A stretch of 64,000 bases of DNA from Methanosalsum natronophilum (GTDB lineage Archaea > Halobacteriota > Methanosarcinia > Methanosarcinales > Methanosarcinaceae), in assembly GCF_024808815.1 (NCBI RefSeq), contig NZ_JANUCS010000008.1:1-64000 (forward strand). Direction: 5' to 3'. The translations under genes were made by a program, and so were the position numbers. Position 1 is the first letter of the stretch. Each line of letters begins with the position of its first letter. Shown in pieces: positions 1-64,000 of this stretch. A model generated the notes under the pieces. The model had not been told where the DNA came from. It saw only the letters and a program-made list of their open reading frames with translations, and searched no databases.

Positions 1-2
1 AT

Positions 3-647
3 GATGAACAATACATAAAACTGAATGGAAATCGGTTTTATAGGCTCAGTTTGATAGACTCTGTACTGAATAAACCAGTAGAAGAGAAAATTGTGCCAGA
101 TCTTGAATATGATACTGTTAAGGGTTTTATTAAAAATGCTGTAGCTTCTAAGCCTCTTCATGCCATTTCAACCGACCACCGAAGAAAATATAAATCGATT
201 ATGGATGAACTAAAAATCAAGCATCAATTTTGCATATTTCATTTGTACAAGCTTGTTGGGAAAGATGTGTACAAAAAACTAAAATCAAAATTTATTAGCC
301 CTAGGGAAAAGATCAGGTTGTGTTTAGCATTTACAAAGATCAAAGAAGTATTTAGAACATATGATCTAAATATCGCAATCAATAGACTTCAAGAGATAAT
401 CAGTAATATGGAAGAAATTCCACATTTACTTCACAAATCAATAGATAAAATTATAAAAGACTTCGAAAGGTTGACTCTGTTTATGGTGGATGAAATGATT
501 TCAAAAACAACAAACCCTATTGAGAATTATTATCGACAAACGTTACCTGATTCGTTGAAAAGGATATTTAAAACACCGAATGGGATATTGAATTATTTAA
601 GTGTTAAAAGAGGATATTGGGAAGGGAACATATCCAATAAAGTTTAA
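3..647 (+). CDS. DDE-type transposase, C-terminal part (cut by window edge)
   Basis: The reading frame is open from base 3, upstream of the first ATG at 51, so the gene begins outside the window. The visible part opens with DEQYIKLNGNRFYRLSLIDS, which looks like the first catalytic Asp strand of a DDE transposase (D-E-x-x-I-K-x-N-G). The C-terminal part has an NPIENYYRQTLPDSLKR stretch, where a conserved Glu of such enzymes is usually found. The family is not identified with certainty. Its terminal repeat was not recognised in the downstream gap. The protein would act in cis on its own insertion sequence. A smaller ORF overlapping its 3' end (601-819) is judged a shadow. Confidence 0.6.
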   Translation, partial: DEQYIKLNGNRFYRLSLIDSVLNKPVEEKIVPDLEYDTVKGFIKNAVASKPLHAISTDHRRKYKSIMDELKIKHQFCIFHLYKLVGKDVYKKLKSKFISPREKIRLCLAFTKIKEVFRTYDLNIAINRLQEIISNMEEIPHLLHKSIDKIIKDFERLTLFMVDEMISKTTNPIENYYRQTLPDSLKRIFKTPNGILNYLSVKRGYWEGNISNKV

Positions 648-1034
648 CACCAAAGTTTTTGACAGCCTCTTAACCACGACAAAAGCAATAGGTTGTGATA
701 AGGCTATAAAAATAAATATCGATATGAACAAAATTTTACATGAGTTTGAATGGATTATTCTTGCACATTTTCATATAAACTATTTTATCACGATGCTTAT
801 GAGATACTTATCACTTTAAAAAAGAACAGTAAAAATTGAAGTTATAGATAAGTATATTAATTAAAAGTTATTTTTTGTATACAAATCTTTGTACTTGTTA
901 TTTGGATTAATCAAGCATATTATATACAAAAGTAGCGATATCTTTAAGATAAATTTGTATAATAATAAAATGCTTGAATTAGATTAGATCAAGTATATTG
1001 GTTACAAAAAAAATTTATAGGAGAAATTAAAAAT
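648..1034. other. Gene-poor gap after transposase
   Basis: AT-rich stretch between the transposase fragment and the ferredoxin. It should contain the right end of the insertion sequence, but no inverted-repeat partner is visible because the left end lies outside the window. A ferredoxin promoter is expected near 960-1010. No further gene is seen. Confidence 0.5.
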
Positions 1035-1211
1035 ATGGTAGCAATAGTTGATGCAGAAGAATGTACTGGTTGTGAATTGTGCGTGGATGTTTGTCCAGTA
1101 GAAGCAATTTCAATGAATGATGACGAGCTTGCAGTCATTGATGCAGATACCTGCAATGATTGTGGCGATTGTGTAGATGAATGCCCAGTAGAAGCAATTT
1201 CAATGGAATAA
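1035..1211 (+). CDS. 2[4Fe-4S] ferredoxin, 58 aa
   Basis: Small electron carrier of the bacterial/clostridial type. The 58-residue product carries two cluster motifs, CTGCELCVDVCP (residues 10-21) and CNDCGDCVDECP (residues 40-51), each Cys-x2-Cys-x2-Cys-x3-Cys-Pro. Each is followed by the same VEAISM stretch, which shows the usual internal duplication. The start is an ATG preceded by TAGGAGAAAT at a normal distance. An oligo-T run follows the stop (about 1213-1238) and could end transcription. In methylotrophic methanogens such ferredoxins carry low-potential electrons between CO/acetyl or formyl-methanofuran enzymes and membrane complexes. The specific partner cannot be told from this locus. 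Confidence 0.93.
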   Translation: MVAIVDAEECTGCELCVDVCPVEAISMNDDELAVIDADTCNDCGDCVDECPVEAISME

Positions 1212-1369
1212 ATTTTCTTATTCCTTCTTTTTATTTTGTTGCTTACAAGGGAAATTTTGTAGCAAAAGAAATAGTTTAGTAGATAGCTATATAATACAGT
1301 TTATCTAGGATATTATTAGCTTTTTAAGGTTATATTAATACTTTTAATTGATATATTACACGAATGTAT

Positions 1370-2192
1370 TTACTTATCTTCTAGAATTAGAATTTTATCT
1401 TTCACATTAGCGTAACATTGCTCAATTATTGCGCTAGTCCCACTAATTTCTGTTACTTTAAAATCGAACTTTGCTGCAAACTTGTTAATCTTTAGATCAA
1501 ATTCAGTTTCATAGTTGATACCTGTATCAATTTTAATCAAAGTTTTTACTCCCATCATTTTGAAAAACTTTTTCTTTTTCATATAACTTTTAATATTTTT
1601 TTTCAATATCTCCAAACAATATATCCCAGTTTGATGACAACATTGGTGTAAAGAATAAGGCATCTAGATATTGTTTTAAAAGTAAATTATATTTTTCATC
1701 TCCACCAACCACAGCTGAGATGCAATCTGTAACTTGTTTTGTGTAACTCATTTTACGTTCGCCTAAAATGTGAACATTAACATCAAGGCCATAAAATGTA
1801 TTGTCTAGGTCATTAAATGCTTTTCCGCAAGAACCATAGAACAAAAGGATGCTATCAACATAAGCTTCTTGTTCTTTAATTGTTTTGTATGTAGTGTCCT
1901 TTAGTTTCTTTGGAGAAGAATGAAGATTCTTTGGTTGGATTAAAACAACTACATTAAATTGATTTGTACCATAAGAATTCTGTTCATGTCTTGACCAAAA
2001 AGTTTCTTTTGGAAGTATTTCAGGCACAATGCCAACATTCTTTATTTTTTCAACAAAATCTGTAATTTCTCCATTATCTATGATCACAATTTTTTCTACA
2101 TCCCTATCATTGGCTAGTACATGGACAATTTCATCTTCCATTATTTTACATCCTAACAAAAACAAAAAGTGGTCATTACTTGTTTTCCTCAT
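1370..2192 (-). pseudogene. DUF1638 protein gene, interrupted by a frameshift
   Basis: The first frame (2192-1590, 200 aa) begins with a DUF1638-like segment (GCKIMEDEIVHVLAND, then VVIID-type and FYGSCGKA motifs) and stops just after an A8 tract on the coding strand (plus-strand T8 at 1596-1603). The expected C-terminal part of the family (LIKIDTGINYETEFD, then KFAAKFDFKVTEISG) continues in the next frame, ending at 1370. Removing or adding a base at the A8 run would join the two parts. DUF1638 proteins are found beside methyltransferase genes in methanogens, but their function is unknown. The break could be a real mutation, slippage-dependent expression or a sequencing error. The gene diverges from the perR-like gene across a 356-bp gap. 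Confidence 0.78.
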
Positions 2193-2548
2193 AGCATTAC
2201 CTCATGTTGACCTATAATTGTGCATAATTTGATTGTTCCAGGCTTAGAATGGAATTGTAATCAATACATTATTTGGTGCATCTTTTAGTTATTCTTTAAT
2301 AATCAGTTTTTTTTAGTAGACTTTTATAGGACTGTACTCATTTTCGAGTTTCATCATATGTTTTTAAAAGGCTTAAAATAATCTATTTAGATAATAATAA
2401 TTACCTTTAGAACTAAGATAAGATTAAAAGAATATAAAAGTGAATATCAAATAAAAAAAACTATTTTATAATAATAAACCTTAAATAATAATAATTATTA
2501 ATTAGATATGTTGCTAAAACTGTTGGAATTGAATAGTAATCAACCATC
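2193..2548. other. Divergent promoter region between DUF1638 and perR-like genes
   Basis: AT-rich 356-bp intergenic stretch carrying the promoters of two diverging genes. It holds several TAATAAT-type repeats near 2388-2403 and 2465-2500, the last of which forms the palindrome annotated separately. No coding signal was recognised. Confidence 0.5.
2489..2500. promoter_or_regulatory. Candidate Fur/PerR box upstream of perR-like gene
   Basis: A 12-bp perfect palindrome, TAATAATTATTA, lies 49 bp before the regulator start. Fur-family boxes are AT-rich dyads of this kind, and PerR regulators often repress their own operon. In such AT-rich DNA a chance palindrome is quite possible, so this is only a candidate. 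Confidence 0.3.
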
Positions 2549-2965
2549 ATGGATGGATTAAATACGAGCGCAAAAACAATCAAATATACAAACCAAAGGA
2601 TGGAAATTCTTAAGTTCTTAAGAGAGTTTAATGGACATCCTACAGTAGATGATGTATATGAAGGTGTAAAATGTAAACTTAGTAGGATTAGCAAAGCTAC
2701 TGTTTACAACAATCTTAGGTTCCTTGCTGAAAAAGAGCTGATTAAAGAGGTGAACACTAAAGGCGTATCTCGTTTTGAAGCTAATCTAGTTACACATCAC
2801 CATATTATTTGTCTAGAATGTGGAGATATAAAGGATTATGAATCTGAAGAGCTTACAGAGTATTCTTTAAATGTAGCCTCAAAAATTGATGGATTTAAGA
2901 TAGAGTCAACTGATACCAATTTCTATGGTTATTGCAACAAGTGTAGGAGGAAACAAAATGGATGA
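2549..2965 (+). CDS. perR: Fur-family regulator, PerR-like
   Basis: 138-residue Fur-family repressor. An N-terminal winged helix (residues about 8-80, with the TVYNNLRFLAEKELI recognition region) is followed by a metal-binding dimerisation domain starting at THHHIICLECG. Structural zinc ligands are C88/C91 and C129/C132. The gene overlaps the peroxiredoxin start by 8 bp, so the two are translationally coupled. This makes a peroxide-sensing (PerR) role more likely than iron sensing (Fur). The symbol is assigned by this context; without a direct match to a characterised PerR, Fur remains possible. Confidence 0.85.
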   Translation: MDGLNTSAKTIKYTNQRMEILKFLREFNGHPTVDDVYEGVKCKLSRISKATVYNNLRFLAEKELIKEVNTKGVSRFEANLVTHHHIICLECGDIKDYESEELTEYSLNVASKIDGFKIESTDTNFYGYCNKCRRKQNG

Positions 2966-3638
2966 GCAAGAAGAGAGAGTAACAATGCCTTTAATAGGTG
3001 AAAATGCACCAGCCTTTAAAGCAAAAACAACGATGGGGGAAATTAACTTCCCAGAAGACTATAAAGATAAATGGGTAGTTTTATTTAGTCATCCAGCAGA
3101 TTTCACGCCGGTGTGTACAACAGAATTTATGACGTTTGCAAGTATGCAGGATGAGTTTAAAGACCTTAATTGTGAATTAATTGGATTATCAATAGATAGC
3201 CTATATGCTCATATTGCATGGCTTCGAACTATAAAAGAAAAAATAGAGTATAAAGGCATGAAAGATGTTGAGATTATGTTCCCTGTGATAGAGGATCTTA
3301 AAATGTCTGTAGCTAAGAAATTTGGAATGGTGCAGCCGGGAGCTTCTGACACACAGGCGGTACGTGCAGTTTTTGTTATAGATCCACATGCAAAGGTTCG
3401 TGCAGTACTCTACTATCCATTATCAAATGGAAGAAATATGGATGAAGTAAAAAGGTTACTTATAGCGATGCAAAAATCGGATTCTGAAGGTGTGGCTACT
3501 CCTGCCAATTGGCAACCAGGAGAAGATGTAATTGTACCACCACCTGGATCATGCGGTGTGGCTAAAGAGCGAGTTGAAAAACAGGAGCCAGACACATATT
3601 GTCTTGATTGGTTCATGTGCTTTAAAAAGCAATCTTGA
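2958..3638 (+). CDS. Peroxiredoxin, Prx6/archaeal AhpC type
   Basis: Thiol peroxidase of 226 residues that reduces H2O2 and organic peroxides. The peroxidatic cysteine is C53 in DFTPVCTTEF. The C-terminal extension carries C199, C215 and C221, as in the archaeal Prx6-like enzymes that form intramolecular disulfides. The start chosen is the ATG at 2958, preceded by AGGAGG seven bases upstream. An upstream in-frame start at 2925 lies inside the regulator gene and lacks such a site. It forms a two-gene operon with the PerR-like regulator, whose last eight bases it overlaps. It is probably induced by peroxide when the repressor is released. Confidence 0.93.
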   Translation: MDEQEERVTMPLIGENAPAFKAKTTMGEINFPEDYKDKWVVLFSHPADFTPVCTTEFMTFASMQDEFKDLNCELIGLSIDSLYAHIAWLRTIKEKIEYKGMKDVEIMFPVIEDLKMSVAKKFGMVQPGASDTQAVRAVFVIDPHAKVRAVLYYPLSNGRNMDEVKRLLIAMQKSDSEGVATPANWQPGEDVIVPPPGSCGVAKERVEKQEPDTYCLDWFMCFKKQS

Positions 3639-3839
3639 GAAAAGATATGTTGGCTTGACCAAAAAGAGAGTTGTTTTATAGTTTTATACTAATCAATGTC
3701 TTCTTTTTGGCTAATATTTTTTAAACTTACAGAAAGAAGTATCATTGATTAATTTTTTGGGTTGGAGGGTGGAGGTAAATTTGGGAGCTATTAAATAGTA
3801 ATAGGACATAAAAAAACAATATTATGGAGGCATTAAAAT

Positions 3840-4415
3840 ATGACATCAATTAAAGGAACTAAGACCGAAATTAACTTACTAACAGCATTTGCTGGCGAAT
3901 CACAGGCAAGAAATAGATATGATTATTTTGCTTCAGTTGCGAAGAAAGAAGGGTATGAACAAATATCAGCTATCTTTCAAGATACAGCAAAAAATGAAAA
4001 GGAACATGCAAAACGCCTTTTCAAGTTTTTAGAAGGTGGAGAGGCAACTATCAATGATTCATATCCTGCAGGAATCATATCTGACACTAAAAGTAATCTT
4101 TTAGCAGCAGCAGATGGTGAAAACCACGAGCATTCAGAAATGTATCCAGATTTTGCTGAAGTTGCAGATAAGGAAGGTTTCTTAGAGATTGCTGAAGTTT
4201 TTAGGAATATAGCTAAGGCAGAAATTGGGCATGAAGATAGGTTCCGTGCTCTTGCTAAAAACATTGAAGATGGAATTGTTTTCAAGAAAAATACCAAGGC
4301 CACATGGAGATGTAGAAACTGTGGATATATTCATGAAGGACCAGAGGCACCTGAAGAATGTCCAGCATGTGCTCATCCACAAGCTCATTTTGAAATTAAA
4401 GCAGAGAATTACTGA
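3840..4415 (+). CDS. rbr: Rubrerythrin
   Basis: 191-residue non-haem iron peroxidase of anaerobes. The N-terminal ferritin-like four-helix domain (residues 1-145) carries the two-iron ligand motifs (E in AGESQARNRY, EKEH, EHSEMY, EIGHEDR). The C-terminal rubredoxin-like domain has the iron site CRNCG...CPACAHP (residues about 157-180). The start is preceded by TATGGAGGC. It stands alone downstream of the perR-prx pair with a gap of about 200 bp and is followed by a hairpin terminator, so it is probably monocistronic. It uses rubredoxin or NAD(P)H-derived electrons to reduce peroxide in the cytoplasm. Confidence 0.95.
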   Translation: MTSIKGTKTEINLLTAFAGESQARNRYDYFASVAKKEGYEQISAIFQDTAKNEKEHAKRLFKFLEGGEATINDSYPAGIISDTKSNLLAAADGENHEHSEMYPDFAEVADKEGFLEIAEVFRNIAKAEIGHEDRFRALAKNIEDGIVFKKNTKATWRCRNCGYIHEGPEAPEECPACAHPQAHFEIKAENY

Positions 4416-4444
4416 ACTTTAAATTTATATCCTTAGACATTTAA

Positions 4445-4476
4445 TGTAGAGATTAAAAAATCTCTACAAATTTTTA
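4445..4476 (+). terminator. Hairpin and T-rich tail after rubrerythrin
   Basis: A perfect 10-bp stem, TGTAGAGATT / AATCTCTACA, with an A4 loop, is followed by AATTTTTATTATTTT. It lies 30 bp past the rubrerythrin stop. Archaea terminate mainly on oligo-T; the hairpin may stabilise the 3' end. Confidence 0.65.
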
Positions 4477-4650
4477 TTATTTTGCTTAGTGTAAATGATT
4501 TGCATTAAACAAATATTTTCTCATGACCTACAAAATCACTAATAAATTTAAACGAAAATAATGGTCAACTTGTTATATGCTCTATAGCAAACTTGAAAGC
4601 TTAGTGAAGTTAAAAGCTAAATTATTAGAATAAACAAGTTTTAAAAATTG

Positions 4651-4700
4651 AAAAAAAACATAAAAAAAATAAATAAAGAATGAACTATTTGTAAGTTCAT
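4651..4700 (-). terminator. Hairpin and T-run after mtaB
   Basis: On the minus strand a 7-bp stem ATGAACT / AGTTCAT (4680-4700, loop of 7) is followed by a T-rich run ending in T8. It lies 25 bp past the mtaB stop and fits a terminator for the mtaCB transcript. Confidence 0.6.
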
Positions 4701-4724
4701 CCGACAAAATTTAATTTTTTATAT

Positions 4725-6113
4725 TCACAGTCCATAGTTCGATTCTGGCCTGAATACTTTAACTTCGTTCTTGTACTTTGTCATGGAATCGCTCATGAAC
4801 TGGTCGATATCGTCAGGTAGTGCCTCAAGGTCGGCTTTAGCTTTACTTAATGCATTTGTTTCAAACCTAGTGAGTTCTAGGTGACCTTTCTTACCTTCGT
4901 CCAATATCTCACAGCATTTGAGTGCAGCGTTCTTTGCACGTAAGTATAGGTTATCTCCATCTTTTGCAATGGCCTCTCCTATTCTATATGCGTTATCGTA
5001 GGCAAGTACGTAACCTTGCGGGTCTCTGTACCTGTCAGATGCTACGAACATATCCCTTAGCAATTTCTCATTACCTGACTTGAGTGCAACGTTCATCAAC
5101 GAGCAGTCATAGCCCAGTGTTTCAGCCCAACATTGTACTGAAGTACCACCGAACTCACCATGGTATTCTACAGATTCATTTGACCAGAGGTCACAACATT
5201 GCATTACCAGGTTACCGAGTACGTCAGAGTGTGCATCGGTTGAAGTCTTACCTTCCTGTGATATTGGGACACCTGCAATTGATTTTACAATAGTGTTCTC
5301 ATATGCACAGTCTTTACCTGGTCCCTTAGCACCTGATTCATATGCAACCAATGACCTTGATGCTGCAATTGAGCGTGCAATTATTGCTAATGTGTGTGCT
5401 AGGTTCTTGTCTAAGAGTCCACCAGCAATGAACATTGCTGTGTTGGCCTGTGCACAGTCAGTATCACCTGCAGGTACTACATTGTTCTTCTTAGCAACCT
5501 TTGCGATATCCTGCCAGATATATTCCATATCCATTGCACCAAGACATCCGATACCATAGAGTACACCTTGCATATCGTTCCTTAGGATCGCGTGATCGAA
5601 TACTTCTTTACCACCCATCGATTCAATTGATAACAGGTCAGCACCATTGGATGCAACCTCATCGAATGCTTCCATGAGTGTCGAGTATTTACCACCTCTT
5701 AGTTCAAGGTAATCTCTATCTTCACGTATATCACCAGGTGTGTGTCTTAATGCACATTTGATACCATATTCCTCATGGTACTCTTCCATGATGGTCTTCT
5801 GTGCATGTGCGATCTCTCCACCCCATTTAGGGTTGTTTGTCATTTCCTGGACGTGTTCAGTTTCCAGTACTACAGCAGGGAATCCTACCTGCACCATTCT
5901 TGCCATGATGTCAGTTGTGATCTTCTCATATTCCCTAACTAGTTTATCTTTGCTCTGGCCTGCTTCTGGACGTGGTGCATAATTGACCTCAGGTGTAGTG
6001 TATCCTGCACCGATCTCTAATCCCAGTCCAGCCTTGACCGGCTTTTTAGCATTACCGAAGATCATTTCGTCAGCGCTGCCATATGCCATTGAAGTAAATC
6101 TTTTTACTGTCAT
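4725..6113 (-). CDS. mtaB: Methanol:corrinoid methyltransferase MtaB
   Basis: Zinc enzyme of 462 residues that cleaves the C-O bond of methanol and methylates the cobalt of MtaC. It reads as MtaB throughout (for example GLGLEIGAGYTTPEVNYAPR near the N-terminus). With the start at 6113 the zinc ligands known from Methanosarcina barkeri MtaB fall at E164, C220 and C269, exactly the family numbering. That supports this ATG over the GTG nine bases upstream, as does AGAGGTGAT just before it. It follows mtaC by 17 bp in one operon. Its codons are visibly richer in G and C than those of the neighbours, as expected for a very highly expressed catabolic gene. No MtaA gene is visible here. Confidence 0.97.
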   Translation of the reverse strand: MTVKRFTSMAYGSADEMIFGNAKKPVKAGLGLEIGAGYTTPEVNYAPRPEAGQSKDKLVREYEKITTDIMARMVQVGFPAVVLETEHVQEMTNNPKWGGEIAHAQKTIMEEYHEEYGIKCALRHTPGDIREDRDYLELRGGKYSTLMEAFDEVASNGADLLSIESMGGKEVFDHAILRNDMQGVLYGIGCLGAMDMEYIWQDIAKVAKKNNVVPAGDTDCAQANTAMFIAGGLLDKNLAHTLAIIARSIAASRSLVAYESGAKGPGKDCAYENTIVKSIAGVPISQEGKTSTDAHSDVLGNLVMQCCDLWSNESVEYHGEFGGTSVQCWAETLGYDCSLMNVALKSGNEKLLRDMFVASDRYRDPQGYVLAYDNAYRIGEAIAKDGDNLYLRAKNAALKCCEILDEGKKGHLELTRFETNALSKAKADLEALPDDIDQFMSDSMTKYKNEVKVFRPESNYGL

Positions 6114-6130
6114 TAATATCACCTCTTAGA

Positions 6131-6895
6131 TTAGTGTTGATGGAACTGATCCCTTAGTCCATCTATCTTGCTACCTTTCTTTCTGATGGTATCAGCCATC
6201 TTCACGGCATCTGCTGCTTCTTCACCATAAACTCCGAGCTCATACTGTTCAACGAAGTCCTGGTTAACAGCTCCTCCACCACACTGGAATGGTACCTTGA
6301 TACCACTTTCTACCAACCTGTCATTTATTTGCTTGAATGCGAACATTGTTGTTGTCATCAAAGCAGTACCTGTGACCATAAGTGGTTTTTCTTTCTTGAC
6401 TGCCTCTACAACCTCTTCTACAGGTACATCACGACCAAGGTCTACTACATCGTATCCACCTGCTCTTAATAGTGCAGCTACGATGTTCTTACCAATATCA
6501 TGTACATCTCCTTCAGCCACATGGCACACAATCTTTCCTTTTGATTCATGTGTCTTTGTTGATTTTGACTTACAGTAATCGATCCCTTCAAGCATTGCAT
6601 CTGCTGACATCATTACGTTTGGTAGGAAAATGACACCATCGTCATACAATTTACTTACTACATCCATACCAGCCATCAGATCAGTTATCAGGTCAAGTGG
6701 GTCCTTACCTGCTCCAATAGCTTTCTCTAGATGTTCAATGACATCGTCCTCTTCTCCTTCGAAGATAGACTTTGCAATTGAGCGAACTGGCTCTTCTGTT
6801 GGATAAAGTTCTTCTGCTGCCTCTTCGGGTGCCATTTCCTTTTCCAACTTTACGTTGTATCTTACCAGAATATCACTGGGTTTTACTTCTATCAT
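6131..6895 (-). CDS. mtaC: Methanol corrinoid protein MtaC
   Basis: 254-residue cobalamin carrier protein. A helical cap domain (residues about 30-115) precedes a B12-binding Rossmann domain with the base-off motif D130-x-H132-x-x-G135 in EGDVHDIGKNIV; H132 would be the lower cobalt ligand. A GTALMTTTM and a GGGAVNQ motif complete the cobalamin pocket. MtaC takes the methyl group from methanol on MtaB and passes it to MtaA and coenzyme M. It is the first gene of the mtaC-mtaB operon, with AGGGAG upstream of the ATG. The leader to the likely promoters is long (115-250 nt), as known for mtaCB operons of Methanosarcina. Confidence 0.96.
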   Translation of the reverse strand: MIEVKPSDILVRYNVKLEKEMAPEEAAEELYPTEEPVRSIAKSIFEGEEDDVIEHLEKAIGAGKDPLDLITDLMAGMDVVSKLYDDGVIFLPNVMMSADAMLEGIDYCKSKSTKTHESKGKIVCHVAEGDVHDIGKNIVAALLRAGGYDVVDLGRDVPVEEVVEAVKKEKPLMVTGTALMTTTMFAFKQINDRLVESGIKVPFQCGGGAVNQDFVEQYELGVYGEEAADAVKMADTIRKKGSKIDGLRDQFHQH

Positions 6896-7034
6896 GCCAA
6901 TACTCCCTTTCGTTTGTTTCTTATATAGGTTGAGATCCTTGAATCTCGATTCAATCTACTCATGGAGATGTTTTTAATACCTCCTTAGCGATATATTCTT
7001 ATTAATAGTATAAAAGGGTAACTACAGCTAAAAT

Positions 7035-7047
7035 CATATATATAAAG
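7035..7047 (-). promoter_or_regulatory. Proximal TATA box candidate for mtaCB
   Basis: CTTTATATATATG on the minus strand is close to the archaeal TATA consensus. Transcription would begin about 25 bp downstream, giving a leader of roughly 115 nt before mtaC. Confidence 0.5.
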
Positions 7048-7166
7048 GTAATGTAACATACTAAATTATGTACTAGACTTTTATAAAATGAAATGAGGCC
7101 TATTGCCTTTGTTATTTTAATAGAGCAAAAAAAAATTATATGAAGTATATAACTATGTTACAAAAT

Positions 7167-7177
7167 CTTTATATAAG
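7167..7177 (-). promoter_or_regulatory. Distal TATA box candidate for mtaCB
   Basis: CTTATATAAAG on the minus strand. Use of this site would give a leader of about 250 nt, closer to the long mtaCB leaders described in Methanosarcina. It also reads as a TATA box on the plus strand (CTTTATATAAG), so its direction is not certain. Confidence 0.4.
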
Positions 7178-7660
7178 ATAATGATGACTTAATTAGTCAA
7201 ATTTAGTATATCTAGTTATTGCTAATTTGCATAAATATTTCTAAAAAAACAAATCTCTGCAGAACCTTAAACCTAAAATTCTTTTGTTAAATGCCGAAAA
7301 TTATATATAATTATTTTTTGACCTAAAGAAGAATTATTAACTACATGCAATACATGAAAAAAGTGGTTAAATGCAAAAACGCATTTAAGATTTCAAGACA
7401 TGATTTTATAGTATTTAATATTAAGTCATAAACATTTTTAATCGTACCAATGTGTCATCTTATTGTTAGTTGAACATCGTTTTTAATTGCAGTACATATT
7501 GTCTTGACAAGAGGTTAACAACAACAGCAAATTAAGGTTTGATAAAAATAACCATAAAATTTAAGGTTTTAGATAACATATAGAATGTTCTTGATACGGT
7601 CCTTCCTTCAAGAAATTCTTTCGTTTCTAAATAGAGTTATAGCATCAAGGAGTGTTGGCT

Positions 7661-8296
7661 ATGGAATGGGAGATAGTTGAAATAATAGGGTATGTTGGAT
7701 CTGCATTATGGGTAGTCTCGTTTATGATGAGTAATACCTTCAAGTTGAGATTGTTCAACTTATTTGGTGCAACTACTTATGTTGCATATGGGATGTTAAT
7801 TGGGGCCACTCCTTTAGCTGTTGTAAATGGCATAGTAGGTTTATTGAATGTTTATCACTTAATGTACATGAGGTATATTGATAGTTCATTTGATATGCTT
7901 GAAATCCCTGTGAAAGGATCAAGGTATGTTGAACGTTTTCTCAAGCAACACGAAAAACAAATTCAAAAAATTTATCCTAATTTCAAGGAGATGGATTTTT
8001 CTAATTGTTATGCTTTATTCACTCTTACAAACTATATGCCTGTAGGTGTCTGTATATATGAGATTTCTTCAGAAGGTAAAATACAAATAAAAATTGACTA
8101 TATATGTTTGAATAATAAGGATATTAAGGGAACAATACCTCTTTATAAAGAGTATAGGAATTACTTAAGGAACAAAGGTTATTGGGAATTAGTTATCGAC
8201 GTTGCTGATAAAAAGTATAGAACGTATCTTAACTGGCTAGGTTATCACGAAGATACTCAAAACACCAATTTACTACGAAAAAGGTTAGCTGATTAA
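7661..8296 (+). CDS. YgjV-like membrane protein with C-terminal GNAT-like domain
   Basis: 211 residues from the ATG at 7661, which has AAGGAGTG just upstream; a GTG three codons earlier is the alternative. The N-terminal third has three hydrophobic segments (about residues 3-22, 28-47 and 51-68) with the look of the YgjV family (GSALWVVSFMMSNTFKLR, then NLFGA). The C-terminal part is soluble. Its end, LRNKGYWELVIDVADKKYRTYLNWLGYHED, resembles the last strands of GNAT acetyltransferases. The middle lacks a clear acetyl-CoA loop, so enzymatic activity is doubtful. It could be a membrane-bound sensor or modifying protein. It is transcribed alone. Confidence 0.6.
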   Translation: MEWEIVEIIGYVGSALWVVSFMMSNTFKLRLFNLFGATTYVAYGMLIGATPLAVVNGIVGLLNVYHLMYMRYIDSSFDMLEIPVKGSRYVERFLKQHEKQIQKIYPNFKEMDFSNCYALFTLTNYMPVGVCIYEISSEGKIQIKIDYICLNNKDIKGTIPLYKEYRNYLRNKGYWELVIDVADKKYRTYLNWLGYHEDTQNTNLLRKRLAD

Positions 8297-8665
8297 AGCA
8301 AGTAGTAATGTGATTATAAAATGAAAAGCTTGAATCAATCTTCTTACTTAGGATTTTTTACAACCCTCACTTACTTATACTTAACAGTTGTTGGGGAACT
8401 AAATAATTTCGTTGTAAGCTTAGTTCATTTTTATTCTATTTCCTATATATTGTCAACTATATCAAGGCTTAAGGTTTATTAATATAATACTATTGTAAAA
8501 TACTTAAGCAAGCGTAGTTCAAAACCACTCTCTATTTACTAATAACTATAATTTTTTCATCATTCATCTAAGCTATTTTGTGCTATTCTTATTAACATGA
8601 TGAGGTAAGCAAGTATATTAGTTTACTAATTAGTTAAAATATTGAGATGTATAGTTTTAATATAA
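8297..8665. other. Convergent intergenic gap
   Basis: 369 bp of A/T-rich DNA between the 3' ends of the YgjV-like gene and arsR. Several oligo-T runs could terminate both transcripts. No gene or structured RNA was recognised. Confidence 0.5.
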
Positions 8666-9004
8666 TTAAACACGCTTATGATGATCTAATAATTTTCTAA
8701 TTTCTGGATTTAGGTGATAGTATGTATAGTTTGATTTCTTGAAAGTTTCTACAACACCGTTTACTTTCATAACTGAAAGGTGATGCGATATTAGATTTTG
8801 CTTTTGGTCAAGGGCATAAACTAATGCTTTGACACAATAATCTTGATTTAAAAGATGGTAAGCTATTTTGAGCCTTGTAGGGTTACTCAATACTTTGAAG
8901 AATTTGCAAGTCGTGTCAATTTCTTTTTCGTTTAATTTGACATTATGTTCTAAATTCAGCTTCCATTCTTCTTCTATGTCATTATCCTTAGGACAACATT
9001 TCAT
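8666..9004 (-). CDS. ArsR/SmtB-family transcriptional regulator
   Basis: 112-residue winged-helix repressor. The core LSNPTRLKIAYHLL...QNLISHHLSVMKVNGVVETFKKSNYTYYHL is the ArsR signature (residues about 41-98). Near the N-terminus MKCCPKD gives a vicinal Cys pair, and C33 and C57 (DYCVKAL) are other candidate thiols for arsenite or a soft metal. The usual ELCVCD motif is replaced by DYCVKALV. It diverges from a usp-acr3 pair, and Acr3 exports arsenite, so arsenic sensing is the leading idea. A perfect 20-bp palindrome overlaps its promoter. No good ribosome-binding site is seen; the TATA-like ATATATAT about 27 bp before the ATG suggests a leaderless message. Confidence 0.88.
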   Translation of the reverse strand: MKCCPKDNDIEEEWKLNLEHNVKLNEKEIDTTCKFFKVLSNPTRLKIAYHLLNQDYCVKALVYALDQKQNLISHHLSVMKVNGVVETFKKSNYTYYHLNPEIRKLLDHHKRV

Positions 9005-9300
9005 GATTCAAAAATGGGATGAAATGCATATATATTTTTTTATATCAATATATATTGATATTAATCATTCCTATTTATATTCATGTAATGTCCTAGTAAA
9101 TGTAGCTACTCAATTACATTTTCAAATGGAAGGTTCAATATGAGGCTCAGAATTGTTGCAATGAATACTATATTACCTTTTATTTTTGTCAAATTAAAAT
9201 CAAATAAATGTGTTTAATGGAGTAAAAATTTTGGATATATATTATAAAGAAACTCGAATGATTTTCCATAATCTAATAGTTAAAAAGATGGTGGCTTGAA
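9005..9300. other. Divergent promoter region arsR / usp-acr3
   Basis: About 296 bp. It contains the ArsR palindrome at 9042-9061 and, for the rightward operon, a TATA-like GGATATATATTATAAAG near 9232-9248 with GGTGG before the usp ATG. No gene was seen. Confidence 0.55.
9042..9061. promoter_or_regulatory. ArsR operator candidate, 20-bp perfect palindrome
   Basis: ATATCAATATATATTGATAT is a perfect 20-bp dyad starting 38 bp before the arsR start, directly upstream of the likely TATA box. The ATCAA...TTGAT arms resemble ArsR/SmtB operators. Binding here would block TBP/TFB access and give autorepression. Confidence 0.6.
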
Positions 9301-10152
9301 ATGATTAAAAAGGTACTAGTTCCAGTAGATTTCTACAGTGAAAGCTCGGATGTACTGGCCTGTATTGGAGAATTGAAAAATACTGGTCTTGAAAAAGTGG
9401 TATTATTACATGTTGTTGATATTTATAAGGCACAAGGCCTTGCTCCCATGTTTGAAAGAAATGCTAAGGAAAAGATTGAGGAATATAAGTTACTACTTGA
9501 TGAAATGAGTATTGAATCAGTTACTCATGTGCTTTATGGAGATGTAAAGAAGACAATTGCCAATGTTGCTGAAGAAGAAAACGTGGACTGTGTCATAATG
9601 GGGGCTACAACAAGTGGGTACATTAAAGGGCGTCTTATGGGTAGAACAACTGAATATATATCTCGGACTTCTAACAAAATGGTGTTGATTGAGAAATATA
9701 ATAAGTATCAAGATGAAGATGAACTCTATCTCAAATCATGTTCTACAAAGTTTAATCGTGTACTTTTTCCTACAGATTATTCTGAAAGTTCAAAGAGGGG
9801 ACTTTCTGAATTAGAACACCTTAAGGATATTATTTATGAACTAGTTTTAGTTCACGTTATTGAAGGTGCAAGAAATCCTGAAGATCTTGATAACAAAAAA
9901 GAAGCTGCACTTAAATCATTACATGAGTTGGGTCAGAGGTTTGAAACACATACATCAGTTGAGTATCATGTTATTGGAGGAAAGCCTTCTGAAGCTATCA
10001 ATAGGCTTGCAGAAGAAAAGAATGTTACACTAATTGCTGCTGCAACGCATGGGAATAACTCATTTAAAGATATTTTGCTTGGTAGCACAGCTGAAAATTT
10101 ACTTAGAATTACTTTAAAACCGGTTTTACTCATACCAACAGGGAATAGGTGA
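9301..10152 (+). CDS. Tandem universal stress protein (two UspA domains)
   Basis: 283 residues with two UspA folds in tandem: residues 1-140 (KKVLVPVDFYSESSDVLACI... GRLMGRTTEYISRTS) and 150-283 (FNRVLFPTDYSESSKRGLSE... DILLGSTAENLLR). Both domains end with the ATP-type G-x2-x-G-x(9)-S/T loop (GRLMGRTTEYI and LLGSTAENLL), so nucleotide binding is plausible. It lies immediately before acr3, six bases apart, and opposite arsR, which suggests a role during arsenic or metal stress. The exact function of such proteins is generally unknown. ATG start with GGTGG upstream. Confidence 0.92.
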   Translation: MIKKVLVPVDFYSESSDVLACIGELKNTGLEKVVLLHVVDIYKAQGLAPMFERNAKEKIEEYKLLLDEMSIESVTHVLYGDVKKTIANVAEEENVDCVIMGATTSGYIKGRLMGRTTEYISRTSNKMVLIEKYNKYQDEDELYLKSCSTKFNRVLFPTDYSESSKRGLSELEHLKDIIYELVLVHVIEGARNPEDLDNKKEAALKSLHELGQRFETHTSVEYHVIGGKPSEAINRLAEEKNVTLIAAATHGNNSFKDILLGSTAENLLRITLKPVLLIPTGNR

Positions 10153-10157
10153 CTGCA

Positions 10158-11213
10158 ATGAAAGATGAAAAAGATCTTGATTTTTTTAGTAAATATCTAT
10201 CTATTTGGGTTGCTATTTGTATTGTACTAGGTACAGGAATAGGTTATTTTTTCCCTTCATTTGCAGGGACACTTGGTCAATATGAGCTAGCCAACGTTTC
10301 AATACCAATTGCAATTGTGTTATTGATCATGATGTATCCCATCATGCTCAAAATAAGTTTTGAAGAAATATTGAAAGTAAAAGATAATAAAAAACCTCTT
10401 TATTTGACAGTTTTAATTAACTGGGGAATAAAACCGTTTACTATGACCGCATTTGCCTGGTTATTTATACATATTATATTTGGTGGTATCATACCTGTTG
10501 ATCTCCAATCAGAGTATATTGCAGGGCTTATAATACTGGGACTAGCACCATGTACTGCTATGGTGCTTGTTTGGACACATTTGGCAAATTCTAATATTAA
10601 TTATGCACTTGTTCAAGTATCAGTTAATAACCTGATAATTCTACTTTTGTTTGCGCCGTTGGGCGCATTCCTTGTTGGACAGACCACAGACTTCCCTATA
10701 CCAGTGAGAACAATATTTTATTCCGTACTCTTTTATGTAGCATTGCCACTTGTTCTTGCAATCATAACTCGTTACTATACAATACATAAAAAAGGTATAG
10801 TTTGGTTTGAAAATAAATTATTGAAAAAGATCGAATGGGTTACACCTGTAGGTCTTCTTGTAACTTTAATATTGATTTTCACCCTTCAAGGTGAAATGAT
10901 ATTGAATTATCCACTCCACATTGCATTAATTGCAATACCGATTATAATTCAGACATATTTTATCTTTACTATTAGTTATTTTGGCGCCAAAAAACTTAAA
11001 ATACCTTTCAATGAAGCAGCACCTTCTTCCTTTATTGCACCAAGTAATTTCTTTGAGCTTGCCGTTGCTACAACCTTGATCTTGTTTGGAGCAGCTTCAG
11101 GTGCAACACTTGCTACAGTTGTGGGTGTTCTTGTAGAGGTCCCTGTGATGTTATCGCTTGTCAAAATAATGAAAAGGAATAAGGACAAGTTCCAGTTTGA
11201 ATCTGCTACTTGA
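10158..11213 (+). CDS. acr3: Arsenite efflux permease, ACR3 family
   Basis: 351-residue integral membrane protein with about ten helices of the BART/ACR3 fold. The motif GLAPCTAMVLVWTHL contains the conserved transport cysteine; a second conserved helix is EVPVMLSLV near the C-terminus. It would export As(III) using the proton gradient. The ATG at 10158 has AGGTGA upstream (10147-10152), which itself overlaps the usp stop codon; an in-frame GTG at 10149 is the alternative. It is co-transcribed with usp. The divergent ArsR regulator supports the arsenic role. No arsenate reductase gene is adjacent. Confidence 0.9.
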   Translation: MKDEKDLDFFSKYLSIWVAICIVLGTGIGYFFPSFAGTLGQYELANVSIPIAIVLLIMMYPIMLKISFEEILKVKDNKKPLYLTVLINWGIKPFTMTAFAWLFIHIIFGGIIPVDLQSEYIAGLIILGLAPCTAMVLVWTHLANSNINYALVQVSVNNLIILLLFAPLGAFLVGQTTDFPIPVRTIFYSVLFYVALPLVLAIITRYYTIHKKGIVWFENKLLKKIEWVTPVGLLVTLILIFTLQGEMILNYPLHIALIAIPIIIQTYFIFTISYFGAKKLKIPFNEAAPSSFIAPSNFFELAVATTLILFGAASGATLATVVGVLVEVPVMLSLVKIMKRNKDKFQFESAT

Positions 11214-11263
11214 TTAGTAATAAATCTAATAATGATCTTGATTTATTATAAATGGTGATTATA

Positions 11264-13204
11264 GTGCATTATGGACTAGGTATTGATGCTGGAGGAACTT
11301 ACACTGACGCTGTTATTATGAGAGGATCAGATGGTAAGGTTGTTGATGCTCAAAAGGCCTCAACAACGTATCCCGATATTAAACAAGGCGTAAAGGAAGT
11401 TTTAGACCAATTAGACCAAAATTACTTGAAAGATGTTAACTTGGTATCCGTTTCCACTACTCTTTCAACAAATGCACTACTTGAAAACACAGGTAGGCCT
11501 GTAGGATTAATCTTGGTAGGAGATCATCCAAAAGATAGAAAGTATCCAGCAGAAGATTATATTTTTGTATCTGGTGGCCATGATACTAACGGTGAAGAAG
11601 AGTATCCTCTGGATGTTAACACTATAAAGCGGTACGTTCAAGAGACTAAACATTGGGCATCAGCCTATGCGGTATCATCATACTTTGGTACTAGGAATCC
11701 TGAACATGAACTTGAGGTAAAAGAGGTTATTCATGCTATCACAGACATACCTGTTGTTTGTGGTCATGAACTCTCACATGAGTTGGGTGTTTATGAAAGG
11801 GCTGTAACCGCATGTCTTAATGCTCAATTGATACCTATAACTCATCAATTTGTAAATGGTGTTATTTCAGATATTAAAAGGCGTGGTATAAATTCACGGA
11901 TGCTAATGCTCAAATGTGATGGATCAGTTTACAATATAGAAGATGCATTGGAAAAACCTATAGAAACTATTTTTTCAGGACCTGCAGCAAGTATTCTTGG
12001 TGCCTCTTACCTTGCAAAAGAAGAAACATGCGCAGTGATAGATGTTGGAGGTACAAGTACAGATGTTTCATCAATTGAGAATGGAATTCCGAAGGTGAGC
12101 TCTGAAGGTTGTAAAGTGGGTGGTTGGAACACACGTGTAAAAGCTATAAAGATGGAAACTTCTGCACTTGGTGGAGATAGCCATGTTTGGCTAAGTGAAA
12201 AAACTGTAAATATTGGTCCAAGGAGAGTAATTCCACTTTGTTTAGCCTCATTTCTGTATCCCGAATTTTTTAAAAAACTTAAAAACAATAGACTTATTTT
12301 GCGTAAAAAACTCACTGAAAATATCCAGCAGACTAAATTTCTCGTTAGAACTGGATATAAATCTACAGGTCTAAAAAATAAAGAAGAAGAGATATTAAAT
12401 TTGATTGACAACAATCCAGTTTCAATTAGTGAAATAGTTGATATAAATAATTATAAAAATATAAGGGACTTGAATATCATACTTGACTCATTAATAAATA
12501 AACGTTTATTACAACCCATTGGATTCACACCCACCGATGCACTCCATGTACTTGGAGAATATACACAATGGGACAAAGAAGCTGCAGAAACTGGTGCATT
12601 TTATCTTGGTAAATATATGAGTATGGGTAAATATGAATTTTGTAAATATGTAAAGGATTTATTTACTCATAATATGGCACATGACTTGGTATCTTTCATA
12701 ATACCGACTATTTCAAGTAAACCAATTGATAGAGTGTTAAGTGGTGAATACCCGATAAAGTTTAAAATTGATATTCCTGTAATATTGCTTGGTGCTCCTG
12801 TATCGGCTTATATAGATGACTTAAAAACAAAAATTGATGCAAAAATTAGCGTTCCACACAATGCAAACGTTGGTAATGCTGTGGGGGCACTTGTTGGGAA
12901 AAGTGTAACAAAGGTCGATATTTTAATAAAAGTTGCTTCACTGGCCAACCCAGATAAAGATTTTCTTGTATTCTCATCTAAAGGTAGAAAACGCTTTGAA
13001 AACTATGGCGAAGCTGTAGATCACGCTATTGAATTGGGTAAGCAGATAATACTTGACTATGAAAAACGCTGTGGTATTAATAAGGACGAAACTACCATAA
13101 ATGTATCAAAGCAATCAATAGCTCCTGACTATTGGGCACATCCTCCGATTGAAACAATAGTTACAGTTGTAGGTTTTGGTAATCCTCTATTGCAACTTAA
13201 ATGA
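11264..13204 (+). CDS. Hydantoinase/oxoprolinase-family (HyuA-like) protein with winged-helix-like insert
   Basis: 646 residues. The N-terminal domain (YGLGIDAGGTYTDAV, then SVSTTLSTNALLEN) and the central ATPase part (FSGPAASILGASYLA... VIDVGGTSTDVSSI) match the HyuA/oxoprolinase ASKHA fold. A segment around residues 365-425 (KEEEILNLIDNNPVSISEIV... LINKRLLQPIGFTPTDALH) looks like a winged-helix insert. GGTGAT at 11254-11259 fits a GTG start at 11264 better than the ATG at 11252, which would sit on the site itself. Family members hydrolyse cyclic amides with ATP; here the substrate is unknown and no HyuB-like partner is present. It follows acr3 by 50 bp and precedes an insertion sequence. 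Confidence 0.8.
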   Translation: MHYGLGIDAGGTYTDAVIMRGSDGKVVDAQKASTTYPDIKQGVKEVLDQLDQNYLKDVNLVSVSTTLSTNALLENTGRPVGLILVGDHPKDRKYPAEDYIFVSGGHDTNGEEEYPLDVNTIKRYVQETKHWASAYAVSSYFGTRNPEHELEVKEVIHAITDIPVVCGHELSHELGVYERAVTACLNAQLIPITHQFVNGVISDIKRRGINSRMLMLKCDGSVYNIEDALEKPIETIFSGPAASILGASYLAKEETCAVIDVGGTSTDVSSIENGIPKVSSEGCKVGGWNTRVKAIKMETSALGGDSHVWLSEKTVNIGPRRVIPLCLASFLYPEFFKKLKNNRLILRKKLTENIQQTKFLVRTGYKSTGLKNKEEEILNLIDNNPVSISEIVDINNYKNIRDLNIILDSLINKRLLQPIGFTPTDALHVLGEYTQWDKEAAETGAFYLGKYMSMGKYEFCKYVKDLFTHNMAHDLVSFIIPTISSKPIDRVLSGEYPIKFKIDIPVILLGAPVSAYIDDLKTKIDAKISVPHNANVGNAVGALVGKSVTKVDILIKVASLANPDKDFLVFSSKGRKRFENYGEAVDHAIELGKQIILDYEKRCGINKDETTINVSKQSIAPDYWAHPPIETIVTVVGFGNPLLQLK

Positions 13205-13385
13205 AAGCAAAAAAAATTATAATAATAGCACATAACTAAGGCATTAATTACTTTAAATGTTTTTAAATTATAGCTTAATCAAATACTAATAATTAGTTTA
13301 AGTTTTAAAGAACAAGTTCATCCTAATTTAGTTTATACAACAACAGTAGGATATAAAAGTAAAAATTCAAAATTAAGCCATGAGA

Positions 13386-13391
13386 ATTTAA
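13386..13391. repeat. Target-site duplication, left copy
   Basis: ATTTAA immediately outside the left inverted repeat; the same six bases follow the right inverted repeat at 14972-14977. A 5-6 bp duplication is usual for IS1634-type elements. Confidence 0.8.
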
Positions 13392-13406
13392 CCTAAGTTT
13401 GCCAGT
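13392..13406. repeat. IS left terminal inverted repeat
   Basis: CCTAAGTTTGCCAGT, perfectly complementary in inverted orientation to the right end at 14957-14971. The match ends inside the element after these 15 bases. Confidence 0.9.
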
Positions 13407-13420
13407 CACAATTAATAAAA

Positions 13421-14878
13421 ATGTTCTTAGCTTTTTATTATTCGATGAAAAAACAAAAAAAACTAAGAACAAATAAAATTACACCAAATGAGAATATATC
13501 ATTTCCGATTGGAACCAGCCTAGCTGTGGAATATTTCTATGAAACATTAGATTTCGATACAGTTTTTGGGAAACATAAGAAAAACGGTATTGACATTAAT
13601 AAATTGATAAAAGCTTTGTTAAGTTACAAGCTTACAGATAATTTCAGTATAAGTAGAGCACATCAATGGATTAATCGTGATGAAGTATTGGATATATTTA
13701 GGCTTGATAGTTTCAGTGAAAGAACTCTGTACAGAGTTCTTGAAACTATAGGAAACAATCGACTAGAGATCATTTCTGATATTCAAGATAGGATATTCTT
13801 AACGTATGATTTTGAACATACTAATATAAATTTGGATTGGACGAGCATTGTTTTACATGGTAACAAAGCTCCCTTAGCTGATTATGGGTATAGTAGAGAC
13901 CATAGGCCTGATAAGAAACAGATAACTTTGGGAATAACTGAGATTGCAGAACCCATCAATGTTCCAATAGGTATCACTACTGAAAAAGGTAATGTAGCTG
14001 ATCAAACACATTTTAAGATAACATATGACCAGGTGCGAAAGCGCCTGGAAAAAGGTTCTCTTGTTGTATTTGATAGGGGAGCTAACAGCCTTACTAATAC
14101 TCAAATGGTCTTAGCTGACCATTTCGAATATTTGAGCGGAAAGCAGCTTAATAAAAGTGATGATAAGATCATAGCAACTTTCTGGAACCAGCCAATTGAG
14201 CTGATTAGCTCGAAAGAACAAATCTATTGTCTTAAGATTCAAAAACCAAGTGGTGTAAATTATCTCTACTTTTCTCCTAAGCTCCAAAAAGAGCAACTTG
14301 CATCAAAAGCAAGGAAGATCAAAAGACAAATAGAAGAAGCAAGACAGATTCAAAGTTCAATTGATAAGAACAAGAAACTGCCAAAGAAGTTCAGGATAAA
14401 TAATGTTCTTATTGATGTTGAATATTCACTGCAGACAAAATTGGCTGAGATCGATGAAAATGAAGCTTTAAAGATGTTGCAGGATAAACTGATCACTGGA
14501 AGAGAGGGATTTTTCTGCTTGAGATCAAGCACGAATTTGACAGCAAAAGATGCTCTTGAAATCTACCGCAAAAAAGATTCAGTGGAAAAAATAATTCATT
14601 CGCTCAAGAACGAGATCGAAATAAAACCATTAAGAGTATGGTCGGATGCTAGCATTTATGGAGCTGTGGTAATTGGTTTCATTGCACAGTTATTTATCTC
14701 GTTGATGCGGTTTGAGTTCAAGGAACTCAAATCTACATCAACAAAATTCATAAAAAAAAGCTTATTGAATTTGACAGTTACCGTAGATTTCACTAAAAAG
14801 AAGGTGAAAGAGTACATTTATTCCAACTTTGATGCAATAAATACTGTGATTTTAGAGCCAAAATGGCTAAAATCATAG
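13421..14878 (+). CDS. IS1634-family transposase
   Basis: 485-residue DDE (IS4-superfamily) transposase, full length for the IS1634 group. The DDE domain shows LDWTSIVLHG (first Asp), VVFDRGANSL (second Asp) and the YRKKDSVEKIIHSLKNEIEIKPLRVW block (Y-x2-R/K-x3-E-x6-K type signature with the catalytic Glu). The N-terminal part is an all-helical region (residues 40-110) for end binding. It catalyses excision and insertion of the surrounding element. The start is 15 bp inside the left repeat; a second ATG 24 bases downstream (MKKQKKLR) may also serve. No stop or frameshift is seen, so it is probably active. Confidence 0.93.
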   Translation: MFLAFYYSMKKQKKLRTNKITPNENISFPIGTSLAVEYFYETLDFDTVFGKHKKNGIDINKLIKALLSYKLTDNFSISRAHQWINRDEVLDIFRLDSFSERTLYRVLETIGNNRLEIISDIQDRIFLTYDFEHTNINLDWTSIVLHGNKAPLADYGYSRDHRPDKKQITLGITEIAEPINVPIGITTEKGNVADQTHFKITYDQVRKRLEKGSLVVFDRGANSLTNTQMVLADHFEYLSGKQLNKSDDKIIATFWNQPIELISSKEQIYCLKIQKPSGVNYLYFSPKLQKEQLASKARKIKRQIEEARQIQSSIDKNKKLPKKFRINNVLIDVEYSLQTKLAEIDENEALKMLQDKLITGREGFFCLRSSTNLTAKDALEIYRKKDSVEKIIHSLKNEIEIKPLRVWSDASIYGAVVIGFIAQLFISLMRFEFKELKSTSTKFIKKSLLNLTVTVDFTKKKVKEYIYSNFDAINTVILEPKWLKS

Positions 14879-14956
14879 TAAAATCAACAAAATTAACTGA
14901 ACTGTCAAATTCATTTTCTGACAAAAATTAGTAAAATTTTACCAAAAATAGTTTAA

Positions 14957-14971
14957 ACTGGCAAACTTAGG
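14957..14971. repeat. IS right terminal inverted repeat
   Basis: ACTGGCAAACTTAGG, inverted copy of the left end. It is followed by the ATTTAA target duplication. Confidence 0.9.
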
Positions 14972-14977
14972 ATTTAA
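14972..14977. repeat. Target-site duplication, right copy
   Basis: ATTTAA, identical to the six bases before the left inverted repeat. Confidence 0.8.
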
Positions 14978-15062
14978 CTAAAATGTGTTAGAATATAAAT
15001 AAAATGAGACTTTTTTGTTAGAATAGTATATTGTATTATAAGTACGCATTATTTCTTCCTCC

Positions 15063-16217
15063 TTAATTTTTATAAGGCGGTTTCCCAAGCTTTGGATTAT
15101 ATGTAGCATCTAACTCGATTCTTATTGAATGAGAAAACAAAGACAATGGGATATCCATTGGACACAGTTCTTCACATTGACCACAATTAACACATGAATC
15201 AGAGATATGTGAAAACCTTTTGATATGGAACATTGGATTAGGTGGAACTTCACCATTAGGAACCATGGTAGTATTCTCTTTAATTTCCTCTTTTATTTTA
15301 AAGCAAACTGGACATCTATCAATACATGCATAACATTTAATGCATCTATTAGTTTCTTTTTCAATTATTCCCCAAGTATTCGATGACAGGGTAGCAAGAT
15401 TTTCATTTCTCCACTTGCTACTTAAACTGATCATACTCTGTTCAATTTTCTCTCTAATCTCAATTCCCTTTTTTGGAACATCTGCAGTTTCTATCACATC
15501 ATCTCTGATTGCATTACTTACTAAAGTAGCTCCTAAATGTGAACAAACTTCTATAAATGTAGACTTACCTGCCATTTCGCCTATAACTCCCCAATTTCCA
15601 CATGCTAGATCAGCACTGCGGGGTATTTTATAGCTACACCTTCTACAATTGGTTCTTCTACCATATCCTTCATCTTCCAGTTCATCAATGGGTAATGAAT
15701 GTGTCTCACCATTTTTTGTAAAAACTAAAAAATGTCCTTTACTAATCTTTTCATTCACAACCGAAGAGTGCTCAATACCAAACTTATTTTCAATCATATC
15801 TATTGCTGTTTTTGGTGTGATTGTACCCCCACAGTTTAACCCTATGAGTAGAGTCTTATTTAAATCAATAACACCCCTTTTTTCCATTTCAATTAGACTC
15901 ATAAGGTCACACCCTTTAACAACAACTGCTAATTTTTTATGATTAGTTTTATCTAGTACTTCTTTTACCACTTTGGAGATTAAAAGTGTACCACAATGGA
16001 GCGAACCTGATGAGCTACATATTTTTTCCGGGCTCTCAATTAATTCAACTGTAGCATCATAAATATCCATTCCTTGATGTACATTTAATACTCCATCAAC
16101 AAATGAATTTTCTAATGCATACTTTAACAAGGTAGTAACTGCACCTCCATATTCCCCACTTTGTTTTAATGTATCTTCTCTAGACCATGCATATATCTTT
16201 GTACCAGTAAATATCAT
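15063..16217 (-). CDS. fdhB: F420-dependent formate dehydrogenase beta subunit (FrhB/FdhB family)
   Basis: 384 residues. The N-terminal half is an FrhB-type F420/FAD domain (GEYGGAVTTLLKYAL, then KLAVVVKGCDLMSLIEM and GLNCGGTITP). A cysteine patch TNCRRCSYK follows. The C-terminal region has two ferredoxin-like [4Fe-4S] motifs, CIKCYACIDRCPVC and CVNCGQCEELCP. FdhB passes electrons between FdhA's iron-sulfur centre and coenzyme F420. The gene starts one base after the fdhA stop, so the two form a tight operon. Its last bases lie about 90 bp from the right end of the IS. FrhB-like subunits also serve other enzymes (sulfite reductase, glutamate synthase), but the fdhA neighbour fixes the assignment. 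Confidence 0.9.
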   Translation of the reverse strand: MIFTGTKIYAWSREDTLKQSGEYGGAVTTLLKYALENSFVDGVLNVHQGMDIYDATVELIESPEKICSSSGSLHCGTLLISKVVKEVLDKTNHKKLAVVVKGCDLMSLIEMEKRGVIDLNKTLLIGLNCGGTITPKTAIDMIENKFGIEHSSVVNEKISKGHFLVFTKNGETHSLPIDELEDEGYGRRTNCRRCSYKIPRSADLACGNWGVIGEMAGKSTFIEVCSHLGATLVSNAIRDDVIETADVPKKGIEIREKIEQSMISLSSKWRNENLATLSSNTWGIIEKETNRCIKCYACIDRCPVCFKIKEEIKENTTMVPNGEVPPNPMFHIKRFSHISDSCVNCGQCEELCPMDIPLSLFSHSIRIELDATYNPKLGKPPYKN

Positions 16218-16218
16218 T

Positions 16219-18288
16219 TTAACTCGTTCCTAATGGCTCTATTTTCACTGCACATACTTTGTACTCTGGTATTTTAGATTCAGGGTCAAGAGCATTGTTC
16301 GTAAGGATGTTGGCAGCAGCTTCTTTAAAATGAAATGGGATAAAGACAATACCCTTCATGATATTAGAAGTTATTTTTGCGGTAATATTTATTTCTCCAC
16401 GCCTACTTTTAACCTTGACAACTTGATTATTTGTTATTTTTAGTTCATCTGCATCTTTGTCATTAATCTCTATCCAAGCGAAAGGAACTTCAGTTTCTAG
16501 TGATGGAGATTTACGAGACATTGTTCCTGTATGCCATTGAAATAGACATCTGCCTGTTGTTAGTAGATGGGGATATTCTTTTGTTGGTTTTTCGGCTGGG
16601 GTTTTGTAAGATATAGGAAACATCTGGCTGCGATTATTAGGCATGTTATTAAATGTTGATGTGTGCAATATTGGAGTTCCTGGATGAGTTAATGAAGGAC
16701 AAGGCCACTGTACCCCATCAGGCTTACTAACACGAGAATATGACATGCCAGAATACAAATTAATCAAATGGGTTAGCTCGTTGAAAATTTCGGAAGGATC
16801 CTTGTATGGGAATTGCTCTTTGTAACCCATTTTTCCTGCAAGTTCTGTAATTATTTTCCAATCGGGTTTAGCCTTATCAGGTGGTTCCTGGGCTTTTCTT
16901 ACTCGCTGAACTCTTCGTTCGGTAGATGTTTGAGTACCATTTTTTTCGGCAAAGCATGCAGCAGGCAAGACAATGTCTGCAATTTTTGCAGTTTCCGTCA
17001 TGAAAATATCTTGTACAATAAGAAAATCTAGGTTTGAAAGAACATGCTTTACATGCCCAATGTTTGCGTCTGAGATCATCGGGTTTTCTCCCATGATATA
17101 CATTAACTTGCACTTACTGACCCCTTCAGCTAGTTGTTTCATTAGTACTGTAATCTCTAGACCTTTTATAGGGTCACATATTTCATCAGGAAATCCCCAC
17201 TTATCTTTGAACTTTAAATGAGAATCACTATCTTCCACAGGTTGGTATCCAGGAAAAACATCAGGCAAACAACCCACATCACATGCACCTTGAACATTAT
17301 TTTGTCCTCGTAGGGGACACACACCAGTACCCGGTTTACCAATATTTCCAGTTAACATAGCAAGGTCTGCTAAAGCTTTTACATTGTCTACACCTACTGT
17401 ATGTTGTGTAATTCCCATTGCATAAAGTATAGTAGAAGCACGACTAGTGGCGTAATACTTAGCAGCTAACTTTATTTTATCTATAGGGACTCCTGTGGTA
17501 GTAGAAGCACTTTCGAGTGAATATTCAGGCTTTAAGACCTCATTTTTCAGTTCACTGTACCCATAACACCTTTTGGAAATAAAATCAGTATTGTGCCATT
17601 TATTTGTTATTATTTCTTGCATTATAGCATTGAGTAATGCAACATCAGTTCCACATTTTATTTGTAAATATAAATCAGATTGAAGCGAGGTAGCCGTTTT
17701 TCGTGGATCTATGTTGATTATTTTGGCACCATTTTTTTGTGCTTGTACAACTTTTCGTGCTATAAGCGGATGTTGTTCAAAAGTATTGCTGCCTATTATA
17801 AATATACATTTAGAGGTTGCTATATCGCTTATAGAGTTTGTCATTGCACCAGAACCTAGAGTGCTTCCAAGACCTGTAACTGTAGATGAGTGACAAAGTC
17901 TAGCACAATGATCTATGTTGTTTGTTTTAATAACACCACGAGCAAATTTCATCAACGTATAATTATCTTCATTTGTGGCACTGGCAGAGGCAAGTATAGA
18001 TATTTCGTCAGGTATGTATTGAGCAAAACGTTTTGATATGGTAGATAATGCATATTCCCATGTACATTCGATGAATTTACCGTTTCTCTTTATCAAAGGA
18101 ACTTTAAGTCTATCTTTATGGTTAACAAACTGATAAGCATACATCCCTTTAGGGCACAACTTTCCTTCATTTACTAATGAACGTTGGTACGGGGCAATAT
18201 CTACGACTTTATTATCTATGGTCACAAGGTTAAAACTACAACCAGTACCGCAATAAGGGCATGTTGTAGGTACATATTTTAGTCCCAT
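16219..18288 (-). CDS. fdhA: Formate dehydrogenase alpha subunit (Mo/W-bis-MGD)
   Basis: 689 residues, typical of archaeal FdhA. The N-terminal [4Fe-4S] site is C10, C13, C17 and C45 (CPYCGTGC...GKLCPKG). The metal ligand is C132 in ARLCHSSTV, at the place where some enzymes have selenocysteine. Molybdopterin-binding motifs follow (GSNTFEQHPL, GENPMISDANIGH, and the C-terminal LTTGRCLFQWHTGTMSRKS dinucleotide-binding domain). It oxidises formate to CO2, or the reverse, with F420 through FdhB. Formate use is not expected of most Methanosarcinaceae. The tupABC importer at 59-62 kb could supply tungsten. Start ATG at 18288; the upstream gap is 431 bp. Confidence 0.93.
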   Translation of the reverse strand: MGLKYVPTTCPYCGTGCSFNLVTIDNKVVDIAPYQRSLVNEGKLCPKGMYAYQFVNHKDRLKVPLIKRNGKFIECTWEYALSTISKRFAQYIPDEISILASASATNEDNYTLMKFARGVIKTNNIDHCARLCHSSTVTGLGSTLGSGAMTNSISDIATSKCIFIIGSNTFEQHPLIARKVVQAQKNGAKIINIDPRKTATSLQSDLYLQIKCGTDVALLNAIMQEIITNKWHNTDFISKRCYGYSELKNEVLKPEYSLESASTTTGVPIDKIKLAAKYYATSRASTILYAMGITQHTVGVDNVKALADLAMLTGNIGKPGTGVCPLRGQNNVQGACDVGCLPDVFPGYQPVEDSDSHLKFKDKWGFPDEICDPIKGLEITVLMKQLAEGVSKCKLMYIMGENPMISDANIGHVKHVLSNLDFLIVQDIFMTETAKIADIVLPAACFAEKNGTQTSTERRVQRVRKAQEPPDKAKPDWKIITELAGKMGYKEQFPYKDPSEIFNELTHLINLYSGMSYSRVSKPDGVQWPCPSLTHPGTPILHTSTFNNMPNNRSQMFPISYKTPAEKPTKEYPHLLTTGRCLFQWHTGTMSRKSPSLETEVPFAWIEINDKDADELKITNNQVVKVKSRRGEINITAKITSNIMKGIVFIPFHFKEAAANILTNNALDPESKIPEYKVCAVKIEPLGTS

Positions 18289-18719
18289 AAAAACACAAGT
18301 TGTATTATGAGTTTGATTGTATTATTTGTTACCCTCAATACTCACTTTTTATTTGAAGTTTAACTTGAGTTGTACTTTAAAAGTTCAATTAAAGATAATA
18401 GATGGTATTTTACATTATTAGTTCCTTGCTCATTTTTTATAATATTATTTATAGTATATCTCTTTGCTTCTCCTTTTCTGGTAGAAGAAATAAAGGAATA
18501 TCTATTTTGATAGTTTCCTGTTTTTCACAAGCACTTTATCAGACAAGTTTATATACTAAGACTATCTATGTAGGAGTACTTGCTTAATGGACGAATACTT
18601 TTTAGTAATATATACAGCATTTTTGGAATATTATTTTGCAGTTTTTAATTACGATTCTGGTTAAAATCCTAAAGCATAATAGAATATAAATTAGGACGTG
18701 TATTTTTTTGTTTGGAAAC
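18289..18719. other. Divergent promoter region fdhA / TRAM gene
   Basis: 431 bp, A/T-rich. A TATA-like TATAAA at 18685-18690 lies 30-35 bp before the TRAM ATG, implying a very short leader. A 61-codon ORF at 18402-18587 is low-complexity and hydrophobic, without a ribosome-binding site, and is not accepted as a gene. Confidence 0.5.
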
Positions 18720-18911
18720 ATGACACAAACGGCTCCAGTAGAAGCTGGAAAAACATATGATGTAACGATTGAAGATATTGCAAATGAGGGCGATGGAATT
18801 GCTCGAGTACAAGGTTTTGTAATCTTTGTACCTAACACCGAAGTTGGTGACAATGTCAATATCAAGGTTAGCCGAGTTATGAGAAAATTCGGTTTTGGAG
18901 AAGTTGTATAA
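18720..18911 (+). CDS. Small TRAM-domain protein
   Basis: 63 residues from the ATG at 18720, consisting of a single TRAM beta-barrel: VEAGKTYDVTIEDIANEGDGIARVQGFVIFVPN, then GDNVNIKVSRVMRKFGFGEVV. TRAM domains bind RNA. In Methanococcoides burtonii small single-TRAM proteins respond to cold and act as RNA chaperones, in place of bacterial cold-shock proteins. This one probably has a similar role; temperature control is inferred. A TTG four codons upstream is an alternative start. It is monocistronic. Confidence 0.9.
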   Translation: MTQTAPVEAGKTYDVTIEDIANEGDGIARVQGFVIFVPNTEVGDNVNIKVSRVMRKFGFGEVV

Positions 18912-19137
18912 TTTTAACAACTTTCTTTTTTTATAAATTTTAGATATATTAATTGCTTTGGACTCAAGTCCTGGCAATTAAAGTTTTTTGTTTTTAACAA
19001 CTTTTACTAGTTTAAGGAACTTGGTAATTTTTATAGCAATATTGGCATCACTATAAAGCAAATTATATTATTTTAAGTGAGCCATGTAGAATGTATATAG
19101 TTTGATTTTTGTTTTAACTAAATAGTATAAAAATTAT

Positions 19138-19317
19138 TCAGTTAGCAGGTTCATAATAACATCTTTTAGGAGATACAACAGTACCATCTTTTTTTAGCTT
19201 GGATATTATTTTGCTAACTTCTTTTTTATCAATTGCTGTTAGTTCAGCGACTTCATTTGTTTTCAAAGGCTTACCTGCATTTTTCATAGCTTTAATTACT
19301 TTTTGTTCATTGTCCAT
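19138..19317 (-). CDS. Small winged-helix DNA-binding protein
   Basis: 59 residues from the ATG at 19317, which is preceded by GAGGAATT. The chain MDNEQKVIKAMKNAGKPLKTNEVAELTAIDKKEVSKIISKLKKDGTVVSPKRCYYEPAN is a minimal winged helix: helix 1, then the turn KTNEVAELTAIDKKEVSKIISKLKKDG, then a short wing. Similar tiny regulators are common in methanogens, with no known target. It lies alone between the TRAM gene and an aldo/keto reductase, diverging from the latter. Confidence 0.75.
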   Translation of the reverse strand: MDNEQKVIKAMKNAGKPLKTNEVAELTAIDKKEVSKIISKLKKDGTVVSPKRCYYEPAN

Positions 19318-19439
19318 ATAAAATTCCTCAGAAAAAAACATTGACTACAAAGTATATGTAACAAATTCATATTTAACATTAGATAAATAAAAAAGTATCG
19401 TAATAAATAATAAATAAAATTCCTCTCTAACTTTAAAAT

Positions 19440-20585
19440 ATGCTTTACAGAAAAATAGGACAGACGAATGAACTGGTCTCAATCCTTGGGTTTGGTTGCA
19501 TGCGTTTACCTGTGATAAAAGATGATCCTAGCAAGATTGATTATGATATGGCATTACCTATGATATACCATGCAATAGATGCAGGAATCAATTATTTTGA
19601 TACTGCTTACCCTTATCATAATGGTCAAAGTGAAATCTTTCTTGGCCATGCGTTAAAAGGTGATTTAAGAGAAAAAGTTAAGATTGCTACTAAACTACCT
19701 GTTTGGAATATTGACTCTAGAGAAGATATGGATATGTATCTAGACATTCAGTTGGAAAGACTTAACACAGACTATATAGATTTTTATCTTGTTCATAGCT
19801 TGAATAAAGACTTTTGGTCTAAGTTATCTGGTATTGGCTTACTTGATTTTTTAGAAAATTCAAAGAAGAAAGGCAAAATCCTTCATATAGGTTTTTCATT
19901 TCATGATGATGTTGATACATTCAAACAAATAGTAGATTCATACGCATGGGATTTTTGTCAAATACAATATAATATAATGGATGAATACTACCAGGCTGGT
20001 AGGTTGGGTTTAGAATATGCTGCAAGTAAAGGTCTTGGTATAGCTATCATGGAACCTATGAGAGGTGGTAGTTTGGTTAATATGGTTCCATCAGATATAC
20101 TTTCTCAGTGGAAGCAGATTGATAGCAAAAGATCACCTGCATATTGGTGTCTTCATTATCTTTGGGACAGAAATGATATCAGTTTAGTTCTAAGTGGAAT
20201 GAATACGATGGAACAACTACAAGAAAACATTAACTCAGCTAAAACTGGATTTACTAATATTTTATCTGAAAATGAAAAAAGAGTCATTTCAACTGTTGGG
20301 GATATGTATAGGTCTAAACTGGCTGTGAACTGTACTGGATGTAGGTATTGCTTACCTTGTCCTGCTGGCGTCTACATACCTCTTAACTTTAAGTATTTGA
20401 ATAATATATCGATATATGGTGACATTCAAACCGCTAGGAAACAATATATCAACCATCTTGGATCTAAAAGAAAAGCTTCAAATTGCAATAAGTGTGGTGA
20501 ATGTGAACCAAGATGTCCTCAGAATATACCTATAAGAAAAATGTTAAAAATAACAGCCCAAAAGTTAGAAAATTATGAACTATGA
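19440..20585 (+). CDS. Aldo/keto reductase with C-terminal iron-sulfur domain
   Basis: 381 residues. The N-terminal TIM-barrel (1-295) carries the aldo/keto reductase tetrad: D and Y in NYFDTAYPYH, K in IATKLPVW and H in YLVHSLN. The C-terminal part has CTGCRYCLPCPAGV (about residues 299-312) and CNKCGECEPRCPQNIPI (about 350-366), one or two [4Fe-4S] sites. Family members of this kind are common in anaerobes; the substrate is unknown, probably a carbonyl reduced with NAD(P)H or ferredoxin. The stop codon lies inside a four-fold 7-bp tandem repeat. Confidence 0.9.
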   Translation: MLYRKIGQTNELVSILGFGCMRLPVIKDDPSKIDYDMALPMIYHAIDAGINYFDTAYPYHNGQSEIFLGHALKGDLREKVKIATKLPVWNIDSREDMDMYLDIQLERLNTDYIDFYLVHSLNKDFWSKLSGIGLLDFLENSKKKGKILHIGFSFHDDVDTFKQIVDSYAWDFCQIQYNIMDEYYQAGRLGLEYAASKGLGIAIMEPMRGGSLVNMVPSDILSQWKQIDSKRSPAYWCLHYLWDRNDISLVLSGMNTMEQLQENINSAKTGFTNILSENEKRVISTVGDMYRSKLAVNCTGCRYCLPCPAGVYIPLNFKYLNNISIYGDIQTARKQYINHLGSKRKASNCNKCGECEPRCPQNIPIRKMLKITAQKLENYEL

Positions 20586-20601
20586 ACTATGAACTATGAA
20601 C
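20574..20601. repeat. Tandem repeat of TATGAAC, four copies
   Basis: Four exact copies of the 7-bp unit TATGAAC begin in the last codons of the aldo/keto reductase and run through its stop codon. Because 7 is not a multiple of 3, a change in copy number would alter the C-terminus of the protein only beyond the first unit. Confidence 0.9.
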
Positions 20602-21395
20602 TTCAATTTGCATGAATGGTTCATAAAAAATGAAGTTATGAGCTGATCGAGTGAAATAAAGCTAACTTAAAACCTTGTTATGTATGTAAAAGTCATATCA
20701 ATATAATTGGAGGCATTAGCTAGACTTTTGACAATAACAATCTTACAAACTAAAAACTCTTCCAATTTTGTTGCAGCAACAATACAAGCAAATAAGAACC
20801 GCTGTAACCATAAATGAATTAAATATTTATAATGTGGGGCGTAAAAACTCTATGCCTTTAGTATACATCAAATATATTACAAATGAGTGTGGGTTTGTAT
20901 ATAATTAATCGATGTCGAGAACCAAGCCAAAAGGGATTTAAACTGGACGCCCTTGGGATAAAGGTATTTGTAAAAGGGCCCCATAGTTCTTTGACTTTCC
21001 AGTTAGGTATTAGCTGTGATATCAGATTACTTAAGGAGTTGGTCGAAGGAAGTAACTGAGTCTTTAGCTCAGGGGTATAGTTCACGTAAAATATCTGAAC
21101 ATGGAGTGAAATTTGAGATTATATAATAAAAATTGTATGTCTTCTATTAGTTGCTAAAAAAGTTTAAAGCAAGTTCATATTAGCTATTGCTGCAATAGTT
21201 GAATGTATTAAGAATCCATGTTTTCAAAAGGAACTTAATGTCATTTAATTACCACATGTCCAAACATGCCTAAACAAATTTTAAAAAAAAAGCTAAACTC
21301 AGTGAAAGATATTTTCTTTTTCTCTATTAAGATGTTGTTGGGTGTAACTATAATTTATACAAGCCTAGCATTTTTAGCTATGGAAATAGCGCAAT
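20602..21395. other. Long gap with an unexplained G+C-richer islet
   Basis: About 800 bp without a convincing gene. Most of it is A/T-rich, with a 15-bp dyad TTGTTGC-A-GCAACAA at 20768-20782. Between about 20905 and 21080 the composition becomes clearly richer in G and C, preceded by a TATA-like GTATATAATTA (20893-20903). The plus strand there has one open stretch of about 50 codons (…REPSQKGFKLDALGIK…) ended by TGA, which could be a gene remnant. A structured RNA is the other option. A 75-codon minus-strand ORF (21085-20858) over the same bases has no supporting signals. Confidence 0.45.
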
Positions 21396-22055
21396 TTACC
21401 AATCTACCTCTATTTCAATAACATTATTACTTATATCATCAAAGTAGCGAATGTAACCATTTTCTACTCCATAGGTATATATGCCATGTAAGACTTCAAC
21501 ATTCATCTTGCAACAATTTAACATATTGTAAATAGATAATATATCTAGATTCCATGTTTCAACTCTATTCACATCAATATGTCTATATGAACGGTTAATG
21601 TTCCACTGTAGATTAGGCGAGCTATGATGTTCAGTAATGTTGTTATTCTGTAGGGTATACTGTGCTATATTGTTTAAAGAAAGTGATTTCCCTGCATACT
21701 TTTCAATATATTCGTTAATGTCAATAGTATAAAATGGATTTGCTATATCACCATGTCTTATTGGGGTTAAAATACTTTCAAAGTGACGAATATTAAAACC
21801 AACTGCATAATCTCTTTTTAAAAAGCAGTATAAATTTGACAAATCTGAAGAAAAATAATGGTTAAAATAAATTTCAGGAATAATTAATTTTAGTAAATGT
21901 ATATTTTTATTCCCGGGAGTGAAAAAAAGCCATTCATCCAATATATCATTATAAATAACACAACATGTAGAACCACTAATATTTGTGCTTTCAGATCTAC
22001 CTGGATAAATAGTATCATAATTACATTTTGGCTGAATATCTAAAAAAGTGGCCAT
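21396..22055 (-). CDS. RNase H-fold / DEDD exonuclease-like protein, probably inactive
   Basis: 219 residues. The order of motifs resembles DEDD 3'-5' exonucleases and RNase H-like proteins: FLDIQ (motif I), AVGFNIRHFES (motif II), then SLSLNNIAQYTL, and NCCKMNVEVLHGIYTYGVENGYIRYFD (motif III). Each metal-binding position looks changed: E to Q at residue 8, D to E at 93, D to N at 185. The fold is therefore suggested but catalysis is doubtful. Function unknown; it might bind nucleic acid without cutting. It lies downstream of the cis-prenyltransferase gene with a 67-bp gap and may share its transcript. The fold assignment rests on motif reading only. Confidence 0.55.
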   Translation of the reverse strand: MATFLDIQPKCNYDTIYPGRSESTNISGSTCCVIYNDILDEWLFFTPGNKNIHLLKLIIPEIYFNHYFSSDLSNLYCFLKRDYAVGFNIRHFESILTPIRHGDIANPFYTIDINEYIEKYAGKSLSLNNIAQYTLQNNNITEHHSSPNLQWNINRSYRHIDVNRVETWNLDILSIYNMLNCCKMNVEVLHGIYTYGVENGYIRYFDDISNNVIEIEVDW

Positions 22056-22122
22056 TTTAACAATAATGATATAAAATAGAAGAAGTTAATTAAGTTTTCT
22101 TTATCATGCTGGTAGAAAAAAG

Positions 22123-23022
22123 TTATTGGTGATAATCGACTTTATCTATATCCTTTAATTGATGTTTTTTAACTTGAATATTTGTATGCTTTTTTTTTCT
22201 TGACATTGATAAAAGCTGGGTAGTTCTCAGAACATTGTTTTTTTTTACTTCAATAATTCTATCTTGATATACTCTTATTGACCTTAAATAATCAATTTTC
22301 CTAAACTCTGGCCAGAAAGGTGCACAAAAATGAGCAGCACATTCATTACCATTAGTTTGCCATGGCAAAAAGTTAGATATTCTTTCATTTCCACCTGATC
22401 GGATAACAAGGTCTACATTTGGGACTGCAAGATCATGTGAAGGGTATAAATGACTTGATACTTCTTCTTCATCAACATTATCGAGATTTAATGTACCTTG
22501 AATTAGCTTTGTACCTAATTCTTTTGTAGCTTGTACAAGATCTTGTCGCCCACCATATGCTAAAGCTATGTTTAGAGTACATTTTGTATAATTCATAGTA
22601 CATTCTTCAAGATTATAAATGGAATTCTGCAAAAAATCTGGTAATAAGTCCTTATTTCCAACAATCCTAACACGAACTTCCCTATCATGGACTTTATGAT
22701 CTGTTCTCATCTCATCAAATTTTTCAGCCATCAGCTCAAAAAGGCTGAAAATTTCAGAATTAGATCTATTAAAGTTTTCCATTGAAAAAGCGTAAACTGT
22801 TAGCTCGGATATACCAATGTCCCATGACCAGTTTATTATATTTTCAGTAACTTGGGCACCTTTTGAATGTCCAAAATATGTATCTTTGTTGTACCTATTA
22901 GCAAATCTTCGGTTCCCATCCATAATAATAGCAACATGTTCTGGGAGTGGACCTTTTGAAACTTCTTGAAATAGTATCTTCTCATACGCACCATAGATGG
23001 ATTTGATAATTTTTTTCATCAT
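22123..23022 (-). CDS. uppS: cis-Prenyltransferase (undecaprenyl diphosphate synthase family)
   Basis: 299 residues. Signature motifs: HVAIIMDGNRRFANR (catalytic Asp, P-loop for diphosphate), FSMENFNRS, ALAYGGRQDLVQA, and DLVIRSGGNERISNFLPWQ, followed by WPEFRKIDYLRSIRVYQDR. The enzyme extends a prenyl diphosphate with isopentenyl diphosphate in cis to make the long dolichyl/polyprenyl carrier used for glycan assembly on the cytoplasmic face of the membrane. In archaea the primer is usually geranylgeranyl diphosphate. The C-terminus (about 30 residues, KKKHTNIQVKKHQL) is a basic extension. Start ATG-ATG, either one possible. Confidence 0.92.
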   Translation of the reverse strand: MMKKIIKSIYGAYEKILFQEVSKGPLPEHVAIIMDGNRRFANRYNKDTYFGHSKGAQVTENIINWSWDIGISELTVYAFSMENFNRSNSEIFSLFELMAEKFDEMRTDHKVHDREVRVRIVGNKDLLPDFLQNSIYNLEECTMNYTKCTLNIALAYGGRQDLVQATKELGTKLIQGTLNLDNVDEEEVSSHLYPSHDLAVPNVDLVIRSGGNERISNFLPWQTNGNECAAHFCAPFWPEFRKIDYLRSIRVYQDRIIEVKKNNVLRTTQLLSMSRKKKHTNIQVKKHQLKDIDKVDYHQ

Positions 23023-23094
23023 ATACTCACATCAGCTAAACTCTACAAGAAAATATTACTTCATTTTTAGCATGAAGCCTAGTTACCAATTATA

Positions 23095-23406
23095 TTAATA
23101 GTTTTGTAATACTGAGTCCACAATGTCTCTATATTCCGTCTTTAAGGAATAAACATTATGGTCACCTGTTACATTAATACTTAATATACCTAATCTGGTA
23201 TTCATTAACCCAACCATTGCTGAAACTCCCCTATAACTTACACTATATCCACGCTTTTGAAGTTCTTCAAAGACATCATTTGTTGTAAAAAAACTACCCA
23301 ATAAGAACAGTTTGAGCACTTCTTTGCGTATTCCGGTATCATCTCGACCAAGATATTTGATTAACCTTGCCCGAACCCGGTCTTCTATTGTTTCCAGCAC
23401 CAACAC
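23095..23406 (-). CDS. DUF2551 winged-helix protein
   Basis: 103 residues matching the archaeal DUF2551 pattern (RVRARLIKYLGRDDTGIRKEVLKLFL, then TTNDVFEELQKRGYSVSYRGVSAMVGLMNTRLGIL). The arrangement looks like a winged helix that could bind DNA. It lies 72 bp upstream of the cis-prenyltransferase gene on the same strand, which suggests co-transcription. Function unknown. A methanogen-specific regulator of lipid-carrier synthesis would be a guess from context. Confidence 0.8.
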   Translation of the reverse strand: MLVLETIEDRVRARLIKYLGRDDTGIRKEVLKLFLLGSFFTTNDVFEELQKRGYSVSYRGVSAMVGLMNTRLGILSINVTGDHNVYSLKTEYRDIVDSVLQNY

Positions 23407-23586
23407 CTCTATGACTGTTGTCGAGTTATATCTAGTTTTTGACTTATAAACCTATTTAATTGATGACAAGTCGAAAAATTAGAAATCAACCGATACCCTT
23501 ATATTCTTCTCATTTATAAGTTTTAATATTTGAATTTGACTAATTGAGTTCAATTAATTTTTAGCCTGCGTTGTGGAACTAAATTT

Positions 23587-24654
23587 TTATAGCGGAATTG
23601 ATGCTACCACAAGACCGTTAGTTAAAGGGTATTTTTCGATAATAGTACACTCAAATCCATTTGATGTTAGTACATTTGAAATATCATCTAATATCCACCA
23701 TGCAATAGTAATAGAACTTTCACCCATTTCAAACATATCGGTTGGAACATCTTCTGTTGTAAGGATTGTGACAACATCCTTTATATGGTCAGCTTTGATA
23801 ATTCCATATACTATAGTACCATCATTAGTAATTTCATCAAAAGGCCTAGCTGTATTTTTAGCTATTCGTATCAATCTTCTCCTAAGTTGTATTGCATCTT
23901 TATATCTAGATGAGCAAAAATGGAACTTAGGCATAGAAGAAGCAACTTTTAGAGCATACTCACGTGAAAACATTGCAGCATTTGATATATCATCTTTTAA
24001 TCTATAATTTAAATCAATCATTTTATTTGAATTTGTATCAGAGAACTCCAGTTCATTTAGGTTTAAAAAAATGTCAAAATCATTGATATTTTCTATTAAA
24101 TGTTCGATACCTTCAATAGATGGTACTTCTATACCTGTCTCGAGACCAAGTTCTTTTGCTGCTAAGATTGAAGTTATATATTTAGTAGAATTGAGATATT
24201 TCCACATTGACAGGGGTGGATGAAATCTTATTTCGTCTAGACCAGCTATAAGTAATCTTTTTAAGATATCTTTTGTAGGTGAATATGAAGTATATAGATG
24301 AATATGATGTTTTTCACCAAGATTTTTTTTTAAGAGCTTGATATAGTAAATTGTTTTTTCTAAAACCATTAAAGGTTCTCCACCAGTAATTCCTGTACCT
24401 AATGCGCTCATTTTCCTTGCCTGTGAAAGTACATCAATGTCAGAAACTACTGATTCTTCGTTAGCATATACTGTTTTTTTATCAATGCGTTCATCTGAAA
24501 TGGGGCAGTAAAAACAATTATTTGTACAACTACCTGTAACAAATAAAACCATCTTTGCACCTTGCTGGCATAACTTACATCCGTTTGATAGGTACGAGTA
24601 AAAAGACCCTGCTTCACCTTCATTTATTTCGATATTCTTTATTTTTTCTTTCAT
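23587..24654 (-). CDS. Radical SAM protein (COG2108-like)
   Basis: 355 residues. The radical SAM cluster motif is CTNNCFYC (C-x3-C-x2-C), preceded by CKLCQQGAKMVLFVTG, which adds two cysteines; the SAM-binding GGEP is in GTGITGGEPLMV. The barrel continues with HLYTSYSP and GLDEIRFHPP. The C-terminal part has no further clusters. It resembles the archaeal group related to pyruvate formate-lyase activating enzymes (COG2108), whose substrate is not known. It is alone on the minus strand, diverging from a YdjM-type gene. Confidence 0.87.
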   Translation of the reverse strand: MKEKIKNIEINEGEAGSFYSYLSNGCKLCQQGAKMVLFVTGSCTNNCFYCPISDERIDKKTVYANEESVVSDIDVLSQARKMSALGTGITGGEPLMVLEKTIYYIKLLKKNLGEKHHIHLYTSYSPTKDILKRLLIAGLDEIRFHPPLSMWKYLNSTKYITSILAAKELGLETGIEVPSIEGIEHLIENINDFDIFLNLNELEFSDTNSNKMIDLNYRLKDDISNAAMFSREYALKVASSMPKFHFCSSRYKDAIQLRRRLIRIAKNTARPFDEITNDGTIVYGIIKADHIKDVVTILTTEDVPTDMFEMGESSITIAWWILDDISNVLTSNGFECTIIEKYPLTNGLVVASIPL

Positions 24655-24849
24655 GGTTTTTGAAGGAGTACATTTTTTATACTTTTTAGAACTATACAGA
24701 ATCTTTAACTAGTACAAATAGATATAAATTTGTTTGTATAATAGTAGCTCATGTTAGGAAATATGGCTAGGTATGATTAAAAAATTCATATTTTAACACC
24801 TAATATTTGCTACGTGCAACAGTGAAACTAATTATGTAGCTGAAAAAAA

Positions 24850-25947
24850 ATGGTAAACTCTCTTTCACATTTTGGTGTAGGCTTTTTAATAGCAGCAGTC
24901 TTAGGATTCAAAGGCTGGGAAAGGATATGTCTTGGACTATTAGCAGTGCTTCCAGATTTAGATTTCATTCCAAATTTCCTTTTTTTTGCAATCGAAGATA
25001 TGTTTTCCTATGAAGTTAGAACACAACTGTTTTATATTATGGTGCATCGTGAATTTTTTCATTCACTTCTTTTTATTTTAATAGTTACAGTAATTTTGTG
25101 GCTTTGGAAAAAAAACAACAAATTTACTATAGCAGGGTTTTTTGTTTTGTTAAGCCACTTTTTTTTGGATTATGCAACTTCATGGAAGATGAGACCTATG
25201 TACCCTTTTGTTGAGGAAGCTTCAACGTTAGGCTCAATTGATTTCTTTGATCCAATAGTTACTATTATCTCTCTAATTCCAGTAGCTATACTTCTTTTAG
25301 ATTATAGATTTGGTAGATTAAAAGAGATTAATTACAGAAGCAAGCTCAATAGGTTAACACTCACTTTTAAAGCTAACGAGAAACAGATTTATCAAGTTTT
25401 GTTTATTGTACTTCTTGTATGGTGTGCTATAACACCCTTTACTAAACTGCTACTGGTATCAGACGTAGCTGCACAAGAAAACACTGAACTAGTCTATCAA
25501 GATACTTATCCGATAGCTTTTGGCAAATTTTTGACAGCTTATTCGTATAATGAAAGCCACTATAAGGTTATGGAGATATCATACTGGTCAGGCATTGAGC
25601 AAAGTGTTCATGTTCCTAAAATAGCAAATAAAGGAACTTCATCAAGTTCCGATGCAATGATGTCATACGTTAAAGCTTCATATGACTTATATTCAACAAC
25701 ACCTGGTCAGCAAATTGATTTTCCCGTGTTTTCTGTTTATAAGGAAAATGATTCTATCGAAGTAACTATTAGAGATGCCAGAAGTGAATTTGTTCTGTTC
25801 TGGACGTATTTTGTAGTTGAGTATAAGTTCGTGTTTGATAGTGGAAATCCAGGCTGTAATTATACTGCTTATTATACAGACCAACAGGGAGAAACTAGAG
25901 AGGTTCCTAACAACTGGTTTCTTGAGAATGATAAATGCTTAGAATAA
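24850..25947 (+). CDS. YdjM-type membrane metal-dependent hydrolase
   Basis: 365 residues. The N-terminal part carries the motif set of the LexA-regulated YdjM/DUF457 family: SHFGVGF, AVLPDLDF, MVHREFFHSL and LSHFFLDYATSWKMRPMYP, with conserved His and Asp on membrane helices (four to six hydrophobic segments to about residue 200). The last 160 residues are hydrophilic and probably outside the membrane. Hydrolase activity is inferred from the metal-ligand pattern; the substrate (possibly a lipid) is unknown. No operon partner. Confidence 0.82.
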   Translation: MVNSLSHFGVGFLIAAVLGFKGWERICLGLLAVLPDLDFIPNFLFFAIEDMFSYEVRTQLFYIMVHREFFHSLLFILIVTVILWLWKKNNKFTIAGFFVLLSHFFLDYATSWKMRPMYPFVEEASTLGSIDFFDPIVTIISLIPVAILLLDYRFGRLKEINYRSKLNRLTLTFKANEKQIYQVLFIVLLVWCAITPFTKLLLVSDVAAQENTELVYQDTYPIAFGKFLTAYSYNESHYKVMEISYWSGIEQSVHVPKIANKGTSSSSDAMMSYVKASYDLYSTTPGQQIDFPVFSVYKENDSIEVTIRDARSEFVLFWTYFVVEYKFVFDSGNPGCNYTAYYTDQQGETREVPNNWFLENDKCLE

Positions 25948-26000
25948 TAATTAAACAAACCATATATATTTTTTTTAAAAAAAAGATCAGGTAAATAGTT

Positions 26001-26213
26001 TTATCCACCTGAAACAATTTTAAGTATAGAAACATTACCAGAGTCAACGTTAGCATCAAGTGCTACTGCTTGTCCTTCATGTAGGACTAGAACAGTCTCT
26101 GGATTAATCTCAAGATCATTTAAAAGCTGTTCATATGTACAATCTTCATGAACATCCAAATGCTTTTTAGTTTCATCCCCCATCATTAGTTTTAGAGTTA
26201 ATCTTTTACTCAA
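26001..26213 (-). CDS. Ubiquitin-like MoaD/ThiS/SAMP-type protein
   Basis: 70 residues with a beta-grasp pattern (RLTLKLMMGDETKKHLDVHEDCTYEQLLNDLEINPETVLVLHEGQAVALDANVDSGNVSILKIVSGG). It ends in GG, as sulfur carriers and archaeal protein modifiers do. It starts with TTG, and the stop codon of the upstream acidic protein overlaps this start (TTGA), so translation is coupled. The tail could be adenylated and thiocarboxylated by an E1-like enzyme for tRNA thiolation, molybdopterin synthesis, or protein conjugation. None of these partners is adjacent. Confidence 0.85.
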   Translation of the reverse strand: MSKRLTLKLMMGDETKKHLDVHEDCTYEQLLNDLEINPETVLVLHEGQAVALDANVDSGNVSILKIVSGG

Positions 26214-26362
26214 TCGAAATCTTCACCACCTTCTTCTTCATAATCACTGAGCCCTTCCCCATCAATCAAATCATCAAGGTTTTCATGTATTAATTTTTCT
26301 TCAAAATTTTCATCTTTTTTAATTCCTTTGCGCTCAGCTTCTCTTTTATGGAATTTTGACAT
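26210..26362 (-). CDS. Small acidic protein, 50 aa, overlapping the ubiquitin-like gene
   Basis: ORF on the minus strand beginning at the ATG at 26362, with GAGGTGAAC nine bases upstream, a strong site. The product starts with a basic segment MSKFHKREAERKGIKKDENF and ends very acidic (DDLIDGEGLSDYEEEGGEDFD). Its TGA shares three bases with the TTG start of the next gene. No family was recognised. The basic head with acidic tail suggests a binding protein, or perhaps a substrate or partner of the ubiquitin-like protein. Predicted from the ribosome-binding site, the overlap and the composition. Confidence 0.75.
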   Translation of the reverse strand: MSKFHKREAERKGIKKDENFEEKLIHENLDDLIDGEGLSDYEEEGGEDFD

Positions 26363-26816
26363 TTTTGTTCACCTCAACGAAATATATGCAGGCAAGTATT
26401 ATTTAGGTAGTAAAATTTTTTACTTATTGCCTTTAATCTAAAAACAGTATATTCCATTTTTATCGCTTCCTTAGTACTTTAGTGCACTAAGCTAAATTAA
26501 CTATAATACTTATGCTGACAACTATAGGTTAGCCTAAATTGTAGCTATGATTATAGTTAAAGAAACACAGTTGTATATATGTTAGCTCATTATATGTATT
26601 TTACTAAAAGAGCAATTAATGTGAGCTATTTGGCAAATATAGACAATCTCATATGTAATGAAATATTATTTTTTACTTTACAATCTATACAAAAACTTAA
26701 ATCCTATCAGGTAATTAGATACCTCGTGTTTCATTATCGGGATAAAATCCCGTTGGAATGTGATCTTTAAAGAAAAGATTGAACCATGAAACTAAAAATG
26801 GAACAGGTGAATAATT
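26363..26816. other. Promoter and leader region of the L15e superoperon
   Basis: 454 bp between the acidic-protein gene (minus strand) and rpl15e (plus strand). It holds the divergent promoters and a small dyad at 26738-26752. A 63-codon ORF at 26579-26770 has no ribosome-binding site and is not accepted. Confidence 0.5.
26738..26752 (+). promoter_or_regulatory. Short hairpin in the rpl15e leader
   Basis: CGGGAT-AAA-ATCCCG, a 6-bp stem with a 3-base loop in an otherwise A/T-rich region, about 65 bp before the rpl15e start. It could act in autoregulation of ribosomal protein synthesis or as a promoter-proximal operator. Evidence is only the dyad and its position. Confidence 0.4.
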
Positions 26817-27407
26817 TTGTCAAAATCATTTTATGGATACATAAGAGATGCGTGGAAAAACCCCGAGAATAGCTATGTAAAAGATCTTAGATGGGAACGC
26901 TTGCAAAAATGGAGAAAAGAAGGTTCAGTTGTCAGGATTGAAAGACCCACCAGAATTGATCGTGCAAGATCTCTTGGATATAAAGCTAAGCAAGGTATTG
27001 TAATGGCACGTACAAAGGTACGACGTGGTGGTAGAAGAAAATCTAGATTTGTTGGTGGTAGACGTTCTCAACGTATGGGGGTCAACAGTATCACTGGTAG
27101 GAAGAGTATCCAAAGAATTGCAGAAGAACGTGCTAGCAGAAAATATCCAAATATGGAAGTGCTTAATTCATATTGGGTAGCTGAAGATGGAAAATCTAAA
27201 TGGTATGAAGTCATTTTAGTAGATCCTTCTCACCCTGTAATTAAAAGTGATAAGTCTTTGAACTGGCTATGCAACAATAAAAATAAAGGTAGGGCATACC
27301 GTGGTAAGACTAGCGCTGGTAAAAAGGGCAGAGGGATAAGAACCCGCGGCAAAGGTACTGAAAAAACCAGGCCAAGCTTAAGGTCTAACACATGTCGAGT
27401 CCAGTGA
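26817..27407 (+). CDS. rpl15e: 50S ribosomal protein L15e
   Basis: 196-residue large-subunit protein, clear L15e: [14 protein letters not shown] at the start, [18 protein letters not shown], and the basic tail [28 protein letters not shown]. It starts with TTG, supported by CAGGTGA eight bases upstream and the usual MSKSFYGY beginning. First gene of the superoperon; its 3' end overlaps the next gene by 16 bp. Confidence 0.97.
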
Positions 27408-27853
27408 TTCAGTACATAACTCTTCGAGCTAACGTACATTCAACTGAAGTTGAAGAGAGGGTCAAACAAGCCCTCAATTTTTTTTTGGATGGGATGGGAA
27501 TAGATGATAAGAAAGGTATCATTGAAACCACTAAAGCAGAAGGACATTTTGGTAACCCTATTAGCATATGTTCAGTGAATGTTAAAAAAAGAAGCAAGTG
27601 TAAAAATTTCATTCCCTTCTTAAGGCACAATCTTGAAACAAAATATCTTGAAGAACTAAGGAATGAAATCAAGTACAGATTAGATGAAGGCCAAACGTTG
27701 CACTTGAGGTTTGATAAGCAAGCTGCATTCACCGGTCAAGCTAAACCATCTTCATCTTCAGATGCGATAATTGTAAAAATAAAGATCACAACATTCCCTA
27801 AAAATTGGGAGTTTGCTAGAGAGTTCCTGGAGGATATGTGTGGTGAAGTCTAA
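27392..27853 (+). CDS. RNA-binding protein, COG1325 (exosome-associated type)
   Basis: 153 residues, the archaeal RNA-binding protein that lies next to rpl15e in many genomes ([14 protein letters not shown] at the start, GHFGNPI and [11 protein letters not shown] in the middle). Related in fold to the PF01877 family; an RNA-binding role in rRNA or tRNA processing is inferred from operon context. It overlaps rpl15e by 16 bp and the RNase P gene by 11 bp, so all are translationally coupled. Confidence 0.88.
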
Positions 27854-28544
27854 GTTTTGTGACTGTAATGTACACCCACTACCAGAAGGAAAAGATACGG
27901 TAGCTAGAATGATTAATTTTGCTAAGCATTTGGGCTATCAACGTATAATTATCACATTACATTCAGATTCAGAGTTATCGCCTTCCGATATCCCCACTGA
28001 TGTTAAAGGAATAGAAGTTTATAGAGGAATAGAAGTAAAAACACAATCTCCCTCGAAATTGAATGGATTGATTGGGAAGTACAGAAAAGCAGCTGATTTT
28101 TTATCAGTCCATGGTGGGAATGAAAAAATAAATAGGTTAGCGGTTGAAAATCCTTATGTTGATTGTCTTATGCATCCTTTAACTGAAAAAAATAGTGGCT
28201 TAAATCACGTATTAGCAAAAGAAGCAGTACGTAATAATGTGGCTATAGAATTTAATATGGATTTGATCTTAAAAAGTAGAGGTGGGCGAAGAGTTTATGC
28301 CTTTTCTCATTTTAAAACTAACTTAATGCTTGCACGTAAGTATGGTGTGGCAACAATTGTGGCAAGTAACTCTAGATCTATTTTCCATATGAGAGCTCCA
28401 AGAGAAATGATTGCAATTTCTCAATTGTTCGGTATGAATGAAAGGGAAGCAAACGATTCAATCTCAACCATTCCTGGTGAGATACTCGATAAAAATTGCA
28501 TTAATAATGGTGCTGTATTTGAAGGTGTGAAAATAATTGAATGA
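27843..28544 (+). CDS. rnp3: RNase P protein component 3 (Rpp30)
   Basis: 233 residues with the TIM-barrel-like PHP fold of Rpp30: [68 protein letters not shown], and AFSHFKTNLMLARKYGV. It is a protein subunit of RNase P and binds the specificity/catalytic RNA together with Pop5. GGAGGAT precedes two in-frame GTG codons at 27840 and 27843; the second has better spacing and gives MKSKFCDCN. Next gene: rnp2. Confidence 0.93.
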   Translation: MKSKFCDCNVHPLPEGKDTVARMINFAKHLGYQRIIITLHSDSELSPSDIPTDVKGIEVYRGIEVKTQSPSKLNGLIGKYRKAADFLSVHGGNEKINRLAVENPYVDCLMHPLTEKNSGLNHVLAKEAVRNNVAIEFNMDLILKSRGGRRVYAFSHFKTNLMLARKYGVATIVASNSRSIFHMRAPREMIAISQLFGMNEREANDSISTIPGEILDKNCINNGAVFEGVKIIE

Positions 28545-28562
28545 TAAAATAAGGTGCTTTAC

Positions 28563-28922
28563 GTGAAGATTCTTCCACCTACATTAAGAAAAAAGAAAAG
28601 ATATATTGCATTTGAAGTAGTTTCACATAACACTGTTTCAAGAGAAGATCTTATACATGAGATATTTTCAGCAGCCAGTTCACTAGTCGGGGATGTAGGA
28701 TCAAGTGAATGTGAAATTAGGCTATTACAGTATAACTTTCCAATAGGAATAATCAGATGTCGACATAAAAAAGCTGGTATATCACGCGCAATACTTGCTA
28801 CGGTCAATAGAGTTCAAAATGAACCTGTTGCCATTAATGTCTTAGGAGTTTCAGGCACTATATCTAACGCAACACAAAAATATGTGGATAAAGTGAATAC
28901 ATTTAAATTTAATGAACTTTGA
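28563..28922 (+). CDS. rnp2: RNase P protein component 2 (Pop5/Rpp14)
   Basis: 119 residues, ferredoxin-like Pop5 fold: KILPPTLRKKKRYIAFEV, then FSAASSLVGDVGSSE and IGIIRCRHKKAGISRAILATV. It pairs with Rpp30 as the catalytic-domain-binding heterotetramer of archaeal RNase P. A GTG start at 28563 is chosen because AAGGTG lies six bases before it; the GTG at 28554 would overlap that site. It ends the first block of the superoperon; a 92-bp gap with TATA-like sequence (CATATATAAAATAG near 28931) follows. Confidence 0.92.
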   Translation: MKILPPTLRKKKRYIAFEVVSHNTVSREDLIHEIFSAASSLVGDVGSSECEIRLLQYNFPIGIIRCRHKKAGISRAILATVNRVQNEPVAINVLGVSGTISNATQKYVDKVNTFKFNEL

Positions 28923-29014
28923 TTATGGTCATATATAAAATAGTATTATGTATATTATACATACAATCAGTTGTAGTTCATAGATGATTAAGATTTATAG
29001 GAGATGATAAACGC

Positions 29015-29818
29015 ATGCAAATGGCACCACAAATGGGATATGATAGAGCAATTACTGTTTTTAGTCCTGATGGTAGAATCTTTCAGGTAGAATATGCCAG
29101 AGAAGCTGTAAAAAGAGGCACAACAGCAGCTGGTATAAAATATAACAAAGGTGTTGTATTATTAGTGGATAAAAGAATTACAAGCAAGCTTATTGAGGCT
29201 GAATCAATAGAAAAAATATTCCAGATAGATGAACACATAGGAGTTGCAACATCGGGACTTGTAGCCGATGCACGTGCACTTGTGGATAAAGCAAGGATTG
29301 AATCCCAAATAAACGTAGTTTCATATGATGAACCAATTGGTGTAGAGGTTTTATCTAAGAGACTTTGTGATCATAAGCAGACATATACTCAATTTGGTGG
29401 TGTCAGACCGTATGGTACTGCGCTTTTGATAGCAGGTGTTGATGATGAGAGACCAAGATTATTTGAAACAGATCCAAGTGGTGCACTCTTGGAATATAAA
29501 GCAACAGCTATAGGAGCTGGTCGCAACTCATTCATGGAAATTTTTGAAGCAAAATACTCTGATGATATGGAACAAGGGTCAGCAATTGATCTTGGTATGG
29601 AAGCCGTATATAAATCTTCTGAAGGTAAGCTTGATGCATCAACTGTTGAAATAGGCATTGTTGATGTTGAATCCAAAAAGTTTAGAAAACTGTCTTCAGA
29701 TGAAGTAAAAGGCTATGTTGATATTGCAATAGAAAGAAACAAGAAAGATGAAGAAATCGAATCTGAAAATGATTCTGAATCCGAGAATGAAGAAAGTTCA
29801 GAGGAATCTTCAGAGTAA
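29015..29818 (+). CDS. psmA: Proteasome subunit alpha
   Basis: 267 residues. The alpha-type N-terminal helix ([33 protein letters not shown]) and the [15 protein letters not shown] core identify it. It forms the outer rings of the 20S core and gates substrate entry. The last 25 residues are a Glu/Ser-rich acidic tail ([20 protein letters not shown]), longer than usual. ATG start with GGAGATGATAAACGC upstream. Second block of the superoperon. Confidence 0.97.
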
Positions 29819-29852
29819 ATATTGTAATTAAATTGGATAAAGGTGTTTTAAA

Positions 29853-30545
29853 ATGGTATCTTTAGATGAAGCTGTGACTGCAAGACTTAAAAAAGGTGGA
29901 AAGCACTTTGAAGTGCTAGTGGATCCAGAAGGTGCTTTATCTGTAAAAAAAGGTGAAGATGTTAATATTGAAGAGATTCTTGCAGTAGAATCAGTTTTTG
30001 AAGATGCTGCAAAAGGGGATCATTCTTCAGAATCCGATCTTGCTGAAATATTTGGTACTGAAGATGTAATTGAGATTTCAAGGAATATAATAGAGCACGG
30101 GGAACTCCAATTAACTAAAGAACAAAGGAAAAAAATGCTTGAGGATAAAACTAAGCAGGTAATAACCACAATCGCTCAAAATGCTATTAATCCTCAAACA
30201 AAAACCCCCCATCCACCTTCTCGTATTGAAAAGGCAATGGAGGAAGCAAAAATCCATATTGATCTTTTCAAGAGTGTTGATGAACAAGTTAACATAGTGA
30301 TGAAGGCAATTCGTCCAATTATACCTATTAAATTTGAAGAAGTTGAAGTTGCTGTAAGAATTCCACCGGAATATGCAGCCAAATCTTATGGTGAGATAGC
30401 TAAATTTGGACAACTTGTGAAGGACGAGTGGCAGAACGATGGTTCTTGGGTAGCTGTGATTAAGATTCCAGCCGGAATCCAAAACGATTTTTATGGGCTT
30501 GTTAATAAACTGACTAAAGGGGATGCTGAAACTAAACTATTATAA
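29853..30545 (+). CDS. sdo1: Ribosome maturation protein SBDS
   Basis: 230 residues, archaeal SBDS (Sdo1) with three domains: N-terminal FYSH domain ([21 protein letters not shown]), central helical domain ([42 protein letters not shown]), and C-terminal ferredoxin-like domain ([19 protein letters not shown]). It helps the 50S subunit mature, probably by releasing aIF6. It precedes rrp4 by 12 bp. Confidence 0.96.
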
Positions 30546-30557
30546 GAGGCTATTATA

Positions 30558-31331
30558 ATGGATAGAAAAATAGTCATACCTGGTGAACTAATTTCAGAGA
30601 ATGAACAAAACGCCGGTTATGGAACATATGTTAAGGATGGAAATGTGTATGCTTCAGTTTATGGAGTGTTGAATGTTAAGAATAAAGTGGATGTAATACC
30701 TTTTTCTGGAAAATATGTGCCTAGTAAAAAAGATTACATTATAGGCACAGTTACAGACGTGACATCTTCTAACTGGCTTTTTGATATTCGGTCTCCATAT
30801 ACAGGTATGCTGCATGTATCAGAGTTCCCTAAACGTGTTGAATCTTCTAAAATGTCAGAATATATTGATGTAGGAGATTCAGCTATATTAAGAGTAAAAG
30901 ACGTTGATCAATCAATGAAGATTGAACTCACATTACGTGAACGTGGTCTTAAACGTGTAAAACAGGGTCGTGTTTTAGAGTTTCCACCTTCTAAAGTACC
31001 TCGGATTATTGGACATGGTGGATCAATGGTATCCATGCTTAAAAAAGAAACTAAATGCGAGATATTTGTTGGTCAGAATGGTAGGATATGGATAAGTGGT
31101 TCAGAAGAAAAAATGGATCAATTGACTGATGCAATACGACTTATTGTGAAAGAGTCACATATACACGGTCTAACGGATAAAATATATGACTTTTTAACTA
31201 ATGAAAAAAACGTGATAGATATTGAGACTTATGTATCTTCTCAAGATGAGATTGAGTTCCAGGAAGACGATGAGATTCCTGAAGATATACATAGAAAAGT
31301 AGACGCACTATTGGACTCATCTGAAGACTAA
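30558..31331 (+). CDS. rrp4: Exosome subunit Rrp4
   Basis: 257 residues: N-terminal domain, central S1 RNA-binding domain (about 60-135, VTDVTSSNWLFDIRSPYTGMLHVSEFP) and a KH domain (PPSKVPRIIGHGGSMVSMLKKETKCEIFVGQNGRIWISG). It caps the exosome ring and feeds poly(A)-rich RNA to it. The C-terminal 50 residues are acidic. Operon: sdo1-rrp4-rrp41-rrp42. Confidence 0.97.
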   Translation: MDRKIVIPGELISENEQNAGYGTYVKDGNVYASVYGVLNVKNKVDVIPFSGKYVPSKKDYIIGTVTDVTSSNWLFDIRSPYTGMLHVSEFPKRVESSKMSEYIDVGDSAILRVKDVDQSMKIELTLRERGLKRVKQGRVLEFPPSKVPRIIGHGGSMVSMLKKETKCEIFVGQNGRIWISGSEEKMDQLTDAIRLIVKESHIHGLTDKIYDFLTNEKNVIDIETYVSSQDEIEFQEDDEIPEDIHRKVDALLDSSED

Positions 31332-31390
31332 TACATAAGCAATAAATCTAAAAAAATGAACACTTTTGTGAATTTACTTGGAGAATAATT

Positions 31391-32335
31391 ATGAGTGATA
31401 AACCGGATAAGTTCATCGATGATGATGGCCTACGACTTGATGGCAGGCGCTTTGATGAAATAAGGCCAATGAAGATTGAAATAGGTGTACTCTCCAGAGC
31501 TGACGGATCATGTTATCTAGAATGGGGTAAAAATAAGATTTTAGCGGCAGTTTATGGGCCAAGAACACTTCACCCCCGTAGAAAACAGATTCCTGATGCT
31601 GCTTTGATTAGGTATAGATATAATATGGCTTCTTTTTCAGTTGAGGAACGGGTAAGACCGGGACCTAGCAGAAGGAGTGTTGAAATTTCAAAGGTAAGTG
31701 CAGAAGCATTTGAGCCTGTAGTTCTTACTAAATATTATCCAAATACAGTAATTGACGTTTTTACAGAGGTACTTCAGGCAGATGCTGGAACTAGGACAGC
31801 TGCCATTAATGCAGCTTCACTTGCCCTTGCAGATGCTGGAATTCCAATGCAATGTTTGGTTTCTGCTTGCGCGGTAGGGAAAGTAGACGGTAAACTCGTG
31901 CTTGACTTGAACAAAGAAGAAGACAATTTTGGTGATGCAGATTTACCAGTTGCAATGACACAAGATGGGGAAGTAACTCTTCTACAAATGGATGGAAATC
32001 TTACACCAGATGAGCTCAAAGAATCACTTGAAATGCTGAAGAAGGGGTGTACTGAAATTTTTGAGATTCAAAAGAAAGCATTATACACAAAATTTGGAAA
32101 AGACCCTGTTCTTGATGTTGACGACATTGATGACGAAGATGATGAAGGTCTTGCTCAAATTCAAGTTGAACTTGATGACAGTGAAGGTGAAGACGTTGAA
32201 TTAGATGAAGATTATTTGGATGTGGACGAGGAACTTGAAGAAGCAGTAGAAGTCATTGAAGTCGAAGAAGACCCTGATAAAAAAGGAATTAGCAACCTAA
32301 GTGATGAGAAGGAGGATGATTCTGATGAGCAGTGA
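31391..32335 (+). CDS. rrp41: Exosome subunit Rrp41 with long acidic tail
   Basis: 314 residues. The first 245 form the catalytic RNase PH domain ([20 protein letters not shown], then phosphate-binding [12 protein letters not shown] and the active-site [16 protein letters not shown]). The enzyme degrades and tails RNA phosphorolytically in the hexameric ring with Rrp42. The last 70 residues are nearly all acidic ([10 protein letters not shown]... [10 protein letters not shown]...). Similar tails are known in Rrp41 of Methanosarcinales; their role is unclear. Its end overlaps the rrp42 start by 11 bp. Confidence 0.96.
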
Positions 32336-33104
32336 AGTAATGGCTAGACTCAAAAAAGATTATATCTATAATCTGATGCTTAAAGGGGAGCGTGAGGACA
32401 AACGTAGCTTTGATGAGGTACGTGATATTCAAATAGAGACTAATGTTATTGATAAAGCTGAAGGTTCTGCAAAAGTTCAAGTTGGTCAAACTCAGTTAAT
32501 TGCTGGTATTAAACTTCAGAAAGGAACACCTTTCCCAGACTCACCTGACGAGGGTGTTATAATAACCAGCATGGAACTTAATCCTATAGCTTCACCAATC
32601 TTTGAGCCAGGTCCACCTAATGAAAATGCTGTTGAAATGTCAAGAGTTGTTGATAGGGGTATAAGAGAATCTGGTTCAATAGACCTTAAGAAATTATGTA
32701 TAAAAGAAGGTGAAGAAGTATGGATGGTATTTGTTGATATCCATGTCCTAAACGATGATGGGAATATATTGGATGCAGCTTCTATTGGAGCTATATCAGC
32801 ACTTTTGACAACGAAAATACCTGCAATCGGGGAAGATAATGATGAAATCCCTGTACCTGTTAGAGAATTGCCAGTTGCGATTAGCTTGGTGGATATTGAA
32901 GGACAGCTGATGGTGGATCCAAGTCTTGATGAGGAAACTATATGTAACACTAAAATAACGATCATTTCCAACCAAGATGGTAGTATTTGTGGTATGCAGA
33001 AAAGTGGTAATGGTGGCTTAACTATAGATCAAGTGCTTGAAGCCTCTGAAATTGCAGTAAAACGAGCTTCTGAAATAAGAGAGAAACATTTGTTAGACAT
33101 TTAA
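32325..33104 (+). CDS. rrp42: Exosome subunit Rrp42
   Basis: 259 residues from the ATG at 32325 (GGAGG nine bases upstream, inside the rrp41 tail). It has an RNase PH fold without the catalytic set, forming the exosome ring with Rrp41 ([43 protein letters not shown], then [29 protein letters not shown]). Upstream in-frame codons (MMRRRMIL) fall on the ribosome-binding site and are not used. Confidence 0.95.
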
Positions 33105-33214
33105 TATACTTAGATTTTGATCAGTTAATTTAAAGTAAAATAAGTTTGGACCAAAAAGCATATTAAATGCGAATTATTTGAATATCGATATATTTTATAA
33201 GGAGAGATAATCTA

Positions 33215-33502
33215 ATGGCAAGAAAGTATTCTAGTAAAGGTCATGTAACCAAATCAGCTGGAAGATTTGGGACACGTTATGGTAGACGAGATCGAAAACT
33301 TGTTGCAAATATAGAAGAAAAAATGCGTAAACCCTACACATGCAGTGTCTGCGCTAAGCCTAATGTAGAACGAAAAGGCACTGGTGTCTGGGAATGCAAA
33401 AAATGTGGACATTCATTTACAGGTGGAACTTATGCACCAGTGACACCTGTTGGCAAGACGGTTCAACGTACTCTTAAGAAAGCAATGGAAGAGGTAGAAT
33501 AA
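33215..33502 (+). CDS. rpl37Ae: 50S ribosomal protein L37Ae (L43e)
   Basis: 95 residues with the zinc ribbon [23 protein letters not shown] (C-x2-C...C-x2-C) after the [30 protein letters not shown] start. An A/T-rich 110-bp gap separates it from rrp42; ATG preceded by AAGGAGAGAT. It is followed by rpoP after 4 bp. Confidence 0.97.
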
Positions 33503-33506
33503 ATTT

Positions 33507-33644
33507 ATGGGTTATAAGTGTACCAGATGTAAAAGGGCCGTTGAAATTGATTATGAATATACTGGGATAAGATGTCCTTATTGTGGACATAGAATCTTAG
33601 TCAAAGACAGGCCAACCAGTATTAAGAGGATAAAGGCAGAGTAA
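33507..33644 (+). CDS. rpoP: RNA polymerase subunit P (Rpo12)
   Basis: 45-residue zinc protein [20 protein letters not shown]..., with CTRC and CPYCG (C5, C8, C23, C26) as the zinc site; equivalent to eukaryotic Rpb12. It has the same position after rpl37Ae as in other archaea. It links Rpo3/Rpo10 to the core of RNA polymerase. The gene is only 138 bp long and is followed by GTAAGGAAG, the site for the next gene. Confidence 0.96.
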
Positions 33645-33653
33645 GGAAGAAGT

Positions 33654-34148
33654 ATGATAATTACTTCTTCACGAAAACCCTCAAAAAGGTCACGGACTCT
33701 TTGTAAATACCTAGCCTATTTTTTTAACACAGAATATATAAATAGGGGTAAAGCTGGGATTGAAGACCTTATTGATGTTGCTAGTGACAACATTGTTCTT
33801 AGTATTGGAGATAGGCATGGAAATCCTGGTAGCCTTGTACTCTATTACAAAACAGATGCTAGCCGGCTATCAATATATTTTAAATTATTGGACTTGCCTA
33901 GAACCAAGTACTCAACATCTAAGATGATGGATCCCGTAATTGTAGGTAAAACCGAATTAGCTCAAAAGTTATCTGTATTTACAGCCCTTCACAAAAAAGA
34001 GGAAGCTGATAATAACAAAAACATTATTCATAGTTATAAGATACTCAAAGTTACTGAAAAAAAGTTACTCTTTTTTGATAATAAATCGATTATATTCAAT
34101 TTTGAGATTATAAGCTATCGTGTAATGGATGGTGAATTATCAGAATGA
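33654..34148 (+). CDS. Brix/Imp4-domain ribosome biogenesis protein
   Basis: 164 residues beginning MIITSSRKPSKRSRTLCKYLAYFF, the typical archaeal Brix (Imp4-like) start, with LVLYYKTDASRLSIYFKL in the middle. These proteins bind rRNA or help 30S/50S assembly. The last bases overlap the pcc1 start by four (ATGA), so the pair is coupled. Confidence 0.9.
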   Translation: MIITSSRKPSKRSRTLCKYLAYFFNTEYINRGKAGIEDLIDVASDNIVLSIGDRHGNPGSLVLYYKTDASRLSIYFKLLDLPRTKYSTSKMMDPVIVGKTELAQKLSVFTALHKKEEADNNKNIIHSYKILKVTEKKLLFFDNKSIIFNFEIISYRVMDGELSE

Positions 34149-34399
34149 TTCTCGAATCCAAAACAACCTTTGAAACGAATAATTCATCTACGGCAAATAA
34201 TATTTATAGAACATTGGAACCTGAACTTGAAACACTTGTTTCTGAAAGATCAAGTGTAGAAATATTAGCAAACGGGACAAAATTAGAACTTAAAATAAGG
34301 TCCAACGATATAATTTCAATGAGGGCGGCTCTAAATACCTGGTTACGTCTAATAAAAATATCATATGAGGTATTCAATTCATTCGATCAAATCCATTAA
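34145..34399 (+). CDS. pcc1: KEOPS complex subunit Pcc1
   Basis: 84 residues. Pattern of Pcc1: SSTANNIYRTLEPELETLVSERSSVEILANGTKLELKI, then ISMRAALNTWLRLIKISYEV. It is the dimerisation hub of the KEOPS complex, which makes t6A37 in tRNAs reading ANN codons. Starts inside the stop of the Brix gene (ATGA overlap), as in other euryarchaea. Confidence 0.9.
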   Translation: MILESKTTFETNNSSTANNIYRTLEPELETLVSERSSVEILANGTKLELKIRSNDIISMRAALNTWLRLIKISYEVFNSFDQIH

Positions 34400-34467
34400 T
34401 AATTCGACTCACACAATAACAGAAAGATTAAAATCATTTTAACTCAATTCAATTCGCAGGTGAAAAC

Positions 34468-34839
34468 ATGAATAACGAATATCCCCCACAAGTACAAAAC
34501 CAAATAGCACAACTTCAACAAGTTCAACAACAAGCACAGTCGTTAGCAATGCAGAAAATGCAAACAGAGTCTTTGAAGAAAGAGTCAGAGAATGCATTAG
34601 AAGAACTCAAAGAACTATCAGATGATTCTGTTATATATAGGGCAATAGGTGGACTTCAGATACAAGCTAATAAAGATGAAACTATAGATAAATTAAATGA
34701 AAAGATCGAATCTCTTTCTTTAAGAATTCAATCTATAACAAGGCAAGAGGAACGTGTTTCTAAAAGGTTCACACAACTGCAAGAGCAAATAAAACAGTCA
34801 ATGGGACAGCAGCAGGGTCAAGGTCATCAAGCACAATAA
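34468..34839 (+). CDS. pfdB: Prefoldin beta subunit
   Basis: 123 residues. Two long coiled-coil helices (QVQNQIAQLQQVQQQAQSLAMQ near the start and EERVSKRFTQLQEQIKQSM near the end) flank a short beta hairpin (ELSDDSVIYRAIGGLQIQANKDETI), the prefoldin beta architecture. It captures unfolded proteins with the alpha subunit and hands them to the thermosome. CAGGTGAAAAC precedes the ATG. Confidence 0.95.
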   Translation: MNNEYPPQVQNQIAQLQQVQQQAQSLAMQKMQTESLKKESENALEELKELSDDSVIYRAIGGLQIQANKDETIDKLNEKIESLSLRIQSITRQEERVSKRFTQLQEQIKQSMGQQQGQGHQAQ

Positions 34840-34892
34840 ACTTGTGTTTGATTTATCTTATGATTGAGACTTTTTTCCTTTAAGGACTAGAG

Positions 34893-35867
34893 GTGTCAAT
34901 GCGAGTAGATGAAATTGACTTTTACAACCGGTTATTGAATTATCGTGACATATTATATTTATGCCACCGTAATGCTGATCCAGATGCAGTAAGTAGTGCA
35001 TTTGCACTTTCAGAAGCTATAGGGGGTACTGTTGGCCTTGTTGACGGCTGTAACCGCGTAGCTTCCTTATTGATTGAAAAACTTGATATTGAGGTTGTAG
35101 AATCACCTAACTTTGATGAATATGAGTTTATATTAGTTGTAGATACATCTACAATATCTCAATTAAATGGTCTTAAACTAATGAAATATGGCGTGATTGA
35201 TCACCATGCTACAACAGCTTTAACAGAGAATGCGGAGTTCTATCTACATAAACATGCATCATCAACAGCTGAAATTGTATTTAGTGTTTTAAAGTGCATG
35301 GAGGCACCTGTTATGCCCAGAGTAGCTCTTGGATTACTAACAGGCATTGTTACTGACACAGGACACTTTAAACATGCTAATTCGGAGACATTCAGTTGTG
35401 TATCCGAGATTATTAAATTAAGTGGTGTAGATTATGCAGAAGTTATTGATTTAATGGCTAGCACCCCACAAGACATTTCAATTAGGATAGCTATGTTAAA
35501 AGCTGCAGCAAGAGCCGACACCGAACGTACAGGTGACTGGCTTATATCAACTTCATATGTAAGTTCATTTGGTGGTTCAGCGGCTTCGATGCTAATTAAT
35601 ATTGGCGCAGATGTATCATTTGTTGGTACGTCTCATAGCAATTCTACTACAAGAATAAGCGGCCGCGCTAAAAGAGAAGCTGTCAATGCAGGTGTAAATC
35701 TTGGCCAGATTATGGAAAACATCAGTGCTAATTATGATGGGACTGGTGGTGGCCATGCAGGTGCAGCAGGAATAGATGTTAATTCTGATATGAACGAAAT
35801 TTTAAATGAATGCAAGATGCATGTAATCGACATCCTTAAACATCAAGAAAATCCGTCAAACTTGTAA
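34893..35867 (+). CDS. DHH-family phosphoesterase (RecJ/NrnA-like)
   Basis: 324 residues. N-terminal DHH domain: LYLCHRNADPDAVSSAFAL (metal motif), VVDTSTISQ and VIDHHATT (the DHH). C-terminal DHHA1 domain ends with the nucleic-acid-binding GTGGGHAGAAG. It would hydrolyse short oligonucleotides, cyclic dinucleotide products or other phosphodiesters using Mn2+. It begins with GTG or the ATG two codons later, both after AGAGGTG. It follows pfdB by 50 bp, a common archaeal pairing. Confidence 0.92.
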   Translation: MSMRVDEIDFYNRLLNYRDILYLCHRNADPDAVSSAFALSEAIGGTVGLVDGCNRVASLLIEKLDIEVVESPNFDEYEFILVVDTSTISQLNGLKLMKYGVIDHHATTALTENAEFYLHKHASSTAEIVFSVLKCMEAPVMPRVALGLLTGIVTDTGHFKHANSETFSCVSEIIKLSGVDYAEVIDLMASTPQDISIRIAMLKAAARADTERTGDWLISTSYVSSFGGSAASMLINIGADVSFVGTSHSNSTTRISGRAKREAVNAGVNLGQIMENISANYDGTGGGHAGAAGIDVNSDMNEILNECKMHVIDILKHQENPSNL

Positions 35868-35908
35868 TTAAAATATTTTAAATGTGTTTGATTTGAAAGG
35901 TGAGTAAA

Positions 35909-37213
35909 ATGATAGAGTATTGGAATCCACAGGTAGAGAGGTTACCAGCAGATGAACTAAGGGTGATGCAAGAACAAAAGTTGAAAAATATTATAAAGTA
36001 CGTATATCAACATTCACCTTTCTATCGGACTAAATTTGATAATGCTGGTGTAAAACCTGAAGATATAAAGACTCTTGATGATGTGACAAAACTACCCTTT
36101 ACTTATAAGCAGGACCTTAGAGATACTTATCCAACTGGTATGTTTTGTGTTCCAAATGAAAGCTTGGTACGTTTTCATGTTTCTTCGGGAACTACAGGCA
36201 AACCCACAGTTGTTGGATATACTGCAAATGATGTGAATGAATGGACTAAATCACTTGCAAGAGCGTTAACTTCTATAGGACTAGGTCGGGGTGATGTTCT
36301 CCAAGTGAGCTATGGATATGGATTGTTTACTGGTGGCCTTGGTTTGCATTACGGGGCAGAGGAGATTGGGTCGAGTGTTCTTCCCACAAGTGCAGGAAAC
36401 ACTGAAAGACAACTTGAACTAATGCAAGACTTAGGTACTACATCGATTGCATGCACCCCTTCATATTTTTTATTCCTCAACGAGGTTGCAAAAAAAGAAA
36501 CCATTAATTTCCAAAAGGATACTAACCTAAGAGTTGGAATCTTAGGTGCAGAACCTTGGTCTGAAGAGATGAGAAAAAGAATTGAAGACTCTACTGGTAT
36601 AAAGGCTTATGATGTATTTGGAACTTCTGAATTAAGTGGACCTCTTTTTACTGAATGCCTATATCAAGATGGTATTCATATATGGGCTGATCAATTTTTA
36701 GTTGAAGTTATTGATACAGATACTGGTGAGCCTGTACCTGAAGGCGAACGAGGTGAACTTGTAATAACTACATTATCAAAAGAAGCGTTACCTTTGATAA
36801 GATATAAGATTGGTGACACTACAGTTCTTAATACTGAACCATGCCAATGTGGTCGTACACATCCACGTATAATGAGAATTCTTGGTCGAGTAGATGATAT
36901 GCTTGTGGTAAGAGGTATAAATGTATTCCCTGGCCAAGTTGAATCAGTACTTATGAACATCCCTGAAGTTGGAGAACACTTTATGATAATTGTTGACCGA
37001 GTAAATGAAATGGATTCCATGAATGTTCAAATAGAAGTCACTGACGAAGTATTTAGTGATAAAATCAATGACATGATATCATTAGAAAAAAAAGTTGCAT
37101 CTGCATTAAAGAGTGTATTGAATCTCAGTGTTAAAGTAGAACTTGTAGAACATGGTTCGCTTCCACGTACTGTTGGCAAATCGAAGAAAGTTATAGATAA
37201 GAGGAAACTATAG
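35909..37213 (+). CDS. Phenylacetate-CoA ligase-like adenylate-forming enzyme
   Basis: 434 residues from the ATG at 35909 (AAGGTGA five bases upstream). Adenylation motifs: FHVSSGTTGKPTVVGYT (P-loop), TSIACTPSYFLFL, YDVFGTSELSG, LPLIRYKIGDTT and RVDDMLVVRGINVFPGQVE. Family PaaK, which makes an acyl-CoA from an aryl acid and ATP. In methanogens a phenylacetate- or indoleacetate-CoA ligase may recover aromatic acids together with indolepyruvate ferredoxin oxidoreductase. The next gene encodes an ACT protein that may regulate it. Exact substrate unknown. Confidence 0.9.
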   Translation: MIEYWNPQVERLPADELRVMQEQKLKNIIKYVYQHSPFYRTKFDNAGVKPEDIKTLDDVTKLPFTYKQDLRDTYPTGMFCVPNESLVRFHVSSGTTGKPTVVGYTANDVNEWTKSLARALTSIGLGRGDVLQVSYGYGLFTGGLGLHYGAEEIGSSVLPTSAGNTERQLELMQDLGTTSIACTPSYFLFLNEVAKKETINFQKDTNLRVGILGAEPWSEEMRKRIEDSTGIKAYDVFGTSELSGPLFTECLYQDGIHIWADQFLVEVIDTDTGEPVPEGERGELVITTLSKEALPLIRYKIGDTTVLNTEPCQCGRTHPRIMRILGRVDDMLVVRGINVFPGQVESVLMNIPEVGEHFMIIVDRVNEMDSMNVQIEVTDEVFSDKINDMISLEKKVASALKSVLNLSVKVELVEHGSLPRTVGKSKKVIDKRKL

Positions 37214-37248
37214 AACTATATCTATAAAATTATCAAAGGTGATCAAAT

Positions 37249-37683
37249 ATGGATAAAACAATAAAACAGATATCTCTTTTTTCAGAGAATAGACCAGGAA
37301 GACTTGCCAAAACTGCTGAAAAACTCAAGTCTGCTGATGTCAATATTCGTGCATTCACTATAGCTGAGGCTGGAGATTTTGGAATTATTAGAATGGTCGT
37401 AGATAATCCTAGTAATGCTCATAAAGTACTTCATGATGCAGGTTTTACTGTCTCTGAGACGGATGTGCTTGGTGTAGAAATGGAAGATGTACCTGGAAGT
37501 CTTGCTAAAATAGCGGATGTATTAGGCGAACATAGTATAAATATAGATTATGCTTATGCTTTTGTAACTAGAACTGATAAAGCGTTTTTGATATTACGCG
37601 TAGATAACATTACAAATGCAATCAAAGTACTTGATGAAGCTAATATAGAACTTATTGATATGGACGATATAAAGTTACTGTAA
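37249..37683 (+). CDS. Tandem ACT-domain protein
   Basis: 144 residues, two ACT domains: residues 3-70 (IKQISLFSENRPGRLAKTAEKLKSADVNIRAFTIAEAGDFGIIRMVVDN) and 72-144 (GVEMEDVPGSLAKIADVLGEHSINIDYAYAFV). ACT pairs bind amino acids and control enzymes. It follows the PaaK-like gene by 35 bp, an arrangement kept in many archaea, so allosteric control of aromatic amino-acid or aryl-CoA metabolism is likely. GGTGAT precedes the ATG. Confidence 0.9.
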   Translation: MDKTIKQISLFSENRPGRLAKTAEKLKSADVNIRAFTIAEAGDFGIIRMVVDNPSNAHKVLHDAGFTVSETDVLGVEMEDVPGSLAKIADVLGEHSINIDYAYAFVTRTDKAFLILRVDNITNAIKVLDEANIELIDMDDIKLL

Positions 37684-37905
37684 CATTATATTGGAAAACT
37701 GTAAGTTCAATTTTGATATTGATAAAGTAGTACGAAGAACGAATGTATTTATGTATTTATTTATATAAACTAATAAACTAATGTGTGTGGCTACTTTACT
37801 TTGTAGTTAGTTGTAAATTGTAATTTAGAGTGAAGTGTAGCATATTTTAAATTTTTAAATTTATAAGCAATACAATTTAGTAATCGATATTAATTTTTGT
37901 AACAA

Positions 37906-37948
37906 GAATAAAAAGAAGTGGTTGAAAATAAAGGTTTTTATTTTCACC
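37906..37948 (-). terminator. Hairpin and T-run after ppdK
   Basis: On the minus strand GGTGAAAATAAA and TTTATTTTCAACC pair across a four-base loop (one bulged base), followed by a T-rich run. It starts 11 bp past the ppdK stop. Confidence 0.55.
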
Positions 37949-37958
37949 TACTAACCAT

Positions 37959-40613
37959 TTATTCCGATTCAATCTTTGCTTGTGCAGCTGCCAATCGGGC
38001 AATTGGTACTCTAAAAGGTGAACAACTAACATAATCTAGTCCGCAGGCATATCCAAATTTGATTGAAGTTGGTTCACCACCATGTTCACCACAAATGCCT
38101 ACTTTGAGGTTTATGTTACCCATTCTACCTTTTTGAATACCAATTTTTATTAGTTCTCCAACACCTTCTTGATCTAAGGAAACAAAAGGATCTATATCGA
38201 GTATCTGTTTTTCAATGTATAAAGGCAGATATTTGCCTGCATCATCTCGACTAAAACCAAAAGTTGTCTGAGTCAAATCATTAGTACCAAATGAGAAGAA
38301 ATCAGCATGTTTTGAAATTTTGTCTGCAGTAAGTGCAGCACGAGGTAATTCTATCATAGTTCCTATCAAATATTCAACATCCATACCATGCTCTTTCATA
38401 ACCCTTTCGGCAACTTCAGAGATTTCTTCCTTTACAATAGCTAATTCTTTTGCATCTGACACAAGTGGGATCATGATTTCTGGTATGACTTTAGTACCAT
38501 CACATTCAAGTTCACATGCTGCTTCGATGATTGCTTTAACTTGCATTTCATATATTTCAGGAAATGTGATCCCAAGTCTGCAACCTCTATGACCTAGCAT
38601 AGGATTAATCTCCTTTACAGCCTCTACACGCTCGATTAACTTCCTTACTTTCTTTATTTCTTTCCTTTTTTTGTCTTTATCGCACTCGAGTTTAACAAGT
38701 TTTGATTCGAGTTCTTCTAATCTTGGTAAAAACTCGTGTAATGGTGGATCTAGTAATCGAATTGTTACTGGATAGTTTTTCATAGCCTTGAAAATACCAA
38801 TAAAGTCATCCTTTTGCATAGGCTGAAGTTTAGCTAATGCAGTTCTCCTTTCATTTTCATCTTCTGCCATAATCATTTCGCGGACTACAGGTATTCTGTC
38901 ATCACCAAAGAACATATGTTCAGTTCTACACAATCCAATACCTTCAGCACCAAATTCTCTGGCAGTAGTAGCATCACTTGGCGTATCTGCATTTGTTCTT
39001 ATATTTATATCACGAATCTCGTCAGCCCATTTGAGAAGAACTTCAAGATATTCACTTACACCGGGTGCTTCAACTTCAACTTGTCCCAAAATAACCCTGC
39101 CTGTAGTTCCATCAATTGAGATATAGTCACCTTCTTTCACTTTAATATCATCAACCATGAAAAAAGAACTTGAGGCATCAATCACAATATCAGAACATCC
39201 AGCAACACATGGTTTTCCCATACCTCTTGCAACAACTGCTGCATGTGATGTCATACCACCTCTTACTGTTAGAATACCTTCAGCTGCATGCATTCCACCA
39301 ATATCTTCAGGTGAAGTTTCTGTGCGTACCATTATTGTATTTTCACCTTTCTTCTCCATATCTTCAGCATGGTCTGCTGAAAAAACTACTTTACCTACAG
39401 CTGCACCTGGGGAGGCGGCAAGTCCTGTAGCTATTACCTTACATATTGAATCAGGTTTTATCATTGGATGTAACATTTGATCAACTTGTTTCGGTTCCAA
39501 CCTCATTACAGCTGTTCTTTTATCGATTAAGCCTTCATCGACCATATCTACAGCAATCCTGATTGCAGAAGCAGCTGATCTTTTTCCAGTCCTTGTCTGT
39601 AAAATATAAAGTTTACCTTCTTCTATAGTAAACTCGATATCCTGCATATCCTTAAAGTGCTCTTCAAGCTTGTTAAAAATATCTACTAACTGTTCGTAAA
39701 CATCAGGCATTGATTTTTCTAAAGTTTCAATGGATTCAGGTGTTCTTATTCCAGCAACAACATCTTCACCCTGTGCATTTATGAGATACTCCCCAAAACA
39801 ATTTTTTTCACCAGTCCCCGGGTCTCTTGTAAAAGCCACACCAGTACCAGAAGTTTCACCCATATTCCCGTAAACCATTGTCTGAATATTTACAGCAGTT
39901 CCCCAACTATGAGGTATTCCATGCAAATTTCTATACTTAATAGCTCGTTGATTGTTCCATGAGCTGAACACAGCGTCAATGGCCATTTGAAGATGCTCTT
40001 TTGGATCCTGTGTAAAAGGCTTACCTGTACATTTTTTAATAATAGATTTAAACTTCTCGACAATATCTTTTAAATCATCTACACTAAGCTCAGTATCTAG
40101 TTTAACTCCAAGTTCACACTTCTTTTTCTCAAGCGTATCTTCAAACTTATTGTAACTTATTCCAAGAACTACATCTGCAAACATTGATAAAAATCTACGA
40201 TAACTATCATAAGCAAATCTAGGATTATCGGTTTTTTTTGCAAGACCTTTAACAGACTCGTCATTGAGACCTAAGTTTAATACAGTATCCATCATACCTG
40301 GCATTGAAGCTTTAGCTCCAGATCTTACAGATAAAAGTAGTGGGTTATCCGAGTCACCAAATTTCTTGCTACTAACTTGTTCAAGTTTTTTAATAGAATT
40401 ATTAACTTGCTCAATCAGGCCATCAGGGTATTTATTATTCTTTAGATAATATATACAAACATCAGTTGAAATCGTGAATCCAGGGGGTACAGGTACTCCC
40501 AAATTAGCCATTTCTGCAAGGTTTGCGCCTTTACCACCCAACAAATTTGTCATTTGTCCATTACCGTCAGTTTCATTATTTCCGAAAAAGTATACGAGTT
40601 TGTCTTCAGCCAC
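37959..40613 (-). CDS. ppdK: Pyruvate, phosphate dikinase
   Basis: 884 residues, full length. N-terminal ATP-grasp nucleotide domain (LLGGKGANLAEMANLGVPVPPGFTIST, then SVRSGAKASMPGMMDTVLNLGLN); central phosphohistidine domain with the catalytic His in GGMTSHAAVVARGMGKPCVAG; C-terminal PEP/pyruvate TIM barrel (RTEHMFF, MLGHRGCRLG, FSFGTNDLTQTTFGFSRDD, and the catalytic Cys in VGICGEHGGEP). It interconverts pyruvate, ATP and phosphate with PEP, AMP and pyrophosphate, for gluconeogenesis from acetyl units. Codon use is slightly G+C-richer than in the surroundings. Monocistronic, no regulator (DUF299) next to it. Confidence 0.97.
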   Translation of the reverse strand: MAEDKLVYFFGNNETDGNGQMTNLLGGKGANLAEMANLGVPVPPGFTISTDVCIYYLKNNKYPDGLIEQVNNSIKKLEQVSSKKFGDSDNPLLLSVRSGAKASMPGMMDTVLNLGLNDESVKGLAKKTDNPRFAYDSYRRFLSMFADVVLGISYNKFEDTLEKKKCELGVKLDTELSVDDLKDIVEKFKSIIKKCTGKPFTQDPKEHLQMAIDAVFSSWNNQRAIKYRNLHGIPHSWGTAVNIQTMVYGNMGETSGTGVAFTRDPGTGEKNCFGEYLINAQGEDVVAGIRTPESIETLEKSMPDVYEQLVDIFNKLEEHFKDMQDIEFTIEEGKLYILQTRTGKRSAASAIRIAVDMVDEGLIDKRTAVMRLEPKQVDQMLHPMIKPDSICKVIATGLAASPGAAVGKVVFSADHAEDMEKKGENTIMVRTETSPEDIGGMHAAEGILTVRGGMTSHAAVVARGMGKPCVAGCSDIVIDASSSFFMVDDIKVKEGDYISIDGTTGRVILGQVEVEAPGVSEYLEVLLKWADEIRDINIRTNADTPSDATTAREFGAEGIGLCRTEHMFFGDDRIPVVREMIMAEDENERRTALAKLQPMQKDDFIGIFKAMKNYPVTIRLLDPPLHEFLPRLEELESKLVKLECDKDKKRKEIKKVRKLIERVEAVKEINPMLGHRGCRLGITFPEIYEMQVKAIIEAACELECDGTKVIPEIMIPLVSDAKELAIVKEEISEVAERVMKEHGMDVEYLIGTMIELPRAALTADKISKHADFFSFGTNDLTQTTFGFSRDDAGKYLPLYIEKQILDIDPFVSLDQEGVGELIKIGIQKGRMGNINLKVGICGEHGGEPTSIKFGYACGLDYVSCSPFRVPIARLAAAQAKIESE

Positions 40614-40969
40614 CAGTTATCCTCCATGGAGCAGATGCCTCTATTTTTTACTATATATAGCATATTGAATTCAATGATGGTTAATAATGAATTTCAAAAG
40701 GTACCTTTAATATTAAAGTTTATGGTTTTTATCTATGATAGTGTTATGACAATTGCATTAATTGATAGGATTGCTGATTAACTTAAGGATATTTTTTGAA
40801 AAATGCTAGAATCTAATATTTTAAGCATGTTTATTTTTGGAAAAACCTTTCCAGAATGTGTATAGGAAAAAAACGTTATTTTAAATTGATTGCGAAATGT
40901 ATTTATATTATGAATTTGTTAGTTAACTACTGAACAATTGTATTTATATATTGTGTGTAGACGAGTAAT
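40614..40969. other. Divergent promoter region ppdK / gar1
   Basis: 356 bp. It contains TATA-like elements for gar1, TGTATTTATATTA near 40900 and TGTATTTATATATTG at 40939-40953. A ribosome-binding site for ppdK is present (GGAGGAT near 40621-40627, minus strand). No gene was seen. Confidence 0.5.
40941..40950 (+). promoter_or_regulatory. TATA box of gar1, leaderless transcript likely
   Basis: TATTTATATA lies about 27 bp before the gar1 ATG. With initiation 22-27 bp downstream of the box the mRNA would begin at or next to the start codon. No ribosome-binding site precedes that ATG, in agreement. Confidence 0.55.
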
Positions 40970-41230
40970 ATGAAAAGACTTGGTAAAGTAATGCATATAA
41001 CCGGTCAAAAGAACATAATAGTTCGGGGAGATCAGAAAGCAAGTCCTTATGGCCTAAAAGAAATTCCTAGAATTAATTCGTATGTAATAGATAAATCCGT
41101 TGACCGTGTTGGGAAGATTAATAATATATTTGGATCAGTTACTAAACCATATTATTCAATCAAACCACGTAAATCACATGATTATGGTTATCTTCAATCA
41201 CTTATCGGTGAAAAAGTCTACGTCCAATGA
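40970..41230 (+). CDS. gar1: H/ACA RNP protein Gar1
   Basis: 86 residues, Gar1/Naf1 beta-barrel (MKRLGKVMHITGQKNIIVRG... VIDKSVDRVGKINNIFGSVTKPYYSIKP). It joins Cbf5, Nop10 and L7Ae in guiding rRNA pseudouridylation, helping substrate turnover. The gene precedes tfb, an arrangement conserved in Methanosarcinales. Confidence 0.9.
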   Translation: MKRLGKVMHITGQKNIIVRGDQKASPYGLKEIPRINSYVIDKSVDRVGKINNIFGSVTKPYYSIKPRKSHDYGYLQSLIGEKVYVQ

Positions 41231-41378
41231 GAGCATTATAGTAATTAAAAGGTTATGTAATATTTCCTTTTTAATTTTTGTGGTCGCTCTTATTCAAATA
41301 TTATGATTGGCATCATATTTGCATAATAAAATCACATCAAGTTAAAGTTTACTAAAGTGACATAACAGGAGATATCAA

Positions 41379-42392
41379 ATGGTAGAAGTTGAGAGAACTC
41401 GGTATTCTGAAACCTCGGAAAGAGAAAAAATGCGTGCAATGATTAAAGCACGTAAAGAAAAAGAGAAAACTGATGATACTGAGAAACCTGAAGTAATATG
41501 CCCTGAATGTGAAAGCAGGAGTTTGGAGCATGATTATGAAAGGGCAGAACTCGTATGTGCTGACTGTGGGTTGGTAGTAGATGCAGAGTTTGTAGATGAA
41601 GGACCAGAATGGCGTGCATTTGATCACGACCAGAGGATGAAACGGTCAAGAGTAGGTGCACCAATGACCTATACTATACATGACAAAGGTCTTTCCACAA
41701 TGATAGATTGGAGAAATCGAGATTCATATGGAAAATCAATTTCATCAAAGAACAGAGCTCAATTGTATAGGTTGAGAAAATGGCAAAGACGCATACGTGT
41801 AAGCAATGCAACTGAAAGAAACTTAGCTTTTGCACTATCAGAACTTGATAGGATGGCTTCTGCCCTAGGTTTACCGCGGACTGTAAGGGAAACTGCAGCA
41901 GTAGTATACAGGAAAGCTGTAGACAAAAACCTGATACGTGGTAGGAGTATTGAGGGGGTTGCTGCAGCCGCATTGTATGCTGCATGTAGACAATGTAGTG
42001 TGCCAAGGACGCTTGATGAGATTGGTGAGGTTTCAAGGGTTAGCAGGAAAGAGATTGGTAGAACTTATCGATTCATTTCAAGGGAACTATCACTTAAATT
42101 AATGCCTACATCACCAATAGATTATGTACCAAGATTTTGTTCAGGACTACAGCTTAAAGGAGAAGTTCAATCCAAGAGTGTAGAAATATTAAGACAAGCC
42201 TCGGAAAAAGAACTTACAAGTGGTCGTGGACCTACAGGAGTTGCTGCAGCTGCCATTTATATAGCTTCAATATTATGCGGCGATAGAAGAACACAACGAG
42301 AAGTTGCTGATGTTGCTGGTGTTACTGAAGTAACGATACGTAACAGGTACAAAGAGCTTGCAGAAGAGCTTGATATTGAGATCATTCTGTAA
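41379..42392 (+). CDS. tfb: Transcription initiation factor TFB
   Basis: 337 residues. N-terminal zinc ribbon [24 protein letters not shown] (residues about 42-65), a B-finger/linker region ([33 protein letters not shown]), and two cyclin-like repeats (about 130-225 and 235-330), ending with the DNA-recognising helix-turn-helix [30 protein letters not shown] binds TBP-DNA and the BRE and recruits RNA polymerase. Preceded by CAGGAGATATCAA. Confidence 0.97.
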
Positions 42393-42487
42393 TAAATTCT
42401 GATCTCAACTTTTTCAAGAAGCATTCATATTCTGTTAATTTTTTTGGTATCATATAAGTCCAGAATAGGACTTTGTGGGTTCCAATT

Positions 42488-43112
42488 ATGTTAGAAATAA
42501 TGCATTTACTTTTTATAGGGTTTTCTGTAGGGCTCTCTGGTGCCACTCGTACCTGGCCCAATGTTATTTGCTACTATAGACTCCTCTATGAGGACTGGAT
42601 GGAAAGCCGGGCCTAAGATTGTTATGGGGCATGCTGGCTTGGAAATGTTAGTAATAGTTTTGATTTTAGCAGGTGTATTCTCAGTACTTGAAGGTTCAAT
42701 TCCCAAGTCAATATCGGTTATTGGCGGTATAGTCTTAATCTTGTTTGGCGTGCTTACTGCAAAAAATGGATATGAAATTAAAGGTAAAGTATACAATAAA
42801 GATGGCTCAGCTTCCAATACTGCTATAAATCCATACATTGCAGGTATACTAACATCTGCATCGAACCCCTATTTCTGGATATGGTGGATTACTGCCGGTA
42901 CTGCCCTAATGTTTTATGGTCTTGAGGTAGGTATTGTTGCTATGTTCTTGTTCATAATAGGTCATTGGTTAGCTGATATTGGGTGGTATAGTGCTGTATC
43001 ACTTGGGTTTAGCCGTGGAAAAACTTTAATGTCATTTTTAATGTATAAATATATAATTATTGCATGTGGTACCTTTTTAGTGATTTTTGGTGCTTGGTTC
43101 ATAGTCAATTAA
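42488..43112 (+). pseudogene. LysE-type exporter gene with a single-base frameshift
   Basis: The usual N-terminal segment of LysE-type exporters is encoded from the ATG at 42488 (MLEIMHLLFIGFSVGLSG) in frame 2. The rest (…LVPGPMLFATIDSSM… to the stop at 43112) runs in frame 3. Loss of one C at 42543-42544 would restore …GLSGALVPGPMLFATI, the expected sequence of the family. The downstream frame has a GTG at 42540 but would start after the first helix. The protein has six predicted membrane helices and would export amino acids or similar small solutes. Either the gene is dead in this strain, or the extra base is a sequencing error. Confidence 0.8.
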
Positions 43113-43165
43113 ATTAGAAAGGGTTGCCCAAATTTATTAAGGATATATGAGGTGTTATTAATAGT

Positions 43166-44185
43166 ATGGAACGATATTGTATCAAGGTACCTACAAAAGA
43201 AGCAGAAAAAGTACGCAGGATTTTACTTGATAATGAATTACTTGACGGTGATTTTAAAATATTTTCCTCTACAAACTTTATTTTTTTACCAATAGTAAGA
43301 TTAGTGCCACTTCAGCTTTTAAAAGAATTACAATTATCTAATCAGATTGAGGTCGTAAAAAAAGAATTTGATCCTATTGAAAAACCTCCTACACTTGAAG
43401 GTATATTAGGTTTCAATCCACAACATGAACTTATTGGGAATGTTGCTATCATTGACTCTGAAATAGATCAAAAAAAAGAGGTTGCAAATGCACTGTTAAA
43501 AGCATATCCTAAATTGAAAACTGTTGTTGCAAGTAAAAGTCCAGTTCAGGGAGAGTTTAGAGTAAAGAAATATGAATTCGTTAAAGGAGAATGTACTACG
43601 GAAACAGTTCATAAAGAAAACGGATGCAAGTTCACTCTTGACCTTGAGAAAACTTATTTTACGCCAAGATTAGCTACTGAAAGGCAAAGAGTTGCTTCAA
43701 ATGTTTGTAAGGGTGATAAGGTGATTGATATGTTTGCTGGAGTGGGTCCCTACAGTATACTTATTGCTAAGAGTGGTCTTGCTGAGAAGATAGTTGCAAT
43801 TGATAAAAATCCAAATGCTATAAGCTATTTGAAAAAAAACATTAAACTGAATAAAGTGGAAAATATCGATGCAATAGAGGCTGATGCACGATATTTAAGT
43901 AGTAAATATAATGGATTTGCGGATCATATCATAATGAACTTACCTCATAGTGCTTATGAATTCTTAGATTCAGCTATAAGTATGGTTAAAGCTGGTGGTA
44001 TAATATATTATTATACTATTAATCCCGAAAATAATTTATTTGGAGCCTCGATTAAACAAATAAATGAAAGTTGTGAGAGACTAGGTAAGGAATGTATCAT
44101 CAAAGAAGAACGTATAGTTAGATCATATGCACCACACCAGTATAATATCTGCATAGAGTTTCGTGTAAATAATGATAAAGTTTAA
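43166..44185 (+). CDS. trm5: tRNA (guanine37-N1)-methyltransferase Trm5
   Basis: 339 residues. N-terminal D1 domain, linker D2 (EGILGFNPQHELIGNVAIID), and a Rossmann methyltransferase with GDKVIDMFAGVGPYSILIAKSG (SAM site), AIDKNPNAISYLKKNIKLN, and the catalytic NLPHSAYEFLD motif. It methylates N1 of G37 next to the anticodon to keep the reading frame. A tRNA-Thr gene follows 49 bp downstream. Confidence 0.94.
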   Translation: MERYCIKVPTKEAEKVRRILLDNELLDGDFKIFSSTNFIFLPIVRLVPLQLLKELQLSNQIEVVKKEFDPIEKPPTLEGILGFNPQHELIGNVAIIDSEIDQKKEVANALLKAYPKLKTVVASKSPVQGEFRVKKYEFVKGECTTETVHKENGCKFTLDLEKTYFTPRLATERQRVASNVCKGDKVIDMFAGVGPYSILIAKSGLAEKIVAIDKNPNAISYLKKNIKLNKVENIDAIEADARYLSSKYNGFADHIIMNLPHSAYEFLDSAISMVKAGGIIYYYTINPENNLFGASIKQINESCERLGKECIIKEERIVRSYAPHQYNICIEFRVNNDKV

Positions 44186-44234
44186 AATCAGGAAATGCCT
44201 ATTTTCCATTCTACCCAAAAATCTACCCATATTC

Positions 44235-44308
44235 GCCGTTGTGGCTTAGTCCGGTATAGCGGCTGATTCGTAATCAGCAGGTCGAGGGTTCGAATCCCTC
44301 CGACGGCT
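44235..44308 (+). tRNA. tRNA-Thr (anticodon CGT)
   Basis: Cloverleaf of 74 bases: acceptor GCCGTTG/CGACGGC, D arm with GGCTTAGTCCGG, anticodon arm GCTGA-TTCGTAA-TCAGC with anticodon CGT at 44269-44271 reading ACG (Thr), and a T arm GAGGGTTCGAATCCCTC. The discriminator is T and no CCA is encoded, as in most archaeal tRNAs. No intron. Confidence 0.93.
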
Positions 44309-44734
44309 AATTAAATTATTAGTATAAATTCTTATTATGTTACTTTGAATCTAAGGCAGTTTGTAAGTCTAATTTGGATATATCTTTGCGTGTAGCAAGT
44401 GTATAGGCCTATAGAGAGTTAGACTTTAGGAAAATATAATTATTACTTTTATCTTCTATATTATTCAAATAAGTTTTTATGTACTAATTGAATTAGGTTT
44501 ATCAAGATTGGTAATTTAAAAGATTTTGATATTTGTATTATTTGTTAAAAATTTAAATAAATATTAAAAAACACTAGTATTGTTTATATAAATAATATCT
44601 CTAACTTTTTAATAATTGTAGCTATTGTTAACTAATATAGAACATTAGAAAGTAGTTATAGTTTGATAAAACTCAGAAGCTTCAGGACTTAAATAGATAC
44701 TTTCTATCACAAGCTAACTGAACTGACTATTTTA
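44309..44734. other. Gap after tRNA-Thr
   Basis: About 426 bp of A/T-rich DNA between the tRNA and the decayed insertion sequence. No gene or second tRNA is seen. Its length and composition suggest old mobile-element debris beyond recognition. Confidence 0.4.
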
Positions 44735-45212
44735 AAAGACAAATATATTGCCTTAAATTCAAAAAACAAGTAGTGTGAGTCATCTTTATTTTCTCTTAAA
44801 CTCCAGAAAGAACATTTTGCAATAAAAGAGAAATAGTAGAAGTAAAATTGATACAGAGCTCGAGTGAAAGGAACAAGAAGCTACCAAAAAATTACGTTCT
44901 TTTTGATGCTGAAAGTACACTCCAGACAAAGTTAACTGAGATTGATGAAGAAGAAACTTTTAAAATACTTCATGATAAATTTGTACCTGAAAGAGAAGGA
45001 TTTTTATGCATCAAATCAATCAAGAATGTGACAGTAAACGCTGATTTTGCTTGAAGTAAAGCGAAAGAAAACATTTATTCAAACCTGGATGCATAAATAA
45101 TATAGCTAGGTTCAAAATCGTTTAAATCATAGTAAAATCAAAAAATAAGTTGAACTTTCAAATTCTTTTTTTTTATGATTAAAAAAATACCGTACAATAG
45201 CACACTTAGGTT
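44735..45212 (+). mobile_element. Decayed IS1634-type remnant, related to the intact copy
   Basis: Only the 3' part of the transposase is recognisable. The segment IQSSSERNKKLPKNYVLFDAESTLQTKLTEID matches IQSS-DKNKKLPKKF...VEYSLQTKLAEID of the intact copy, and REGFLCIKS matches REGFFCLRS. The DNA after it also aligns with the intact 3' end (…CATTTATTCAAAC… / …CATTTATTCCAAC…). The right repeat is present in degenerate form, ATAGCACACTTAGG, near 45199-45212. The 5' half and left end are gone. Several stops and indels make it inactive. It shows that this IS group has been in the lineage for long. Confidence 0.85.
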
Positions 45213-45313
45213 ATTAAGGAGTAAAAAAACAAATAAATAAATAAATAGTATTCACTCAATATATTTCAGCAAACATGAAATTATTATAAAAGTAAACTCT
45301 ATGTTGATAGAAG

Positions 45314-45619
45314 GTGAGCAAATTGGAAAAAGTAGAAAAGAATAAAGAAAATCTAATGAAATGTATTTGTATGAAGAAATGTCCTAGCTATACATTTGCC
45401 TGTAAAGTTAAATCAATGCCGTCGAATACCGCAGAATTACTTAAAGGTGTAACTAAAGGGGATTTGTCAGAGACTGAACATTTAGAAGGGGTCTTTTGTG
45501 CATTTGGGAAAAGTAACTGTATAGTTGATGAGAAAGGATGTGTTTGTCCTGACTGTGAAGTATATAAGAATAATAACCTTTCAAATATGTATTACTGTCT
45601 AATTGAAGGAGGTAGATAA
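45314..45619 (+). CDS. DUF2769 cysteine-rich protein
   Basis: 101 residues with twelve cysteines in the DUF2769 pattern: NLMKCICMKKCPSYTFAC near the N-terminus, GVFCAFGKSNC, CVCPDCEVYK, and YYCLIEGG at the end. It probably binds zinc or an iron-sulfur cluster. Common in methanogens with unknown function. GTG start at 45314, with a TTG three codons later as an alternative, both near GAAGGTGA. Confidence 0.85.
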   Translation: MSKLEKVEKNKENLMKCICMKKCPSYTFACKVKSMPSNTAELLKGVTKGDLSETEHLEGVFCAFGKSNCIVDEKGCVCPDCEVYKNNNLSNMYYCLIEGGR

Positions 45620-45807
45620 AGAGCTTTCTTTCAAAGTACAAAATTTTTAAAGTTATTATAAATAGAGGTAATCAAGTATAAATTTCTGGAAGTTGTAACT
45701 AATTAAAAACTTGAAAAATATAAATAGGATTGATTTAATGTATCAATCAAAATATATTTCTTCTATGGGTTAATATTAGATGATTAAAACAAATATATGT
45801 TGCAATA

Positions 45808-46224
45808 TCAGGTTATTGATACTGTTAGTATCATCTCAGGGTAATTTTCTACACTGAAAGTATATGTTCCAAAATCTGTAAACATGTATCTATATACATC
45901 GCCAAACTTTAGTTCTTGATCATCGAATAAACCATCGTTACTTATAAGTGTATATGTATCTAATCTATAATAACTTCTCCAAGAAATTGTATCTCCACGA
46001 TTAATTGTGATCTCCGAAGGTCTCATTACATTATATCCTTCCATTCTTACCAGGTGTCCTTGCCCAGTAACCAGAAACTCTTCATCATTATTTTTGAAAT
46101 CTAAATCACTTTCAGATAGTATTTCTTCTACCTCTTCGAGTTCAGTATCCTCGCTACACCCACTTACAAAAGCGCTCAATATAATGAGTAATCCAATTAA
46201 AGCTATCAATTTATTTGTTACCAT
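45808..46224 (-). CDS. Lipoprotein with degenerate cupredoxin-like domain
   Basis: 138 residues from the ATG at 46224 (GGTGGT upstream). A lipobox LSAFVSGC places a lipidated Cys at residue 23, so it is anchored to the outer face of the membrane. The last 90 residues read like a plastocyanin-type fold (RPSEITINRGDTISWRSYY... FTDFGTYTFSVENYPEMILTVSI). The copper ligands are mostly absent: the first His is Thr, the Cys is Val and the second His is Tyr; only the Met remains. So it is unlikely to carry electrons. Function unknown. Confidence 0.7.
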   Translation of the reverse strand: MVTNKLIALIGLLIILSAFVSGCSEDTELEEVEEILSESDLDFKNNDEEFLVTGQGHLVRMEGYNVMRPSEITINRGDTISWRSYYRLDTYTLISNDGLFDDQELKFGDVYRYMFTDFGTYTFSVENYPEMILTVSIT

Positions 46225-47084
46225 TACAACCACCAAAGCAACTTAAATTCACGTGCAATCATTTCATAATGTTAAAATGTTGCGAAACTCTAAAAAATAA
46301 TATAGTTTAGATTTAGCTTTACTACTATATACACTTGCTGGATTAAAGTAAGTTACTAGGGTTACCTTTCATTAATGAACTTTTGTTCCAGACTTATGTT
46401 GATCCTTATTTTATTTCTTATATCAAAGTGCTCTTTCAGTATCTGAGTAATTCTTGAAGATATAGCTGTAGAATATAGGGAAATTATGGAAAGGCAACAC
46501 ATTGTCAAATCTAACCAAAAGCTTTTCTAGTTTCAAGTTTCCGTTTCATTATTAGTGAACTTGCAGTACAATATTGAGAGATGATACATGATCCATCAAA
46601 TAGCTGAAGGTAATGCAGTCTAGTGCATTGATATTCCAGAGCAACACTCCACCTCTCCTGAATACCCTTATTATGAATAAGTGCTAATGGCACCATTCTA
46701 AGAACAGAGAAATCGCTACCATTGTAGTGCTTCTTTCTTTAGTTGCGATTTGCGCAGGATTCAGGCGTAGAGTCTAGACAATATTAGATAGTATGAGAAT
46801 CTATAAGAATTTCATTCTCATTCATTATTTTAATTATTTAATTTACAATTTTAGTATTATATTGTTATATAAAATTAAGCATGTATAGTGTTGGGTCATT
46901 GAAACTAAATATTTCCATTCATTACTTTGATAAAATAAAAAGTAATCAAAATTTGGAAAAAAAAGCTGACCACTGATTTTTTGTAGAGCGAAACATTTAC
47001 ATAATTCAACCTAGGAAAAATTATCGATATGTTTATGTATTATATGCGATTATAAATGATTTAAGCAAATTGAGGTTAAGTGAA
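46225..47084. other. Long intergenic stretch with gene debris
   Basis: About 860 bp. It contains the remnant described at 46410-46696 and otherwise A/T-rich DNA without recognisable genes. The TPR lipoprotein promoter must lie at its right end (TATGTATTATATGCG near 47033-47047). Confidence 0.45.
46410..46696 (-). pseudogene. Fragment of a decayed gene, possibly a transposase
   Basis: A minus-strand open stretch (46696-46511) encodes a basic, protein-like sequence (LALIHNKGIQERWSVALEY, LQLFDGSCIISQYCTASS, MKRKLETRKAFG). After its stop the text continues in another frame (MLPFHNFPIFYSYIFKNYSDTERAL) down to about 46420. The composition looks like an old gene rather than noise. The family was not recognised; transposase is a guess from the surroundings. 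Confidence 0.4.
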
Positions 47085-47741
47085 ATGAAAATCACAATTC
47101 TTAGATACTTGCTTTTAATCTTTTTGGTTATAGTAACTATTGGTTGTATTGGTGACAATGGGGCTTCAGATGAACAGAGTGATTTCGATTACTATGTTGA
47201 ACGTGGGAACTCATTTTATCAAATTGGGAATTATGAAGATGCAATAAGCATGTACAGTAAAGCATTAGAAATTGATCCTGGAAGATCTTCAAATATATGG
47301 GTATATCGAGCTTCATCTTATTATCTTTTGCAAATGTATTCAAATGCAGCATCAGATTATAAAAGGGCTATTGAATTAGGTACACGTGACATTGAAGTAA
47401 AAAAGTATTATGCGTATTCAGTTTATGGTACTGGCGATTATGAAAACGCTCAGAGGTTATTTAATAATGTATTGGAAAATGAGGCAAATGATCCTGTAAT
47501 ATGGGCTTACTTAGGTTACTCTCAATATGAACGTGGTTATTATGATGATGCATTAATATCGTTTGAAAATGCAATCGAACTAACTCCTGACCCATCATAT
47601 TTAGATTATCATCACCTTGCATATTCACATCATTACTTAGGTAATGAAGAAAAAGCTCTTTATTATTTCGATAAAGCTATTGAGGTAAATCCTTATGATG
47701 AAGAACTAATACAGATGCGTAAAACTTTGTTGGAAAACTAA
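47085..47741 (+). CDS. TPR lipoprotein
   Basis: 218 residues from the ATG at 47085 (TTGAGGT upstream). Signal peptide with lipobox VTIGC, so it is anchored outside the membrane. After a short acidic linker five to six tetratricopeptide repeats follow (AISMYSKALEIDPGRS, AASDYKRAIELG, AQRLFNNVLENEANDP, ALISFENAIELTPDP, ALYYFDKAIEVNPYD). TPRs scaffold protein-protein contacts; the partner is unknown. Surroundings are gene-poor. Confidence 0.9.
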   Translation: MKITILRYLLLIFLVIVTIGCIGDNGASDEQSDFDYYVERGNSFYQIGNYEDAISMYSKALEIDPGRSSNIWVYRASSYYLLQMYSNAASDYKRAIELGTRDIEVKKYYAYSVYGTGDYENAQRLFNNVLENEANDPVIWAYLGYSQYERGYYDDALISFENAIELTPDPSYLDYHHLAYSHHYLGNEEKALYYFDKAIEVNPYDEELIQMRKTLLEN

Positions 47742-47942
47742 ATATTGAACATTTTTTAAGAAGTGACATTTTAAGGAAAAATAAGTCACTTGCCATGTTA
47801 TCATTTTTTTATACTGGCTTATTAAAACTTTCAATAGCTTATTCTATAATTTTAAGTCTGCTGTGCTAATTTTATTTTATTTTAATTCTACATAAAAATA
47901 GTTGTAAAAATTCTATTAAAAACAACCATGTTTAAAATATAT

Positions 47943-47969
47943 ATAATATATAGGAAAACTATATATTAT
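47943..47969. promoter_or_regulatory. Inverted repeat upstream of small ORF
   Basis: ATAATATATAG and CTATATATTAT form an 11-bp dyad around GAAAA, 94 bp before the start of the small ORF. The TATATAG arms resemble the dyad in front of pstS. A regulator site is possible; A/T-rich chance pairing cannot be excluded. Confidence 0.35.
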
Positions 47970-48062
47970 TCTAAAAAATATGTATTAGTGAACTAAGTAT
48001 GAAATAAAAAGATCTTGAGGAATTAACTCAATATATTAGAACAACTTGTAGGAAATATAAAA

Positions 48063-48206
48063 ATGCATAACAGAGAAAAAAATTGCAGTAATAAATTAGA
48101 TAAGGGGAAATTTAGCTGCAAGAAAAAAGCTACAAAGCAAAAAAAAATGGATAGTAATGAATTGGAAATCTATAGGTTTATTTCCGGTGGCTTTGATGCA
48201 AAGTGA
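48063..48206 (+). CDS. Small basic protein, 47 aa (predicted)
   Basis: ATG preceded by GTAGGAAATATAAAA. The product is lysine-rich with two cysteines in the first half (REKNCSNKLDKGKFSCKKKATK) and a more ordinary end (DSNELEIYRFISGGFDAK). No family was recognised. Support is the ribosome-binding site and the protein-like C-terminus. Confidence 0.45.
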   Translation: MHNREKNCSNKLDKGKFSCKKKATKQKKMDSNELEIYRFISGGFDAK

Positions 48207-48420
48207 GAAATTAGATGATTAATAACTAAAATAGAATATCAAATAGTTATGGTATCACTTATTTTAGCCTCAAATAAATGTTAGTTTTTGATATTTATGA
48301 TAATCTATTACCTTGATAGTTACTTTTTTTGTATTTTTCATCCATTGAAATGCTATTTGACCGTTAAATTAGCTCAATGAAAAATCATCTAAAATACCTA
48401 AAATTTATTTATTTTCTTGG

Positions 48421-49491
48421 TTATTTCTTATCACTTGAATTAATATCTTCTCTTCTCATTTCTGCAAGTAATATGGATATCTCTTTTAAAATGGAGTTTG
48501 ACATGGCAAGATGGTCTTTCGTACTCTGGAAATATTTGTTAGCTTCCTTTAATGAATTAGAATCGTTATTTGTATGATCTATTTTTTCAAGTGCAAATTG
48601 ATGTTCAGTTTCAATTATTTCTAAGATTTCCAGGTAATCATCATATAAAAGTTCTAATTCATGAACATCCTTTCCATCATCTGAGAAGTGATGAATTTTC
48701 TTCTCTATTACGTTTACATTTTTGTTGCTACGATTTAAATATTGTTCTATACGCTGACTTGAGAGCTTGAGTGAGATATGTATAGCTTGTTCATTAGCAT
48801 CATGCCATATGTTTCGAACATCTTGAGAAGAATTTATCAACTGATTAATATTATCTATATTCCCTACTCTATTTCTTTGAGACTCTAGTAGGTCAATATA
48901 GTGATCTATCACTTCAATATAAGCTTCCATGTTCTCCATCTCATATGCATTATGCTTAGCATCTTCAAGTTGAATTATCATGTAATCTATTGTGCTGTTC
49001 AAATGCGCTCTTGATGATTCAATAAAGATATCTGAATGTGGAGATACTTGCTTACTCTTAACCATCTCATTCATTTCATGGAAAGCTAAATTTGATTCCT
49101 CATAACTCATTCTAAACTGGATGGCCATATTTCTCCGTTCATGTCCAGGTGGTGTTTCTCGGAAAGTTTGCATTTTGCTCCTCATATCATCTCGTATGAA
49201 GCTCATGTTTTCAAGTTGATCGTCTCGGTGTGATACCTGTCTCTCACTCATATTATCCATTTTATCAAATTGCATTCTAGAGTTTCTGGTAGTTATGATT
49301 TTAGCTTCAGATGAAATTTTTTCAGCAGGTTTATCGATGTTTATATTATTTCTTTGTGTATATGTACTATTATCATTTGAACCATTTAATGTAACTAGAT
49401 TGCTATGTGGTGAATTTACAGAACCTATGGTAACCAACAAAATAATAAAAAAAGTTAGTACTAAAATTATAGTTTTTATGTTATGCCTCAT
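48421..49491 (-). CDS. Secreted helical protein, Asn/Met-rich
   Basis: 356 residues. A signal peptide or membrane anchor (MRHNIKTIILVLTFFIILLVTIGS) is followed by a polar, Asn/Ser-rich region. A largely helical body comes after residue 80 (FDKMDNMSERQVSHRDDQLENMSF, then many heptad-like helices such as HYIDLLESQRNRVGNIDNIN and YDDYLEILEIIETEHQFALEK). No recognised domain. It is followed upstream, on the same strand, by a second secreted protein with similar composition, 44 bp apart. Together they could make an envelope complex. Function unknown. Confidence 0.75.
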   Translation of the reverse strand: MRHNIKTIILVLTFFIILLVTIGSVNSPHSNLVTLNGSNDNSTYTQRNNINIDKPAEKISSEAKIITTRNSRMQFDKMDNMSERQVSHRDDQLENMSFIRDDMRSKMQTFRETPPGHERRNMAIQFRMSYEESNLAFHEMNEMVKSKQVSPHSDIFIESSRAHLNSTIDYMIIQLEDAKHNAYEMENMEAYIEVIDHYIDLLESQRNRVGNIDNINQLINSSQDVRNIWHDANEQAIHISLKLSSQRIEQYLNRSNKNVNVIEKKIHHFSDDGKDVHELELLYDDYLEILEIIETEHQFALEKIDHTNNDSNSLKEANKYFQSTKDHLAMSNSILKEISILLAEMRREDINSSDKK

Positions 49492-49535
49492 TAATAAAAA
49501 ACCTCTATACTGAATAAAATTCCAGATACTTTATT

Positions 49536-50075
49536 TTATGTTCTGAAAGAACCTCTATGTTCAAAGAAATGCTTAATCCTATTTCTAACATTTTCAGGCA
49601 TCCCAGTTTCATTAAATTCTTTATGTGGTCCCCTTTGATTTGAACCAATTTCACTCATATTAGTTCTATTATTAACAAAATCCTTAATTCCATCCTCATT
49701 CAACTTAGACATGTTAGAAGCAATTATGCTACGGTTTCTTTCCACGTTCTTTTGAGTTAAGTTCATATTTATGGCTGAGTTATTTTGTTTAATATTATCG
49801 AATGGACACTCAATGAGATTATTCCCTTCTACTCTTTTCTCAAAAGCGAAGTTCTTAAACATATTTATGCCCTTATTATTTACAAAGCCATTTTCATGAG
49901 AAAATGATTGACGGTGCTCATTTAACTCACAATTCACATAGGTTAAATTACTTTCATTTAATAACTTTTCGTTAATTGCACTCTCAGGTTCAGCAATGGT
50001 AGTAGATACTAAAGCTATTAATAGAGCTATCATTAGTATCGAAATAATAACTGTTTTTCTCATATGATTCCTCAA
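49536..50075 (-). CDS. Secreted Asn-rich protein
   Basis: 179 residues. N-terminal signal peptide (MRKTVIISILMIALLIALVSTTIA after a short MRNH lead). The body is rich in Asn, Glu and Ser (KLLNESNLTYVNCELNEHRQ, NNRTNMSEIGSNQRGPHKEF) with many NxS/T sites for N-glycosylation. It shares the NMS/M-rich style of the next gene downstream, with which it probably forms an operon. No domain recognised. Confidence 0.7.
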   Translation of the reverse strand: MRNHMRKTVIISILMIALLIALVSTTIAEPESAINEKLLNESNLTYVNCELNEHRQSFSHENGFVNNKGINMFKNFAFEKRVEGNNLIECPFDNIKQNNSAINMNLTQKNVERNRSIIASNMSKLNEDGIKDFVNNRTNMSEIGSNQRGPHKEFNETGMPENVRNRIKHFFEHRGSFRT

Positions 50076-50369
50076 TTTTTTACTGTACTTTATTTTGTAA
50101 TAATTTGTTTACAAATGCTATAATGTACGGGTTAAATTTAACAATACTTTTTTTTAACAAACCTTAGAAAAAATAAAACCAATTTTAAAACTTTATAAAA
50201 CTTTCAATATACAATAAATTCTTTATAAAACTTTATTTTTTGATTAGAAAGAAAAATTTTGCTTGAATGGAGTAATATGGAAGTCAAAATTGAGTGTAAT
50301 TTAGCTCTAGACCGAAGTATTCTGTGGGTGGTTTTTTTCTCATGTTAACTTTTCCACAGTAATTTTAAT

Positions 50370-50927
50370 GTCTACTTTATTTGCAGAAGTTGTGGCAGTT
50401 GATGATGTTATTGGAATCGCAAAGGATATTGCATTGAATGGATATGCAAGTTATGAGGAAATGATTAATTCAAGGAAGAAAAATGCTTTAATTATTTCAC
50501 TTTGATGTTATTGGTATGCATCATAAATCTGCCAGGCATTATATGAGTTATATCTGGTCTTTTACAAATAAGTGATATGATGAACTTTGATGCTATCATG
50601 CAGAATTTAGGTCTAATATTTACAGGATTCTTGTTATGATAATTTACGGTATTATAGTGAGTGTTGCTTTAGTAGTAACATATTATACACTTTTTGTAGA
50701 TGAACTTGAACCTATCGATGTATTTAAGAGAGCTTATGATTTCTTTATGGGCAATAAAAGCATCTATATCAATATTGTGGCTACTTACAGTTGTGGTAGT
50801 AATAGCACTTAGTTTTGTTGATGTACTTTTAATGCCTTTTGAATATGTATCTATTATTGTGTTGTTTGCCCTATTTACATTGTGGTGGAAGCTGTTATTT
50901 GGAGTAATATCGATTTCCATGGCATAA
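50370..50927 (+). pseudogene. Decayed membrane-protein gene
   Basis: Pieces of one protein appear in several frames: MSTLFAEVVAVDDVIGIAKD from about 50370, the hydrophobic LMLLVCIINLPGII after a frame change near 50503, SDMMNFDAIMQNLGLIFTGF, IIYGIIVSVALVVTYYTLFVDE, and finally ILWLLTVVVVIALSF... ISISMA up to 50927. Stops and frame changes separate them. The later pieces are hydrophobic, so the ancestor was a multi-helix membrane protein. The family was not recognised. Confidence 0.55.
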
Positions 50928-51019
50928 AACTCTTCTAAATAAGCTTTTATGAGCAACTGTCAATGGTATATACCTATAAGTTGACGTTGTTAAAATGAAA
51001 TTAACTGAATTATTATTTT

Positions 51020-51715
51020 TCAATACCCTCTTCTTAAAATACTGACAAGTTCATCTGAATTAGGTATTTTTTTGTTTCTTATCTGATTGAAAACAGTTTC
51101 AACATCATATTCTATTCTAATTATCTCAAAATTTAATGAAACAGTATCAAACAGAATACAACAAGTTCTGCTATCTCCATCCCGTGGTTGGCCTACAGAA
51201 CCTGCGTTAATGATAGTCTTAGAATCTATATTTCTTCTGAAAGGTACATGTGAATGACCTATAAATACAAAATCTGCTTCTACATCTTCAAGCATGTTTT
51301 TAATTTTATCACTAGAAGTTTCGGGCCTAATATACTCGTATATTGAATTAGGACTCCCATGGGTAAAATAGTATTTATGCCCATCAATTGTTTCTGTTAA
51401 CGATAATGGCAATTTCTTTAAAAAGCTAATGTGTTGTTGTTGAAGTTCTTGAAATGTGAATTCCCTTGTAACCTGTGATAAGTGCTTATATTCATATCCA
51501 CATCCGCAATCAATTCGATTAGCAACGGCATTATCGTGGTTTCCTCGAACTGTAGGTATTTTCATATCTTTTATCAATTCAATACATTCACGTGGCATAG
51601 GTCCATAATCTACAAGATCTCCTAAACAGATAATCTTATCAACTTTAATCTTTCTAAGCACTGTATCTAAAGCAACCAAATTCCCATGAATATCCGAAAT
51701 TATCAACATTTGCAT
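51020..51715 (-). CDS. Metallophosphoesterase, YfcE/MJ0936 type
   Basis: 231 residues with all motifs of the dimetal phosphoesterases: SDIHGN, GDLVDYG, RGNHDNAVA, THGSPN and GHSHVPF, plus NAGSVGQPRD. It hydrolyses phosphomonoesters or diesters with Mn or Fe; small archaeal members of this group act on cyclic nucleotides or nucleotide phosphates in vitro. ATG after GAGGTT. It diverges from the pst operon. Confidence 0.92.
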   Translation of the reverse strand: MQMLIISDIHGNLVALDTVLRKIKVDKIICLGDLVDYGPMPRECIELIKDMKIPTVRGNHDNAVANRIDCGCGYEYKHLSQVTREFTFQELQQQHISFLKKLPLSLTETIDGHKYYFTHGSPNSIYEYIRPETSSDKIKNMLEDVEADFVFIGHSHVPFRRNIDSKTIINAGSVGQPRDGDSRTCCILFDTVSLNFEIIRIEYDVETVFNQIRNKKIPNSDELVSILRRGY

Positions 51716-51869
51716 ATTTGGAACCTCATATTATCTTTCATACCTCATTTTTAGATCCAATAAATCTATAACTATAAAAATATCGTCAACATTGTTCAAA
51801 TTTATTGAAATGGATAGTTAAAACATTGCATTTCATTTTGAATCTATTAATAAAAACCTAATGTATATA

Positions 51870-51890
51870 TTCTATATATAATATATAGAA
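51870..51890. promoter_or_regulatory. 21-bp palindrome in front of pstS
   Basis: TTCTATATAT and ATATATAGAA surround a central A, a perfect dyad about 97 bp before the pstS start. A second copy-like stretch (TATATTATATAGGTAAAATATATAG) follows to about 51921. It may be a regulator site for phosphate control or a composite promoter. Confidence 0.5.
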
Positions 51891-51986
51891 GTATATATAT
51901 TATATAGGTAAAATATATAGTCTAGTTTTTCATTTTTACATTCGTATTGATAGGAAAAATGACTATTAATGGAGATAAGATCGTAT

Positions 51987-52835
51987 ATGGATAGTAAAAT
52001 GAAAAAATTGTTCCTTCTCTCAATAGTGGTTATGATGATCACAATGGTGGGAGTTGGATGCTTGGACCGTGATACGGGTGAACAATTAACAATTACTGGT
52101 TCTTCTACAGTGCTACCTGCATCACAAGCACTTTCAGAAGAATTTATGGTAAAGTATCCTGAACACAGAGTAAGTGTTTCAGGTGGTGGATCAGGTGTGG
52201 GTATTGCTGCAATGATTGATAATGAGATTGATATTGCACAATCTTCACGTGACATGCGACAAGAAGAGATTGATTCAGCTCGTCGAAATAATGTTGAACC
52301 AATAGAACATACCATTGCTTGGGATGGGATAACTTTCGTAGTACACCCAGATAATCCAGTTTCTGAATTGACATTTGAGGAATTGAAAGGAATATATACA
52401 GGCACTATAAGAAACTGGAATGAAGTTGGTGGCGAGGATCGAACTATCAGTGCAGTTTCACGTGATAGTAGTTCTGGAACATATGCTTTCGTAAGGGATG
52501 CTGTTCTAGATGGAGAAGATTATGGATCACATATACTTAGTATGGGAGCTACTGGTGGTATAGTACAGGAAGTATCTCAAAACAGGGGAGCTATTGGATA
52601 TGTTGGATATGCATATCTTGATGATCGTACCAAGGCTTTGTCACTAGATGAAGGTCAAGGGCCAGTACCTCCAACTGCTGAATCCATACAATCCGGTGAT
52701 TATTCACTTGCAAGACCATTACATTTCTATACAAATGGGGAACCAACAGGTTTGACTAAGGAGTTCTTGGACTTTGTGCTTAGTACAGAAGGACAAGATA
52801 TTGTCATGGATGTTGGATATTTCCCAGCACGTTGA
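51987..52835 (+). CDS. pstS: Phosphate ABC transporter, binding protein PstS
   Basis: 282 residues from the ATG at 51987 (GGAGAT ten bases upstream; ATGs at 51969 and 51999 are alternatives). Lipobox MVGVGC anchors it to the membrane. Phosphate-binding motifs: ITGSSTVLPASQALSEEF (loop with Ser/Thr), GGGSGVGIAAMI, SSRDMRQEE, and SRDSSSGTY. It captures phosphate outside the cell. First gene of pstSCAB-phoU, all on the plus strand. Confidence 0.95.
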   Translation: MDSKMKKLFLLSIVVMMITMVGVGCLDRDTGEQLTITGSSTVLPASQALSEEFMVKYPEHRVSVSGGGSGVGIAAMIDNEIDIAQSSRDMRQEEIDSARRNNVEPIEHTIAWDGITFVVHPDNPVSELTFEELKGIYTGTIRNWNEVGGEDRTISAVSRDSSSGTYAFVRDAVLDGEDYGSHILSMGATGGIVQEVSQNRGAIGYVGYAYLDDRTKALSLDEGQGPVPPTAESIQSGDYSLARPLHFYTNGEPTGLTKEFLDFVLSTEGQDIVMDVGYFPAR

Positions 52836-52968
52836 AATAATAAGGTATTGGATGATACTGACTTTACCCAAATTTTCATTTTTTTAAAGTTAGAATGGAT
52901 TTGTGCACCTAGTAGCCTAGCTGCTATTAAAGGTCAGTATATAAATGTAATAATTAAAGGAATGGTTG

Positions 52969-53874
52969 ATGAGAATGTCTTTTAAAAGATGGCACAAAGA
53001 AAAAATGATTGAATCAACATTATTTGCTGTAGCAACTGCTACAGTTTTAATATTGATTTTGATTTTCTTGTTCTTGTTCAGAGACGGATTAGGTCTCTTT
53101 GATACATATTCGTTTTCTACATTTATCACGGGTCAAGCTTGGCATCCGACATCGTATAATCCGCAATATGGATTAGTGCCATTGTTCCTTGGATCACTAT
53201 TAGTAACTTTTGGTGCTATATGCATCTCAGTTCCGTTAGGGATAACTTCAGCTATATATATCTCGGAGATAGCTGATCCGCGAGTTTCTGAGGTACTCAA
53301 GCCTTTTGTAGAGATACTTGCAGGTATACCTTCTGTAGTTTATGGTTTTTTTGGATTGGTGGTACTTGCACCATATATCCAATTATGGTTGGATCTTCCA
53401 ACGGGCCAGGTTGCGCTAACAGGCTCTATAATGTTATCTATTATGGCACTCCCAACAATTATCTCGATTGCAGAAGATGCAATTAGTTCTATACCTTCTT
53501 CTTTGAAGGAAGGATCATTAGCAATGGGTGCTACACGTTGGCAAACTATCTATAAGGTTGTATTACCAGCATCGTTATCAGGCATTTCAGCAGCAGTTAT
53601 ACTAGGTATTGGCCGCGCTATTGGTGAAACTATGACAGTTATGATGGTTACAGGGAATGCTGCGGTAATACCAGGAATGCCTGAAGGTATAATCGAATCT
53701 GTGAGGACAATGACAGCAACCATTGCACTTGAGATGGGTGAAGTGTCTATGGGGAGCGAACATTACCATGCACTGTTTGCAGTGGGTTCCGTCTTGTTCT
53801 TAACAACTTTTATACTTAATTTGATTGCAGATAGGATTAAAAACAGGTATAAATTCAAATTGGAGGGATCCTGA
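52969..53874 (+). CDS. pstC: Phosphate ABC transporter permease PstC
   Basis: 301 residues with six membrane helices and the EAA-type loop (PSSLKEGSLAMGATRWQTIYKVVLPASLSGISAAVILGIGRAIGETM). ATG at 52969 after AAAGGAATGG; a TTG just before is the alternative. Its last base is the first base of pstA (ATGA overlap). A 133-bp gap separates it from pstS. Confidence 0.94.
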   Translation: MRMSFKRWHKEKMIESTLFAVATATVLILILIFLFLFRDGLGLFDTYSFSTFITGQAWHPTSYNPQYGLVPLFLGSLLVTFGAICISVPLGITSAIYISEIADPRVSEVLKPFVEILAGIPSVVYGFFGLVVLAPYIQLWLDLPTGQVALTGSIMLSIMALPTIISIAEDAISSIPSSLKEGSLAMGATRWQTIYKVVLPASLSGISAAVILGIGRAIGETMTVMMVTGNAAVIPGMPEGIIESVRTMTATIALEMGEVSMGSEHYHALFAVGSVLFLTTFILNLIADRIKNRYKFKLEGS

Positions 53875-54734
53875 TGAGTTTGTCTTCCCGTACCAATGAA
53901 AAACTTGCATTTACCTTCATCGGTCTTTCGATGCTCACAGTAGTAGCTTCAGTGTTGATAATATTATACTTTATAATATCTAATGGCTATACTGCACTTA
54001 GCTGGGAATTTCTAACAAGCATGCCACGAAGTAGGATGACTGAAGGTGGAATCTTCCCTGCTATCGTAGGTACAGTATTATTAATCGTATTCTCAATGTT
54101 AGCTTCACTTCCAATGGGTGTCCTAGCTGCTATATATTTGAATGAATATTCAAAACCTGGTAGATTCAAGTGGGCAATTGAAATGGCTATAAATAATCTT
54201 GCAGGTACTCCATCAGTTGTTTTTGGTCTGTTTGGTCTAGCTCTTTTTGTGAGATATTTTGGATTTGGCTCTTCAGTAATTGCAGCATCTTTGACATTAG
54301 GTATACTGGTGTTACCTGTAATCGTTCGAGCGAGTCAGGAAGCTTTACTTTCAGTTCCTATGGAATATCGGCATGCATCACTTGCATTAGGTGTTAGTCG
54401 TTGGGAGACTGTAAGGAAAATTGTGTTACCTACTGCATTACCGGGAATTGTAACTGGATCAATTTTGAGTATTGGCAGAGTTGCAGGTGAAACTGCTCCA
54501 ATTTTATTCACCGGTGCCGCATATTTTATACCTCAATTGCCAAGTTCGATATTTGATAGGTTTATGGCACTTCCATATCATCTATATGTACTAGCAACTG
54601 ACGGTGTTGATATAGAAGGAACAAGACATATTCAGTATGGTACTGCATTAGTTCTTTTGCTTGTGGTACTGGGAGTTAATACTATAGCTATATTGATCAG
54701 ACGACATTACAGGAGAAAACTGAGACTAGGATGA
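53874..54734 (+). CDS. pstA: Phosphate ABC transporter permease PstA
   Basis: 286 residues, six helices; EAA loop LSVPMEYRHASLALGVSRWETVRKIVLPTALPGIVTGSILSIGRVAGETAP. It forms the membrane channel with PstC. TTGGAGGGATCC before the start, which overlaps the pstC stop. Confidence 0.95.
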   Translation: MSLSSRTNEKLAFTFIGLSMLTVVASVLIILYFIISNGYTALSWEFLTSMPRSRMTEGGIFPAIVGTVLLIVFSMLASLPMGVLAAIYLNEYSKPGRFKWAIEMAINNLAGTPSVVFGLFGLALFVRYFGFGSSVIAASLTLGILVLPVIVRASQEALLSVPMEYRHASLALGVSRWETVRKIVLPTALPGIVTGSILSIGRVAGETAPILFTGAAYFIPQLPSSIFDRFMALPYHLYVLATDGVDIEGTRHIQYGTALVLLLVVLGVNTIAILIRRHYRRKLRLG

Positions 54735-54792
54735 ACTTAATTTGGAAAGGATATTGAGATTATTAAAAAAATATTGAAGAGGTAATGATATA

Positions 54793-55572
54793 ATGGTGAA
54801 TGGGTTGTTTCAGGGACGTGATATTGGTATAAAAGTCAGTGACCTGAATCTTTGGTATAGTACTAACCACGCTCTTAAGCAAATTTCTATAGATGTGCCA
54901 AAAAATCAGGTCACATCTTTGATCGGTCCTTCAGGATGTGGTAAGTCTACATTTATTAGATGTCTTAATAGGATGAATGATCTTATAAGAAGTTGTAGAG
55001 TTGAGGGAGATGTTGTTGTTGATGGTACAAACATATATGACCCTGATATTGATGTTGTTGAATTAAGGAAAAAAGTTGGCATGGTTTTTCAAAAACCTAA
55101 TCCATTTCCAATGTCAATAGCAGAGAATATAACTTATGGTCCAAAAATCCATGGTATTAAGAATAAGAATGAATTAAACCGAATAGTTGAAGAATCCCTT
55201 AAATCTTCAGCATTATGGGATGAAGTTTCTGATAGATTAGATAAGTCCGCTTTAGATTTAAGTGGAGGTCAACAGCAAAGATTATGTATTGCACGAACGT
55301 TGGCTGTCAATCCTGAAATCATTTTATTCGATGAACCTTGTAGTGCTCTAGATCCAATTTCAACTGCTAAGATCGAAGAATTGATAATGAATTTGAAAAA
55401 GGACTATACTATTGTTATTGTTACACATAACATGCAGCAAGCTGCTAGAATCTCAGATTATACAGCCTACTTTCTTCATGGTAAAATAATGGAGTATGGG
55501 GATACTGAACAGATCTTTGAGAATCCACGAGTTAAAAGTACTGAAGATTATATTACTGGTAGATTTGGGTGA
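54793..55572 (+). CDS. pstB: Phosphate ABC transporter ATPase PstB
   Basis: 259 residues. Walker [11 protein letters not shown]-loop [11 protein letters not shown] (PstB-type), signature [12 protein letters not shown], Walker B IILFDEP, H-switch [13 protein letters not shown]. It powers phosphate uptake. 58 bp after pstA; AGAGGTAATG before the start. Confidence 0.97.
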
Positions 55573-55576
55573 TTTA

Positions 55577-56236
55577 ATGGTAAGAGAGAGATATGAAAAT
55601 GAACTTTTAAAGTTGAAGAAGAAAATTGTCGAAATGGGTGACATGTCAAATGAAGTTATTCAGAACGGCATGCGGTCATTTATCGATCTAGATTATGAAC
55701 TAGCCAAATCTACAGTTGCTATGGATGATGTTATTGATAATAAAGAGATGGAGGTCGAGACATCCGTTTTAAGACTGATCGCGTTACAACAACCAATGGC
55801 TGGTGACCTTAGATTAATTACATCTTGTCTTAAGATATCACTTGATCTCGAGAGAATGAGTGACCTTGCTGTAAATATCGCACTTTTATCGGAACGTATT
55901 GATGAAGAACATATCAAACCATTGATAGATACTGAAAAAATGGGCAATATCGCTTACTCTATGTTAAAGGATTCAATAATAGCGTTTGAAACTTCTGATA
56001 TAGAATTAGCAAAACAAACCGCAAAAAAAGATGAGGAGATAGATAAATTATTTTATTCTGTATGGATGGAATTAATTGAAATGATGAGTTCTGTATGTAA
56101 AGATAATTCTCTTATAACCAATGCTTCAAATCTTCTATTTGTTATCAGGTACCTTGAGCGTATCGGTGACCATGCATGTAACATTTGTGAAAGTGTTGTT
56201 TACATGGTTACAGGGGAGAGAGTTGAGTTGAATTAA
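55577..56236 (+). CDS. phoU: Phosphate-transport regulator PhoU
   Basis: 219 residues from the ATG at 55577 (GGTGAT eight bases upstream, next to the pstB stop). Two PhoU three-helix bundles with the metal-binding E/D-rich motifs (LDLERMSDLAVNIA and IRYLERIGDHACNICESV). It restrains Pst activity when phosphate is plentiful. Last gene of the operon; followed by T-rich DNA. Confidence 0.95.
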   Translation: MVRERYENELLKLKKKIVEMGDMSNEVIQNGMRSFIDLDYELAKSTVAMDDVIDNKEMEVETSVLRLIALQQPMAGDLRLITSCLKISLDLERMSDLAVNIALLSERIDEEHIKPLIDTEKMGNIAYSMLKDSIIAFETSDIELAKQTAKKDEEIDKLFYSVWMELIEMMSSVCKDNSLITNASNLLFVIRYLERIGDHACNICESVVYMVTGERVELN

Positions 56237-56526
56237 ATTGAATTGATACTGACACATATATCTTTTTAATTATATTTTTTATATTTTTTATTATTCAAAA
56301 TGTTTGTTTGTCAGCAATATTTAAACTTTTAAAAAGTATTGTTATCAAACAATTACTTTTAATTATTTTAAAATATTTGTGGAGTTTTTGCAATAAGACA
56401 ATAAACATTATACTTATTCTTATATGTTAACCACATATTATTTTTACTAACATGAATTTATTTAATATTGAATCAGATGTATGCTAAATTGGATTTAGAT
56501 TTTTTAATAATTAGTTGAGGTAAATC

Positions 56527-57180
56527 ATGTCAGTTGCCAAGAATCTAACTAGGGTTCAAGATGAGATTGGAAACACTAAACTTGTATGTGTCACTAAAAC
56601 CATTGAATCTCCAAGAATAAATGAAGCTATTCAAGCAGGTGCTAGTATTATTGGTGAAAGTAGAGTACAAGAATACGAAGAAAAAAAGGAAAATATATTA
56701 CCATGCGAAGAAGTGCATTTAATAGGACATTTGCAACGTAACAAAGTGAAAAAAGCAGTTCAATTATTTGATGTCATTCAATCGGTTGATTCATTGAAAG
56801 TTTTAAGGAAGATTAATAAAAGGGCTTATGATATTGATAAAATCCAACGAATTTATCTTCAGATAAACATTGGTGACGAACCCCAAAAACATGGTTTTAA
56901 GTTAAGTAGCATAAATAACTTGTTTCCTAAAATAAAATCTTTTAACAGTGTTGTTGTAGAAGGCCTCATGTGCATTCCACCATACCTTCCACCCGAAAAA
57001 ACACGTCCATATTTTAGTAAAATGAAAAAACTTTATTATGATCTTAGTGTGAATAATCAGGGAAATATAGAACTTAAAGAACTATCAATGGGAATGTCAA
57101 ATGATTATCCAATAGCTATTGAAGAAGGTGCTACTATAGTTCGTATAGGCTCTGCTATATTTGGGAAACGGGAAAATTAG
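56527..57180 (+). CDS. YggS/PROSC-family PLP homeostasis protein
   Basis: 217 residues, TIM-barrel fold like alanine racemase. The PLP lysine is in LVCVTKTI; further motifs are GESRVQEYEEK, HLIGHLQRNKVKKAV, VEGLMCIPPY, LSMGMSNDYPIAIEEGATIVRIGSAIFG. Such proteins hold or deliver pyridoxal phosphate and affect amino-acid balance. ATG after TTGAGGTAAATC. Stands alone. Confidence 0.93.
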   Translation: MSVAKNLTRVQDEIGNTKLVCVTKTIESPRINEAIQAGASIIGESRVQEYEEKKENILPCEEVHLIGHLQRNKVKKAVQLFDVIQSVDSLKVLRKINKRAYDIDKIQRIYLQINIGDEPQKHGFKLSSINNLFPKIKSFNSVVVEGLMCIPPYLPPEKTRPYFSKMKKLYYDLSVNNQGNIELKELSMGMSNDYPIAIEEGATIVRIGSAIFGKREN

Positions 57181-57368
57181 AAACTAATAGATAATTTATA
57201 GTTTCATTCAATTAAAAGAGGTTTATCGGCTAAATTTAATGCAAAATATAAAGGTTTGAATCTACATTAAATGAAAATAAATTTAATTTACTAAAAAGAT
57301 TTTAATTACTAGTAAAAATTTATTAAATTATATTTTACCTTTATACTGTAGTTCAAACCTGATAAAAT

Positions 57369-57719
57369 TTACATTTCAATGCAGTTCTGCCACAGACCGT
57401 GTATATTACAATATTCTAGTGCACAGAATGCTTTAAATTCATCGATATTGTTTACATGGAAAGAAGCAACAGGTTCTGTATGCACCGGCTCAAAACTCAT
57501 TTTACCAAAATTAATGGTTTGTCCTTTTTTTGTAACTCCGTAAAGTTCTACCCATTCTATATGATGCTCTACAGTATTTGGATGCGGAACTTCCTTTCCT
57601 ACTACTACACGTACAAAATCAACATTAGCTTGCCCATGACCCCTTATAATCTCTATTTCGGGTACATGTTTTTCTTTACCCTCAACTTCCTTTCCTTTCA
57701 AAATATCTGCAAATTCCAT
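57369..57719 (-). CDS. sor: Superoxide reductase (neelaredoxin type)
   Basis: 116 residues, single iron domain without the desulforedoxin N-terminus. The Fe(His)4Cys ligands are in EKHVPEIEI (with Glu/Lys loop), VPHPNTVEHHIEW and CALEYCNIHGLW. It reduces superoxide to H2O2 without making oxygen, with rubredoxin as donor. ATG at 57719 after AGGAGAT; the upstream in-frame start at 57743 would miss it. It lies with ferritin and a DsrE-like gene in an oxygen/iron stress group, all on the minus strand. Confidence 0.94.
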   Translation of the reverse strand: MEFADILKGKEVEGKEKHVPEIEIIRGHGQANVDFVRVVVGKEVPHPNTVEHHIEWVELYGVTKKGQTINFGKMSFEPVHTEPVASFHVNNIDEFKAFCALEYCNIHGLWQNCIEM

Positions 57720-57808
57720 ATTTGTATCTCCTATAAACTTCAAAATATAAATTTAATAATTTAATTCTTATCTTTTACTATTTGACTAATATTCAACTTA
57801 ATTTAAAC

Positions 57809-58312
57809 TTAGTTTATCTGTGTAAATGTTCTACTAGCTAGATCTTTATCTAGCATAAATAGACCATTACCATCATTTCCTATTAATTTAAGCTTTGCTA
57901 TCATGTCATTATCATTGGCTTCTTCTTCGATTTGTTCAGTAACAAACCACTGTAGGAAAATCTGTGTAGCATAATCCTTTTCTTCATATGCAAGTGCTAC
58001 AAGGTTATTTATAGAACTTGTGACAAATTGTTCATGTTTTAATGTTGCTTGAAACATCTCTAGAGGTGTACCAAATTGTTCAGGTGGCTTTTCGATATTT
58101 TCTAATGTAACCTTACCACCTTGTTCATTGACATAATCATATATTTTCATTGCATGTGCCATTTCTTCATGATATTGAACCATGAACCAGTTACCAAATC
58201 CATTTAGTCCATCGTGTGTGCACTGTGCTGACATGGCCATGTAAAGGTAAGCTGAATACATCTCTTTATTAATTTGTTCATTTAGAGCTTTGTTCATTTT
58301 TTCAGTTAACAT
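57809..58312 (-). CDS. ftn: Ferritin
   Basis: 167 residues, nonhaem ferritin. Ferroxidase ligands: E in NEQINKEMYSAYLY, EEMAHA (E-x-x-H), EQIEEE. It stores iron as ferric mineral in 24-mer shells and limits Fenton chemistry. GGAGGG before the ATG; 33 bp from the DsrE-like gene upstream and about 90 bp from sor downstream. Confidence 0.95.
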   Translation of the reverse strand: MLTEKMNKALNEQINKEMYSAYLYMAMSAQCTHDGLNGFGNWFMVQYHEEMAHAMKIYDYVNEQGGKVTLENIEKPPEQFGTPLEMFQATLKHEQFVTSSINNLVALAYEEKDYATQIFLQWFVTEQIEEEANDNDMIAKLKLIGNDGNGLFMLDKDLASRTFTQIN

Positions 58313-58345
58313 TATTTCCCTCCATATTATTCTTTTACTTTAACA

Positions 58346-58696
58346 TTATATTACTATTATCTCATAACCTTCATCAATATATTTAGACATACTAGGATGA
58401 CCAGACATATCATCGCATATAGGAAGGCCTTGTTCTTTTGCATCTTCAAGACTACCCATTTTATTCGAACAAGCTTTACAAACACAGTCTATTAGGCCAG
58501 CACTTTTTACTTTCTCATAGAGTTGAGCTATTGGACTATTTTCGCCTTGTGATTCCTTTATCTGCTTGGTCGCAGATCCTTCTATTACCAATTTCACATC
58601 AAATTCTTTTTGTTTCATATCAAGTACATTAAGTAAAGCATGCATAAAGCACATTACTTCCCCGTTAAATGCATATACAACTATCTTACGAGTCAA
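58346..58696 (-). CDS. DsrE-like protein
   Basis: 116 residues, alpha/beta fold of the DsrE/F type (KIVVYAFNGEVMCFMHALLNVLDMKQKEFDVKLVIEGSATKQI). It carries a VCKACSNKM and a GLPICDDMSGH segment, with cysteines that could carry sulfur. TTG start, preceded by AAGGTGGTTAA. It is the first gene before ftn and sor, so a role in oxygen or sulfur stress is possible. Confidence 0.8.
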   Translation of the reverse strand: MTRKIVVYAFNGEVMCFMHALLNVLDMKQKEFDVKLVIEGSATKQIKESQGENSPIAQLYEKVKSAGLIDCVCKACSNKMGSLEDAKEQGLPICDDMSGHPSMSKYIDEGYEIIVI

Positions 58697-59135
58697 TTAA
58701 CCACCTTTTTAATTAATAGAAAGTAACTTATTTCCCCTGTACCATATATATGTAAGAAATTCTATAAGAAAATTGTGGAATATGGACATTATACTTAAAA
58801 ATATAGAAGTACTACAAACTTATTTTAAAAATATTAATAAGGTTTAAAGCTATTAGATTTTTTATTTGTACTAGGTTCGATGAGTAAGAGTACATTACCG
58901 TGTTTGTTAACCACTTCAAAATGCATTTCAATCACATACAGGTAGAATAAAAATATATTTAGAATAAAGAGTAGCTGGTATGGTATAACAATCTTGAACT
59001 TAATTAAGGTTATAGATTTAACTTTTAAATTTTAAGAAATTATGGCAATGTTACAGCATTTTTTCTGTGCGAGAATATTTAGGTTAACTGTATTAGTAGT
59101 TTAACTGGGATCTAAGATAAGTACCTAAAGTTTGC
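58697..59135. other. Intergenic gap before modE-like gene end
   Basis: 439 bp, A/T-rich. It holds the promoter for the dsrE-ftn-sor group on one side and the terminator region of the tup operon on the other. No gene or RNA was seen. Confidence 0.5.
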
Positions 59136-59687
59136 TCAATTTCTTTTTGTTTTAGACTGTTTACCTAACATAACCTCAGTTGACTTTATAATTGCAAATA
59201 CTTCATCTCCTTCCTTTATATCAAGCTTGGATACAGCTTCTTGAGTTATTACTGAAGTAATTATAGTAGGGTCAATTTCAACTTTTACTTTAGATATAAC
59301 ATCACCTTGATCGACTTCAATAACTTTACCTGAAATCTGGTTTCTTGCAGTTATCTTGAGACCAACATTTTCCCAAAAAGTATCGTCTTCTACAGTTTCA
59401 TGTATAACGTTCTGATAGGAATCATATTCTTCTAGAAGGGTTTTAGCATAATTTGTTAGAAATGTACCTTGATTCTTCCCACCTTTTACTGTGAATACAA
59501 CTTTTTCATCACTATTTTCTTCAATTGTTCTGAGCATATTCCATGCATGTTTATAGGATATGTTCAATTTCTTACAGGCCTTATTGAGGGAACCTTCTTG
59601 GTCAATTGTTTTTAGAAGAGCTGCTTTACCTTTACCCATAATAGTTTTCCCATTCTTATCAATCCAAACTTTAGCTTTTGCATCCAT
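59136..59687 (-). CDS. ModE-type regulator with one TOBE domain
   Basis: 183 residues. N-terminal ModE winged helix (WIDKNGKTIMGKGKAALLKTIDQEGSLNKACKKLNISYKHAWNMLRTIEE). The C-terminal TOBE/Mop domain (ITARNQISGKVIEVDQGDVISKVKVEIDPTIITSVITQEAVSKLDIKEGDEVFAIIKSTEVML) would bind molybdate or tungstate. Last gene of the tup operon, 63 bp after tupC. It probably represses tup and other Mo/W genes when the oxyanion is present. Confidence 0.9.
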   Translation of the reverse strand: MDAKAKVWIDKNGKTIMGKGKAALLKTIDQEGSLNKACKKLNISYKHAWNMLRTIEENSDEKVVFTVKGGKNQGTFLTNYAKTLLEEYDSYQNVIHETVEDDTFWENVGLKITARNQISGKVIEVDQGDVISKVKVEIDPTIITSVITQEAVSKLDIKEGDEVFAIIKSTEVMLGKQSKTKRN

Positions 59688-59750
59688 TATTCAAATCTCC
59701 CGAAAAGATACTATTAATTTACTATTATAGATAAGTTTTAATTTCTATAC

Positions 59751-60494
59751 TTAAAATATTATACGTCCTGAAAGGAAATCTTTTGTAACATCTTCATGTG
59801 GATTTTCAAAGAACTCGTTTTTAGAATTTATTTCAATGACCTTACCTTTATGCAACAAAGCTATTCTATCAGCCATGCGTCGAGCTTGAAATATATTATG
59901 GGTTATCATAACAATGCTGCTATCAACTTCTTGAACATATTTTGATATGATAGTTTCAATTATATGAATGTTTGCTGGATCTAAGTTGGCTGTAGGTTCG
60001 TCAAGTAGTAAAACAGTAGGTCTAAAAACTATTGCTCTTGCTAGAGCTACCCTTTGTGCTTCACCACCAGATAATTTGTCAGCTCTCCGACTTTTCAATT
60101 TTAAAAGACCAAGATCATCTAATATTTTCTCTATACGTTTCATTTCATTTTCATCTATCTTTTTACCACGTATCTTTAAGGGATAAATAACATTATTCCA
60201 GACAGATGTTGTCATTAATGCAGATCTCTGGAACACTGTAGTAACCTCTCGTTTAAGGTTGAGAGGTGGGACTTGACTTGGCCCATATGTTTTTCCAAGA
60301 AACCTTATGTGCCCTGTATCCGTGGTTTCAATGAAATTCATTAATTTTAACAAAGTGCTTTTGCCTGCACCACTAGGCCCTACCAGACAGAAAATTTCAC
60401 CTTTTTTAATGTTCAAGTTCTCAACTTGAAGTACGGTTTTTCTTGCATAAGTTTTAGAGATATTTTCCATTTTGTATGTGAACTCTTCATTCAT
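59751..60494 (-). CDS. tupC: Tungstate ABC transporter ATPase TupC
   Basis: 247 residues. Walker A GPSGAGKST, signature LSGGEAQRVALA, Walker B VLLLDEP, H-switch MITHNIFQARRMAD. It overlaps tupB by eight bp (ATG inside the tupB end). It powers uptake through TupB. Confidence 0.92.
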   Translation of the reverse strand: MNEEFTYKMENISKTYARKTVLQVENLNIKKGEIFCLVGPSGAGKSTLLKLMNFIETTDTGHIRFLGKTYGPSQVPPLNLKREVTTVFQRSALMTTSVWNNVIYPLKIRGKKIDENEMKRIEKILDDLGLLKLKSRRADKLSGGEAQRVALARAIVFRPTVLLLDEPTANLDPANIHIIETIISKYVQEVDSSIVMITHNIFQARRMADRIALLHKGKVIEINSKNEFFENPHEDVTKDFLSGRIIF

Positions 60495-61209
60495 TACCTC
60501 TAAGCTCCTTGTTCTGTAGGCGAAGCATTGTGAAATTCACTATGAATGCAATGGTCAAAAGTATAATCCCAAATGCTATAGCTATACCAAAATTACCTTT
60601 TCTAGTCTCTAAGACAATAGCGGTGGTCAACACACGTGTAGCACCTTCAATATTACCTCCAACAAGCATTACAGCACCAACTTCAGAAATAATTGCACCA
60701 AAACCTGCTATGATAGATACTAATACACCTAACCTTGCTTCTTTTAGAGTAGCTAATGTTGCTTGTGCTTTTGTAGCACCTAATGATTTCAATTGCTGGA
60801 TAAGGTTTTTGTCCACACCCATCACAGCTGTCATGGTAAAACCTGCAACTAGTGGAAATGAAATGATTGATTGTGCCATGATCATGCCATAAGGTGTAAA
60901 TAACCATCCAAATGATCCCATAGGCCCACTTGAAGACAATAAAATGAATACGAACAAACCTATTACAACTGGTGGAAATCCCATGCCTGTATATAATAGA
61001 GCTGTTACTAATGCTTTACCTGGAAAATTGGTTAGCCCCAAAAAAGCACCAAGTGGAATACCAATCAGTGCTGCTAAGACAAGTGCAGTTCCAGAAACTT
61101 GCAGTGATACAGCTATTATATCCAGCACATATGAGTCCATTGAAATTAGTAAACTAAGTGCTTCTAATACACCTTCTGCCAGAATATTACTGCTCATCTC
61201 AATGGCCAC
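60487..61209 (-). CDS. tupB: Tungstate ABC transporter permease TupB
   Basis: 240 residues, five to six membrane helices, with the EAA-type loop QQLKSLGATKAQATLATLKEARLGVLVSIIAGFGAIISEVGAVMLVGGN. GTG start at 61209 near AGGAT; the ATG four codons later is an alternative. Typical partner of TupA. Confidence 0.9.
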   Translation of the reverse strand: MAIEMSSNILAEGVLEALSLLISMDSYVLDIIAVSLQVSGTALVLAALIGIPLGAFLGLTNFPGKALVTALLYTGMGFPPVVIGLFVFILLSSSGPMGSFGWLFTPYGMIMAQSIISFPLVAGFTMTAVMGVDKNLIQQLKSLGATKAQATLATLKEARLGVLVSIIAGFGAIISEVGAVMLVGGNIEGATRVLTTAIVLETRKGNFGIAIAFGIILLTIAFIVNFTMLRLQNKELRGNE

Positions 61210-61226
61210 ATCCTATTCAGATTATC

Positions 61227-62135
61227 TTATGTATTTACTAAAACTGGTACACTAACTGCAACTTGATTAATGGCATTTATATTATTTTCAACATCTGCGT
61301 CAGGGAAAAACAATGGCTGACCATACTCATCTTTACCAAACTCGCCAATCTTTTCTTGTATATCCTCACGCACAAAGAACTTGACCATTTCTTTAGCACC
61401 TTCATGGTTAATACCACTGAACTTATCCGGGTTCACAGGAATAATTCCGTAAGGATTGAATAGTTTTTCCTCTCCCTCAAATACAATTTGAAGTTTTGGA
61501 ATATTGTGTTTCATTGATAGATAGGTTCCCCTATCAGCAAGTGTGTAACTCTCCATCTCATTAGCTGTTATCAAGGTTTCACCCATGCCCTGTCCTAAAG
61601 ATCTATACCATCCAGCTGTAGATGTATCAATACCTGCTTCCTCCCAAAGACTTTTTTCTTTAACATGAGTTCCTGATTCATCTCCTCTTGATGAAAAAGT
61701 AGAACCATGATATTCAATTGCCTTAAGTGCTTCTTCTACAGTTTCTGCAGCTTTAACATCCGCTGGATCATTGGCTGGACCAAGAATAACAAAATCGTTA
61801 TACATTAAAGAATAACGGTTAGTTCCATATCCTTCTTCTACGAACTGATTTTCCAACTCTCTTGCATGTACCATTAATATATCTGCATCGCCCATACGTC
61901 CGATTTCCATTGCCTGTCCAGTACCTACAGCAATAACTTGTACTCGATACCCACTTTCTTCTTCAAATATAGGTAATAATTCCTTGAGCAATCCTGAATC
62001 ATCAGTACTTGTTGTCGTTGCAAGTGTAATAACCTGCTGGGATCCATCGTCATTTACCAAGACAAAAAAAGCTAAGCCCACAACTATAATTACAGAAGCA
62101 ATAATTGCACCTATAACATAATTTTTTTGCATCAT
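61227..62135 (-). CDS. tupA: Tungstate-binding protein TupA
   Basis: 302 residues from the ATG at 62135, with TTGGAGGAAAAA before it. An N-terminal hydrophobic anchor (YVIGAIIASVIIVVGLAFFVLV) lacks a lipobox Cys, so the protein is held by the helix. TupA motifs: LATTTSTDDSGLLKELLP (the TTTS oxyanion loop), GTGQAMEIGRMGDADILMVHA, FSSRGDESGTHVKEKSLW. TupA prefers tungstate over molybdate. First gene of tupABC-modE. Confidence 0.93.
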   Translation of the reverse strand: MMQKNYVIGAIIASVIIVVGLAFFVLVNDDGSQQVITLATTTSTDDSGLLKELLPIFEEESGYRVQVIAVGTGQAMEIGRMGDADILMVHARELENQFVEEGYGTNRYSLMYNDFVILGPANDPADVKAAETVEEALKAIEYHGSTFSSRGDESGTHVKEKSLWEEAGIDTSTAGWYRSLGQGMGETLITANEMESYTLADRGTYLSMKHNIPKLQIVFEGEEKLFNPYGIIPVNPDKFSGINHEGAKEMVKFFVREDIQEKIGEFGKDEYGQPLFFPDADVENNINAINQVAVSVPVLVNT

Positions 62136-62624
62136 TTTTTCCTCCAAACAGTTAATTTAGATATGTTTGAGTCAACATAATGATATATAAGGAAGTTGGT
62201 CACTCTATAGTTTTAATAAAAAGTTTGAATATTAAGTTATTTTAAAAAGGCTAGGTAAAAGAATAAAGTAAACATACTTTATACTGGACTTAACATAAAG
62301 TTTGGATTTCCACAAAAAAAATTATTTTTGGAGTTGAATATGAAAAACACTTTCTCCTAATACATCTGATATTTTATATGCAAGCTCAAGAGACAGATTC
62401 TAACTAACTTTTTTAATCTCTCAAATAATTATATAGTTACAACTTAATGTTGCAACTAAACCTTATGAAAAATATATAAAATTTTGCTAAGGTTTTAAGT
62501 TAAATATATGAATAAATTTTAGAAGGAAACCAAAAAGTCAAAAAAATAGTATCAATTGTGCTTATTAGAATAGTATACTTTAATTATGTGTAGTTATTAC
62601 TTAATTATAAAGGAGGTTATCTTT
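62136..62624. other. Divergent promoter region tupA / integrase
   Basis: 489 bp. It contains the tupA promoter and an inverted repeat at 62435-62457. No gene was seen. The attachment site of the neighbouring recombinase could lie here or past its 3' end; none was recognised. Confidence 0.45.
62435..62457. repeat. Imperfect inverted repeat upstream of integrase
   Basis: AGTTACAAC and GTTGCAACT pair with one mismatch around TTAAT. It could be a recombinase core site or a regulator site. It stands out by being less A/T-only than its surroundings. Confidence 0.4.
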
Positions 62625-63767
62625 TTGGGCATGGTTAAAGATTTTGATATTTGGATTGAAACAAATAAACATTTGGGTAATGGGCAAGGGGAGAAGATAT
62701 TTAATTTAATGCTTGATGACATGTTAATTTGCAGGCTTTCCCAGCATTCAAAGGAGATTTACCTAATAGGAATGAAAGCAGTACTAAAAACAGTTCCAGA
62801 TGTTGATTATTTTAATTTAACAGAACAAGACATAAAATTTATTCGGGGTAAACTTGTTAGAAAATATGAAAATCCGGCAACTGTGGCCCAGTACGAAAGA
62901 TCGTTAAGGAAGTGGGTTGGTGTGTCCAACCAAAAAGGGCTTTTAGAATGTATAAAAATAAAAAATGTAAAATATGAGTCAAAAGAGCCTGAAGAGGTTT
63001 TAACAAAAACAGAAGTTGAAGCTATTATTGATACATGTAATAACCCGCGAGATAGGGCTTTATTTGCGTTGTTGTATGACTCTGGTTGCAGGATTGGCGA
63101 GCTTTTGTCGATGCGTGTCAAAGATGTAAAATTTGACCAAAACGGAGCGCTTGTCAGTTTTCCAGAAGGAAAGACAGGGTATAGAAAAAACAGGGTTGTT
63201 TTTGCAGCCAGCTACTTGCGTGTTTGGGTTGAAAACCACAAATTAAACACCGATCCGAATGCACCCTTATGGTTATCAAGAAAAACCAGTTCTAATGAAC
63301 CACAACCGTTGAAATATCAAGGAGTTGCGTTACTTCTAGAAAGGCTTGTTAAAGAGTGTGGGATTGAAAAGAGGGTTCACCTTCACTTATTTAGACACAC
63401 AAGGGCCTCAGAGCTGGCGAACACTTTAACCGAGCAACAACTAAAAAAGCAATTAGGTTGGACTCAAGGCAGTTCTATGGCTGCAAGATACGTTCACATG
63501 AACGACAGGGATCTAGAAAATGCAATTTTAAAATCTTCTGGTGTTGAAGTAGATGAAGAAGGCGCAGAAATTGGCATAAGACCTATTAGGTGTAACAGAT
63601 GCAAAGATCTTAATCCACCAAATGCAAAATTTTGTTCTAAATGTGGTTTACCAATTGATCAAGGAATGTCAGAAGAAAATATTAAAAATGTGAATGAAGT
63701 TTTAGACTTATTAAAACAAAATCCAGATTTATTAATAAAAGCTTTGGATAAATTGAACGATGATTAA
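62625..63767 (+). CDS. Tyrosine recombinase/integrase with C-terminal zinc ribbon
   Basis: 380 residues. N-terminal SAM-like core-binding domain (about 40-115), catalytic domain with R in DSGCRIGELLSMRV, H-x-x-R in HLHLFRHTRASE, and the nucleophile Y in AARYVHMN. A zinc ribbon CNRCKDLNPPNAKFCSKCG follows (about residues 326-344) and a helical tail. AAAGGAGGT fits a TTG start at 62625 (spacing 7); the ATG at 62631 is the other choice. It integrates or resolves mobile DNA. It may belong to an integrated plasmid or virus that continues beyond the window end. Confidence 0.92.
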   Translation: MGMVKDFDIWIETNKHLGNGQGEKIFNLMLDDMLICRLSQHSKEIYLIGMKAVLKTVPDVDYFNLTEQDIKFIRGKLVRKYENPATVAQYERSLRKWVGVSNQKGLLECIKIKNVKYESKEPEEVLTKTEVEAIIDTCNNPRDRALFALLYDSGCRIGELLSMRVKDVKFDQNGALVSFPEGKTGYRKNRVVFAASYLRVWVENHKLNTDPNAPLWLSRKTSSNEPQPLKYQGVALLLERLVKECGIEKRVHLHLFRHTRASELANTLTEQQLKKQLGWTQGSSMAARYVHMNDRDLENAILKSSGVEVDEEGAEIGIRPIRCNRCKDLNPPNAKFCSKCGLPIDQGMSEENIKNVNEVLDLLKQNPDLLIKALDKLNDD

Positions 63768-64000
63768 AAATTGGTTTTGGTTTTCTTCTTAAGACATACC
63801 TACATGGCTCTGTGTGTCTTGAGAAGGCTCTCAAAAGCTCCAGGTTAAGAGTAAAATCTAATCTAATAGTAAAGTATGGGTTTGATTTTGTACATATACA
63901 AATCAATTAAAAACATTAAAATAGCTAAAATAAAGCTCACCATTAAATTTTAAATTATTAGTTAATGGTTTTGTATGGGTGTAAGAAAAAAAGTTCTTTA
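63768..64000. other. Right end of window
   Basis: 233 bp after the integrase. It shows GAGAAGGCTCTCAAAAGCTCC and other short G+C-richer words near 63795-63840, followed by A/T-rich DNA. No gene was recognised before the end. Confidence 0.4.

Follow-up and report, generated by a model that had tools for sequence, protein, structure and literature searches.

A small basic-helix protein encoded in one operon with SAMP2 in Methanosarcinia and related archaea, and its possible role as a SAMP2 companion

A gene for a small protein, hereafter the partner, lies immediately upstream of the gene for the ubiquitin-like protein SAMP2, on the same strand, in all 117 genomes of the phylum with listed matches to both genes; these genomes share ancestry and are not independent, and genomes with weaker SAMP2 matches stand outside the joined tables behind this count. 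The recurrence of the pair, seen in 92 distinct protein pairs, is far beyond chance and is no local accident, and the fixed pair proposed in an earlier note on this DNA is conserved in relatives. The partner is tentatively interpreted as a dedicated companion or adaptor that binds SAMP2 non-covalently, with tRNA thiolation or sampylation as the probable process.

Organization of the locus

The window, the whole 64,000-nucleotide stretch of the Methanosalsum natronophilum genome that was analysed, carries the pair as two overlapping genes on the minus strand (Table 1). The stop of the small gene and the TTG start of samp2 had been described as sharing bases, and the letters TTGA (26213-26210) are indeed common to both open reading frames. 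A Shine-Dalgarno-like sequence with the core GGTGA is situated 9 nt upstream of the samp2 TTG, inside the partner gene.

Table 1. Features of the partner-samp2 locus in the window
Feature	Position	Strand	Description
samp2 gene	26001..26213	-	70 aa, TTG start, SGG end; matches PF21965 and PDB 4hrs, 2l32
samp2 product	26001..26213	-	Ubiquitin-like beta-grasp sulfur carrier or modifier, SAMP2 family
Partner gene	26210..26362	-	50 aa, ATG start, TGA stop; without a Pfam or NCBIfam family
TTGA overlap	26210..26213	-	4 nt; partner stop and samp2 start; translational coupling, predicted from sequence
GGTGGTGA	26223..26230	-	Putative samp2 Shine-Dalgarno sequence within the partner coding tail, where it forms Gly-Gly-Glu codons

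The pair is flanked by a gene for a YdjM-type membrane protein (24850-25947), convergent with samp2, and by a divergent cluster encoding ribosomal protein L15e, an RNA-binding domain protein and RNase P p30 (26817-28544), after which proteasome- and exosome-like genes follow. At Methanothrix and Methanococcoides-type loci, a conserved regulator, HTH-like by eye, replaces the YdjM-type gene in the position convergent with samp2.

The SAMP2 protein and its C-terminal end

The ubiquitin-like protein of the window matches the Pfam SAMP2 family PF21965 (3e-15, 56.8 bits), passing the cut-off of 27, and its relatives of solved structure are Haloferax SAMP2 (PDB 4hrs, 2l32). The match to the NCBIfam SAMP2 model NF041919 (2.4e-14, 53.6 bits) does not pass the equivalog cut-off of 70, and the protein is therefore filed as a member of the Pfam SAMP2 family rather than as a demonstrated equivalent, in function, of the Haloferax protein. 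The C-terminal Gly-Gly expected for activation by an E1 enzyme is present in the window protein (SGG).

The end of SAMP2 is changed in several lineages that keep the pair: SQG or SKG in Methanolobus and a relative; SRG, SKG or SQG in genus g14; SRG in an ANME-2 genus; and AGA in genus g2. In Methanothrix relatives other than genus g36, every SAMP2 read ends in SAG or SSG, never in GG, and the remainder of the protein is conserved (loci of Methanothrix and relatives L097, L098, L100-L102, L106, L108, L112, L136, L139, L147, L148, L069, L072 and L073). The last Gly is retained in nearly all SAMP2 lineages with an altered GG, which would still allow E1 activation, as with Atg8 and Ufm1, single-Gly modifiers that are activated by E1. 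Purifying selection is still detected by dN/dS on Methanolobus SAMP2 with its SQG end. At other loci, residues extend beyond the GG, in Methanoperedens (L028, L129, L130, L137, L158) and ANME-2 (L119, L123, L124), giving the ends GGRR, GGNR, GGNRYL, GGWSEVH, GGRLEVDPILPG and GGCGPVSSG, as if these were precursors requiring trimming. SAMP2-like proteins encoded without a partner in family f11 (L173, L180) have SVG ends. In Methanosarcina mazei, a "70 aa MoaD protein" is discussed among the small open reading frames responding to nitrogen limitation (PMC11456600); it may be the product of this samp2 gene under another name, its length being equal to that of Methanosarcina SAMP2.

The genome of M. 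natronophilum also encodes the enzymes that SAMP2 would be expected to work with. A single ThiF-family E1 of 249 aa (PF00899) matches the NCBIfam UbaA, MoeB and ThiF models at 1e-57 to 1e-81 (UbaA 3.6e-70), none of them above its own cut-off, and an NcsA homologue of 304 aa is present (5.4e-93). A second ubiquitin-like protein scores above the cut-offs of the SAMP1 and archaeal MoaD models and is encoded adjacent to moeA, so that SAMP2, which had no match to the MoaD and TIGR01687 models, need not serve molybdopterin synthesis. The earlier note had named, as a refuting outcome, that the ubiquitin-like protein act only in molybdopterin or thiamine synthesis; the SAMP1/MoaD protein next to moeA is the better candidate for the molybdopterin task, and the window SAMP2 is probably not a molybdopterin carrier, an identity as MoaD being rejected for this genome on the same ground. 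Identity as the thiamine protein ThiS is disfavoured, since archaeal ThiS is not linked to thiamine genes in two comparative studies (PMC2948915, PMC1779556).

The partner protein

The partner, searched alone or with its relatives, had no match above cut-off in Pfam, NCBIfam or PDB, in agreement with the earlier description of the small protein as not recognised. Scattered matches under the cut-offs to Pfam DUF3886 (0.065), DarP (0.04) and TAF8_C (0.24) were rejected as a basis for naming a family, as was a supposed likeness to SERF/4F5, for which the search gave no match. The basic head and acidic tail first noticed in the window protein hold for the family, with a mean net charge of +3.1 in the N-terminal half and -1.9 in the C-terminal half. 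The conserved region is the basic, helical head and not the acidic tail, and the window protein is more acidic and longer than is usual in the family (50 aa vs a typical 41-46). Three residues, K12, G13 and K16, show no variation among 26 diverse members, and R7, E10, R11, K23 and L24 show almost none. AlphaFold2 predicts a single helix over residues 6-34, with a pLDDT of about 91 at residues 11-30, followed by a low-confidence acidic tail that is predicted to be disordered. The amphipathicity of the helix is weak (mean z 0.7).

Purifying selection clearly acts on both proteins, with lineage medians of dN/dS of 0.08-0.23 for the partner and 0.16-0.25 for SAMP2. The medians (partner/SAMP2) are 0.20/0.25 in Methanolobus, 0.22/0.16 in Methanosarcina, 0.23/0.21 in an ANME-3-like genus, 0.08/0.20 in ANME-2 and 0.12/0.16 in Methanoperedens. 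A haloarchaeal protein of 57-65 aa (MPDTKRGRERQGRKKxEQLExxL...), found in 51 of 98 haloarchaeal genomes, shows a borderline likeness to the partner core, and no SAMP2 gene is nearby in the loci read (L193-L198, L067, L068).

Conservation of the pair

Single-sequence searches of 60 relatives gave matches to SAMP2 in 46 genomes and to the partner in 48. A profile of the partner (A1) matched 204 of the 238 genomes that were searched in the class, including 147 of the 151 best genomes, and the gene is single-copy per genome among the matches listed. In the phylum, the partner was detected in 136 of 393 genomes; the adjacency given at the outset comes from running a SAMP2 profile on the same 393 genomes and joining its listed matches to the partner table. 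The pair reaches across Methanosarcinia, the Methanocella-like family f15, the Archaeoglobaceae-like family f10, and families f30, f33 and f12, and all seven Archaeoglobaceae-like genomes without a partner match carry, by eye, a diverged partner (MRxFxW...). It is intact where the flanking genes vary among moaA, a LarB-like gene, Dph2 and L15e. In Methanoperedens relatives, the gene right after samp2 is, by eye, moaA (L018, L028) or LarB-like (L014).

Both genes are absent together from family f3 and, for the most part, from genus g10. The partner occurs without SAMP2 in five of seven sampled Methanohalophilus genomes, in Methanothrix genus g36 and in family f22, which indicates that it has some role independent of SAMP2. 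In the three SAMP2-lacking Methanohalophilus genomes that were read, no samp2 remnant was seen, and the two other sampled genomes retain the pair. SAMP2 occurs without the partner in families f11, f18 and f8.

The closed genome G242, of family f12, encodes both proteins as one 104-aa open reading frame, with the partner at the N-terminus, then SAMP2, and a free end VVSGG. A second copy of this fusion was not found within the class of G242, and the sister family f22 carries the partner alone, whereas f18 carries SAMP2 alone. The arrangement, in a single genome, is suggestive of a joint function, and an N-terminal partner with a free GG is more readily understood as a binding subunit than as an acceptor. 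A structure prediction of the fusion used alignment rows for SAMP2 only, and the placement of the helix relative to SAMP2 in it is no evidence.

Translational coupling and the GGE motif

Among the 92 distinct pairs, the two genes overlap by exactly 4 nt in 48, the spacing lies between -20 and +13 nt in 91, and SAMP2 starts with a non-ATG codon (GTG or TTG) in 86, as is expected of coupled genes. The coupling claimed for the window thus appears to be the rule for the family, and the two proteins are inferred to be co-translated in the cell.

The Shine-Dalgarno-like sequence also bears on the Gly-Gly-Glu or Gly-Gly-Gly motif towards the C-terminus of the partner. The motif is borne by 35 distinct partners of the overlapping type and is encoded in each of them by GGC or GGT followed by GGT. 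The second Gly codon is thus GGT in 35 of 35, as against a GGT share of about 26% elsewhere (about 28% for the remaining Gly codons of partners, 25% for those of SAMP2). The GGE motif is missing in many relatives, substituted in ANME-2 and Methanoperedens, and gone where the samp2 start shifts. These patterns indicate that it is mostly a samp2 Shine-Dalgarno or translation-initiation sequence and not a GG of the kind found in Pup or ubiquitin-like proteins.

Proposed function and alternatives

In the proposed mechanism, an ancient operon of two genes would supply the partner and SAMP2 from the same message in a coupled ratio. A UbaA-like E1 would activate SAMP2 at its C-terminal glycine, and SAMP2 would hand sulfur to NcsA for 2-thiolation of the wobble uridine in tRNA; it may additionally be attached to protein lysines. 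The partner would act as a dedicated non-covalent adaptor between SAMP2 and its clients, its basic helical head binding either RNA or an acidic surface, tRNA or NcsA for instance, and its acidic half binding protein, and would help to position SAMP2 on the client. Contact of the partner with SAMP2, NcsA or RNA is presumed in this scheme, as is the process itself, tRNA thiolation or sampylation; since nearly all genomes have NcsA and E1, whether they carry SAMP2 or lack it, co-occurrence does not tie the partner to thiolation.

The companion role is argued for by the coupled operon, the constant adjacency, the G242 fusion, the basic helix and the joint absence in f3 and g10. It is weakened by the persistence of the partner without SAMP2, by the occurrence of SAMP2 without the partner, by the restriction of the fusion to one genome and by the weak amphipathicity of the helix. 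It is put slightly ahead of the strongest alternative, itself a substantial possibility, in which the partner would be a small housekeeping protein in its own right, associated perhaps with RNA or the ribosome through its basic helix, and samp2 would be co-expressed with it in the absence of any contact. Such independence would agree with the single-copy presence of the partner in 147 of the 151 good genomes from the class, with its outlasting of SAMP2 in three lineages and with a core conserved equally to or more than SAMP2 in several lineages; however, the genes are never apart in genomes with listed matches to both, a natural fusion is known, and the pair holds while its neighbours vary (moaA, LarB-like, Dph2, L15e).

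An improbable alternative makes the partner a conjugation substrate of SAMP2 at K12, K16 and K23, with the pair as an autoregulatory or signalling unit. The first two of these lysines are invariant and the third nearly so in the 26 diverse members, and NcsA, a co-worker of SAMP2, is itself sampylated in Haloferax (PMC4048286). Against this, the fusion joins the partner to the N-terminus of SAMP2 rather than its C-terminus, the partner is retained without SAMP2, and the GG is lost in several paired lineages (AGA, SQG, SRG, SKG, SAG, SSG). Because of the last two points, the partner is not merely a conjugation substrate and not only a carrier, and the earlier suggestion of a modifier and its carrier or substrate is not supported for a protein that survives SAMP2 loss and is N-terminal in a fusion whose GG end is free.

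Very little likelihood is left for the small reading frame as a cis-acting leader that solely brings ribosomes to the weak TTG or GTG start of samp2. The 4-nt overlaps, the embedded Shine-Dalgarno sequence and the non-ATG starts would all suit such a leader, but amino-acid conservation and purifying selection extend over the entire helix, the partner is kept in genomes lacking SAMP2, and the fusion in G242 is in frame; a leader-only upstream reading frame was rejected on the protein conservation and the partner-only lineages. A toxin-antitoxin or other selfish pair, which small, overlapping genes with oppositely charged termini might recall, is negligible given single-copy, apparently vertical conservation in several families, the loss of either gene singly and the known metabolic or modifier function of SAMP2.

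If the companion role holds, the partner could be the first accessory protein known to be dedicated to a ubiquitin-like system in archaea: a small basic helix that would bind SAMP2 non-covalently and confer client or RNA specificity, a task for which these archaea have no known E2 or E3. The system would be ancestral to Archaeoglobi, Methanosarcinia and Methanocellia; so broad a claim is less likely than not. How SAMP specificity is achieved without E2 or E3 enzymes is an open question in Haloferax (PMC4048286), for which the coupled partner is a concrete candidate, genetically testable in Methanosarcina. Natural experiments that separate the sulfur-carrier, modifier and non-covalent roles are offered by lineages whose SAMP2 ends in SQG, SKG or SAG and by lineages devoid of SAMP2.

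The earlier note's judgement that the pair had not been described agrees with its absence from the main texts of two comparative studies: Iyer 2006 (PMC1779556) reports no conserved neighbourhood for archaeal ThiS-type genes, and Makarova and Koonin 2010 (PMC2948915) list neighbours other than the partner. The conserved pair qualifies the former statement, and short unannotated open reading frames may explain the difference.

Comparison with known systems

The eukaryotic Urm1-Uba4-Ncs6/Ncs2 system is a functional analogue, consisting of a ubiquitin-like protein, an E1 and a PP-loop thiolase (PMC5372739). The TtuA-TtuB relay (PDB 5GHA, 5ZTB) likewise joins a ubiquitin-like sulfur carrier to a PP-loop tRNA thiolase, and the fold of the window SAMP2 matches TtuB. 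Pup resembles the partner in being small, helical and acidic with a GGE close to the C-terminus, but GGE or GGQ are the last residues of Pup whereas the window partner ends in GGEDFD. A Pup-like tag was rejected because the motif is non-terminal, is lost in relatives and has its second Gly codon fixed as GGT under the apparent Shine-Dalgarno constraint. The second eukaryotic subunit, Ncs2, is not known to be related to the 50-aa partner, and TtuB is not known to have a coupled basic helical partner.

In Haloferax, thiolated tRNA-Lys(UUU) requires SAMP2, UbaA and NcsA, and NcsA binds SAMP2 (PMC4048286; reviewed in PMC5372739). The Haloferax studies cited here describe no small coupled partner gene for SAMP2. 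The H. volcanii protein (HVO_0202; PDB 2L32, 4HRS; PF21965) is like the window SAMP2 in family, length, beta-grasp fold and C-terminal GG, and homologues of its UbaA-like E1 and NcsA are also encoded in the genome from which the window comes.
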